Of a stretch of 64,000 bases of DNA, positions 1-64,000 are shown piece by piece. Location of the stretch: NCBI GenBank assembly GCA_015183035.1, contig JACZZP010000010.1, positions 868,001 through 932,000 of the forward strand. Reading direction: 5' to 3'. The stretch comes from Meloidogyne chitwoodi (lineage: Eukaryota > Nematoda > Chromadorea > Rhabditida > Meloidogynidae). The notes beneath the pieces are model-generated. The model ran no database searches. It was not told the origin of the DNA and saw only the letters and a list, made by a program, of their open reading frames with translations. Position numbers and translations under genes: made by a program. Numbering within the stretch: the stretch's first letter is position 1; the number at the start of each line of letters is the position of its first letter.

Positions 1-2949
1 GTCACAAATATTATTGCTAGAATTGGGCCTAAGAAAGGGCCAAGTGATTTCTCAATTTTAATTAATTGTCATTTTGATACATTACCTGACACTCCTGGTG
101 CAACTGATGATGCTGTTTCATGTGCGATTATGATGGAAATTTTGGAGATTTTTGCACACTCAAATAAACCGTTGGAACATGACATACTTTTCCTTTTTAA
201 TGGAGGTTATTTTAAATTTATATTTTTTATTAAAAATATTATAAAACAGCTGAAGAGAATTTTCTTCAAGCATCTCATGGTTTTATTGTTAACCATCCTT
301 GGCGTCATTCTGTTAGAGCTTTTATTAATTTAGAAGGATGTGGTTCTGGTGGAAGGGAATTGCTTTTCCAAGTTTTTCTTTCTCTTTGTTTTTTAATTTA
401 AATAATTTAAAGACTGGTCCAGGAGAATCATGGCTTGTTAAAACATATTTGGATAATGCTCCGCATCCACACTGTAATGTTCTTGGTCAAGAAATTTTTC
501 AATTGGGAATAATTCCATCTGACACTGACTTTCGTATTTTTCGTGATTATGGAAAAATTTCTGGTCTGGAATTTTTATCTAATTTTTACTTGTTTATATG
601 TTTTAAAATAAAATTTAAATTAAATATTTATTTAGGATTTGACATCGCTTATATACGAAATGGTTGGGTTTATCATACTGAATTTGATCGCCCTGAATTA
701 ATTGACGTTGGGGCAATTCAACGTTCTGGCGATAATATTTTGGCTGTAAGCCGTGCATTAATTCGTTCTCCTTATTTAAAACAACCGGCAAACTTTAATG
801 AAGGAACTAAATGGGTATTTTTTGATGTTGTTGGATTATTCACAATTTTTTACAGCATGAATTCAGGTTTTTCTGTTTTTTACCTGAATTTATATTTTTT
901 GAAAATTCTAGCTTTTAATTCTTATTATTTTTTTTTAATTAAATTTAATTTAGCTCTTATTTTCAATTATACTGTATTGATAATTGTTTTATTTCGGGTT
1001 TATTTACATCTATTTCGAAATGGCGACTACACTATTAATGTTCTATTTCGTGCTTCTTTGAATCAATTTATGGCTTTTGGAGCTATGTTATTTATTGGAA
1101 TTTGTTTAGTATTAATTATTACTTTATTAAATATGACAATGACTTGGTATTCAATGCCTGAATTAGTTTTTCCACTTTATATTGTACCAATGATGACTGC
1201 TGCTTTTTTTGCACATGCTCAGTCAGTGAGAAAAATTGAATCGGTAATTATTTTTATTTTTAAAGAATTTTAAGCGTTATATCTTGATCGAACTCAGATT
1301 TTTTAAGAATTTATACAAAAATATATTTTATAATAAGACACATTACTGAAAAAATTTAGGACATGGCAATGAAATTTGAAAAAGCTCATTTTGATTCGAC
1401 AATATTATTTTGGTCTTTTGTTCTTTTTATTCTTACTTGGATTCATGCAGCCAGTTCCTATTTATTTATGTTTCATGTTTTGTTTCCACTTATGCGCGAT
1501 CCTTTATTAGCAACTTTAAAAATATTTGGATTTATTAAAGGTTTTTTTTTTAATTTAAATAAAATAATATCCTTTATGATTTAAGAAGTAACACCAAAAT
1601 CACTTTTTTGGGCGCAGTCTATTTGCTTGACTCCATTAATTATTTTAATCAGCACATACACACAATTGCTTTTTGACTTTTTCGTTCCAGTAATGGGACG
1701 TTTTGGAAATACTATTAATCCAGAAATTTTTATAATGTCATTTTGTTTGTTAGTTTCGACTACTTTTATTCTTTTTACGGTAAAATATTGTGGATTTATC
1801 AAATTTTCCAACTTTTGAATTAGTTACTTATGAAAATTTAGACTTCAGTTTTTCTAATAAGATAATATCATAACAGCTTTCTTTCATATTTTAAAAATAA
1901 TATAATTTTTATTTTCAGAATAATTTAATTTATGTGAGTCGTCGACTTGGTTTTATGGTTAAATGTATGATTGCTGTTTCGCTCTTTTGCTTTTTAATTA
2001 TTTCAACAACAAATGTTGGTGTTCCTTATAAATATTCAAAAGAATCTCCTCGTCTTCGACGTGTTATTGCTCTTGTATATGCCTATATTTTTTAATTTAA
2101 TAATTAATTTTTCTTTTAAAGCATGCAAAGAAGTCTGTTTATGCATTTGATGGCCATTTAATTAATTCTGAAACAGGTTTATTTGTTCAAGCTTTGGACT
2201 ACAGAGGTGCTGATGACTTACCAGAACATACTTTTCTACAAGGTTTTTATTTTTTCTATTTTTACAAAAAAAATTTTAAAGGAACTGGCAAACCTGACTG
2301 TTCTAACACAACTGATGAATATTGTCAAATGCCTTATTATACTGCTATACATCAACTTTTTCCTCCGGATCGTTCTCGATGGGTACCGCTACCGGTGGAA
2401 CCTCCAATAGTTCGACCATTGAAAGTCGAATTATTAGAACGAAAATTTCTTTCGAATAATATGCTCAATTTAACAATTGCTATAATTGGAGGAACTGATA
2501 AATCATCTCTTCATATTACTCCACTTGATGGTTTTCAGATGCGTAATTGGTCATTAACAGCATTTAATCCAAAAACATATAGTAATCGGCCACATTCAAC
2601 CTATTTTGTATTTATGACATATGGATATGAAGCACCAAAAGAGAGAATAATTTGGATTTTACTTGAGAAAAATGAAGGAAAAAAATTAACGTTGACTGAA
2701 GTTGGCAAGGAACCAGCACTTGAATTGGCAGTTGCAACTCATTATGTACATGGTATATTTTTATAAAGTATTGATGGTAAAAAATAAACTTTTAATTAAA
2801 AAGGAGCCAATCAAAACTCTGATACGTTGCATCAACTTCGATCGTTAATTGCTAACCGTAGAGAAAAGCCTCATTCTGGTGTTGGTTTTTGGCGTTGGGG
2901 AATTACACTGACTGCTGGTGTTTCCGAAATTGTTGTTCATTCTTTTTGA
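1..2949 (+). CDS. ERMP1: Endoplasmic reticulum metallopeptidase 1 (M28 family), 5'-partial
   Basis: Zinc aminopeptidase-like protein of the ER membrane; the gene enters from the left edge in frame at base 1, so the N-terminus is missing. The M28 catalytic domain is clear: zinc ligands in CHFDT and in GATDDAVSC, the catalytic glutamate pair in FNGAEEN, then [12 protein letters not shown] and the last zinc histidine in VYHTEFD. After the catalytic domain come multi-pass hydrophobic segments (about 820-1830) and a conserved luminal C-terminal region ending in VSEIVVHSF. Splice sites I could place: intron 206-249 (joins FNG to AEEN), an intron after ELLFQ, one after KISG, and one near 2251-2280. 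Several introns are multiples of three without stops, so open reading frames run through them. The block order matches animal ERMP1/Felix-ina, which is why I am confident of the family; the exact exon borders in the membrane part are not certain. It is convergent with the next gene. Confidence 0.9.
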
Positions 2950-3514
2950 TGATTGGTTTTCTTGAAAATATTTTTAGTTTTTTATTGATATAATTTTTAT
3001 TGTATTGAAATGGTTGTACTGCAAGTCGGGTTTATATAATTCTTAATTTTGCCAATAATCAACTTTTCTGATTATTCAACAATAATATCAAATATATAAA
3101 ATTTGGCTTGCAGTTGAACGTTATTTATAAAATAACTTCTTAACTGGTCAGTATTAGAATATATTTATTTACCAATGATAATTTAATTTACTAGATTAGT
3201 ATGTCCGTTTATCGTGTAATTTGGATATATCTTTTATAAATCTCAAAATATTTTAATGTTTTTGTAGTTTTAAAACCTTTTTTCTGCTCCCAATATTTAA
3301 TTTATAGACTAGAATGTGTTTAAGGTTAACTCCACCCTCCCATCATGTTAATTTATCCAAAGTGGTCATGATGGAGAGATCCAAATACCTACTAATTATT
3401 ATTTTGCACATTATTTAGTTTTGATCAGAATAAATCTAAATATATTAAATTTATAAACTTTATAAAGAAAAATAACAATAAAACATATTTTATGTAACAA
3501 TAATTATTTAATAT
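2950..3514. other. Convergent intergenic region
   Basis: Non-coding DNA between the stops of ERMP1 (+) and WDR18 (-), holding both 3' untranslated regions. The one structure I see is an 8-bp inverted repeat, CCATCATG at 3340-3347 and CATGATGG at 3367-3374, with a 19-nt loop. It could form a hairpin in either transcript; no function is established. Confidence 0.6.
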
Positions 3515-5750
3515 TTACGTAATAACATCTTCTTCTATTGTCAAATTAGCAGCATAATCATAAATTTCAGCATTTATTTGCACAACTCGAGCCAATTCTT
3601 TCTCTAGTCCTCTCACCCTCCTTTGTAACTGATCTATAGTTGTAGCAGATTCATTTGACATTACGTTAACACTTGATCCATTTTCTTCGCCCTTAGAAAG
3701 ATTTTCCGTTGGTTCTATACGGCGTCTCTTTCTACTCTTATTTTGATTCTTAATTTAAAAAATTATTTTATTATTTAATCTTTAGTAAAAAGTAACTCAC
3801 ACTTTTGTTATTACTATTTTTGACATCTTTTGATGAACTTTCAGTTGGCGAATTCGATGGCGACAATTCGCACCTCAAAGTGCGTGCATTTATTTTTTGC
3901 AACACTTTACTGAAGTGGTCCTTCAGCTGTTTCTGTAAATAATTATTGTTTGAAATTTGTCTAAATTTTTAATTCGGCTTATCGATTCGTTTTTAAAACT
4001 TGAAACAAAAACTGATGTGAGTAAACAAAAAACAATTTTTACCTCTTCAAGGACATTATTATCACTGACATGCTTTATTGCTACATTTGATCTTGGTCCC
4101 AAGGTCATTTGCCTATCTAGAGCCGGTAAGGAATTTCCAGCAGCGGACATATTCTCCAAAATAAATGACAAAACACTAATAGGCCCTAAAAACAAAATAA
4201 AAAAATATTCTTTTTGATACTTTTAGGTTATTCTACTCCTTCCCATTAGTCTCAGAAATTGAGTGCCTTATAAAGCATTTTTACATTATTTAAACCTTAT
4301 AAAATTATTTATATCCCCTTTTAATGACCAACTACATCAAAATTCTACAAAAAAAACATGTGATCATTCAAATATTACTGCATAGTTAATTTGCACTCAA
4401 TTTTTGACTCTGATGGGGGAGGTAGCATAACATAAATGTCTTCATTTTTTGGTAAAAAACCTTTCATTTGTCCATTTTGTAAAAGTTGACCGTTTGCCGC
4501 ATCCCAAATGGCATAAGTACCTGAACTATCTCCAGAAGCGAGTCTACTCCCATCTGAATTTGTACATAATTGTTGTACTCGACAATTGTGAAAATGGAAT
4601 GAATTGACGTTATTACCATCATTCTGTTCATTGTTGACTGTCATTTTTTGAAAACTATCCTTTGGAAGCTGAAATTTGTTTTGAATTTTATTGGGATTTT
4701 ATTTAACTAAAGAATTTTCACCCTTATATACATAAATATTTACATCATTCAAAATTATAAAAGTATGAATTATAGTAAAAACCTTAGAATTCATTAGATC
4801 GATCATTCTAATCTGTCCATCAGTTGATGCCAAAAAAAGCCTCCTTTCTGCCCCATCCATACAACAGGCACTTAATGGATGATCCGAAGTAATTTTTAAA
4901 AGAATTTGGTTAGTAGCCAAAGAATAGAGACAGGCACTATGATCAGCAGAAACAGAAAATATACGAGCATTAATCCCAGATGTAATATGCAAATCATTAA
5001 CTTCTAAAGTATGAGTTGAGTAACCACCAAGTTGTGGCCTGATACGAGATTCTCCATTGTATCGAGAAATTAAACTGAATGTTTGAGAAGTTAAAAACTA
5101 ATCAAAATTCAAACAAACCTAGCAGTCAGCCAAATCTTAACAGCTCCGTCAATTGATGAACTTGCCAATAAACTACCACAAGCTGAAATACGCAAGACTG
5201 AAATTTCCCGAATATGATCTTCGACAATAGAAAGTATATTCCCCAGCTTAACCTAAAAATAATTGAATTTACTTTGTATTATTTATTGCTAAAAAAGGAC
5301 CTCAAATGCGAAAATTTTGTTGTCAGATGCGATAAAAATAAAGTCGCCAGATGGATGTGAAACAATAAAATTAACCTTTTGACTAAATACAGATCTCGTG
5401 CAATTAGAAAAGGATAATGTCCTTCTTGATTTTTTAAGTTTTAATGGAAAAGTTATAATCGATTTATCTGTCATCGCCACATATAAATGTGTTTGATCAT
5501 GACCTTAAAATTTATTTTGAAATATTTAAATATAGATTTAAATTAACTAAATGTGGCAAAATTAATTGTTCCATTCTGAGGCTCATTCCCTTGAAAAGCA
5601 AAGCAATTAGTTCCAGAAACTGGATCAACTGTCAAAATAGAAAAAGGCTCGTTCGATCGAGCACAAACAAAGAGTGACTAAAAATAACAAAATTAAGTAT
5701 TAGACGTACATATCACACTTTACCTCTTTAGTGCTGCACTTTGAATTCAT
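3515..5750 (-). CDS. WDR18: WDR18/Ipi3-like WD40 protein (Rix1-PELP1 complex, 60S ribosome biogenesis)
   Basis: Nuclear WD40 protein expected to act with PELP1/TEX10/LAS1L homologues in ITS2 processing and pre-60S maturation. The start at 5750 begins MNSKCSTKE, followed by degenerate WD repeats: ISACGSLLASSSIDGAVKIW, a block with SACCMDGAERRLFLASTDG, and NSDGSRLASGDSSGTYAIWD. An intron from 4460 to 4186 (donor after codon K of QMKG, acceptor TTTTTAG) joins QMKG to PISVLSF, reproducing the family's LKGPVTN-like junction. The C-terminal exons carry a basic KSRKRRR stretch (likely nuclear localisation) and a coiled coil, DQLQRRVRGLEKELARVV then INAEIYDYAANLT, which matches the C-terminal helix specific to WDR18/Ipi3. 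Without the 4186-4460 intron the locus looks like two genes; I reject that reading. It lies 187 bp downstream of WASHC4 on the same strand. Confidence 0.85.
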
Positions 5751-5936
5751 ATTAATTTAATCTATTTTAAAAAGATGTAAAAAATATATTTTACAATTAG
5801 TAAATATTTATAATATAAATAGAATTATAATAAATAAAAGTACAGACACATTACATTTATGATATTTTAATTTATTCTTAAATTTGACTTAATTTTGATT
5901 AAGACTTTAAATAGAATGATTTAATAAATATAAAAT

Positions 5937-8900
5937 CTAAAAGTCATCAAGATATGTCTCTTCAATATTTTCATCTCCAACTTCATTTGCTTGTAAAAAT
6001 GTAAGAGCAGAATTTAGTGAATACATCAAACGTTTGAATTCCTCTAATTGTTCATTAAGTTGACTTTGTTTGAGGAACAAAAGTCTTGCTAAAGATTCAT
6101 CTTTTATTTTTAAAGCTGCTTTCTGTTCATTTTTGCATTTTATTATTTCAGAATGAATTTTATTAAATACAGAATCAAACCAATTGAGTGAATTGAAAAA
6201 GAATTGTTGATTAAGAAGAGTTAAAACATAAGCAATTCCTGAAAAAAGTTATTTTCAAAAGAAGCTCATTTTTAAAAGAAAAATGTTTATAGAGTGTTGA
6301 ATGCCCTCTCCCAATGTGCTAATTTAACATCAAGTTATTCTCCGATTATATGATCTTATATTTGGATTTTTAAATAAAAAATTTAAAAATAATTACCACT
6401 CAAACGAAAAATATTATAAAAAAAAAGAAATACCAATACTAAATCCATCTTCAACAAAAACAAATTGTTCATTATTGCTTCCGGTTGCAGCTAAATCTCC
6501 AATCATTGTCATTTTTCTATTGCTTAAACAAGCTCTACATTTTGAAATATATTCAATTTGAACAAGCATAAGTGCTGGAATTAAAATAAAAAAGTCTCTG
6601 AAATGAGTAAATTTTTCATTCCCTCTGAATTCGCGAGCAAACATTGAAGTTAAAAGCTTTAAAAAAATTTAATCAAAAAATAAAAGACAAATTAAAAAAT
6701 AACCTCAATAGAATCATTACTTGATGATAAATAAGAGGTAATATTTTGTGAAATTTGATCACATAATTTTGCACAATTAATTTTAAGTGAGTTTGTATCA
6801 TTTTTATCTTCATTATTTACAAAAGTAGTTATTTGACTGTGTTTAAAATTAAAAATAATATTTGGTGCAAAAGTTTCCAAAATTCCAGAGCGAAACATAC
6901 GCAAAAGACCAATCATATTTCCTATTCTAAAAAAATAATTATTAAAATAGTGAATTATATTATAATATATTTCAATTAAATCCAAGATTTTTTTAAATAT
7001 CCTTTTATAAATCATGTTTCAACTTTTTTTCTAACTGTTCCTATAATTATTAAATATATTTCTAATATTCAAAGTGCCTCTATGTTAACAATAAAATTTT
7101 TAAAACAAACCTTACTATCAAAACCTAAAATAAAAAATAAATATAATAGCAGAAAAAACCAACAAACCCTCAATCTTTCAATAATATTTAATGAAGTTCC
7201 ACTACCAATTTTATGGCAATAACGTTTTAAACTATTTGTCATTTTCTCAGCTCTTTCCATTGGATACATTTGTTCCAATTGGTCAATAGAATCTCGGTAA
7301 AAACAAATTTCATGTATTAACATTGATTTAAGCTTTTCATCGGAAAGACAACGTGAAAGTAATTGAAATTGAGAACGCATATATTTGTAGGAAGTATTTA
7401 TCTAAATTTTTTAATTATTCAAAACGAAAATAATAAAATATTTGAGTGCCTATTAATTTTAATTAATTTATATGAAAATAAATAAATAATCACCAAAGGA
7501 TCTAAAATTCCTATTCCATGTGTTTTAATTGAATTTACAATTTGTTGTACTCTAACAATTGCCAATTGTTTGCTTTGACTTGAACGTTCAATAAAAAACT
7601 AAAAATTAAATATTTATTTTAAAACTACAAACAAAAACCTGTTCATCAAGATCATAAGAATATTCCTCTAAAAATTTAAACATTTGTTCTTCACTCATTA
7701 ATGTAATTAAATCAAGACCTTAAAATAAAAAATGAGGACAAAATAAACATAAAATTAATAATAATAATTAGGATATGGAAAGAAATAATTTCTAAAAAAT
7801 TTGTTGCCTTGATCAACACATCTAGTTGGCAAATGATAATCTTCAAGATTAAGGCCATATCTATGTTTTGCTAAAATACTCATTCGAGTATAAGCCTCAG
7901 AATCATGTAAGGCAATAACAGAAAAATTGTAAAATGTAGAGGACAGATAATTTGTAACAAAATCTTTTTAAAAAAAGAATTATAATTAAAAAAAAAAACA
8001 AAAAAACTAACCAAAAATATCAATTATATTATTTCCAAGTTTTATTCTTGAAATTTGAAGTAAATTTAATAAAAATTTATTTAAAGACTTCTTTTCTTGT
8101 TGTTGAGTATTTTGGAAGGAAAATAATTTTTCTAATTGTTCAAAAGAAGAACTTTGTTGTTTATGATAAGAAAGTCTTAAATCATTTTCAATTTCAGTGC
8201 AAAGTTTTAAGAGAAAATTCTAAAAATAATTTAATTTTTAAAAAATAAAATTTTAAACAAACATTTTTAATAATTAAAAATAATTCATTGCTAAAAGTTT
8301 CTAAAAACTTTTGTTTATCACAATGTTGGACAGAAATTACTAAACGTTCACATTGATTTATTGCACTAAAAAAATCCTAAAATAAAATAATAATTTAAAT
8401 TTAAAAAGTGAAATTATGCGATTAGACAAATTTACGAAAACACATTTTTAACCAAAAATTCAGATTAAATATTCGTAAACACAAATTATTAATTATAAAG
8501 TTAATTACAGTTATAGTTCTAGGCAAATTTTCATCTGAAAAATTCAATGATTGTTCTTGAATTAAATTTTCACAAAAAGCCTGCATAAGAGACAATCTAT
8601 GCCAATACAAAAAAGAAAGATCAGTAGAATTTGAAAGCACTTTACTAAAATTACAAAGAATATCAAGTTTTTCAAGTATTTCGTCTATTTGAACATCACT
8701 ACCTCTCATTATCTTCTAAATTTTATAATAAAATTTATAAATTAATTAAAAAAAACATTATAATTTGCCAATTCCAAAGACACTCCAGCCATAATTAATG
8801 TTTTTCTACTAATAGGTTGACTTAAAGAAAGTGCAGAATTTAAAAGTGAATTGGCAATGAATGATTGTTTTGATTCATTATTTGATTGAATAAATAATTC

Positions 8901-11149
8901 AAAAATTGAAAGTATAGAAGTAGAGAGATGAACACAACCATAATTAACAGTTTCAATTATTAAATTCCAATTGGCTATAAATGTATTTGAAATTCTCTAA
9001 AAAGAAAAAACAGATTTTAATTTATTTCAAATCAAAAAGAAATTCTCCTCAAATATATTGGAATGATGTCAAAATGGTCATATAATTAATTACAGTAAAT
9101 GGGAACAATCGGCTATTTAAAAAAAGACTTATTGTCAAAACGAATCACTACTTTTTCTTTGAATTTTTCCATGTTGAGAGATATTTTGAGGATTTGGGAA
9201 TTTATAGAATTAAATAATTTAAAATAATATTTATTTTAAAATAAACCTTAGTAAACTGGATGAGTGAAAAAATAAGTTTAATGTTTGCCTTTGAAATTGG
9301 TTTTTGTTCTGCCAAATGAATATTTAAAATATATTTAAGTAATCGAGTCATCCTTTCTCCTAAATGGACACCTTCAATTAATAAATCACAGGATTTTATA
9401 AAATCAGTCAATCTTTCATCTTCTTTAAATTCTTCTTCCATCTTCTTTTGCCAATCAGATAAAGAATTTGAAAACTAAAAAAATTAAAATAAAATAATTA
9501 TGTGCTTCTATAAATTAAAATTATATAATTTATTTAACTGTTTGGACGTATTTGCAAAGATTTTCTAAAAGTTTGTTAAGTTGACATCCTTTAGTAAGTT
9601 CTACAGAAGAAGAAATTTTATTATCAATAACATTAACGGCACCAGGAATTTCTTTTAAGATAAAATCAAAAGGTGTAAACAATAAATCAGCAATTAAATG
9701 GAAGGAAATAAGAGTTTTATGTATTCCACATAATTTAGAAATCATTTTTTTATCAGGTTTTTGTCGTTCAGGTAATAAATGATGATAAAGTTTAGCTAAT
9801 GTTAAAATACAAATAAGCCTCTTTTTATCGGGAATTGAATTCTCAGATGAATTTATATGTTTTTGCCAGTTAGTTAACATTTGCATAATTGCTAAACGAA
9901 AACGTTCAATAAATTGACGATCTGATGAAAGATGATCAAAACGTATTAATTTAATGCAAGTGTTCTAAATAAAATAATATAAAAGTATAGTGGTATAATG
10001 ATTAACCCATTAAAAGAATAAAAGTATTTATTGACTTCGAAATAATATAACTAGGATATTTAAATCTTTTATAATATTTTTCAATTAATTGTACCCTTTC
10101 AACGAGCTGTAATATTCTTAAAATCTACAAATAACTAAATCAATTACCGTTAAGATTTTTCCATTCATAAGAACTAAATCCAGCCTTTCAATTAAAGCAT
10201 TCAAATGTTGCAATCTATTAGAAGAAATACCTTCCAAATCAAATTGTGCTGGATTGAATTGAACTAATCGAATAGAACGTATTAAAGAGGCCCAATGATC
10301 ACAAAGAAAAGGATGTGATAAAATCAACGTATCGAAAACTAAAAAAAAAGTAAGAAAATATCTTTCTGGTAGAAAATAAAATTTAACCAGTAAATGTTGA
10401 TAAAAGTTCTCCAATTGTTCGCCACATTCGTGTAAGTGGAAACTGCTCTGCTCGATGATTTTTGAGCTCCTTTCGACCCAAATTCAAAAAACCATGGATT
10501 TGGAGTAATAAATTTTCCGCCAATTCACGTGTAGTATAAACAAACTGCTCAAGTTTTTGTAAAAATGGTAAAAAGTCAACAATTGTTTCGAGAACAGAGT
10601 TATCTTCATTATTCACTGGAAATAATTTTTTAAATATTACAATACTTATTCTATCGAATGTAGTCAAGCAGAGAACGAGGAATTTCTTTACCTCTCTAAA
10701 ATCAAATAATAATAGATGGAAAACAAAAAAATAATATTCGTGCAAAAATATATTACAATTCTTGTAATTAAGCCTAGTATTCTAGGTATAAGTAATTTAA
10801 AATAAAAAACCTTCATCATATAACGAAATAGACTCAGACAATCCTTGGGCCATTTGATTCAAATTGTCTGCAGAAAGGAAAACATCAGAAAAAATTGTCG
10901 TCATTGAATCCGTCAATTGATCACCAGATAAATTTAAAGAACAAAATTTCTCTACATCGTTGTCTACACCATTCTAAAATTACTTTAATTTTCTAAAATT
11001 TATAATTATTCAACAATAAAATTTATAACCTGACAATTAACATAGTTGTTGTTGCCAATGCATTTTTCTTGTGAGTGTAATTCCATTAGTAAATTTTCAA
11101 AATCCTGCATAACAATTGCCCTAGAGCGAGTTTGTTGGATAGTTTCCAT
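5937..11149 (-). CDS. WASHC4: WASH complex subunit 4 (SWIP/KIAA1033-like)
   Basis: Large subunit of the WASH complex, which activates Arp2/3 actin assembly on endosomes and supports retromer-dependent sorting. Start METIQQTRSRA at 11149, stop after TYLDDF at 5937. The protein is split over many short exons. Family blocks occur in the right order: TIGELLSTFTVFDTLILSHP with DHWASLIRSIR and NPAQF (N-terminal helical region); RYGL and FFPYPNY in the middle; MYPMERAEKMTNSLKR; a GLLRMFRSGI block; and the C-terminal FAREFRGNEKFTHFRDFF followed by FVEDGFSIGI. Human SWIP has about 1170 residues and the span fits a similar size. No transmembrane segment or enzymatic motif is seen, as expected for a scaffold. 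The gene lies 155 bp downstream of TSR1 on the same strand. Exact exon borders are not all resolved. Confidence 0.9.
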
Positions 11150-11153
11150 TTAA

Positions 11154-11177
11154 GGAGTTTTTATCGGAAAAAACTCC
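11154..11177. other. Intercistronic hairpin upstream of WASHC4
   Basis: Perfect 9-bp stem (GGAGTTTTT at 11154-11162 and AAAAACTCC at 11169-11177) with a 6-nt loop, ending 5 bp from the WASHC4 start codon in the 154-bp gap below TSR1. It would lie in the leader of WASHC4 or in the intercistronic part of a polycistronic precursor. The function is unknown. Confidence 0.5.
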
Positions 11178-11303
11178 TATAATCTTTATTAATATTAAAA
11201 AAATATTTAAAAAATAATAAAATGATTCAAACTACATCTGCAAGAAATAAAGCAATATATTAATATATTTATCATAAAATTCAACAAGTAAAATAATATT
11301 TTA

Positions 11304-14300
11304 TTATTCATCCATAAATTCATCCCATCTTATTTTTACCTTCTTTCCCTTCCATTCTTCATCACAAGACTCCTCCAAGTCATCAGAAATACATAACTGT
11401 CTTACTTTTATTTCTGGATTATATGTCCATCTAGGAAAGACTCTTTTATAAAGGTTCATCAAAACTGAATCCTGTACACTTAAAGGTTTGTCAAAGACAC
11501 ATTTAAACAATCCGTGAGTACCTAGTGCTTGTTTTATTCGGCCATGTCTTCCAGTGTGAGTATATAACTCAACGGGTTTGAACCATTCAATGTCTTCTAA
11601 AAATAACTTTCTAAAATGAGCCAATTCAAATAAAAAATAACCTCTATTAAAGAACATGTATCGAACAACTGCCGATCGTTTATTCACTTTGAATGGATGA
11701 CCAGAAATGCGTACACGCTTTAAAATAATGCGATCAGGATTTGAATCAAGAACAATTCCTTTTGCAATTAATTGAAGCTTTTCAGGTGAATTTTGACGAA
11801 AAACAAGAACACTTGAAGGTGGAAAGGTAATTGGAGCAAAAATAGTAGCACAAAATGCACCAGAAGAAGGCATGAAACGTTCCATCTAGTAAATATATTA
11901 GTGTTAATATTAAAAGTAATACCCTAACTTTTCTATTTATTTATGACACCAAAAAGTAGTAATATTCAGAAAATATGCAAAAAATTACCTTAAATTTCTG
12001 CCCATTTGTATGTTGTGAAAATACAGGATTTGCAGTAAAAAGACGGCAGCCAACTTGGAATAGTAGCTCTTCTTTATTTTTTATCGGTTGATTGAAGGAA
12101 GGATACCGATGCAAGATCATATTAAGCGTAGACATTCTATGTTCATTTTTAAGCAAACTGAAGATAATTAAAGGTGAATTCGGAGAAGAAATGTAGTTTT
12201 CTGAATAAATTATTGCTTATTGAAAAACCTCTAAATTAAAACTGGTAAATTAAATATTATAATTTTCTCACCGTATATATGAATAGGCACATTTTTAACA
12301 TATCTAAAAGAAAATTAATGATTTTCTAAAATTAAATATTTAAACGCACAGTGTAACATATGTGCCAGGAGCGCATATTTGTTCGTCTTCATCATAAACC
12401 TTTTGAAATGATTGTTTTGCTGCTTCAATGGCAAGTTTTCGCGTCTGTTTGAAATTTACAATTTTATAAATTCTTGCATAATCTCGTGTTAGATTCTCTT
12501 TAGGATCCCAAGGACTTGTTCTAGGTTAGAAAAATTTATTAGAATTTTTCTAAAAAGATTACCTAAAACTCTTCAGTCCTCGATAACGTTTAAACCTGTC
12601 ACGAGCACTCATTCCCTCTGGTGTTTCCACCTCATCGGGCCATTGACGATTATCGCGCTCTTTTTTAAAAAGCTCTTTTTGTTGAATATCATTCACATCT
12701 GCATCATTCAAATCAATAGTTTCGTCAATTGTAGTACTCTCGACCACTGAATGAAAGTCTCCTTCTACATCCTCACATAAATTTTCTTCATCCATCTGTT
12801 CATAAAGACCATTTTCCGACTCAATAATCAAAGCCTTTTCACTCTCCGCCTCTCCATCAGATTCACTTTCATCTAGTTCTTCATCTTCATAATCATCATC
12901 AATCAACCAGCTAGCTTGATATTCTGAAGTCCCTTCTGGAATTTTAGGCTTTGGAAATGCGACTGAAAAAAATAAAGTTAAGATATAAAATTAAATAATA
13001 TTTAGAACATTTTTCTTCATTTTCCTTGATTTCTGATCGCTCTGTTCTCAATGACTCAGAAATAATAATTTCACAATCTAGTGGTGTTTGTTTTAAAGGA
13101 TCGGCCTTTAAAATTTTAAGTGTTTCCATTTTTTCCACTTTCTAAATGAATATATGTAAAAAATGCTAATGTAAGAAAATCTATTAATTTTATAAACCTT
13201 TGTTTGTTTTAATGGATTAGGATCAGTTTCAATTACAACTTGGCTCAATTGAAAATCTCCAAAGCCAGAAATATTTATTAATCCATTAATATTTAATGGT
13301 GCACCATTTAAATATCCAGAAACAAGGAGTGAACCAGAAGAATCATCACTCTTAAATTTTAATTAGAAAATTAGTTATTTAAATTCATTTCAAGTTTAAC
13401 AATTTGAATATTTTCTGCAATCAAGTACGAGCGTAACTTTTGAAGATTCGATCGAGTCTTGCGCGTTGTTGAAATTAGTCGTAGAATTTGAAGAGGACTA
13501 CTTCCTTGTAAATCATAAATTCGAGAGTCGTTACACCTAAACAGAATCTTATGTAATTTTAAATTTTTAGATAGATAATTCATGCCGTTTTGGAGCTAAT
13601 TCCTAACTTTATCATAGTTAAATCAACAGTTTTATAAAAAATACTTCCTACCAAGAATCCATGAGCTTCTCAAGTGCCTTTCGAGTTGAATTACGTTGCT
13701 TACTAGAAGCAGGGAGAGCTGAGACCAAATTAAATGTTGGCGGGGATCCATGTGCATGAATAACATCTAAAAGGCGACTGTGCGAAACAAGAAAATTTGT
13801 TGTTTCAAGTGGCCAAAGAATGATCATGATATCCGAGACACGCAAAAAATCAAGTGTGGAAATAATTGAATTAGTATCAGGGCAGAAGAATGTGTAACGT
13901 TGTTTGAAACGTGGAACACTTAATAGAAATGAAATTTATAAAACAATTTAAAAAATTACGCAAGATGGAAAAACTGTCGCTCTTCATTTAAGTTGATAAT
14001 TCCGCCCTCATCTGCGAGATTGAATGTCTCAACAACTTTACGAGCAGTGTAAGTCTCATCAAGAGAAATTACAGTCTAAAAATATAGGAAAAAATAAAGG
14101 GGATAAAGAATAATATTTAAGAAGATGATAAAGAAATTTTAAAAACAAACAATGTTGATTGGTGCTTGCCCTTCTTTGCGCTTTTGCTCTAGTACTTTAC
14201 CAATCTTATTGGCACGAAGTTGTGAAGAACGATTCCGACGAGAAAACCTTTTTAGCTTCTTAAACTTAGTCTGCGAATTTGCATTGGTTCCAACCTTCCC

Positions 14301-14626
14301 TAAAATTGACTATAAATTAATTTTCCAAACTGTAATTTAGATCCTAAAATAAGAGTACTATTAATAAATTCAAATACAAAAATTATAAAATAGAATAACA
14401 GTACTTAAATTTAAGCGATATAAAAATATTATCGAATAAAAACCTAAACAAAAGCAGAAATTCTACGACTAATTAAATAAATAATCATATTATCTAAACA
14501 AAACTTTCAACCTTTTAGCCCTTTAGCTATTGCATGCTTGCTTCTATGTCGTCCCGATGAATGCTTCTTTGGAGTTAATTTGAAAAGACCTGTTCTGTGA
14601 ACAGTCACACCAAAATCTTTTGCCAT
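11304..14626 (-). CDS. TSR1: TSR1, pre-40S ribosome maturation factor
   Basis: GTPase-like (inactive) assembly factor of late pre-40S particles. Start MAKDFGVTVHRTG at 14626, with a basic N-terminal region (KKHSSGRHRSKH) and RNRSSQLRANK, as in TSR1. The central part has DILRVSD/IMIILWPLE, the region after NGAPLNINGLINISGFGDFQ, an acidic stretch (DDDYEDEELDESESDGEAE), then DEVETPEGMSARDRFKRYRG and LKSFR before SPWDPKENL, all diagnostic of TSR1. The C-terminal BMS1/TSR1 domain includes PITFPPSSVLVFRQ, RISGHPFKVNKRSAVVRYMF, WFKPVEL and VLMNLYKRVFPRWTY. A 45-nt stop-free intron at 11597-11641 must be removed to join FFNR to EDIEWFKPVEL; reading through it adds 15 foreign residues. The family usually has about 800 residues. 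The upstream neighbour SND1 ends 302 bp away on the same strand. Confidence 0.93.
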
Positions 14627-14928
14627 TCCTTTACTTAAATAAAATATTTATAAAAAAATTCTAAAATATAATTAAACTTGTACAAATCAATGAGAATTTT
14701 AAAATAAAAATATTCAACAATTTATCTACCAAATCCCGAAGAAATATAAGAATTACAATAATATGATCACAGCGGATAAAAAAGAAACAAAACAGGAACA
14801 ATCTTAACAATTAACAAGCTATAGGAGTTTAAAATTATTTCCCTTTAAATTAACCATCTTGCACGTAACGAAGTGTTTATAAAAATAATCAAATTTGTAA
14901 ATTCATAAAAAATTCATTTATCAGACAT
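14627..14928 (-). other. Gap between SND1 and TSR1
   Basis: About 300 bp of AT-rich DNA between the SND1 stop and the TSR1 start on the same strand. I see no coding exon. It should hold the SND1 3' UTR and, if the genes are co-transcribed, a trans-splice acceptor for TSR1; no single acceptor stands out. Confidence 0.5.
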
Positions 14929-17900
14929 TTACACTTCACTGCCTGTGAAGTCACCATATCGCCAAATGTTCAGATGCGCTTTTCGAGCTTTTGTCTCTTG
15001 CTCCGCATAATCATCAAGCTAAAAATATTAATAAATAAAGATTCTAAACAAAATTTAAATTCCAGACGGAGGAGGGTTCACTTACTATATATACCTACCC
15101 TCATAGCTCGAATTCAAAGCTCATTTTAGTCTAAATTTAAACATACCAATTGCTGAAAGCGAATCTCTTTTCGTTTCTCCACAAGAGCATAACCATCTGC
15201 AATAAGTTTCTTTGCAACATCTTTTTGACCTTTACCATCATCGGCAAACAATGTAACTGAATCTAATCCACCAACGCGATATTCAACATTCAAATATAAA
15301 TGAGGTTTAGAGAAACAGAGGCGCTTAAATGCTAACAGTGAATCCTCAGCATACGAAGGATCAGGTGGAGCTATATGTAAAAGTAAAAAATAAAAATTTT
15401 TTTCAAATATTTACCCGAAATAAGAGCAAGTTGATATTCTTTAGCAAATGGCGCATGAGATTGGAATTGTGGTGGGAGTGGAGCAATTCGAGTCACTGAT
15501 AAAGTCTCTCTCTGGAAATAAAAAATATTACGACCTATTCTGACAAATTAAAAGCTTAAAATAAGATCCTTTTTCAAGTTTTCGGACCTAAATTATTATG
15601 TTCTCTCTCTATTCATCAGATAAAGTAGAAAAACTTACATTCCCAAAGTCAACGTACAAGCTAAATAAATAATTTAAAAAAGAACAAATATTTAAAACGT
15701 ACACATCAACATTGTCGCCTTTTATTCCTTCGATACGTGCTCGATGCCATAAATCACCATCTGTATATTTTGCGGCGCATAACTGATTTCGCTTTGGAAC
15801 AATATTAATAACAGACGGAGTTTTGAGTTCAATTTGCAAGGCATTCATTAATTTCTCAATTGAAAGACCTACAAATTTAATGTTATCATTAACAGTAAGA
15901 CAATAATGTTTTATGATTGTACTAAACTACGTTTCAAATTCATAATTTAAACGTAACTACCTGCTCGAGAGATTAAATATAAATTTATAACTAATTTTAT
16001 TAATTTAAAAGAAGTTCAATTAAACTAACCATCATCAAAGGACTGCGCAGCAAAACGAAATCCAGGATAAATTTCTGTAGGCAAAACCTTTTTTAAATCC
16101 ATTTTTCGTTCAGTTGTATCATTTCCTTGTTTTTGAACATCATCAGCAGGTTGCTGGTCTTGCTCAATAAAATTCTTCCAAATACCTAACTTAGCAGCTT
16201 TTGCAGTTCTTTCCGCATTCATCAAAATAGTATAATAAGAGGAGCGTTCAGCAGTGAAATGTACACTCGCAAATCCATTCTCCACCAACAATTCAGAAAG
16301 ATTCTTCCATGTACCACGTTCTTGCTGCACAAACAAATAACCGATGAATCCGCCTGACTTATCCATAGCTTCAACTTCGATTTGAACCTTAAAAACATTA
16401 TTTTAATGAGTCATAATAGGAATTAAAAGTATGCTTTAATCAGCCCAATACCCATAATGGAGCAAACCGAAAAATTCAGATATTGTATTGAAAAATAGAG
16501 ATATCGGAGTATTCTTCAATTTCGCTCCAAGGGATGCTTATTTAAGAAAGCTCTAATTTAAGAAGATTTATTTTAGGAAATACTAATATAAATTGCCGAT
16601 GGCTACGGGGCTAATTATTTAAATTATTGAAAAACAATATTCACATCGTGTTGAAGACATTTATGGCGAGTAAAGTTCATTGCTTGCACTGCACAAGGCT
16701 CATCCGTGCCAATTTGCTGACCATTTGGTCCAATTCTAGCAGTTCGAGGCGCATTTACGCCTGATAGAAGGAACGTTATCAAACACGATTCTTTTGGCAC
16801 ATAAACGCGAAGACGTGAGGCGCTAGAAACAAACTCAACAAGCCCATCAATACGCTGTGAACGCTGCAAATACGGAAAAAATTGTTTTGAACGTTGGGCA
16901 TCGCCTTGAAGCTCTTGGACACGAAGAGTATTAGTTTGATCAGCAACTTTGTCAGCCCAAATTCCTTTTTTCTCACTTTCTGCTTTCGTTTCTGCTGCTA
17001 TCAGTTGATCGTATTGTTGGGATCGGTTATCATCATCATTTCTGTGTCTAACGACCTAAAATTTATAATCATCAATTTCTCAAGTTTTTTCACAAGTTAA
17101 AATCTGATATATGAACAAACCTTAGCATATCCACGTTCAATCAGCAATATAGCTACATTTTGGCCATTGAAGAGAACGGTGCAACAGGTTTTCTCTGGAA
17201 ATTGATTTTGTTTCGGCTGTATGTAATCAATCATAACGTTGACTCGTTTATCTATGAGACGTTTACGCAGATATTCTCTTGCCTCAAACATAAAAGGAAT
17301 ATCATACAAAGGTCGTGGTTGAGTCCGAATAGCAGTTTGGATGTGAACAGAACCATCCGTACCCTCTCGTCTATATTTAATTTATAAGTAAAAAAAGAAA
17401 AAAACCTAAGAGGTCTTAAGGAGGAGAAGTAAACTTTTAACTCTTCCCCATTATCTTTCAATATAGAGAGTGAATCGCAAAGACCAATTTCTACAACTTT
17501 GGCTGAAAAATTTTTATTGCTGGAAGGTGTTGAAGCAGTCTGAGGAGTGATGTTTTTCCTAAAAAATTGATCATACATAATGAAGTTTAGAATCAGTAAA
17601 AACAAACCAAATACGCAGACGTCGTTGCTTTGCAAAGCTGGAATTATAAATTAATTTGAAAATTAGCATTCAAAATATTCATTACTATAGTTAATGTAAG
17701 AAATAATTAATTACCTCTCTGCCTCACGGAGCTTATTAGCCTCTCCGCCACCAGTCACTAAGCTCATAGTCCAATCGACACATTTAGCCAAACCTTCCCT
17801 AAGCAAAAATTCGGCAATGTTGCCTCTAGGGTGAAGCACACTTCCAATGAAGTTTTGATTTGAAGTACTCTCCAAAATGACCTTTACATCTCTCTGAAGA

Positions 17901-18908
17901 AGGCGAATTTCAACAAAAAATTTAGCTTCTTCTCCAAATTCTTCAGGCTTTCCTTCATTTCCAACACGAAGTCCAGGAGTCTTAATACAAAAAATAATAA
18001 TAAATTAAATTTAATATTAACCTTAACCCCACTTAACGCAATTGTAACATAATCAAATGAAGGCAGCAAAAATGCCCTAACAGTACTTCCATCACGAACC
18101 TTTAATTATTAATTAATTTTTTCTATACAGAACTAAAGAACTTGTTCAATAACAGCATCAACAGGTTTTCCTTCATATTTTGCAACCAAAGAACGGGGAT
18201 CATCATAAGCCCATTGAATATTTCGCACATGTTTTGATAATTCATCCACTGACCATTTTCCTTTTTTTGACTCTTTTGCTTTCTCTTGTAATTCCAGGAG
18301 TTTTTTAGTAGATTCACTTAAAAAAAAATAAAGAAAAAACATGAAATTAAAAAAATAAAGCGAACTCAATCTGTTTTCCTGGGCGAACTTCGAGTAGTCC
18401 AGCGGAAACACCAGATTCAGCTATGTTTTCAGCGTCTTCAATTCCTTTTTAAAAATATTATAACTGAAATATGTCAATCAAAAATAACCTGTACCACCAA
18501 TGTAAATGTGTCCATGTTCGCGTCCTGAAGTGGCAATAAATTCTCGTACAAAAGTAACGGTTTGGCCGACTAACTTTTTGCGGATGAATTCCCTTGCCTC
18601 CCAAGCATACGGCTAACATATTAATAATAATTTTTCATTATATAATAAATGTATTAACCTCATCTGGAGTAGCCGCTGAATTTTCAGTTGGACGTTTAGC
18701 TAGTCTTGGTGCAACGACATTACATAAATAAACAGTAATTTCACTTGGAGGACTACCAGGTGCAACTGAAAATTGCAATACAACAGAGTCCCCACTCAAT
18801 ACCTAAGATATAATATATTAAATGTATAATTTATTAAAATCAAACTTGTTTGACAAATCCTCGTTTCATATTGCTTTCTTGAACAGGTTTTATAGGACCT
18901 TCTACCAT
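14929..18908 (-). CDS. SND1: Tudor-SN / SND1 (staphylococcal nuclease and Tudor domain protein)
   Basis: RNA-binding protein of RNA-silencing complexes, stress granules and splicing, with four staphylococcal-nuclease (SN) domains followed by an SN-Tudor fusion. Start MVEGPIKPVQESNMKRG at 18908, followed at once by the first SN fold (FVKQVLSGDSVVLQ, then VAPRLAKRP, then YAWEAREFIRKKLVG). Later SN units show the same AREYLRKRLIDKRV and FLLSGVNAPRTARIGPNGQ signatures; the fourth has ERGTWKNLSELLVENGFASV. The Tudor core reads AKYTDGDLWHRARIEGIKGD then VDVY and VDFGN, with the aromatic and acidic cage residues present. It ends YGDFTGSEV at 14929. Some fifteen short introns interrupt it. It is the furthest-upstream member of the minus-strand cluster SND1-TSR1-WASHC4-WDR18. 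The family is clear; a few exon ends remain approximate. Confidence 0.94.
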
Positions 18909-19352
18909 TTTTTAAATTATCAGTGTGTTTAATCTTTAATAAAAAATTAAGGCTTAAAAATTAATTAGCAGTCAAAAACTAAAGCTAGACAAAATTATTG
19001 CAAATATAGTGTTAAAATATTGATTATATAGCTCGCAACTCTTTTTTTAATTTGTGCTTTTCAGCCGGCATATCCTAATCCACAACATCTAATTTTTTAT
19101 AGATCAACAATCTTTTTTATTCAAATATATATAATAATATTTAAAGGAAAAATCCACTTGATATACATAATTTTTAATTGTTCAAATAATAAAACATTTA
19201 TATAACACAGCAAAAATAGGGAAAATGTAATTTAAATAATTTTGGGATTTAATGTCATGACAAGATAATTAAAGTGAAAAAGAAAAAAGTGTATGGCGTG
19301 GTATATGGCAAAAATAAAATAATTTTGTGTTTCATTGTCTGAAATAACTTTA
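18909..19352. other. Upstream region of SND1 / 3' flank of the next gene
   Basis: 444 bp of AT-rich non-coding DNA between the SND1 start and the stop of the gene at 19353-21073. It probably holds the SND1 promoter. I see no motif I can name. Confidence 0.5.
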
Positions 19353-21073
19353 TCAATCAAAAAAATATTTCGTAAATTGATTTCTTGCAACGCAAATTCT
19401 TTTGCTTTGCCTTCGACCTAGTTCAGAGGAAAGTGGAGGCGGTGTTGAAGTTTCTGGCAATCCCTCTGTTTGTACGCTAGTTGCGGTAGTTTCCTGACAT
19501 CTTCCTCCGATTTCTTCACTTTTTGTTGAAATTTCTGGCTCTGCAGTAATTTCTTTTCTTTTTCTATTTTTTGAAAGTCCTGAAATTGTTGAAGGACCAG
19601 AATTTGTTATTCTTTCTTTTGAACGAAGTTGCTGATTTTCTGACTTTAAAGCAATATTTTCTGAAATAAGCGTGTTGTTATCAGTCTTCTGACAAGCCAA
19701 ATCAATTTTTAATAACTCAATTGAATCAGAAGCTTTCTCCAAATCAGATAATGCTTTATCGGCACGTTTCTTCTGTGTAGCAGCTTTATTTCGTTCGGTA
19801 AGCAATTGCTTGTTTAATTTCCGCAATTGATTTTCCAAATCATCGATGCGTTGTTGCTAAAAATGTTTTTCCGTTAAAATATGATTAGCTAAACATATAA
19901 GGTCAAAAATTGTCCAGGCTGGAAAATCCCGTTTCTCCCCATTAATCTTTAAATTAGGAGAAAATTGTACCAATTTTTAATTTTTTTAAAAAGATGGTAC
20001 AAATAAATTTCAAAATAATTTAAAACCTGTTTTTGACTTGAAACAGAAGTGTCGCCTGAAACACCAGTAGTAGTTGTAGGTTTCTTATCTTTAATCTTAT
20101 CCTATTTAATAAAAAAAATTAACAAATAAAAAACAAACTATTAATTGAAATTGTCCACTTGGCCCTTCATTGGCTATCGTTGTTTTATGTTTTTCTTGTA
20201 AAGTATTGACCACTTGTAATAAAACATTTCCAAACTCGCGCACAGACTCCACCGAAATTAAATTCCCAATATGAACTAGAAAATATGGTAAAAAAAATGA
20301 TTGTAGTAAAATTTCAATTAAAAAATATGATTACCATTGACAGATTCATTTTCATGTTTATCCTCTCGAGGTACAGGATGATTTGAAGAAATATTTTCGC
20401 TAGCATCAGTTTCATTTATAATTGTTGTTTCAAATGTTTTATCCAGTACAGTAATGTTCCCTTTCTCTGACAATGGAGTTCTTCCCCTTTCTGAGTATGT
20501 TGGAGTTCTTGCGCCTTCAGAGTGCCTTGACCATTCCTCATAAGATTTTATTGTGACATAACCAGCAACAACAGAGCAAAATGAAATCACATCATCTTGG
20601 GAGATAAACTTAACACGGAACTTATAGCGAATTGAACCATCAATCTAAATAGTGATTATAAATAAAACAATCTCATTAACAATATAAAATTTTTAACCTG
20701 ATCCTTTATACAAAAAAGAAGTCTAGTCTCTTTACTAATAAGATCATGTGAGAAGAGCAACGGATGAATGCAAAAAGTCTCTAACTCACGATAATTGTGA
20801 TATATGCTTATCATTTTGTTGACTTGTTCTTTAAATTGAATAATAAGACGATCATCCTGACTGCAATCGACTGACTAAAATTTAAAAAAACGTCAAAAAT
20901 TAGATAATAATAACCAAAGGTTGCTTGCGAGAATCCTGAAGACGATTATACTTTTCCAAATACCATGTATTATGTTGTTTATCTTGCTCTTTCCAGTGTA
21001 ACAATTGTAAAGGATGGTGGGTAGGAAGTGGTGCTGATGCAGATGGAAATTGACGTTTAAAACTTTCATTCAT
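19353..21073 (-). CDS. Coiled-coil protein with a possible REC114/DSB-like PH domain
   Basis: Not firmly recognised. I read about 450 residues in six or so exons, starting MNESFKRQFPSASAPLP at 21073. The first 150 residues look like a small beta-rich domain: a basic strand region, then SKETRLLFCIKDQ, SIRYKFRVKFISQDD and ISFCSVVAGYVTI. The order LLF...IK...S-x-R-x-FRV-x-F...C...V..YVT resembles the PH-like domain of REC114, a meiotic double-strand-break factor whose nematode members (DSB-1, DSB-2) are very divergent. A low-complexity linker follows with two Thr-Pro sites in SEGARTPTYSERGRTPLS, then a long coiled coil (about residues 285-370, with QRIDDLENQLRKLNKQLLTE) and a basic tail (NRKRKE, GRRQSKRICVARN). 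The coiled coil and basic tail suggest a nuclear scaffold. Alternative: an unrelated nematode coiled-coil protein. It is divergent from the exonuclease gene at 21411. Confidence 0.55.
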
Positions 21074-21410
21074 AACTACTACCTAAAATCACGTAAGGAG
21101 AAAAATGTAAATGTAAGGGAAAAATATTCAAAAATCTCGTGTTGTGTTTGATTTTTGTTGGTAAGGTCGTTTCAGAGTCTCATTTTCAGTATAGCCGATT
21201 CAGAGTAGCCGCAATGTGATGTCAAAATCTCTGTTTAAGGGTGAATGACCAGGTACCTGGTCCGGAGTTAATCCGTAGATATCAAAGAAGCAGGATTTTA
21301 GATCCGGACTCTGGAACAATCCGGCCGGATTCAGTACGGCGCCGAACAATAGTTCTAATAATTATAAATATCTTTAAGTGTAAGATAGTCTTTTTATTTA
21401 ATATTTAATA
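21074..21410. promoter_or_regulatory. Divergent promoter region with two perfect 14-bp palindromes
   Basis: 337 bp between two divergent start codons. It is locally GC-richer than its surroundings and contains the perfect palindromes ACCAGGTACCTGGT (21248-21261) and AATCCGGCCGGATT (21318-21331), with further TCCGGA/TCCGG copies between them. These could be transcription-factor dyads or remains of a foldback element. The regulatory role is inferred from position only. Confidence 0.45.
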
Positions 21411-24400
21411 ATGGAAATTATAACTGAGCCGAATTCAATAATATTTCCAAAAGAACAACTAAATGACCTTATCAAAACAATTTTTGAAATATATTCTGTG
21501 CCTATTCAACAAATTAAAATACATGGAATCAACGGAACACATAAGAAGGCAAGTTTTTTTTATTTTTTTTTGTTTTTAAATAATGGGATCATTATCTTTT
21601 ATTTTGCGTTTAGAAACATCAAATTTCAAGTCTTGAGTGCGGGCAGAAACTTTTTTCAAAGGTGCCTTCTGATCATGTTGTTGATCTATTTATCTCAACA
21701 TTAGAACATCTCCAAACTGTTAATTACGAATCTGATACGGCTTGTCAAATGCGAAAAGCTACTCTTTTGGATAATGCGAGCATTGAGCAAATTCTCGTTC
21801 AGGTTACAATCTATTTTCTGCCTATTTCTTAAAGCTATTTCCTATTTTGAGCTATTCACAATCCAAGAGAATTGCTTGTTGTTCTCCGAAAAACGTTAAG
21901 CAATGATTAATTTTTTCAAAAATAATTAAATATGCTGGTAATACCAAGGCTTCTCCCCCCTATTTTTTCATTTTTTTATTTTTTAATTTTTGCATTATTT
22001 TTTCCTTTGTTTTTGCTTCTAGCAAACTTCTCAATCAAAAAAGGAGTAATTTTTATTCAGTACGTTCACAAGGATAAAATAATGAAACATGGTGCCAAAA
22101 ATTATAAATACATTTGAACACATCTCTGAAAAAATTCAACCAGTTCGGTAGTGTTGTTTGACTAATTCCGGTTTCGAACTGCAACTCTTCGTATTTAGTA
22201 CGAGCCATGCATCGAAATTGTTGTCGAAACGTAGTTTTTCATGCAGAGCAATAGAATTAAATGTTTTAAGTTGATCCATATTGATAAAATATTGATAAAT
22301 AAATGAGAATATAAACTTTTTTCACATTTATCATAATGTTATATACCAAAAAATTAATCCTTTCTACTTGCCCGAAGCAAAAACAAAGGAAAAAATAATG
22401 CAAAAAATAAAAAATGAAAAAATAGGGGGGAGAAGCCTTGGTATTACCAATATGCTGATTACAAATCTCAAATCAGCTTTTGCAATTTTATATTGTCAGG
22501 ATAAGGCCCTCGAACATTGAAAAACCGTCGATGTTGTCAAACCTATTTTTGGTGTCTAATTCTAAGTTAATTTTGGTATTCATTTCGATATGTCATGTAC
22601 TGTGTGGATTAAAAATTGCATCTATTCTATTCGAGATTTGACGTTTAATATCCGAGTTCGGGTTCGTAATCAGCATATTTAATTGCCTTGGAACATACTT
22701 TTAATCATTGTAAAACTTTTTTCAACCACAACACTCTTGGACTACCTTATATATAGTTTTTAATATCAATACAAATTATTTTTGATTAAATACATGAACA
22801 AGCTATTAACATGGTTTTACAATAGTAATGCCATTTTTTCCTTAGAGTTTTTTTGTTTGGGTGCAAAATCACAACAAGCAAGTTCAAAAAAACAAATCTT
22901 TAAGACTTAATGCCGACCAAACTTTTAAACAACGTATATTATTTCATCATCCGAAACGTGAAAAGTTACTAGATTTGATCATTCCTATTAATTTAATTTG
23001 CAAGGGTTTTTCTTGTTTTTGGAAAACTATTGCTATTGTACTAGATCTAAACCAGTCAAAATACTCTCCTTCTTTTGTTTCAAAAGTTTACAACTTTCTG
23101 AATAACGGGCGTGCAAGGTAAGAATTTAATATAATAATATAGTTTACTAATTTTTTTTTTAAATTTAGTTTTAGCGTTCTACAATTTTGCCTCTTACAAC
23201 ATAGCATTACAATCCAATTGGCAGTTCCTAAGATTATAATTATTGCGTTGTTGCTTGGACCGCTTGATGCCCAGACTGTGGAAACTTTTGTCTGTAGTCG
23301 AACGGATGAATTTCGTTTGGAAATTCGTCGAATGCTTGAAATGGTTTGTTTTTCTTAAGCCTTCTATTTTTATGTTAGAATGTCATTTTAGGTTGAGCAA
23401 TGGACAAAAGATGAGACAGCTTGGCGAAAGGCTGCTTTGGAATTGACAAATAAAAGTCTTGACCAATTACCTCCTTTCTCACAATTCTGTAAAAAAGTCA
23501 CTTCTCTATTAGCTGAACTCAAAAATGGTTTTTCTTTTTTTCAATTTGTCAGATTTTAGTACTTATTCCTTATCTGACATAAGGATAGATTTTGTGACAT
23601 AACTTTCGACTTTCCTTACCAATGCTTCCCCGAGACTCTTATAATTCTTCAAAATAAGTCATCGTCAATGATTTCCTTTATTTTTAACTGGGACGGCAAT
23701 AGTATAGGCGTTCCACGTAAAAGGTGTTCATAAAAAACTCGCAAAAATGTCATTATATTTAAATAAGGGAAAAATATTCATATTTTTTGTTTTAAGAATC
23801 ACCAGAACATGAGAATATTGTCAGCGACTATTGGTCTTATTCCCTTATTCGCAAAGCTGCTCACAAATATTATAGAGAAAAGACATGGAGTAAAGACCAG
23901 TTCAACGACATTTTGCATACTTTGCTTGTTCAGAGACCAACACTAAAAGCTTTTTTATTGAATGTTTTGATAAAAGATCATAATGATAAATTAGCTTTTG
24001 ATAGATGGAAGAATTTTGTTTCAGCTGATCGAATTCATATGTCAAAGTCTTTTAATGTTTTTTTATTATTTCTTTTTAAATAATTTAAAGGAATTTTGAG
24101 AAGTTGGATTTATGTTCAAAAGAAGAATGCCCCGAGTTTTTGCATTTAAGTCGCAAAGTTGATGTTTTTGTGATCTCAAACATTCACCAATTCAGGGTTT
24201 TTGAGAAACAGTTTTCGGATTATGAACGTAAGAAAACTTCACGAATTGTGATTGGCTTTGATTCGGAATGGAATTCCTTTGTATTAAAAAGCAGGTGATT
24301 AAAATTTTTATGCTATTTTATTTTAAAAATTAAGAGCTTCCCTTCTACAACTTGCATTGTCTCATTCTGTATATCTTCTTGATTTGGATAGTTTACACTC

Positions 24401-25364
24401 ACAGAAAGAATTGGTTGAATTTATTGACCGTATCTTTATGAGCCGTGAAATTATCAAACTTGGTTATCATTTTTCTGATGATCTTATCCAACTTCGAGCC
24501 CGCCTGCATGATTGTTTAGGATTGTATAGACCAAATAGCTTATATTGTGTTGGAAAAATTGTGGATGAGGCGAGACAACATTTGTCTTAGAATATATTTT
24601 AAATGTTTAAAACTTATTTAGTTGATTCGGCGAAGCTCGGGACCTACGATTAGTTTCCAACTGGATCAATTTATTTTGCCTATTACAGACAAAGAAGAGG
24701 AAGATATGAAGGAACACACGCGTAAAGTGAAGCCTACATACTTTGTAAAATGTCCTGAAATTCCTAAAAATCAAAACCTCAATTCTAGCCTTACCGATGA
24801 AGAGAATGATACAAATCCTTACGAAACAGAAAGTTAGTGTTTTGCATACTTTTTTTTTATTTATTTAAAGAAAAGTGACAGTGTATTTATCTAAATTTTT
24901 AACTTTCTAGTGTCTGAAGTCCGTGCAGGGAACAGCAGGCAAAACCCAAAAATATTTCCATCTGAATACATTAAATCATCTAAAGTTTCTGAGCAAGGCC
25001 TTTCTTATATTTGCCGAAGAGTTTTGGGCAAACCATTGAATAAGCAAGAACAGTGTTCAGTTTGGGATAGACGACCTTTGAGAAGCAGTCAGGTCTAGAA
25101 CAATGAATAATTTATATTTTTATTTTACAGATAAGATATGCAGCACTTGACGCCCATTGTATTATTCAAATATACCATCGTTGTCGTGAATGGGCTGAAA
25201 AGATTGGTGTTGGTGGAACAGAGCCTATTGAACTTATTCCAACAAGCCATTTACATTCGCCACTTCCTTTGTTTTGGGATAGACCATTGCCGCCTGACCT
25301 ATTTAATGAAAAAGCTGCGGATGAATGGAAATTGGCAGAGTCAAACGGAAATGGCTGGGATTAG
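21411..25364 (+). CDS. 3'-5' exonuclease, EXD3/MUT-7 type (DEDDy family)
   Basis: DEDDy RNase D-like exonuclease related to animal EXD3 and C. elegans MUT-7, the latter needed for transposon silencing and RNAi. Start MEIITEPNSIIF at 21411; a helical N-terminal region follows over several exons (HHPKREKLLDLIIPINLICKG; FLNNGRAR; LLGPLDAQTVETFVCSRTDE). The nuclease domain shows motif I FDSEW (Asp-x-Glu), a motif II region GYHFSDDLIQLR (Asp present), and motif III RYAALDAH with the Tyr-x3-Asp that defines the DEDDy subgroup. A variable linker (EEDMKEHTRKVKP, DEENDTNPYETES) separates motifs II and III. It ends ESNGNGWD at 25362-25364. A large intron from about 21804 to 22850 carries two nested inverted-repeat elements. 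TPI begins 237 bp downstream on the same strand. Whether this is a true MUT-7 orthologue in function is inference. Confidence 0.82.
21926..22682. mobile_element. Older inverted-repeat element interrupted by the MITE (nested insertion)
   Basis: Removing the inner element restores AATTAAATATGCTGATTAC on the left, the exact inverse of GTAATCAGCATATTTAATT at 22666-22684. This 19-bp terminal inverted repeat flanks about 240 bp of original element. TTAA occurs at both outer edges (21926-21929, 22679-22682), compatible with a TTAA target duplication, though the sequence is too AT-rich for certainty. No coding capacity is visible. It is a non-autonomous DNA element, older than the one inside it. Confidence 0.6.
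21937..22448. mobile_element. MITE-like element with about 75-85 bp terminal inverted repeats and 8-9 bp target duplication
   Basis: About 512 bp bounded by inverted repeats starting GGTAATACCAAGGCTTC (left arm 21937-22020) and ending with the reverse complement (right arm about 22374-22448). The arms contain the same A/T-rich runs in mirror order. The element is flanked by direct repeats AATATGCT(G) at 21929-21936 and 22449-22456, i.e. an 8- or 9-bp target-site duplication, as made by hAT- or Mutator-type transposases. The interior (about 22130-22280, minus) has a 47-codon open frame beginning MDQLKTFNSIALHEKL that I do not recognise. It is too small to encode a transposase, so it is non-autonomous. 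It sits in an intron of the exonuclease gene and inside another element. Confidence 0.75.
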
Positions 25365-25601
25365 AAAGAGTTTTTTTATATAAATAAGAGGCGCTGACAT
25401 TTAAATTAATTTTTTACAATATAATTCCATTTATTCTCTCAAATCAAGTGTATTAACTATCTGTGTTAATTTTTCCCTAGTATATATCAATTTGATAAAA
25501 ATTATAATTTCATGTTTGTCCTTTTTTGTTTGTTTTATCAAGTCAATATTTGAAAATTTCTTTTCGAATTTTGTTACTCTAAAATTTAGAAAAATAAGAA
25601 A

Positions 25602-26526
<925 letters not shown>

Positions 26527-26896
26527 ATCTTCAGATTTATTTTTTATTTGGCTGACTTATTTAGGATTTAAAATGTGGAAATATTAAAATAATGGTGCTG
26601 CTGATGACTCCCCCTCCATTTAATATTGTACTTATACCTTTTCTCTTATAATATTAAAAATTATCATATGACTTTTTAATTAAAATGTAGAATGATATTG
26701 ATGGGGTGCGGGGAGCAACAATGCCCATTTACTCTTAATTTATAGAACTATGAGAATAAATGAATACATTAATTGTTCAATCTTTTCATTATACCTTTTA
26801 TTGGGTTTTTACATAAATCTATTTCTTGAATTTTGCTGAACAATATTTTTTCCATAGATTTTTGTTAATTTTTATTTTTTTTATATCTGCATTATT
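26527..26896 (+). other. Gap between TPI and CWC27
   Basis: 370 bp of non-coding DNA holding the TPI 3' UTR (an AATAAA-rich stretch near 26755) and the CWC27 leader. I see no gene. Confidence 0.5.
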
Positions 26897-29190
26897 ATGT
26901 CTTCACTCTACATTTCTGAGCCGACCACCAAGGGAAAGGTACAATATTCTTTATTATATTAAAGATTAATTTAATTTTAGATATGTCTAGAAACAACTTT
27001 GGGAGAAATTGACATTGAATTATGGAGTAGGGAATGTCCTTTGGCTTGTCGTAATTTCGTACAACTTTGCGCAGAAGGATACTACAATGGATGCATATTC
27101 CACCGTCTCGTGCGAGACTTTATTGTACAGACGGGCGATCCAACAGGGACAGGGCATGGAGGAATGTCTATTTACGGTGACGTTTTTAAGGTAATTTTTA
27201 AATTATTAATTAATAAAATGAGTTTTGGGATTAATTCTTTTCTAAAATTAGGCAGGCCGACATTTCCGGACCGACACTTCCGGACCAACGCTTCTGGACT
27301 CAAACTTCTGGTCCAAAACTTGGATATATATTTAGTACCATGCTACAAAGTTGTTGAATAAATTATTATACCAATTGGTCCTTTAAAGAGGGAAATAAAC
27401 TAATTTCTTTGTAAGCTTTTGTGGGCGTCCGGAAATGTCGGTCCGGAAGTGTCGCTCTACCCTAAAATTATATTAAAATATGAATTTTTGTATACAATTA
27501 ATTTTAGAGTGAATTTCATCAGCGTTTGAAATTTACTAGACGAGGGTTAGTTGGAATGGCAGCTGACAAGAAGGATCAAAATAATTCGCAATTTTTCTTT
27601 ACACTTGGTCCAGCAGCTGATCTTAATGGCAAACATACACTTTTTGGAAAGGTTTACAAGTTTTTTCTTATTAAAGTTTTTATTTTGCAGGTTGTTGGAA
27701 ATACAATTTTTAATTTAATGAAGATGAATGAATATGAAGTTGATGTAAATGAACGTCCCTCCCGATTACATAAAATTACTGGAACTAAAATTTTGGAAAA
27801 TCCTTTTTCTGATATAAAAATACGTTCTATAAGAGAGAAAAATGGAAAAGAAGAAAGACTTAGAGAAAGAAAATCTAAATATGAAATAAAACAAATTAAA
27901 CCAATGAGAAATACTGCTTTATTATCATTTGGAGATGAAATAGATGAATATGAAGAACAAGCTTCCAAGTTTCAGTTGAAAGGAAAAAGTGCTCATGATG
28001 TTTTAATTGATGATATTTCTTTGAGCAAAGAGGCGGCAGTTGGACTAGAAGAAATTAGTTATAAAAGGAGAAAAGTAGTTATTAACGATAAAGAGGTTAT
28101 TTTTAATAATACTTAAGCTTATAATTACTGAAAATGTCCCTCCTAATTATACTTCGGTAATTAAAAATTGAAAATTTTTTATATCAATAAGAACATCTAG
28201 TTATAAATTTTTCGGTAGTTATAAATATTAATTTAGGATTCTATGGAAGACCAGGCACGAGAAGAAAGGATGGATCGAATAAAAAATAAATTTAAAATTA
28301 GCAAGAAGATTGTTCAATTTGACGAAAGTAATAAAGAAGAAGAGGATGATGACATTGTGAAAATTGTTGATGATTATAGAGAGGCTGAGAAAAAGAATGA
28401 AATGTAAATATTTTAGAATAAGAAATGTTTAAAAACTAGAAATTTTTAGGGAACGAATTACATCAGAATTAAAACAACTTCAAAAAGAATATAAAAAGTC
28501 AATTCGTGGACTAAAAGAAGAGAAACCAACTGATGGTTTGTTGTTTTTGTAAAATAAAATAAAAATTTTATTTTGAAGAAGAAGCGAGTACATCGACGGG
28601 TATGAAAATGTACAATAAACTGAAACTGAATTTCAAGTCTGGAACAAAGGGTATCGTAAAAACTGTAGATCCAAGAAGAGAAGAACAGGTAGAAATAATG
28701 TTCTAAAATTTATCCATTTTTTTAGACGATTGCCTTACTTGGGCGTTTTCAAACAAGATTACAGCGTGCTTCGGTACAAGAAGTTTTAATTGATAAAAAG
28801 GTGGACATGAGTGATCTAAAAAGTAGAGAGGATATTATTTTGGCTACCTCAGAAGATCAAGGAAAAATTGACTTCGATGCAGAGGACATAAAAGGAGAAG
28901 ATTGGTTACTTAAATTTTTTTATTTTTGATAAGGAATTATTATTTACAGGATGAATCACGAATTGATAGCACCAGAAGACACGTCTGGGGTAACAAAGGC
29001 AAAAGATGCAAATATGAAAGAAGAAAATGATGAATGGTGAGATTTAGCAAAGTAATTTTCTTTTTAATACATTTACTTTTAAAGGTATCCAATAAGTGAT
29101 CCAAGGAATAAAATGAATGTTCGAAAAAGAACGCAAGGAGGAAAAGTTCCAGATTTGTTTGCGAGTGCTGATCCAATGTCTCTTCCATAA
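26897..29190 (+). CDS. CWC27: CWC27, spliceosome-associated cyclophilin-type peptidyl-prolyl isomerase
   Basis: Nuclear cyclophilin of activated spliceosomes (Bact). Start MSSLYISEPTTKGK at 26897. The cyclophilin domain covers about residues 10-175: IDIELWSRECPLACRNF, IFHRLVRDFIVQTGDPTGTG (the His-Arg active-site pair), GLVGMAADKKDQNNSQFFFT and LNGKHTLFGKVVGN. A His stands where CypA has its cyclosporin-contact Trp, as is usual for CWC27. The rest is a charged, low-complexity tail with family blocks NTALLSFGDE, QTIALLGRFQTRLQ, KAKDANMKEENDEWYPISDP and NKMNVRKR, ending ASADPMSLP. The intron at 27191-27507 (317 bp) carries a MITE. A 39-nt stop-free intron follows LFGK near 27652-27690. The intron at about 28096-28237 is needed to join NDKE to DSMEDQ. 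It converges with the LTD-1-like gene. Confidence 0.93.
27251..27461. mobile_element. 211-bp MITE in a CWC27 intron, with termini built from 14-bp repeats
   Basis: Flanked by the 9-bp direct repeat CTAAAATTA (27242-27250 and 27462-27470), a likely target-site duplication. The left end starts GGCAGGCCGACA and the right end, inverted, starts GGTAGAGCGACA. The left end continues as four head-to-tail 14-mers from 27257 to 27312: CCGACATTTCCGGA, CCGACACTTCCGGA and two decayed copies. The right end has two inverted copies at 27428-27455. No coding capacity. The 9-bp duplication points to a Mutator-like source; the superfamily is inference. Confidence 0.78.
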
Positions 29191-29484
29191 AAAATTTAAA
29201 GAAAACTTAAATTTGTCAAACGAACGCTTTTATAAATATTTGCGGTTTATTTTTAATTTCATAAATCATTCTATTTAATCAAATAATATATAATATCATA
29301 ACCGTTATTTTAAAGAAAAAATTTAACTCAAAAAGATCAGTATTGTGTAAGGAATATTTTTTTATTAATCCACTCGTGCATTTATCAGATATTTGCAGCA
29401 ATGTGTAAAAAGCTGTTTTCCATTCAATATTTTTTGATTTGAATCCCTTAAATATTCAAAAATATCACTTTTAAATTTAATTTT

Positions 29485-32400
29485 TTACCGAGTATATAAT
29501 TCAAGTCCATATTGACCTTCATCGGGAAATTCTAAACTTATCATAAGTTCGTTGTCGCAAACGATACTGCATTGCACACAGCGCTGTAATCGTTTGCTTT
29601 CAACCCCATTTTTATGTAAATTAGCAACAAATTCATGAAGTGGTCTCATCATTCTAATGTAAAAAATATTAATTCATTCTTTTCCTTTACTTTACCTAAA
29701 GCGAATGTCACAGTACTGATCACAGTTAATTATTGGATCTTCGTGAGTCAATGGAATCAGTCCAAACAATCGCGTTGCTTTAAATGGACCCCACTCACCA
29801 CTAGCACATTCGGGTAATGGAACCATCTTATGGAAGAGGTGTTCAGAAACAATCTGCAAAATAAATTTAAATTAGATTTAAAAGAATCATTACGAGAAGG
29901 AAATTAAGAGAGGATCCTTGATAACTTAACGGGAACGAAAAGATTTTGGGAAATTAGAAGAAAAGGTACAAGTAATCAGATATGAGGACAGAACCCTACA
30001 TTGTAATAATGATAAAAAATATCACCTTAAATTTGCAAACGCTCTTGAATTTAACCGGTTGTCCTGTCAAATAATGCTCTGCCGAAACAGAATTTGCAAA
30101 AATATCAAGAAGCAAAGGTTCACTCGTTGGTACATGTACACGAAAAATGACCGAATCATTATTTGTATTCATTGATTGCATAACATAACGTTTCAGACTA
30201 GAGCCATCTTTTAATGTTTCTGAATTTTCGGCATCATTAAAAAATCGTAGATAATAATGGAAAATTAAATTTTTTGTTGATTCTGGTCCCATTGATAATG
30301 AAATTCCAACAGCTCCAGATCTATCAGCTTTAAGAACTGCTTGTAATCGAGGATCGATAAAATTAAGACCAAAACGGAAAAAAAGAGAGCGTACAAAAGG
30401 CAACTGCTCAAATTGCTTTAAAGTTATTGGACGAGGCAAACTAAAAATATATTAAACATTAATTACCTATTTACAAATAAAATCACTCACAGTTGCCATT
30501 GAGAATCATCAGGAAAGAATTCATAAATCATTTCTTCCTAAAAAGTAAAATTTTAATATGTAGTAGTATTTTGCTTTGTTAGACATCTAGTTTAAATTGT
30601 TCAATAAATCTAACGACAAAAATCCAAAGTCTGGATATAAATCCAGACAAATTTCATTAATATTATTTGTTCTTTTATCAAGAAAATACGTAAATTTTGT
30701 TTTATAAAATTTAAATTAACCGGGTCTGTCATGTAATAATGATCATCATATTCATATCGAAGATTAGCATCTCTTTCCATTTCATTTTTTTCCTCAATAT
30801 TCCTTCCACCATTTTTAAAACCCAATTCCTTTGCATTAACCAAATGTCTTGCACCCCAATTGCATTGAACAAAACGCCAAGATCCATCCAAAAAGACAGC
30901 ATTCCAAGTATTACGAAAACGATTATCTGGAAAAGGAATTCCTGGTTGATAGCCGGCAGATTTGCTGAATCCTTTGATTACAACACAATGAAGACCAGCA
31001 TAACTATAATAAATAATTTGAATAGATTAAATTTATTATAGCTTTTAGTTTAGCTTCTGGTTTTTGATCAATTTTAGTGGTTTAGATTGACATCAAAAAA
31101 TTTAGTATAAAAATTTAAAACCTGCAAAGACGTTTAAAAAGAACATGATAACTTTCTGTTCCATATTTAATCCCTCGCAAAAGACCCATTGGTGTACTAA
31201 ATATAAAAAATAAATTACATTCTTAAAAATAATTTCCAAACTCTTTATCCAAATTTGAATCAAATGTCATTACATTTAAATTTTTTACAGTAATCCATCT
31301 ATATATTGCTCTTGCCTAAAAATTTAATTTAAAAAGTTAATATTGTAATAATACTTTATCAACATCCGAACGAGCTCCAGATGTGAGTGAACGAACTAAT
31401 TCAGTAAATGTTTGAATTTCTTGATTTGCAACACAAACAGCAAGTTGATCAATTTGCATAAATACTGAAGTATCTGTATAAAGATGCCTAAAAATATTAT
31501 TATTTAATACTAGAAAGATTAATTTATACCTTTTACTGCAAGAAGGTGGCATTGGAGGCGGTGGAGTTGTTGGGTAAGATGAAGGTGCCCCAGTACTGCT
31601 ACAACTGCTTGTAGTCTCATCAACATCATAATCACGTTGCTGATAACGCGTTTGACGATAAAAATCCAACTTAAAAATTAAAAAATAATATAAACAAATT
31701 GTAAAAGTAAAAATTAGAGTATAATGAAATTAATTTATCATGGGATAAAAAATTATTTACTAAATTATTTGTAGTTAAAATATTATTTTACCATTTCCTT
31801 AGCTTGCTGATCAACCATTTCAATTGTTTGTAATCTTTCACGTTCCTTCAATTTTGAATTAATTGTTTCACGTTTTTTCTCCTTTTTAATTGTTAATTCT
31901 CTTATTAAATCATTTTTATCTCCATTTTTTAAATTTCCATTTTCATATTTTTTGGCAAATTCAAACAATGCTCGTTCCCATTCTTCTTTTGTTTCCTCTT
32001 CCAATTTTTGCATTGCTGTTTCACGTTTAGCTTGAAATTCTTCATATAATTTATCCTCTTTTTGACGATGTAATAATTCAAGACGAGTTTGAGCATCATA
32101 ATCAACTAATAAATTTAAAAATAAATTTAGAAGTATAAAAGGCAAAGTTAAAACTCAAATAATTAAAGTATACCAATATATTTTGCTCCTCCATGATTAA
32201 TTTTTGGATAAGGTTTTCGTACTTGAGTAACTTTCATTGCATGCTAAAATATTAAAAATAAAATAAACATTTTTATTAATTTTTCACAGCAATTTTCAAA
32301 TCTTGTAGTCCAGCATCTAACTGCCTCTGACGATGCTCAATTCCATTATTGTGTATTCCATTATTTCCATTTGTTATAAAATGATCAACCGGAGAAGGTA

Positions 32401-32812
32401 AAGGTGGAGGTAATGTTGGATCATGTGGTTTAGCAATTGGGACATGATTTCGGCAGTAAACTTCTCTGTCATCAATTGACCTTTAAAAAAATAAAATTTT
32501 ACTTTTTAAAATAAATAAAAATACTCTCTATTATTGCAATATGTTTTAAGCGCAAGTCTTGAACCACACAAATAACTAAAAAAATATTTTAAAGATCATA
32601 TTAAAAAAAGGTTGAAAAAACAATCCAATTAGCTTCAACTCAAAACTATGTAAAAATTTTAAAAATCCTTTTACAAAATTTTAATATTAATCTAATTAAA
32701 ATATAAACCATTTAAAACATCCTTGGTGAAAAAAAGTGCCATCTTTTAGCGGTCCAATTTTGTCAGTTGGATATACAGGCTTATTGCAGCGATAACAAGC
32801 ATCCTTTGACAT
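29485..32812 (-). CDS. LIM and transglutaminase-like (KY/hillarin type) protein, LTD-1-like
   Basis: Resembles C. elegans LTD-1 and the KY/hillarin family of cytoskeleton-associated proteins. The start at 32812 follows directly on a TTTTTAG acceptor, so an upstream non-coding or coding exon is possible. Order: an N-terminal LIM domain (CYRCNKPVYPTDKIG, then HQGCFKCYLCG after splicing, then YCNN and YCRNH); a highly charged coiled coil (QKEDKLYEEFQAKRETAMQK onward); a proline-rich patch (PTTPPPPMPP); a transglutaminase-like core (DKARAIYRWI, GTESYHVLFKRLCSYAGLHC, FRNTWNAVFLDGSWRFVQCN); and a C-terminal KY domain (LPRPITLKQFEQLPF, then a FGLNF block). It ends GQYGLELYTR at 29485. The Cys-His-Asp triad positions appear to hold Thr/Glu, Asn and Gln, so it is probably a non-enzymatic scaffold. 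The gene model is well supported; the loss of activity is inference. Confidence 0.86.
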
Positions 32813-35800
32813 CTAAAAATATTTTTATTTAATTAATTATAATATTTTAAACAAAATAAAATGATCAAAAAACAATTAAACAAAAATATTGCAAAAATTA
32901 TTTAGAGCAATTGATGAAGGTACACTTGACTGACTTTTTTTTGACTTTACTGATGTTGGCGCAATCCACTCAAAAAAACGAATAGATGGACAGTTTGGGA
33001 GGAATATAAAGGGAAAAAATATTGGACAGCGACAACAACAATAGGAATATATTATTACACATATTATTTTGTATTACTCTACAGCCCTATATATTTATTT
33101 ATTTTTCTTGTCTCAAAAGTGAAGAAGTAAATTGTCAATAAATATAATAATTGTGAACACGTTTGGATGGACACAAACAAATTTTTGAAAAAAAAGGTTT
33201 AAAAATTATAAATAACTAAAATAATTCCCAGGTTCTATTCTTAAAAGTTTTTCTATAAAAATATCCTTAATATAAAAAAATCTAAAAAAATAATATCAAC
33301 AAGGTCATCATTTTCTATTTAAAATATATAAATAGGAAGACTGGACATTCTTAAAAATGAAAACTACTCATATAAGAGAAATTGGTCCTTTTATTATACT
33401 ATTTTTGGATATAAAGAAAATAAGGAGGATCAATTAAATATTTTAGAAAATATTATATTTATATATATTTGAGGAATAATAAAAAAGAAGAAAAAAGTGG
33501 AATTTTTAAAAAGAAAAATGTCGGAATTTTATAGTAAAGTTATAATAATAATAAATATTAAAAATATTTTGAATGAAAAGAAGATTAGCAAAAATTGAAA
33601 AATAAAATGGGAAAATCTGTTGGATGGATTGATGACCAATAATAAATATGACAAAAAGAAAATAAGTTTTGATTGAAATTGAAGATTAAAAGAAAATATT
33701 TTTATTCATCAAAAAATATTTTCGGTTATATAAAAAGAGACAAATAATTTGATAAATTTGTTATTAATAATAATATAATGTTTTTTAGAAGAATAAACTT
33801 TTAAAATTTAATGTCAGATTATTAGTGATCAGCGATCACAAAATTCTTTAGGATATTTAAAAAATGTTAAAATAAATTTTTAAAATATTATCACTAATTC
33901 AATGAAAATATTTAATAAAAAAAAAGATTTAAAAAAATACCAATGGAGGAATAAATGGAGTCATTGTTGAAGCAAAACAATGATACAAATTAAATATGGT
34001 AAATTGGTGTGTAATAAATAGAATATATTATTCTCTTCTTTAATAAATATCTGAAATTAAATAATTGTTAATATTTAAATTTAATTTAAAAAAAGACAAT
34101 GAACATGTTAAAATAGCTAATTAAATGAAATTTGTAATTTAATCTATTTGCAAAATATATAAGAAAATAATTTTTAGATATAATGCCAAAATTTTTAAAA
34201 TAAAAATTACCGCCAAAATTTCAAAAAAAAAATAAATTTAATTAAAAATACAAATATTTAATATAGGAAAAGATGATTTTTATTTGTTAAATGTAAGAGA
34301 ATTTTGATGAATAAATAAATTATTTTTTTAGAATATACTTAGAAAATTTTCACCCCCATCTAGTGTCAGTAGTATTTCATCTTACAATCGGGTCAATGTG
34401 TAGAGAATAAAAAAGGGTGAAAATAAGGGGCCCACCCAAAGATTTTAATGTAGAAAAAATTTCATTCTTTTTTTTCAACAGCATCTCGTATATTCACCCT
34501 CATTTAGATCTTTTTCTTCTCAATGAGCACAAGACCCCCATCATCACGGGGATTTGTTTTGCGCAAATTTATTATAATGTTGTGGGTAGGGAAGGGGGAG
34601 AAATAAATAAATAAAATAATTGAGGAAAATTTGATATAGAAAAGATTTTGTGGCGGACAGTGATTTTATTTTCTCTTCTCTGAGAAGATTTAGTGCAAAG
34701 GGTAAATATAAAAAATGAGTGAAGCGCAAAATGTAGTTCCGCCGTCAATCATAAAACTGACTGTTTTTTACAATTATGTAGATCGACTGGTAAAAACGGA
34801 AAAAAACTAAAAGAAATGAGTACTATGAACGAAAGTAAAGAGAGAAAAAATAAAATGTAGAAAAAAATAAAAATAAAAATATTTCTTCGGCTGGATGAAT
34901 GCCATTTTTGGGTGTAAAACGAGAATAGTAAATATTTATTTATATAAAAATGGAAAGGAAATAAAAGGCAAGAAAGCGTATAAGAAAAACAAAAAAAAAA
35001 GTGGTGAAGAGTCTAAAATAAAGAAAAAACATTTATTTTCTTTTACTATTTTTGAAAGCCGCCATTAGCTTATCTTTTAATCTAATTATATAATAAAGGA
35101 GTGGCTTATTTCTGAAGCTTTTAAGTAAATACCTATATTTTTGTTCTCATTTTAAATTTATTAAAATTGAAAAAAAATGATGCAGGGAAATTTCAACTCA
35201 TTATAATTTATTGAAAAGGAATTTTGGAAATTTTTAAAAATGTTTTTTTATTAATTAAATTTGCAATGAATCTTACTAAAATATCAAAATTTAGATAATA
35301 AAAAATATAAACTTTTTTTATTTGATCAAAATGGATTACCTCAATAAATAATTTTAGAAGAAATTTTTTTTAATATAAAATAAAATTTTCGGCTATTTTC
35401 CATTAGCCCTTCTTTCTATTCAGTTCAACAATAAATAAAATAAACACGTAAACCATTTGTAAAGAATGATTAAGAAAATATATTTAAAAAAAGACAACAA
35501 CACGAAACAGCCAAAAATTTTATTAAAGAAAAATGAAATCATTCGCTATTAAGTAAAAAAAGAATATAACCAAACTTTTTTTTTTTTGAACAAAAAATTA
35601 TAAAGGAAGTTGGTAGAAAAAAAATTTTTTAATTAAAAATTAAACTTTTTTAATTTAATAATTAATATTTAATTTTGTTAAAAATTGTCTCAAAATTTTT
35701 TAAATTTACCGAATTAATTTATACATTTTTATTATAAAATAATTAGTAAAATTAAAAAAAATTATATTCGGAATTGTTAAAAAATAATATTTTTAATTAT

Positions 35801-36887
35801 TTAAGTTACTGTAAAAATTAAAAATAAAAGTAAAAAATATTAAGTAATGAATGGATTATTAAATAATATACTTGCAACATTTTTTAATTGTTTCTTTTTT
35901 TAGTGTGCGATTATTTAATCACTCATAATATAATAATAATGTAACTATGTATGTATATATTTCTTTTAATCCACTCAAATATTTTTATTTTTTCATTATT
36001 TGAGTAGCTAATGTATATAAAAGTACTTTAAAAAATAAATTATGCGCTTCTGAAAGTGGAAATAATGCCTAAATTTAAAAATATATATATATTAAAAGAT
36101 GATGATTAAAATAAATATAATAAAAAAAAATAGCTAAGAAATTAGAAAAAGATGAGAAAAAATAAATTGTAAATAATATGTATAAGCTTTATCTCTTTTT
36201 TTTTTTTAATTTTTTAAATGTATTTTCTAAATAAAAATATAAACTTTTGGATATAAAATATATATTATTTAGTAGGTAATATATTATAGGCTTAATAAAA
36301 AATAAGAATGGAGAGATAGAGGATGGGGAAAAATGATTTAAGCGAACTAGTTAATAGTGAGAAAAATTTTTTTCGGCGATGAAGAGACCAGTTGTAGATC
36401 AAAATGTGATGGGAGAGATTAGTTAAATTAGTAATGTGCCTTTCCCTTTAATGCATCATAAATATTAGTATATTTCCTGTTTTTGTGGTAAAAAATAACC
36501 ATTCATGATTAGATAAAAATAATGGAAATATTTGGCTAAAGCCTTAACAAAATTTGTTAAAAATTAGTTTTAATTTTTACTTTTCTGATTGTGAAATAAG
36601 CTTTTAAAATAGAAAAATATTTTTTAATAAAAAGGTCAATTTTAGTTAATTTCAAATTATTTTTAAATAAGTTAAAAACTTTCAAAAATCATTACACACT
36701 TAATTTGTATTTCTCCTTACGACCTTGGACTTTTTATTATAATTAGGCAAAACAAAATATATTTATATAACTTTTAAAATTAATGTGTCGATTTAGTCGC
36801 ATATGTAGAAATTGTTTTTCATGAAAAATAGCTTACTAATTAAAATTTAACTTTTGCATAATATTAAAAAAAAACCTTGGCTAGAAT
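32813..36887. other. 4 kb AT-rich intergenic region
   Basis: No gene that I can support on either strand. Most of it is A/T runs with no long reading frame. One segment, about 34345-34740, is less AT-rich and includes CCCC/GGGG mini-dyads (near 34531-34547). It might be a distal promoter or an untranslated exon of the LTD-1-like gene, which probably starts upstream of its first coding exon. Confidence 0.5.
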
Positions 36888-37210
36888 TTCTTCAAAAATA
36901 TCAATTTTGTTATTACAAAATCTGTAATTCGAATTGAAGATTTATGGAAGGAAAAAAGTAAATAATTATCAACAGTGAAAGCTCAATAAAAATTAAAGTA
37001 CTTAAAAGTAATTTTTTCCCTAAATACTAAATTAAAACAAATTACACAATAAGTTTAGCATATATTTATTATTAATCAACAAAACAAGAATACAAAGAAA
37101 ATGAGCATACAAATATAGGTGAATAAATCACATTACAAGTATAATGGGGGGAAAATCACATATTACAACAATTTGGGGAGGGAAATCCTATGAGTTTTCT
37201 TTTGTCCACA

Positions 37211-38543
37211 TCACTCGTCGAACTTCTGTCCCGGCTTCGGTTTGCGGCAGAGGACCAAGAATTTACGAACGGATGGTCCTTCGAAGCGCTCGTCCTTGCC
37301 AGCGACGACTGCTGATGCACGCTCGTTGCGAATGTCCGCCTTGCCAAGCGCCTCCTTGCCGTTTGGAAGAGTCAGCAAGCACGGAGAGATGTTTCCTGAA
37401 TTAATAAAAAATTGTAAATTTGGTCAAACATAAAAGAAGTATTATTGTCTTACCTTTCACATGGTCCACGTGTACTGGATAGTAGACTCGGGCATTTTTG
37501 TCGAAGACTGCCGCATCACTCCAGGGACGCCAATGGAAGTCGTATCCACGAACCCGCTCCGGAAGGTCGACGAGAACTTGAATGGAGCCAATGTTGTCGA
37601 CAAAGGCCTTCCCGTTCCAACCGAATGCAGCAGCGACCTAATTTAAAAAAATAAGAAAATTATTTATTTAAAAAGAAAATTATAAATTTACCTTTCCACC
37701 ATTATTCCAGATGCGTCCCATAACCGGCTCGCCATGCACGTACCACAAGGCCACATGTTGTTCATTTGAGTCCCCTGCTGCCACATTCAATGTCCTGTCG
37801 CCGGCCTTCATCGTCTTGTACTGTGGCCATGCGTCTCCCATCCTGATATCTGCCCATTCGTTTAGCATAATGAGCGGTGGTGGCACTGGTGGTGGAGGTG
37901 CCTTGAAGCAAACGGCGCACACACATCCTAGCGGGCCTCCCCTCAGATTTCTGTAAGTATATTTGATACATTTTTAAGCAAAAAATAAAAGAACTGACCT
38001 CATAATGATCTTCATCTCCGAAAGCGGTTTTCCGACGACGCACTCCGCTTTTCCTCCCTGCGAAAAGAAGGCCTCCTCCGTCTTCATGTTCAGGTAGCCG
38101 AGCAATGTACCGCCACTCCTTCCCTCCCAGAGAATGGGCATCGAGTCCCCGCATCTGACCAGCTGCCGCACATCAGTTTTCTCAAAGCGGTCCTTGTACT
38201 TGATCCATTCGTACCAGTAGCCGAGCGAATTGTGGTCTCCTTTGTACTGCAGCACCTTTAAAAAGAAATTAGTTAAATATGTATACTTATTATAAAAATG
38301 TCAACGCACTTGAATCATGCCGCCAAGATCTTCCTTGCCAGTGAGCTCAGCTTTTCCGTACGGGAATGAAGCCTGTACAACGCCACCGTCGTTCCATCCG
38401 TAGCCGTGCACTGGCTTTCCGTTCTTGTACCAAAGAGCGACGTACATGTTCTGCTGGCCCAACACTTTGACTGGATTGTCCGGAAATGGAGCACCGATCG
38501 GATTGAATGCCCATGTGTCCTCCTTCGGAGCAGGGTTTGACAT
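37211..38543 (-). CDS. Four-module repeat protein of unrecognised family (intact palindrome copy)
   Basis: 372 residues in five exons: 38310-38543, 37999-38255, 37692-37950, 37454-37637 and 37211-37395, all with GT-AG introns of 48-58 nt. I do not recognise the family. The protein has an internal A-B-A-B duplication. Module A carries [20 protein letters not shown] with a GGMIQVLQ end (residues about 33-82), and again [20 protein letters not shown] with GSIQVLV (about 228-275). Module B carries MPILW...[20 protein letters not shown] and again ...[20 protein letters not shown] proline loop (APPPPVPPP) and a Cys-rich GCVCAVC separate the halves. There is no signal peptide or membrane segment, so it is probably cytosolic. 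GC-rich third codon positions, unlike all neighbours, suggest high expression. Polyadenylation signal at 37065-37070. Related proteins may exist in other nematodes; I cannot name one with confidence. Confidence 0.9.
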
Positions 38544-38763
38544 AGCTGCTGTAGAGAGCGGTAGAAGTGCAGAGAACAATGGAAGCGATGAGTTGATGTT
38601 GTTGAAGTTGCGGAATGAGCAAATTTGTCTCTTTTTATAGTTAGTTTTTTAAAGTAACAGTGCAACTTATAAAAAGAGACAAATTTGCTCATTCCTCAAC
38701 TTCAACAACATCAACTCATCGCTTCCATTGTTCTCTGCACTTCTACCGCTATCTACAGCAGCT
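38544..38763. promoter_or_regulatory. Mirrored bidirectional promoter at the palindrome centre
   Basis: The 220 bp between the two divergent start codons is itself palindromic apart from the 28-bp spacer. A TATA-like TATAAAAAG lies at 38668-38676 on the + strand and again at 38631-38639 on the - strand, each about 96 bp before its start codon. Both copies therefore have the same core promoter, with the TATA boxes only 28 bp apart and facing away from each other. The TATA role is inferred from sequence and position. Confidence 0.7.
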
Positions 38764-40042
38764 ATGTCAAACCCTGCTCCGAAGGAGGACACATGGGCAT
38801 TCAATCCGATCGGTGCTCCATTTCCGGACAACCCAGTCAAAGTGTTGGGCCAGCAGAACATGTACGTCGCTCTTTGGTACAAGAACGGAAAGCCAGTGCA
38901 CGGCTACGGATGGAACGACGGTGGCGTTGTACAGGCTTCATTCCCGTACGGAAAAGCTGAGCTCACTGGCAAGGAAGATCTTGGCGGCATGATTCAAGTG
39001 CGTTGACATTTTTATAATAAGTATACATATTTAACTAATTTCTTTTTAAAGGTGCTGCAGTACAAAGGAGACCACAATTCGCTCGGCTACTGGTACGAAT
39101 GGATCAAGTACAAGGACCGCTTTGAGAAAACTGATGTGCGGCAGCTGGTCAGATGCGGGGACTCGATGCCCATTCTCTGGGAGGGAAGGAGTGGCGGTAC
39201 ATTGCTCGGCTACCTGAACATGAAGACGGAGGAGGCCTTCTTTTCGCAGGGAGGAAAAGCGGAGTGCGTCGTCGGAAAACCGCTTTCGGAGATGAAGATC
39301 ATTATGAGGTCAGTTCTTTTATTTTTTGCTTAAAAATGTATCAAATATACTTACAGAAATCTGAGGGGAGGCCCGCTAGGATGTGTGTGCGCCGTTTGCT
39401 TCAAGGCACCTCCACCACCAGTGCCACCACCGCTCATTATGCTAAACGAATGGGCAGATATCAGGATGGGAGACGCATGGCCACAGTACAAGACGATGAA
39501 GGCCGGCGACAGGACATTGAATGTGGCAGCAGGGGACTCAAATGAACAACATGTGGCCTTGTGGTACGTGCATGGCGAGCCGGTTATGGGACGCATCTGG
39601 AATAATGGTGGAAAGGTAAATTTATAATTTTCTTTTTAAATAAATAATTTTCTTATTTTTTTAAATTAGGTCGCTGCTGCATTCGGTTGGAACGGGAAGG
39701 CCTTTGTCGACAACATTGGCTCCATTCAAGTTCTCGTCGACCTTCCGGAGCGGGTTCGTGGATACGACTTCCATTGGCGTCCCTGGAGTGATGCGGCAGT
39801 CTTCGACAAAAATGCCCGAGTCTACTATCCAGTACACGTGGACCATGTGAAAGGTAAGACAATAATACTTCTTTTATGTTTGACCAAATTTACAATTTTT
39901 TATTAATTCAGGAAACATCTCCGTGCTTGCTGACTCTTCCAAACGGCAAGGAGGCGCTTGGCAAGGCGGACATTCGCAACGAGCGTGCATCAGCAGTCGT
40001 CGCTGGCAAGGACGAGCGCTTCGAAGGACCATCCGTTCGTAA
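38764..40042 (+). pseudogene. Palindrome copy of the four-module gene with a 2-bp deletion in the last exon
   Basis: Mirror copy of the gene at 37211-38543, with exons starting at 38764, 39052, 39357, 39670 and 39912 and the same splice sites. In the last exon the repeat CTCT of the intact copy is CT (near 39921-39924), so after KGNIS the frame changes and ends at a stop at 40040-40042. This replaces about 57 C-terminal residues (half of the last module) with about 40 unrelated ones. The original frame, ending KPGQKFDE, would stop at 40092-40094. The first four exons are unharmed, so a shortened protein could still be made. A dinucleotide slippage or a sequencing error in one arm would explain it; I call it a probable pseudogene with that reservation. 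Confidence 0.7.
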
Positions 40043-40417
40043 ATTCTTGGTCCTCTGCCGCAAACCGAAGCCGGGACAGAAGTTCGACGAGTGATGTGGA
40101 CAAAAGAAAACTCATAGGATTTCCCTCCCCAAATTGTTGTAATATGTGATTTTCCCCCCATTATACTTGTAATGTGATTTATTCACCTATATTTGTATGC
40201 TCATTTTCTTTGTATTCTTGTTTTGTTGATTAATAATAAATATATGATAAACTTATTGTGTAATTTGTTTTAATTTAGTATTTAGGGAAAAAATTACTTT
40301 TAAGTACTTTAATTTTTATTGAGCTTTCACTGTTGATAATTATTTACTTTTTTCCTTCCATAAATCTTCAATTCGAATTACAGATTTTGTAATAACAAAA
40401 TTGATATTTTTGAAGAA

Positions 40418-40851
40418 TCATTTGACCGATCGTTATAAATGTCTATTTCACCGACGAATTTAAATTTTATTCAAAATTTTTACTCCAAAAGGATAAAATA
40501 AAAAAACAAGAATGGACATCAAAAAATTTTATTTTCAATCTTTTTTTCCACAAACAAATTAAATAAATTTATTAAACAAATTTAAATAAAATTCTAATGA
40601 CAAGGGATTGACCTACTTTCATTGGAAAGTAACCGAAAAGAGAAACAAAAAAATTAAAATTAATCCATAGGATAGTTCCTTGAAATACAAAAATTTGATA
40701 AATGTATGTTGATTGAAAGCCTGATTAATATCAAAAAAGTTGGGATCATTATTTACGTGGAAATAAATAAAATTATGCTCAAAGATCCATTTCTTTTTCC
40801 TCACAGATTGTAATTGAATTGAATTTTGCTAAACTCAAAAAATATCATTTT
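40418..40851. other. Intergenic flank right of the palindrome
   Basis: 434 bp of AT-rich non-coding DNA between the right edge of the palindrome and the stop of eIF2B-gamma, presumably the 3' UTR of the latter. Nothing recognisable. Confidence 0.5.
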
Positions 40852-43059
40852 TTAAATAAAATAACCTTTTTTAGAAATTTTTAGTCCTGGAGCAACAATA
40901 CACATTGATAAATTAGTTTGTTCTCCAATTTGAGAATTATTTAGAATTATTGAATTTTTTAAATTTGCACTATAATAATTGAAAAAAATTATTTAAAATA
41001 AAAATTTTTAAAATACCCTGAAAAAATAGAGACATTTGACATGATAACACAATTATCAATTTTAACATTATCACTGATAACACATCCTTCTCCTATTATT
41101 GAACGTTTTACTTGAAATTTTGTGCCAACTTTTGTATTTTCGGCTATCCAACTTTCTTCTTGATTTATTTGTTTACCCAAAAATTTTGAATCCAAATTAT
41201 TGCAAAGTATGGACAGATATTTTTTCATCTAAATAGAGAAAATCAATTTTAAAACAATTTATAAAAAAAAGTTTTAATACGCTTAAAAAATAAAAGTGTT
41301 AAATATTTTTAAGACTTTATATTTAATGCATGTAAAATTATGACTAAAAATGGATATTATTCCTTCAAGTCCTTAACATAATGAAAAATAAACAAACAAT
41401 TTTATTCACTTCAAAATAAGCTCCTAAATGATTACATTGAACTAAAAAAGAGCAGTCGTTTTGAGGACAGAAATATCCAAAACATTTATATTTATTTTGT
41501 TCATCAAATCCAATGGAACGCCTTTTTGATGCAGAAAATTGGCCATAAAGTAAATCAGGAATAAAATCAGCTTTTAATGAAGAATATTTAGACCTTGAAA
41601 AATATATATTAATTCTAATTTAAAAAATATTAAAAATACTTTGAGGTTTTTAATAAATTTAGAGCATCCAATTTAATTGCATAAAGATGTATATCTTTAT
41701 ATTTAGCAGAAGATTGAATATTCGGAGAACTTTAAAGAAAAATTTAAATAGGATTAATATTTCAAAATCCATAAAAAACCCAACCAAGAAAATTGACAAC
41801 TCCCTATACATCAATTTCACAAAAATAATAAAAACATAATAATGATTCACCACTCACTTGAATTGAATGGTAGAATCAAAGATCGCATAAATAACGACTG
41901 CTATCACCTTAACACCTCCAAAAGTGAAAAATCAACGAATTTGTACGTATATGGTCGTTGATGTAAAGGGTTGATCCCGAAAAATTTATATTGTCAAAGT
42001 TCCCGATATTTTTTTTACCGATTTCTTGAAATATATAAATGTCCAAAAAAACCTTCTAAAAAGAGAAGCTGGAAATTTCTCATCCTCACCAAAATCGTCT
42101 TCATCAACAAGGTAGAGTAATTGACTTGTTTCAGGAGCAAACATAACAAAATCCCTGTCTTTAAATTTTAATAAATATAATTATTATAAATAGAAATTGA
42201 TACATTTTTTAGGTCGTCCAGTAGTCCCTGGTACTGCACCTCCGAGCAGAGAATCACTAAAAAAGCATGTTAGCATTGAAGCTGCTCTTTCATGAAATTC
42301 AAGCATTCTTTCAAGTGATAAGTCGGTAATTAAATCCCCACTTACAATCAGAACATTTCTTTTCTAAAAATATATTTTGAATTTTTTTCATGTTTAAATT
42401 TAAAAATAAAATTAAAATACATTTAATTTATCCAGATTTTGCATGAGCACATCAGCTGTACCAAATTCATCCGCACCTTCCTCTTCATCATCAAATGGCA
42501 TTAAATTTATTTTAAAATCATCAATACATGGTAAACTTCCATCAGAAAGTGTTTTATTTATGTCATTAATTTTCGTTTTTGGAACTATCAAAAAGCATTC
42601 TTAAAATAAAAAAGTGACTAGTCATTACAAATAATCCAGGTCAATTCCTTTAGCGACTAAAAGTCAGCAACATTTTAGTTTTAAAAAAATATTATTATAA
42701 AACGAGAAATAATAATTATGGCATGAAGTACAACACACCACTTATGTTAGGAATTAAAATCAATTTGGAAACATATTATAACTTACAGATAAAAAGTTGC
42801 GGACCTTTGGACGTATAAAAGAAACGAACATGAATATGTACGCCATAAAAATTAATAAAATATAATTCATAGATCATAGAAAACAGATAAATAAAAAACC
42901 TTTAAATCCATTTCGTTGGAGAAAATTTAGTGGAAACCAAAAGAGTGGAATATTTATTATTGATAAAAAAGGTTTAGGAATATGTTCAGTAATAGAAGGC
43001 ATTCTATTGCCTTTTCCACCAGATAAAACAACAGCGACATATTTATCATTAACATTCAT
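40852..43059 (-). CDS. EIF2B3: Translation initiation factor eIF2B subunit gamma
   Basis: Catalytic-core subunit of the guanine nucleotide exchange factor for eIF2. Start MNVNDKYVAVVLSGGKGNRM at 43059, the nucleotidyltransferase-like signature, followed by ITEHIPKPFLSIINIPL. The middle has NVLIVSGDLITDLSLERMLE and LLGGAVPGTTGRPKK, and RDFVMFAPETSQLLYLVD. The C-terminal left-handed beta-helix is visible as hexapeptide repeats in RSIIGEGCVISDNVKIDNCV and NLKNSIILNNSQIGEQTNLS, ending KISKKGYFI. Introns of about 45-70 nt are typical, but those between about 41710-42060 and 42600-42870 are longer, and the exon borders there are uncertain. It lies 240 bp downstream of the aminotransferase on the same strand, so the two may be co-transcribed. 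Family confidence is high; the exact model is moderate. Confidence 0.9.
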
Positions 43060-43298
43060 TGTTTTAATAAGATCCTATATTTCTAATTAATTTAAAAATA
43101 AATCATCTAGAGAAAATATTAAAAAATAATAAAAGAATTTAAAAATTTCATAAGAATAAAGATACAAAATTGAAGTCATTTATCTAGAAAAATTTTACAA
43201 TACTGGGTTTTTCTATTTATTCTATAATTACAATGAGCATCTCAAATATTTAAGGCTAAAATTGTATACAAATCTACAGGATATATTTAAATATTTAA

Positions 43299-44946
<1,648 letters not shown>

Positions 44947-47012
44947 TTTTTTAAAAATATTTTATAGGATCTTTTGAAATCCTGGTATTTTTTAGAAAGG
45001 ATTTTTAAATTTTTTGAGTTAAAGAATTTCTAGCGATAATGCCCAAGTTGCCCACCACCCCTTTTCTCTTTATTTTTTTCTAAACTTATAAAAATTTCAA
45101 ACAATTCTTAATGATAACGAGTATCGAAATTTAAAAACAAAAAAATTAAAAATAAATCAAATTTATGCTTGGACTCAAATAGAGAGACTCAAAAATAAAC
45201 CGCATCTAATTAAAGCCCACGTTGTCGCAGGAGTCAATCATTTGAGATATTTTATGCATTAATTTAATTCAGAACTCTAATTTCTACAAAAATAGATATA
45301 GATCTAGAATAACAAAGCTATGATAATTCATCATTATGTTCCTGTTGTGCAAATCAGGTGAGAAACCGAGGTAATAACGAGGTGCAACGCTGTTTACGAA
45401 AGGGTACTAGAGCAAAGCATGAAAAATGTCAATTCCTCACGGTTTTACATTCAGATAGAGCAGCGAGGCGAACCTATGAGATAATTTACATTTTAATCTA
45501 TCAACTAGCTACATTCTTTCAAGACGACCCAATGCCTAAATGTGACATATAATCTTAGCTAATTCAGAATATCAAAAATGATTTGAGACTCAAATGTATA
45601 TAATTTGAAGAAAATTTTTTCTAAATTTATGCCTGACCATTTCGTCCACTGGTATTTTGTACAAATCCAATCCTTTTTTGCCTGTACCTATTGAAGCTTA
45701 TACCTTGAGGTTCTGCTTAAAAACGAAAGAATGTGGAATTTATGAGAGCGGGAAAAGAAAAAAATAAAAATTAAGAGAAATGATAATTTCTTTGTGAGAC
45801 GGTTAGAGTTCTTTTAAATCCATCGTGTTGTTTTGAATTCAATTTAGGCATTTCTTTATAGTTGCCAGTTCTTGGGCTTCTATCGTAAAATATGTAAATA
45901 TCAAAAACCTTTTCTAAAATAATTAAACTAACACTCAAAAATGTATTTGGTTTCCATTCAGTTGCATTTATGGAGGACTTAATTATACTTTAAAATATTT
46001 TTAACATAAATCATCAAATCTTATATATTCCGGTTTTTGTATTGAATTACTTATCAATCTTCACGATAATTTAGAATAATTACATATCGTATCATTTATA
46101 ATTGAAAATTAAAACTTTACTATTAAAAAGAAAATTTAGAAGAAAATTAAATAGGACGACATCTATACTATTAGTTTGGATAAATCTTGATTCTACATAT
46201 CTTTTGATTACATAAACTAATAAATTTAATAAACGTTTTTAAACCTGTTTTTCATTCATGGCAAATTTTTTATCATGAATTAAATTAATTTGTATTATTA
46301 TTTAATTTTCTGTTATCTGTTATTTATTTCTCTTTTTTTTTCTCCTAAAAATATAGGTAGTCAAAATGCACTCTTAAACCAAGTCATAATGTGTAATTCA
46401 CGTGTCTTTCAGCTGAATTGCTCCTTCACCCAATATACTTCCATTCTAGTACATAAATAAATATCATTCATTCTCATTTTTTCTCTTTTTTTCTGACACA
46501 AATATAATAAAAATTTGAGATTTTTTACAAATTGTAAAGGTTTTTTTTTATTTTTTTTTCTGAAAAACAATTGGCCATTCGAATAAAACAACTAAAGACT
46601 TATCTTTATTTAAGTATTTTTTCAATTTTTAAAGTTTTATCACATTTTTAAATTTTTAACAGATGTTTTAAATTAAAAATCTCATTTCTTTAAATATTTA
46701 GAAATCTTATTTAAGAAATTAAAAAATCTTCACAAAATGTGAAGGGCGTTGCTTTACAAATATATTATTATCAATCTAATGAAAAAAGAAAAAAATATAT
46801 ATTTATATTCTTTCTATCATTTATGTTCTTAAAAGAGGGAACCATTTTTCCTTCATTTTTACACAAGCGAAAAATTTCCTGTTAGTTCTCATTTAATAAG
46901 AGAGAATAAAAATAAATTTTTATTATTTTTCAAAAATATTAAATTTTAATAATTATAAAAAATTATATATTTTTTTAATTTTAGTTAATTTTTAAAAATA
47001 TATTCAAATATA
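44947..47012. other. 2 kb intergenic region
   Basis: No gene I can support. It holds the promoter of the aminotransferase (leftward). A stretch at about 45160-45560 is less AT-rich and contains repeated GAGACTCAAA-like words (45189, 45584 area); its role is unknown. The remainder is A/T runs. Confidence 0.45.
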
Positions 47013-47231
47013 ATGATTGGTTTAATTGCTTCAGCAGTTGAATGCAGTTATCTTACATTTGCTACTTTCTCAGCACTTTTTTCAATTCTTCGTCCAAAAA
47101 TTAAAGGAGGTATTGTAATACTTGCTGTTCCAATTTTGGCTACTTTAGCACCGACTACTTTAGCTAATAATAAAATTATTGATGATAGAGAAGTAGATGG
47201 ACTTAATGTTGATGATAGCATTTTAAATTAA
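47013..47231 (+). CDS. Small membrane protein, short paralogue of the 49.8 kb gene
   Basis: 72 residues, not recognised. It begins MIGLIASAVECSYLTFATFS and continues ALFSILRPKIKGG, then a second hydrophobic stretch and an acidic tail (DDREVDGLNVDD). Two transmembrane segments are likely. It aligns with residues from MIGIGTTAFECSF onward of the protein at 49782-50213 (shared ECS, ATFSALFSILR and KIK), but the N-terminal exon of that gene has no counterpart here. An in-frame stop lies about 9 codons upstream of the ATG, just after a TTTTAG. It may be a truncated tandem duplicate or have an unseen upstream exon. Confidence 0.5.
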   Translation: MIGLIASAVECSYLTFATFSALFSILRPKIKGGIVILAVPILATLAPTTLANNKIIDDREVDGLNVDDSILN

Positions 47232-49781
47232 AAAAATGGAAGAAACTTAAAAGAAGAAGCATTTTCAGAAAATTATGAAAAATGTTAAAAGATTGATTAT
47301 TATTTGACGGGTTTCCTTTATTAATTTTTTTTAAATTGTTTATTTTTTATTTTTATTAATATTTTTTTAAATATAATGATAAATATTTTTCATTTACATA
47401 AATAAATGATTCCCTAGTAATTTGGTATATTATTTTATAAAAAATAATTATACATAAAAATGATAATTTTTAATTAATATTCTTTTATATCTAGTAGGAG
47501 AAAAAACAAATTGAATCTATTTTAACTCTGTTTTACATTTATAAAATGATTAATAATCTTTTTGGTTTTATTTAAAAATTTTTCAGATTTTATTACAATT
47601 AAAAAAATAATTAGAGAAAATTTTTTTTAATAAAAAAATAAGATTAAAAAAGCTCTATTGCTTTATATTTTAATTTTTTCTATTAAATATATTTCCTCTA
47701 ATATTTAGGTAAATATTGTGTGTGAATGAATTGTAAATATTATTTATTTACTATTTTTTCTCAAGTTAAGCTTTATACACAAATATTAAATGATATTCAC
47801 GTGAATTTCAGCAAAAAATAAATGTAATAGACAGCCTTCACTATTTTCTTGTTTTTGTTATATTTAAATATAACTAAATAGCACACACTCTCTCACAAAA
47901 TGTCCTATTTTTCTTCTCAATTGATTCATTCGTCCATTAAATATATAAATATATTATTTCTAAAATATATTTTTGACTATTGGACCGCACAGTTCTTTGC
48001 TCAAAAATTTAAGAAAAAAAAAATATTTTACATTTGCAAATAAAATTAAAATAATAAATAATTCTTTAAAAAAATTAAGAAATTGTAAAATATATAAATA
48101 TGTATTTGTTTATCCTTTTTTTATTCAACAATTTAATTTGTTTTTTTATATTGAATATGTTAAAAAATCATTATTTATATATCACGCGGTAATATTTCTC
48201 AATAATTTTTATAAAATAAATAATTTAATAGAGCGAATTTATTTATTTTTTATTTCAAATTATTTTCTTTAAATTGTAGACTAAATAATTAAAATATTTA
48301 TAACCAATCCTCTTATTTCAAATGATTTTATTTGTTTGACAAAAAAAAAACAAAATTTTAGAGAATTTAATTGTTTAACAAGAAAAAATAAAAAAATGTG
48401 ATTTTCTGTCAATGAAATGAATATTTTTATCAAAAAAGTACTGAATGTCTTTCATTTCTTGAAAAAATATAAATAATTTATCTTATCATTTTTAAATTAA
48501 TGTATTTATATTATTCATATTTTTGCAAAATTTTGCGGAAAATATTTAAAAAAAAATAAAAGAAAAAATATTTTTTGATAATTTAAATAAAAAATATTTT
48601 AGAATTATTATATTTTGACAAATTCGCAATAAATACATATAAAGTCAGACATTTATTTATTTTTGGGAACTAAGAATTATAAAATAAAAAAATTAAGTAA
48701 ACAATATTTAGTAATCATGCAACACAAAACCACAAATTTTTATTTTTATTTATTTTTATAATTATTTTTTTTTAATTTTTAAATAATTTTATATATAAAT
48801 TAAAAAAGAAATTATTTACAAATTGTCCGAATTTTTACATAAGACGAAAATAAAAATCACGAGGAAATAATGACACGAGAGTTAAAAACACGCCACAAAA
48901 TTAAATAAAAATATTAACACGTAGCAGCAAAATGTCAGTCCTTAATATTTTTTTTAATTTTTATTATTCTCTGATCGTTCGGAAATTCCCTTTTTTCATC
49001 ATTTTACTAGTAATCTTTTCTTCCTTTTTATTTAACAAATAAATAAATATTAGTTTGTTTTTCACGTGTTATTAAATATAATAAACTTCAATATACATTA
49101 TTTATTTTATTTTTTATCTTTTTTTCCACAGAAATAAAAATTATTTTATTCTCGAAGAAAATGATAAAAGAAAAAATGTTAGGTGACTACAAATTTAATA
49201 GTATAAATATTCTAAAATAAATTCATTTTATATTTATTTTTTAAAATAAAATTCTGATATTCTTAACATATTATAGAGAACATAATAAATGACAATTCAA
49301 TAAATTTTAAAAAATAATTTGATTTTCCAGTTAATCTAATCATAAATATTTTATTATGTCATTCACTCTAAATAAACAATTTATTCCTCTAAATAATATT
49401 TTAAAATTCTTTTGCCTTTTTTTTATTATTTTCAATAATTTATTTATTAATAATATATTTTTACTCAAAAAATATAAAAGCTAAAATTACTTTCATTTTA
49501 AATAAATATATCTAAGAAAAACATAAACAAATTATTCTTTTTTAGTTCTTTCTCATGTTTTTCTCTTTATCTCCTTTCAATTTAATTTTGATAAACAAGT
49601 ACATTCCCTCGTGCTTATTGTTATTATTTTATTTTTAAAAGTAATAAACAAAATTTTATTTTAGAAGGAATTTAGCTACATATATCTCAACTTTAATTTT
49701 ATTTTGAGCTGCATAAATTCAAATAATTTATTAATTTTTAAAAATTAAAAAAGCCTTAAATTTTGTAATTAACTTTAAAAA
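47232..49781. other. 2.5 kb very AT-rich intergenic region
   Basis: Low-complexity A/T DNA between the two related small membrane-protein genes. The open frames in it are A/T run artefacts (Phe/Ile/Lys/Asn only). A short patch near 48840-48990 has more G+C (ACGAGAGTTAAAAACACGCC) but no structure I can name. Confidence 0.45.
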
Positions 49782-50213
49782 ATGTGCCTTCGTCCATTGC
49801 CAAATATTATACCCGAACATAGGGCCCAAAACTTTGCTGGCCATATTTGGCAGCAAAATGATCAACAACAAAATCGTAATTTGGACAGACCATGGAATTT
49901 ATTTGAACATTTACCAAAGGTACATAACATAAAAAACTTTAATTTTTCTAACTTTACTCATTTACAGGCCAAAATAGGAAAATCTGAATTTCCCAAAATT
50001 ACACCATTGGAACGTAAAATGATTGGAATTGGCACAACTGCATTTGAATGTAGTTTCCTTTTTGTTGCTACATTCTCAGCATTATTCTCAATTTTGCGGG
50101 TAAAAATTAAAGCAAGCCTTGCACAAACAGCTATGCCAATACTTTCTTTTATTATACCTTCCGTTATTATTGGTGAAAGACAAAACAATGAGCATCAAAG
50201 AGTCGAAAATTAA
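49782..50213 (+). CDS. Small two-helix membrane protein, unrecognised family
   Basis: 127 residues after splicing; 143 if the intron is retained. It starts MCLRPLPNIIPEHRAQNFAG at 49782. A 48-nt GT-AG intron at 49920-49967 has no stop and is a multiple of three; removing it joins HLPK to AKIGKSEFPKITPLERK. Two hydrophobic segments follow: ECSFLFVATFSALFSIL and AMPILSFIIPSVIIG, with a short positively charged loop (RVKIKAS) between, then a polar tail (GERQNNEHQRVEN). The N-terminal 70 residues are hydrophilic and Gln/Asn-rich. The membrane part matches the 47013-47231 protein, so they are tandem paralogues on the same strand. I do not recognise the family; it could be lineage-specific. It converges with PLRG1. 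Confidence 0.65.
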   Translation: MCLRPLPNIIPEHRAQNFAGHIWQQNDQQQNRNLDRPWNLFEHLPKVHNIKNFNFSNFTHLQAKIGKSEFPKITPLERKMIGIGTTAFECSFLFVATFSALFSILRVKIKASLAQTAMPILSFIIPSVIIGERQNNEHQRVEN

Positions 50214-50428
50214 TAAAACAACACTGTACAATCAAATAAAGAACAAAACTGTAAATGAAATAAAAAAAGATTATATTTATTTAAAATTACACAATTTTCA
50301 CGGGTTATATATTTCCATCCCGATTTTTTAATAATAATTTTTAATATATATTTTTTAGTTTATTTTCCATTTTTATTTATAATTTACATTATAAAATAAA
50401 AACAATTTGAATTTTTTTTAGATATCAG

Positions 50429-52840
50429 TTAAAAACGTTGTTTTTTGAGTATCTCTGGTCGCCACATTAGTGGATTTGTTTCTTCTGTCTGTAAATAAAA
50501 AAATAAAGGTTATCCCTCAAAAGATTTTTGTTAACCCAGCCAAAGTTTTGAGAGAGTAAAATGCGAAAAGTCAAAAAACAGAATATTCAACATGTCATAA
50601 TTTAATAGAATAACTTACCGCATCCAAGTCCTCCTTCCACATTTTTATAGATTTATCTGCTTCAGCAGTGATTAAACGTGAACCAGACTTGTCAAAACAT
50701 AAAGCGAATATTCCACGTTCAGAATCAATCGAGCCAGGTTGTGGAGGTGGATGTTCTTTTTGAAAACAAAAACCTGATTTAAAATCCCAAAATTGCATTG
50801 TGCCGACATCACCTTTAATTAAATATTGTTAAGCTTTGTAAACATAGCAGTAAGTAGTAGCTATGACCAAGAGAGAGAATTCAGGTTCAAAAAGGGACCC
50901 GCTATTCTTAAAATTAGAAATAAACAATAAATGAGATTTCGAATATTTAATACATAAAAAATTTTACCCCCAGAAACAAGAACACCATCTTCATTAATCA
51001 CCATAGAATTTATCATTGTATTATGGCCACTAAGATTTTGCATAAAGTCACCATTTGGCAATTTCCATAATTTAATGTTATCAGTAGAACCAGATGCGAA
51101 CATATTAAGCGTTGGATGAAGTGCTAAAGAACGAACACTTTTCTGAAATATTAAAAACTAAAAATTAAATAAAAATTTATACTTTATGGTTTGTTAGTGT
51201 GCATACACTTTGTCCACTTGCTAAATCCCATAAACGAATTGTTGAATCATGACTTCCAGTAATTACTTGAGGGTTAGAACTTTGACACACAACTGACGCA
51301 ACTGTGTCTCGATGGCCACTTAAACAAAATATTTGTGCTTTAGTTCTCATATCCCAAACCTTAAAATCAAAGAAAATTCTAATTAATTTATTGTTAATTG
51401 TAAGCCAACCCTGGCAGTAGAGTCACGAGCACATGTAACCAAAATATCAAGAGTTGGATGCAATGCCAAATCTTGAACTGCACTCAAATGTCCATGATAA
51501 TGCCGAACAACTTTATTCTGCTCCAAATCCCAACATTTAACCTTTAATTGAAAATAAAAGATAAGACTAAAAAACTAAATACTTGTTTATCTTCACCAGC
51601 ACTAAACAAATAAGGATGTCTTGGTGAGACTTTTACCGCTCTAACTGCACTTATATGGCCGGTCAACGAGAGTTTCAATTGTCCACTTGCAAGATCCCAG
51701 ATCTAAAATTTAGAAAATCATTCAAACATAAAACAAATTTGTTTTTTTATTAATAAAATTCTTAAGCATTTAATAGGATAATAGAAATATATTGAAAAAC
51801 TAAAAATACTTTTCATCTTTATATTTTCTCTAAAAAATATATAAAATAAAAAAATAGAATACTTTAACAATTCGATCAGCACCACCGGTAACAAACCACT
51901 CGTTGTTTGGTTCAACATCTACTGCCCTGACCCAACCAGTATGTCCAGAAATCACCCGATATAATTTCCACGGGGCATGCCATTTAGGCTTTGTGATTAA
52001 ATTAGCACGAGAAGGAAGCAAAGCACGAACAGTTCCATCATTTACTTTTTGTTCAATCATTGCAATTTGTTTGTTTTCCCCTCTTAATGAACCATCAGTG
52101 ATAGCTAAGGGTGAATCTGTAAAGTAAGATTTTATTGAAATCAATATAATATATTTTATAAAACACTAATCAATTAATACAATATTTCATGCAAAACTCT
52201 TTTAAATAATAACAAAAAAATCCGAAAAAATAAGATTTTTAGTGGCAAATTTTTAAAACGGTTTTTCAGTAAAATAATTTTTTAATGAAAATATTGATAT
52301 TTTCAAGAACATTTTTATAATAATTTAATAAAAAAAATAAATAATACTTTCATTTGCCACAATCGCTGCAATTCCTTCCTTATTACTTTTAGGAAGACGA
52401 AGCAATTCATCTGCTTTGCGTCTTTTAGTTTCTTCAACTGCCTTTATTACATGAGAAAAGCTGCTTCTTATTTTCGTATTTCGCCAAATTTTTTCACTAA
52501 AAAAGTTGTACAAATTATGTAAAATTTAAGCAGAGTAAAAAGTAAAAATAAAAGGTATTGTTGATTAGAGTAAAGATCAGAGTTATAATTTAAAGATTCA
52601 GAAGGATTTAATTTTGTTACATTTAACAATAAGCATATTAAAAAAATAATAAAAGTCATACGCTTTTTCACTGTTTTCTGGAAATGTATCATAATCATAT
52701 AAAAACATGTCATGTGCTCTTTTCATTGACCGAAAAACATAATTGTGTAATGATTTTTCTTTAGCACTGAGCTGTTCCTTATTAGTCGAGACACTGGCTT
52801 CCCCTGAAACATCAAGTTTGTCAGTCGATAATGATACCAT
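50429..52840 (-). CDS. PLRG1: Pleiotropic regulator 1 (PLRG1/PRL1), spliceosomal WD40 protein
   Basis: Core subunit of the CDC5L/NineTeen complex needed for spliceosome activation. Start [18 protein letters not shown] at 52840, then the family N-terminal block [20 protein letters not shown]. The linker contains [20 protein letters not shown], where the seven-bladed WD40 domain begins: [105 protein letters not shown] and [16 protein letters not shown]. It ends [14 protein letters not shown] at 50429. All blades are present. The N-terminal linker is shorter than in vertebrates. Short introns throughout. It shares a 290-bp divergent promoter with AGK. Confidence 0.95.
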
Positions 52841-53130
52841 TTTCTAGCTTATGGTTTGCAATTAATGAAATCTAAAGTTATAATTTGCTATTAATTAATA
52901 AAAAATTAATATTCAACTAATTACAGTCATTAAATAATTTATAGGATTTATTTAGTAGGTCTTTTCTATTTTTACAATTTTTAAAAATTTCGATTTTGAT
53001 GGACTGTTGAGCCCGAGTTGAGTGTCTTCAAAAATTGGGTCGATTGAGTCTTACGTACCTAATTCTTGACACTGATTTTGCAGATTTTGACAGGGTTAGT
53101 ATTTTATGTTGTTTCTCATAATTTAAGAAA
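52841..53130. promoter_or_regulatory. Shared divergent promoter of PLRG1 and AGK
   Basis: 290 bp between the start codons of the minus-strand PLRG1 and the plus-strand AGK. It must hold both promoters and leaders. No TATA box or repeated motif stands out. Confidence 0.5.
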
Positions 53131-54926
53131 ATGAGTATAAAATTAAAAAGTTTTACTGATACGATTTTGCGACATAAAAAGAAATCAATCCTTGCTGTTG
53201 CTGTAGCGATCGTTGCTGGGAACTCAATCAATTCAAAAATAAAGTTTAATTTTTTAGATATTTTTTTGTTATTTTTGTTTTTTAGAGATGATGAGCTTCG
53301 AAGATTTTATGGAGAAAAAGCAAAACAATTTGGTTCAGTACCTATTCATCCTAATCAAAAATTGAGAAAAGTTATTGTTCTCGTAAATAACGAAGCTAAG
53401 AGACGGAATTCTGCTAAAATATTTAATAAAAATTCATTACCTTTGCTTAATTTAGCTGGAATTGACGTTGATATTATAAATGTTTATTTTTTAATTTTAC
53501 CAATTTTCTCAATAATTTGAGCTTTTTGAATAATGATTTTAAATTAAAAGATTTCAACACAATCTGAAATGGAAAATATTGCTCGAACTATTGACTATAA
53601 AGAAGCAGACTGTATATTTCTTGTCGGTGGTGATGGAACTGTTTGTCATGCTCTCAATGGAATTTTTCAAAAGGAAAAATTACAAGAACATCTTCCCATT
53701 GGTTTGTTTCCCGGTGGTAATCGGAATAAATCATTTTCAATGCTTGGATTTTTAAAAAAAAGTGTAGGTAAAATTAAATGGAAAAATAATTAAAAATATT
53801 TTTATTTTTTTAAAGATTCAAAAAACATTGTTCGCCTTTGTTGTGAAAGTACAATGGCTCTAATTGAGGGTAAACAAGAAAAATTTTATCCTATCTGTTG
53901 TAGAATAGACAATGTTTCTGACAAAGAAAAGAAGGAAAAAACTGAAAATGTTTCTTCATCAGTCTCCTTGCCTTCTGTCAATTATTTATTATCTGAAATA
54001 GCATTTGGATGGTTTGAACATTGTGAACTTAAAGCTCCTAAATTTTGGTGGATTGGGCCTTTAAATGGTTATTTCACTTATTTTTGGGAATTCTTAAAGG
54101 TTTATTATTTGAAATTTTAATAAAATAAATTTAAGATTTCACCAAAAACTCCAATACGCGTGGAAATTGTTTATGAAGAATTTTGTTCTGGTTGTCGTAA
54201 ATGTATTGCAATGCCTAAAAATAATGCAAGTTTTCTGAGTTGGCTATTTGGGACATCTGAAAAAGCAGGTAATACATATAAGTATATCTTTTTATTTTTC
54301 AAAATATTTAGAATTTTGATCATTTTACTATAATTAAATTTTTTTTATCTAAAATATGAACTGCCTATTTTTATAATTTTTTCTTTTTTAAAATTATTAT
54401 TTATTTTTATAATTTTAGATCCAAAATTAACAAAATTAAGTGAAAGGGAAAATCCTTCTTGTGGTGAGGTTCATTCTATTGCTGTTAGTGGAACAGATAT
54501 TCGTTTAAATGTTGAACAGACTGAGGTTTTTTTCGTTTTTTTTTTTCAAAAAATATTTAAATAAAGATTTCAAGTAAATTAAAATTAAAAATTGTTGTAA
54601 CAATTGGAATGTTAGGAACTTTAAGAGAAGCTTGGAGAAGAGCAAGGTCTGCTACAAAAAGTTTAGAGAAAAATTTAATTGTTGATAATTTTGATACGAA
54701 TATTGAAGCAAAGAAGATTGTTTTACATTTTACTAATATTCCTGTTATTTTAAAATTTTGATTTTAAATTTTTAAAATTATTTTTAAGGAAAAATTGCGT
54801 AAATTGACTATTTCTGGAGAATGTTTTGATTTTTCTGATTATTTAGAAAAAGAAATAATTATAGAATCGATGCGTCAACCATTACAATTTTTTGTGCCGA
54901 ATTTGACAGAAATTAAAGAAAAATGA
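53131..54926 (+). CDS. AGK: Acylglycerol kinase, mitochondrial (AGK)
   Basis: Lipid kinase phosphorylating mono- and diacylglycerol at the mitochondrial inner membrane; in animals it is also a TIM22 translocase subunit. Start MSIKLKSFTDTILRHKKKS at 53131, a basic N-terminus followed by the hydrophobic ILAVAVAIVAG, consistent with mitochondrial targeting and anchoring. The DAGK catalytic domain shows VIVLVNNEAKRRNSAKIF, LNLAGIDVDII, the nucleotide motif IFLVGGDGTVCHALNGIF, and PIGLFPGGNRNKSF. Then SEIAFGWFEHCELKAPKFWW and PLNGYFTYFWEFLK, matching AGK rather than other lipid kinases, and a C-terminal beta domain ending MRQPLQFFVPNLTEIKEK. A 42-nt stop-free intron near 53244-53285 joins SKIK to DDELRRFYG. 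About eight short introns. Motifs are intact, so it is probably active. Confidence 0.92.
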
Positions 54927-56132
54927 TTAAATCTGAGCATAAAAAATTGAATTTTTTTATTATTTTTAATTTTTGAATAAATTATATAATTAATTTTTTA
55001 TTTAATTTTAGTCATTTATATTTTAAACAATTTATATTTATTAAATAAATTATCTTTTCTTATTATAATTAAATAATGCAAATAATACTTAATTATATAA
55101 TAATTAAATTATACTAAAAAAAACTTTAATTTTGTGTTTAATATTAATAATGTTATTTAATTAATTTATTAAATGAATTAATTTAAATAAAAAAAGAGTA
55201 AAAAGTCCAAAATATTCCAACAATAAAATTAGGAGATATAATATTTTTACAAAGGAAGATTATTTTTGCTTTTTCGAGGAAAGGAATTTATAAAATTATT
55301 TAGAGGAGAGACACAAAGGATAAAAATGAAAGGGAAATTAATTACTTCTACTCATCACTGTAAATAAATATAAATAAAATATTATTTACTAATTTTTTAA
55401 TTTATAATTCCAATTGTTTTTTCTTATTAAAAATATTAAAAAAATAATATTATTTTTCTTCACTTTTCTCTCACCGGAATATTTAACACAAAAACATTTG
55501 TTAAAATTAATAAAGAATTAATTGTATATATATTAGCATATATAATAACATTTAAATAAAAAAGGAATTTTGTGGGTGGAAATTTTTGGGCATGAAATTT
55601 TTTTAGTAATAAAAGAAAATTTAATAAAAACTAAAATGAGGAAAAATAAAAGAAATATTGAGAATTCTCAATTTGAAAAAAAACTTTGAAAATTTACATA
55701 AAAAAATATTTAAAAATGTTTTTTTAAAGAATTCTCTTCTTTATAATAATTAATTACAAAAAGATTTTTAAAAAATAATAAACTAAAAAAGAAATTAAAT
55801 TTTTTGATTTTCTTTTTTTCTGAGGTGTTTATTTTATATTAAAAAGAAAGATATTCTTTTATTATGCCAAGAAAGAAAAGCAGCAACAAAAAAAGTAGTA
55901 ATTTTGTAGAGATATTTATTTATTTATGTACATATTTATTTATTTATTTTTAAAGGAAAGAATTAATTAATTGAATCATCTCCAATTAATTTAAAAATGG
56001 GCCCTAAAAATTAAAAATAAATTATTTTAATTAATTTATTTAAATTATTTTTTACCAAAAAAGAAGAAGAATTATATATTCATCTTTGTTTGTGTAACAG
56101 TTATATTTAATTAAATATTATTTTAATTATTA
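54927..56132. other. 1.2 kb AT-rich intergenic region
   Basis: Convergent region between AGK (+) and the insulin-like gene (-). A/T runs only; no coding or structured feature seen. Confidence 0.5.
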
Positions 56133-57853
56133 TTATCTTCTTCTCCTTTTAACATCTTCAACAAATTGCCATGATGGGAGTGATTCCTCACCACCAACTG
56201 ATCCAGAAGCACAATAATTATTTCGAATGTAGTTTAAAGAACATTTATTTGTACTTTAAAAATATAAATATTTATTTATTTATTTATTTAAAATGAAGAT
56301 TTGTAAATATAATAGGATGCTTTTAAAATTAAAAAATATATTTTTTTGTATATTTTATAATTAATTACTATATAAATTATTAAAGAAAATTAAAGGTTTT
56401 CTTTTTTAATTAAATATTGTTTTTATTATTTAATTTAATAACCTTTTTAATTAATTATAAAAATATTTTTATTTTTAAAAAATTAAAAAACATTTTTGGC
56501 TTCTTATTAACTTATTAAATATATTTATTTACTTACCAGCATTCCCAAATAATTCCTCGTCTCTTTCGTGTTGTTCCATTTCCCCCAATAATTTCAGAAA
56601 TTGACGAAGAAGTACTACGCCTTGCACGAAATACCATTCCAGTATTTTTGTAATAATTATCATAAAGTTGTTCTAAAAAAATAAAATTATTATAATTTAA
56701 TAAAGCCAAAGTTTAAAATATAATATTAATTAATTATTTATTTTTCCCCTTAAATATGTCCTTTATTTTTTATTTTTTGTTTTCGTCAATATCAACTTCC
56801 GTTTTTACCATTCCTCTCCCTCTTTATCAAGGCCTTTTTCTCATTAAAAAAAGGTAAGGAGTTAAATAAATAAATATTTATGTAATAAAAAAGTAAAAAT
56901 AAATAAATAATAATAATAATAATAACAAAAAACAAAAAATAATAATTAATTATTTGAATAAGTTATTTGTTCTAATAATATAAAACTTTTGTTGTGTTTT
57001 CAATGTCAAGAACAGAAAAATTAAATAAATATAAATAATAATAATATTATTTTGTTTGTTTATATGCCATTCTTTAAATATTTTTTTATAAACTTTTTTG
57101 GAAAGAATAGAATGGCACGACCTGCCATTAATTTTTTTAAATATGCACTCTTAAAATATGTTTTTTTAATATAATAAGAGAAAATAAAAAGATTTAAGAT
57201 AAATATATTTTTAATAAAAAAGAGAGTGATTAAAATAAATAAATATATTCTATAAATCCGTTAAAAATAAATTAAAATTGGTCAACTTTATTAATTGTTA
57301 GATATTTAATTTAATAATTAGGAGAATATCTAATATTTAAGAAAGGTTTTTATTAAAATAAAATAATAATAATTATTATTATTACCTCGAGTAGGTTGCA
57401 TATATTGATGATTACATACTGTCTTTAATGCATTTATTAAAAGACGACCACTAAAAAAATAAATTAAAAAATTAATATATTTTTTAATTTTCTTTAAATA
57501 TATATTTTTTGCAAAAGAAAAATAAAATACCAAATTCGGTGTTCTTCAGAATCATTTGGAAAAGGATTTTCATTTTCAGCATTTGCCATAATTGGAATAA
57601 TTAAAAAAATAATAAATTGAAAAAATAAAAAGGAAGAAGGAAAATAATTATTTTTTAATTTTTGAAATTTTTTTGATGAATTTAAATTTTTTTTATTATT
57701 ATTTGAAAAATAAAAAAATGAAGAAGAAGAAGAATAAAAATATTTTTGTTGTTTTTTTAAATTATTAAAATAATTATTAGAAGATATTTTTGTTGAAAAT
57801 AAAGAATTAAAATAATTAGAGGATAATGGGGAAATTTTAGAAGTAAAAAACAT
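56133..57853 (-). CDS. Insulin-like peptide precursor
   Basis: Secreted hormone precursor of the insulin/relaxin family. Four exons, 57531-57853, 57386-57450, 56537-56672 and 56133-56253, total 645 nt and 214 residues. The B chain starts at CGRLLINALKTVC (Cys108 and Cys120, 11 residues apart as in insulin). A connecting region holds two basic cleavage sites, RARR (145-148) and RKRR (165-168). The A chain starts GIIWECCTNKC (Cys174, 175, 179) and closes at Cys189 after SLNYIRNNY, giving six cysteines. That last spacing is 9 residues; the family signature has 8. A 25-residue tail ending KRRRR follows. The hydrophobic signal FLFFQFIIFLIIPIMANA is at residues 75-92, behind an unusual Asn/Ser/Lys/Phe-rich extension, so the true start may lie in an unseen exon. 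Likely ligand of a DAF-2-type receptor (inference). Confidence 0.87.
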
Positions 57854-60800
57854 TATTTTATTTTATTATTTATTTTATTAATCCCTAAAAGAATTATTTA
57901 ATATTAAAATTAAATTTTAATTTTTATTTAAAAAATAAATTTAAATAAAATTTTATTTTAAAATAATTTACGTATTTCCGGTCTTTGTAATAATATTTAA
58001 ATTAAAAAAATGTCCTTTTTTATTAATTATAAAGATTGCGTGAACATACAAAGTTTAAAATATAAAAAGGGCTTCAATAAAATTAAAAAATTAAAATTAT
58101 TTAAAATAAAATAAAATAAAATATATATAATTATATAAAAAAGAGAGTGTATTTAAATAATTTTATTTAAATTTTGTCATTTTATATATCCGCCTTTTTT
58201 TAATTAATTTTATTTCCAAAATAAATTAAAAATATTAAATTATATGCAAATTAACTAATTTGGAAAAAGAAAAATTAAATTAAAAATATTAACTTATTTT
58301 TATAATTTAATTTTAAAAAATATCCCATCAGTTGAAAAAAGAAACAAGGCACGAGAAAAAAAATATTATAAAATTATTTATTAAGAAAATGAGAAGAAAA
58401 AGGTTTTGAGTGGGTTAAAGTTATGGGAAAAATATTTAAAAAATTTAAAAAAAAAAGTAAGTCCGTCATATTTTCAAAAGAAAACTTTTTAAAAAAAATT
58501 AAAAAGTCAAATTTTGTTTTTTAATTTTAATTAAATAATAATAATAAAAATGATTACGTAAAAATAAATTCACGCAAACTTTTATTTTAATTAATTAATT
58601 AATATTAAAAAAAAAAAGTGAAAAAAGACTAAAATAAATAAAAGTTTACTTTTTTTAATAAATTAAATAAAAATATATTAATTTAAAATTAATTAAATTA
58701 AAAAATAATTTAAGAGAATACTTTTATTGGTGTTTAATTATTTAGTAAATTTTAAAATAAATAAATAAATAAATAATATCAACTTGTTATTAGTAATATT
58801 TAAATATAAATAAATATATTATATTGGGCGGAGACTTAATAAAAAATTAGAAAAATAATAATATTATTTTTTTATAAAAGTACTTATAATTGGTTATATA
58901 AATATTCTTAAGAAAATTAAATGTCTCCAAACTTTGATATTTTTAAAAATTAAATGCTAACATTTAATGAAAAATATATATTTTAAATTAAAATACTTGG
59001 AAATAAAATTAAAAGAAAAAAGATTTTAATTTTTGAAGGAAAATAATTTTTAAAATTAAAAAATATTTAAATATATATTTTAAAAATTAAAAAAGAAACA
59101 GACCATTAAATTAAATAAATTTTAAAATAAAAATTAAAATCTTAAAAAAGAAGTTTAAATTGCCAATTTAAAGACAATTATTAAAATAACAAGAATAGAA
59201 ATATATATTTAAATAAATGACATTTAAAAAAACTAAAAATTAAATTTTTAGAAAAAATGACAAATAATTTTGCAAGAAAATTAAATAAAAAAATTAATTA
59301 TTTTAATATTAACATGCAAAAAATAAAAAAAATATTCTAAAAATAACTAAAAAATGATTATAAATTTATAAGAAAATGAGTATATTTAATTAAATTTAAA
59401 AAAATAAAAGACAAAAGAAATATTTTTGTGCAACATTTAATTAAAAAAATAAAATAAATAAATATACGTAATTATTATTTTGACGCAAAATTAAATCAAA
59501 ATACAAAAAGATGCAATAATAAAAATTAAAAAAAATAAAATTTTTACTAAATTAAGAAAATACGTATTAAATTAAAATAAAATAAATTTAAAAAATAATT
59601 ATTTAATTTTAGAAAATATATACTAATTTATATATATTTAAGTATTTATTTTTTATTTAATTAAAAATAATAATATTATAAATATTTTAATTTAATAAAT
59701 TATTTTTATTTAATTTAAAAAAAATAATATTTTTAAAATTTATTTTTAGATTATGTCATTTTTAAATGTTAAAAAAATACATTTAAAAATATCATTTGTT
59801 AATAATAATAATATTTTTAAATAAATTCAATTTAATACTCAAATTACAAAATAATTATTTTATTAAAACCAATCCCTTCTTTCCTTTACTTTTCTCCTTT
59901 CTTTTCTAAAAATAAAAAAAGAAAAAATATCTAAAAAATGTTGCACTGTCTCAAAAAATAAATAAATAATTTAAATAAATTATAATTGAATAATAATACT
60001 ACTAAAATTGGATATATTTATAAAACACGTGATAAAAATTAAAAAAATAAAAGAATCAAATTTCAAACCAAAAAAAGATTTTTTAAAAATAAAAAATAAA
60101 AATTGGGATCAATTTTAGCGGAAATAAAACTAAAATAAGAAAAATATAATTAATTAATTAATATATTTATTAAATCACACTTTTTTATAATATAAGTAAA
60201 AATTATTAATTAATTATTATTAAACTGCGCAAATTCCCCTATGGCAGAAATAACTGGAAAAAAATGAAAGGCAGAAGAAAAAGCTACTAAATTAAAGAAA
60301 AGAGAAAATTAAAAATAATATATTTTTTTTAATATTTGAAAAAATATTTTAAAAATTAATTAATATTTAAATAAAATATTTAATAATAAAAATAATATTT
60401 TTATTTAAATAATAATAATAATTATTATTATTATTTTAAATTTTCACATTTAATAAATTTTCAGACTTTCTCATAAAGAATATAAATTTAATAGAAAATG
60501 TCAAAAAAAAAGTAAAAAAATATTTAAAAAAATTTCACATAAATTCATGACTTTTTTTTGTTTGTTTTGTATATTAATTTAAATAAAAAATAATTAAAAA
60601 AAGTATGGGAATAAGCAACTTTTTTTTAGTTTTTATTTTAAATTTAATAAATAAAAATAATTTAAATTAATTAATTTAAAGAAAATTAGTAAAATAAATA
60701 AATTTTTAAAATTTCTTTGATTTTACAATAAATAAACAAATAAATATAAATTTAAATTTGCGCAACAAAGAGAGAAAGAAAGTATTTATTTATTTATTTA

Positions 60801-63678
60801 TTTAACTTTTAAAAATTCCATCGGATAAAAATAAATAAATTCCTCAAATATATTATTGCCAAATAAATTAAAATAAATTATTTAAAATATCCTTTAATTA
60901 AAATATTTAAATTATATAATTAATTAATTGTCGGTCAAAAGAAGTGTTAAAGGATATATTATTATTATGGCTATTTATATTTAATAATAAAAATAATCTT
61001 TTGTGGATGAAAAAAAATTATTTAAAAAATACCAGTGACTAGACAAAATGCCAATAAATAAAAATATTTATTCTAAAAATGGCTAGACTTAAAAGTGAAA
61101 ATAAACAAATAAGGAAAAATTAGAAAATAAAAAATAATTTAAAAAAGGAATAAATATAAAAAGATAAAATATTTTTTTATTTTATTTTTGACATTTGGCT
61201 ATATAAATAAATATACTTTAATTCTTTTTTATACAGCTGACCACTTTACATATATTACTCAATAAGTAAAGCTTTTCTACCTAAAAAAATAAATAAAAAT
61301 AAAAATAAAAAATTGTTTTTGTTGGTCACTCAAAAAATAAAAATAAAATGAAAATATTTATTTTTTATTTATTATTAATATTTTTCTTTGTTTTTATTTA
61401 TTTTATCCAATAATACCTAATTATTATTTATTAAATATTATTTTTAGATAATTTGTGAGAAAAACAAATTAATAATTATTTTTTAAAAAATAAATAAAAA
61501 TAATTATGTATTAATAATAATTCTAAAATTAATTTTTATTTATTTTTAACTAATAATTAAATAAAAATATTATAATTTATTTTATTTTATTATATAAATA
61601 ATAATTATAATATTAATTAATTAGTGGTGGACTTTTAAAAGATTTTAAAATTTTAAAATTATTAAAAATGTTTTTTTTTAATAATTTACACTTTTAATAT
61701 TTTCTAAAAATAGTAAAAATATTAAAAAATTTAAGCCAAAAAAATATTTAAAAAAACATTGTTTTTATTTTATGTTTTAATACTTCCTTTATTTTATTAG
61801 TCTAATGGATATATTTATTTATTTATTTTATTATTATTTTAAAAAATAAAAAATATATTTTAGATTTATTTAGAAAATAAATAAATAAATATATTATTAT
61901 TATTTTAAATAATTTTTTATTTAAAAATTAAATATTTTTAAAAATAAAAAAAATAAAATTTTAATTTATATATTACAAATATGAAATATTTTTTAAATAA
62001 TTTTTCTAAAAAAATTAGAGAATCTGCATTAAATAAAAATAGAAAAAATTAAAAAAAAGTTTAGAAGACAACTTTTTTGAAGGAATGCAAATTAAAATAA
62101 TAATATTATTTTTAAATAAAAATATAAATTTATTTATATATTTGTCACATGTTATTTTAAAAATATAAATTTATATATTTGAAATTATTTATTTATTTAT
62201 TTAAAAAAATAAAGTTTAATCTTTAAATTTATTTTATTTTATTTAATTAAAATTATTAATATCTAAAAAATTAAACAAAAAAAAATTTTTAAATAAAAAT
62301 TTTGAGCTAAATATATAAATAATTAATTAATTAATTAAATAACTTTTTTAAAACAAAATATATTTATTTGGAGAATATTCGTGATCTAAATAATTTATTT
62401 ATAAAAATGTTTTTAAAAGTGCCAATATTGTTTTTGTTTTTAATGTTTTTATTTTGAAAATTGTGTAACAAAAATAGCTTAGTTAGTAATATATTGGTGA
62501 AGGTGATGAATGAGAAAAGAATATTTAATAATATAAAATAATAAATAATTTAATATTATTATTTTTATTATTATTATTTAAATAATTAATATATTATAAT
62601 AAAGTAATAATAATAATAATAATATAATTTAAAATTTATTTTATTTTTTATTAAAAAATAATATAAAATATATTTTTTATAAAATTATAAAAAATTAGTA
62701 ATATTATTAAAATTAAATAATTAATAAATTAAAATAAATAAAATAAATATAATTTAATAATATTTTGTAAAAAAGAAAAACATTTAAATGCAGTCAAATA
62801 ATAAATTATTTATTATTATTATAATATTACAAATAGTTAGTTTGGACAAAGATTAAAAAATAAATAATTTTAAAATAAAAAAGAATTGTTTTAATATTTT
62901 TCACAAACATTTTTTTATTTTTACAAAGAAAAAGAAAAGTGATTTCCGGTGCATTTATTTGCGTTTTAAATTTTTTTAATTTGTTTTAAAATTATTTTAT
63001 TTAAAAATTGTAATAAAATAATTGATTATTTAAATATTTTTTATTTTTTAAATCAATTTAGCTATATTTTACTAATCTAAAAAATAAATATAATTTTTTT
63101 CAAAATCCAAATAAATATAAAATATTATTTTAAATTAAAAGATTAATTTAATTAAATTATAAAAAATAATAAGAAAAAGGAAGGGAAATGTTTTAAAAAA
63201 ATAATATTATTTTTTTAAATAGCATTTATTAATAAATAAATAATAATAATTAATAAAAACAAATATTATTATTTAAAAATAAAAAATGTTATAATTTAAT
63301 TAATATTTAAAAATAATAAGTAATATTCTTCTTTATTGCAAAAAACTATTCAGAATAAATATTTAATAAATTATTAAATAATTATTTCCTTTACTTTATA
63401 AATATTTTAAGTTTATTAAAAAATAATCAAATAAATACAAATTAAGTTCAGCTTTATTTAAAAAATTAATTTAAAATTTAAAAATATAAAATAATTAAAT
63501 ATATAATTTATATTTTAAATATTTAAGAGTTGAAGAAATAAAGAAATAATTATTTTAATAAAATAAAATTTAAATAACAGAAATAATAATTATATTTATA
63601 TTTTAAAAATAAAAAAGCTCATTTATTTATTTATTTATTTATTTATTTGTGGCAATATTTGACAAATTAATTATTTAT
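57854..63678. repeat. 5.8 kb extremely AT-rich, low-complexity region
   Basis: Almost nothing but A/T words, with TTTA/TAAA tetranucleotide tracts, e.g. (TAAA)n near 58757-58776, (TTTA)n near 60784-60804 and (ATTT)n at 63621-63648. No reading frame with normal amino-acid composition on either strand, and no RNA gene recognised. It may contain the upstream control region of the insulin-like gene. Confidence 0.6.
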
Positions 63679-64000
63679 TTATTTATTTTTATTATTATTA
63701 TTAAAATCTTTAATTGATTGTTCCATTTTTTGTCGATGTGCAATTCTAGTAACACCTAATGCTGTATATCTTGAACGATCAAAATATAATAAATCTGATC
63801 CTTTAATTTTAGAAAATGATAAATAATATTCTGATAATTCTAAAAATAAAAGCCATTCACAAACATCTAAATAAGTCCATTCTTTTATTGGTTTCTTAAT
63901 ATTTTATTTATTAATTAATTAATATAATAATTAATATTTACTTTTTTAAATTCTCCAGTTTTTTCAATTTCTTCATTTATTATTAAATCAATTTCTAATT
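63679..64000 (-). CDS. SAM-domain protein, C-terminal fragment (runs off the right edge)
   Basis: Only the last two exons are in the window. The C-terminal exon encodes a sterile alpha motif: IKEWTYLDVCEWLLFLELSE (helix 1 with the W-T-x2-D-V-x2-W-L pattern), YYLSFSKIKGSDLLYFDRSR, then YTALGVTRIAHRQKMEQSI with the conserved LGV...HR end-helix. It finishes with an Asn/Lys tail and stop at 63679-63681. The upstream exon (about 63945-64000) reads EIDLIINEEIEKTGEFKK, with a donor at AAAAAA|GTAAAT. SAM domains mediate protein-protein, sometimes RNA, binding; which SAM protein this is cannot be told from the fragment. A domain at the extreme C-terminus is compatible with many families. Confidence 0.7.

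Follow-up and report, generated by a model that had tools for sequence, protein, structure and literature searches.

The window, by which we mean the whole 64,000-nucleotide stretch of Meloidogyne chitwoodi DNA analysed here, contains a near-perfect palindrome. Each of its arms carries one copy of a gene that, by its predicted protein, is MFP2b (MSP fibre protein 2), a sperm cytoskeleton and sperm-motility protein. The two copies lie head to head, with the following features (positions are those of the window):

36888 to 38639, minus strand: left palindrome arm, one MFP2b unit from the TATA box to past the 3' end, 1752 bp
38640 to 38667, no strand: non-palindromic centre, 28 bp, flanked by two outward TATA boxes
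38668 to 40417, plus strand: right palindrome arm, 1750 bp
37211 to 38543, minus strand: left MFP2b gene, 372 aa; exons 38543-38310, 38255-37999, 37950-37692, 37637-37454 and 37395-37211
38764 to 40042, plus strand: right MFP2b copy, 354 aa as assembled; exons 38764-38997, 39052-39308, 39357-39615, 39670-39853 and 39912-40042
38632 to 38639, minus strand: TATA box of the left copy, TATAAAAA, putative promoter by its position
38668 to 38675, plus strand: TATA box of the right copy, TATAAAAA, likewise a putative promoter by position
37065 to 37070, minus strand: AATAAA signal of the left copy
40235 to 40240, plus strand: AATAAA signal of the right copy
36869 to 37051, minus strand: outer part of the left arm plus some 19 bp of the adjoining left flank; second copy at C2:1024957-1025140, 79% identical

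The left copy matches PF12150 with 341.7 bits against a cut-off of 24 in a profile search, and it matches residues 1-367 of Ascaris MFP2B (PDB 2bjr) with an E value of 5.5e-148. The nearest proteins also point to the genus Meloidogyne. The DM9/DUF3421 family was discarded: PF11901 gave no match, with control genomes equally silent, and PF12150 fits instead. Both copies are probably expressed in sperm, as membership of this family suggests (PMC8299296). The sequence-only reading had described two head-to-head copies of one gene: two five-exon MFP2b copies are indeed present, but as assembled only the left reading frame is open throughout, the right one being frameshifted in exon 5, the last. 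The GC content is 54.5% in the exons and 17.8% in the introns of the MFP2b gene on this contig (C2), and 52.8 and 20.7%, respectively, in its paralogue on contig C12 (see below). GC-biased conversion was rejected as the cause of the high exon values: the introns are low, the C12 gene is alike, and codon choice explains the pattern better.

Realignment returned exactly the arm coordinates, arm lengths and 28-bp centre proposed earlier, and it confirmed that the arms are nearly identical: they differ by four substitutions (left-arm positions 37058, 38475, 38556 and 38611) and one 2-bp indel (left 37384-37385), corresponding to 99.77% identity over 1750 aligned bases, and the four introns, 214 bp in total, are identical. 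The surroundings had been called unrelated, and the 600-bp flanks show no mutual inverted resemblance, with a local score of 21 that falls within the range of 200 shuffles (mean 19, maximum 30). The right arm terminates at the inner part of the segment 36869 to 37051; since this wider segment includes the left arm edge and the right arm stops inside it, the left edge looks original. Towards the centre, the arms terminate at the two TATA boxes, which stand back to back with 28 bp between them and, by their position, probably act as working promoters of the twins. Three of the four substitutions lie within the 165 bp closest to the centre (p 0.003, for a test picked after the data had been seen), a crowding in the same direction as at the MSP twins described below.

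We favour, with a probability of roughly 0.7, the reading that the window holds an MFP2b twin whose copies face away from a compact core promoter that they share, that its arms are kept alike mainly by intrachromosomal gene conversion, and that this layout is recurrent in sperm genes. Both copies would be read outward from a core promoter made of the two back-to-back TATA boxes; one arm would occasionally be copied onto the other, and this arm-to-arm conversion would keep the two nearly identical; and the layout, common to the genes for MSP and small MSP-domain proteins, would reflect a recurrent doubling and homogenising of high-output sperm genes. The benefit of the twin layout may be the dosage of sperm protein. 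It had been suggested that such a palindrome is either very recent or maintained by conversion. This was the right pair of alternatives: the other loci favour conversion, but the window's pair alone cannot decide between the two.

If the palindrome arose by a recent inverted duplication, the right arm was copied from the left unit not long ago, with fold-back template switching in the promoter as one conceivable mechanism, and the arms would resemble each other only for lack of time to diverge. With four substitutions in 1750 bp the palindrome could be young, the left unit looks original since its edge lies inside a wider segment missing from the right arm, and the assembled right copy is already disrupted. 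The frameshift, if real, has neither been repaired nor spread to the left arm, which counts against conversion. The diverged MFP2b paralogue on C12 bears on both readings. It is 79% identical to the C2 gene at the DNA level, with differences mainly at synonymous sites (dS 0.87, dN 0.056), and its head-to-head partner survives as a relic of exon 1 that carries indels (C12:796386-796601, minus strand); the outward TATA boxes of this locus are 39 bp apart. Under recent duplication, the relic and its TATA layout demand two separate inversions, both centred within a few dozen bases of one and the same point. Yet when the four copies of promoter plus exon 1 are compared, they cluster by locus: of 323 shared columns, 31 set C2 apart from C12 and none pairs arms across the two loci. 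Between the C2 and C12 spacers, no significant homology was seen (p 0.20-0.26). Separate inverted duplications would predict this grouping equally, and it thus counts against a firm claim of conversion, as does the extension of the window's arms by about 170 bp past the C2-C12 homology. Intron 4 is identical at 53 of 57 positions between the two genes, introns 1-3 at only 83 of 132 (p 8e-6), the pattern expected if a stretch had once been copied between the loci.

Stronger evidence for conversion comes from the MSP-domain twins. In the three of seven pairs whose DNA was read (on C12, C10 and C4, in this order), the promoters are 46%, 70% and 91% identical between the arms and the gene bodies, introns included, 98-100%. 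At the C10 MSP twin, 58 of 83 positions agree from TATA box to ATG, followed by 94/96 in exon 1, 52/53 in the intron and 296/298 in exon 2; at the C4 MSP twin, the corresponding values are 80/88 and then 96/96, 60/60 and 291/291; at the C12 MSP-domain twin, the promoter agrees at 28 of 61 positions and the following stretch at 358 of 358. The contrast between UTR and intron identity is significant at both C10 (p 1.2e-5) and C4 (p 0.02). This step is predicted by arm-to-arm gene conversion and not by a recent duplication of whole units: the three twins combine old promoters with young bodies. Moreover, the spacer of C10 is homologous to that of C4 once one of them is flipped (none of 5000 shuffles attained the score, among 20 spacer comparisons), and the gene bodies contain 25 sites that distinguish the two loci and none that distinguish the arms. 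Since the spacers are homologous and the differences split loci rather than arms, the pair predates the duplications of the locus. At C10 and C4, the inverted structure recurs at homologous loci, and the arms resemble each other more closely inside a locus than from one locus to the other. The 271-bp C10 centre matches four other MSP pair centres over its full length (97, 94, 86 and 82%). The twins do not all behave alike, as the pair C5:697009/697744 indicates: its members score differently (36.6 and 50.7 bits), and its centre aligns with that of C10 equally well in either sense (82%). Taken with these loci, a recent duplication as the source of the window's palindrome appears rather unlikely, and homogenisation of its own pair by conversion is the most probable reading.

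Among the families compared, the head-to-head layout is concentrated in the MSP-domain genes: 14 of 31 loci with MSP-domain matches form seven close head-to-head pairs, with 475-555 bp between the matched stretches, whereas three other families, with 62 loci between them, yielded none (Fisher p 1.8e-8, with the paired loci not independent of each other). Head-to-head pairs occur on the numbered contigs C2, C4, C5, C10 and C12. The distance limit for a pair was 3 kb, and all 31 PF00635 matches were used. For the comparison, 31 of 45 PF00149 and 11 of 21 PF00022 matches were counted, those set aside being further exons on the same strand that adjoin counted matches; 88 PF00012 matches were merged by hand into 33 stretches, setting aside four same-strand matches adjoining them. 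The profile search of the genome scored the best candidates only (for HSP70, 73 of 100), and the locus counts of the families are therefore lower bounds. Nematodes have sperm-specific metallophosphatases, and PF00149 was first searched as a family with sperm members and only later counted as a control. No head-to-head pair was seen among the PF00149 matches; because of this, the layout does not reach every sperm gene family. In the sperm twins of the two Pfam families, the TATA boxes are 26-39 bp apart. As a signature of the genome this pattern was rejected, as it occurs at 466 places genome-wide versus 1971 for the reversed control.

Could the palindrome be an artefact, in which the assembly fused two alleles or relied on a chimeric fold-back read? 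The arms are nearly identical, and a small indel like that in exon 5 is typical of consensus errors in long reads. However, both flanks are unique, whereas a fold-back chimera would repeat one of them, and on other contigs this layout is found with arms that diverge close to the centre. These features of the assembled DNA weaken the concern without removing it, and we consider a false join improbable. The idea that the palindrome feeds RNAi is most implausible: transcription through both arms could yield an RNA that folds into a double strand, but nothing was observed in its support. The proposed link was rejected on promoter geometry. The promoters lie in the middle and face outward, and both copies come with a separate AATAAA (40235, plus strand; 37070, minus strand), from which we infer that neither gene's transcript spans both arms; in addition, the left copy keeps an open frame of 372 aa, and the C2 and C12 genes diverge with a dN far below dS (see above). 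A mobile element with long terminal inverted repeats around a short centre is just as improbable, since the arm edges have no target-site duplication or direct repeat, MFP2b is the sole gene predicted in the arms, and no further full copy was found in the genome search.

Inverted gene pairs that are kept alike are already known from Caenorhabditis, where paralogous pairs at F44E5.4/F44E5.5, the HSP-16 locus and F42F12 are kept as inverted repeats (Zhao et al. 2007, PMC1803023). As in those pairs, which are divergent or convergent, the window holds adjacent, opposite-oriented and near-identical paralogues whose identity extends to non-coding DNA, and for both conversion has been proposed. The arms of the Caenorhabditis pairs are more alike within than between species, the pairs duplicate as a unit, and some decay (PMC1803023). 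They differ from the twins described here in three respects: their spacers measure 126 bp at F44E5 and 414 bp at HSP-16 (PMC1803023), as compared to 26-39 bp between the TATA boxes; the genes here are sperm genes of two Pfam families; and three MSP-domain loci here show diverged promoters beside identical bodies. The hsp16-1/hsp16-48 locus of C. elegans is a 3.8-kb inverted repeat with identical arms, for which conversion was favoured (Russnak and Candido 1985, as cited in PMC1803023 and PMC3966223). Its total length is similar to that of the window's palindrome; unlike the single-gene arms here, each arm is a divergent two-gene pair, with about 416 bp between the modules (PMC1803023, PMC3966223). 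The MSP genes of Caenorhabditis form clusters of tandem duplicates with conversion among neighbours (PMC5765362), again a sperm gene family homogenised by conversion; these clusters are described as tandem, and the text of that source mentions neither a head-to-head nor a palindromic arrangement, nor Meloidogyne. Within the genus, mitotic Meloidogyne species have palindromic collinear blocks, one in M. incognita and three in M. arenaria, with none in M. hapla (PMC5465968). These are likewise inverted duplicates on one scaffold, but they are multi-gene blocks with Ks values like those of other duplicated regions (PMC5465968), unlike the single genes with near-zero divergence found here. In our literature search, we found no paper that describes sperm genes in such a palindromic twin layout.

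It is tempting to generalise, and we regard the following as evenly poised: in root-knot nematodes, the MSP, small MSP-domain and MFP2b genes would be palindromic twins firing from a minimal bidirectional promoter, in which copying rewrites the gene bodies and stops at the promoter; the layout would spread as a unit and be long kept, copy-correcting male genes in the manner of Y palindromes while being dispersed over several contigs. Mammalian Y palindromes contain testis genes, and their arms are far longer than those of the window. Their inverted arms are kept alike by conversion (PMC3403216, PMC3723533), as proposed here, and they sit on a sex-limited chromosome, in contrast to the gene-sized arms on several nematode contigs. 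If the idea holds, palindromes the size of a single gene harbour a class of male-germline genes, and a long-standing question becomes testable, namely whether testis-gene palindromes are a remedy for a non-recombining chromosome or a general way of doubling and homogenising genes in high demand. The sharp step in identity between promoter and body would provide a natural map of where conversion tracts end. Since Meloidogyne spans sexual and fully asexual species (PMC5465968), the asexual ones would offer a test of the fate of the twins once sperm are hardly needed.

Long inverted repeats of this kind had been called rare, which is only partly right: the base rate was surveyed in 200 kb of one contig (C2:800001-1000000), a sample that includes the window's palindrome itself, and this stretch holds a second palindromic structure, a cuticlin pair with matching arms of more than 1 kb. 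Thus, inverted pairs occur outside sperm genes as well. Inverted HSP70 copies were also seen about 40 kb apart on C29, beyond the 3-kb limit used for pairs.

The source assembly, a nematode genome of 47.5 Mb in 30 contigs, holds the window as C2:868001-932000, C2 being one of the numbered contigs. A near-perfect palindrome had been proposed here by the sequence-only reading, and the inverted-repeat comparison recovered exactly its place and size, with a gap of 28 bp between the arms:

36888-38639, left arm, minus-strand gene copy
38668-40417, right arm, plus-strand gene copy

The arms differ by four substitutions and one 2-bp indel, and the flanks share no resemblance, again as proposed. The outer end of the left arm is part of a segment that extends beyond the arm boundary by about 19 bp and has a second copy at C2:1024957-1025140 (79% identity), whereas the right arm lacks this continuation. 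The left edge thus appears to be the original one, and the right edge resembles the place where a copy was joined. The arm ends at the centre coincide exactly with two outward-facing TATAAAAA boxes (38632-38639 and 38668-38675), and the non-palindromic 28-bp centre is the interval between them. Since the TATA boxes face outward and each copy has its own AATAAA signal, the twins should be transcribed outward, with neither RNA holding both arms. This geometry argues against the suggestion that the arms form a hairpin feeding RNAi. Elsewhere in the window, the GC content drops to about 11% at 58000-64000, far under that of most of the window.

Each arm carries one five-exon gene. The left copy has an open frame of 372 aa, and the right copy, in which the 2-bp difference falls in exon 5, encodes 354 aa as assembled. 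The protein is MFP2b, as judged by Pfam PF12150 (341.7 bits) and by Ascaris MFP2B (2bjr, E 5.5e-148), and its closest relatives are Meloidogyne proteins (93 and 89%). According to PMC8299296, MFP2 is a partner of the major sperm protein (MSP), and the C. elegans homologue is found in spermatocyte fibrous bodies and the spermatozoan pseudopod. By family membership, the copies in the window would act in sperm.

Genome searches found one further MFP2b locus, on contig C12. Its intact gene encodes 368 aa and shares 79% DNA identity with the C2 gene (dS 0.87, dN 0.056 by simple counting). Two protein entries, both with M. enterolobii members, are each closer to a different locus (P0001: 93.3% to C2 and 89.7% to C12; P0002: 90.2% and 92.9%, respectively), so the two loci probably predate the split from M. 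enterolobii. The C12 gene lies head to head with a relic, and the TATA boxes are likewise outward, with 39 bp between them:

C12:796386-796601, minus strand, indel-bearing remains of promoter and exon 1

The spacers of the two loci have diverged so far that they show no significant homology (p 0.20-0.26). Identity between the loci is higher in intron 4 (53/57) than in introns 1-3 (83/132; p 8e-6), and higher in exon 5 (169/185) than in exons 1-4 (767/922; p 0.005), as if this end had been copied between the loci in the past or were under some constraint.

The same layout recurs at other sperm genes. Among the 31 matches listed in a genome search for the MSP domain, 14 make up seven head-to-head pairs, on C4, C5 (two), C10 (three) and C12, with 475-555 bp separating the matched stretches. 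No such pair was present in 62 loci of metallophosphatases, actins and HSP70 (Fisher p 1.8e-8 against these three control families). Metallophosphatases have sperm members in nematodes, and their zero therefore limits the reach of the twin layout among sperm genes. The arms were compared as DNA in three of the seven pairs:

C10:1179750-1180850, MSP pair, protein matches 2bvu and 1msp
C4:1687560-1688660, MSP pair, protein matches 2bvu and 1msp
C12:1196000-1196915, pair encoding a small protein with an MSP domain, similar to 1m1s and 1row

All three have outward-facing TATA boxes (gaps of 26, 29 and 34 bp, respectively; TATAAA in the C12 pair). The pairs are not uniform, since the two scores of the C5:697009/697744 pair are unequal. 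Moreover, some pairs apparently decay: C10:656503-656908 looks like what is left of an MSP twin centre and gene. On C30, two MSP-domain matches of 54.0 bits each (725396-725587, plus; 754053-754244, minus) face each other 28 kb apart and perhaps belong to a larger inverted duplication.

The arms of the C10 pair match at 58/83 positions from TATA to ATG, but at 94/96 in exon 1, 52/53 in the intron and 296/298 in exon 2 (UTR versus intron, p 1.2e-5). The C4 pair has 80/88 in the leader and 96/96, 60/60 and 291/291 in the gene body (p 0.02 for the same comparison), and the C12 pair has 28/61, then 19/19 just before the ATG and 358/358 past it. The C12 pattern is also compatible with the body alone having been duplicated late. 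A diverged promoter with a near-identical intron a few dozen bases away contradicts a joint inverted duplication: on these alignments, one event copying promoter and body together cannot give an old promoter and a new intron. Moreover, the 271-bp C10 centre matches four other pair centres over its full length (97, 94, 86 and 82%); in the opposite sense the identities are lower for the C10:989 (76%), C4 (81%) and C10:1201 (74%) centres, its own reverse gives 75%, and the C5 centre gives 82% in either sense. Once one of them is flipped, the spacers of C10 and C4 prove homologous (score reached by 0/5000 shuffles). In the C10 and C4 gene bodies, 25 sites split the loci and none the arms; near the centre, one splits loci, one splits arms and three cross. 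The shared centres and these site patterns indicate that this pair is older than the locus duplications that spread it, its bodies having since been homogenised within each locus. Arm-to-arm conversion at the MSP pairs is thus well supported.

By analogy with the MSP pairs, and given the C12 relic, we put the probability of conversion at the MFP2b pair in the window at about 0.68. Its substitutions weakly follow the trend of the MSP pairs, three of the four being no more than 165 bp from the centre (post hoc p 0.003). That the palindrome is instead a recent duplication seems less likely. In the four-copy MFP2b alignment, 31 of 323 common columns split C2 from C12 and none of the 323 pairs one C2 arm with one C12 arm against the other two, a pattern expected both from two inverted duplications and from a single old pair homogenised at each locus; the spacers are too diverged to discriminate between the two.

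Inverted paralogous pairs with arms kept alike within species, for which conversion was proposed, are known from Caenorhabditis (PMC1803023) and resemble the MFP2b pair in orientation and arm similarity; a review covers conversion among Caenorhabditis paralogues in both orientations (PMC3966223). For Caenorhabditis MSP genes, PMC5765362 describes conversion inside clusters, whereas 14 of the 31 MSP-domain matches here form head-to-head pairs. In a root-knot nematode msp study (PMC2478646), PCR pieces were sequenced and the word "inverted" is absent. The Meloidogyne palindromes in PMC5465968 and PMC12643312 are multi-gene blocks or telomere-like repeat arrays, whereas each arm in the window holds one gene. 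No paper on nematode sperm genes as head-to-head palindromic twins was among the matches listed, in a search with most subscription journals outside it.

Palindromic gene pairs are not limited to sperm genes, as shown by a cuticlin pair found in 200 kb of C2:

C2:842352-847972, tail-to-tail cuticlin (CUT_N) genes, palindromic, about 60 kb from the MFP2b palindrome

Its arms (1112 bp, 99.5%) and self-inverted centre (1118 bp, 97.7%) are separated by stretches that do not match. Three outward TATA pairs on C2 (446427-446470, 495075-495118 and 593376-593419) have mutually related, TAACACTCCAACTT-like 28-bp spacers and are possibly another twin-promoter family. Finally, HSP70 matches recur inverted about 40 kb apart at C29:2100677-2174226, two at an equal 74.9 bits, which is likely a large inverted duplication.
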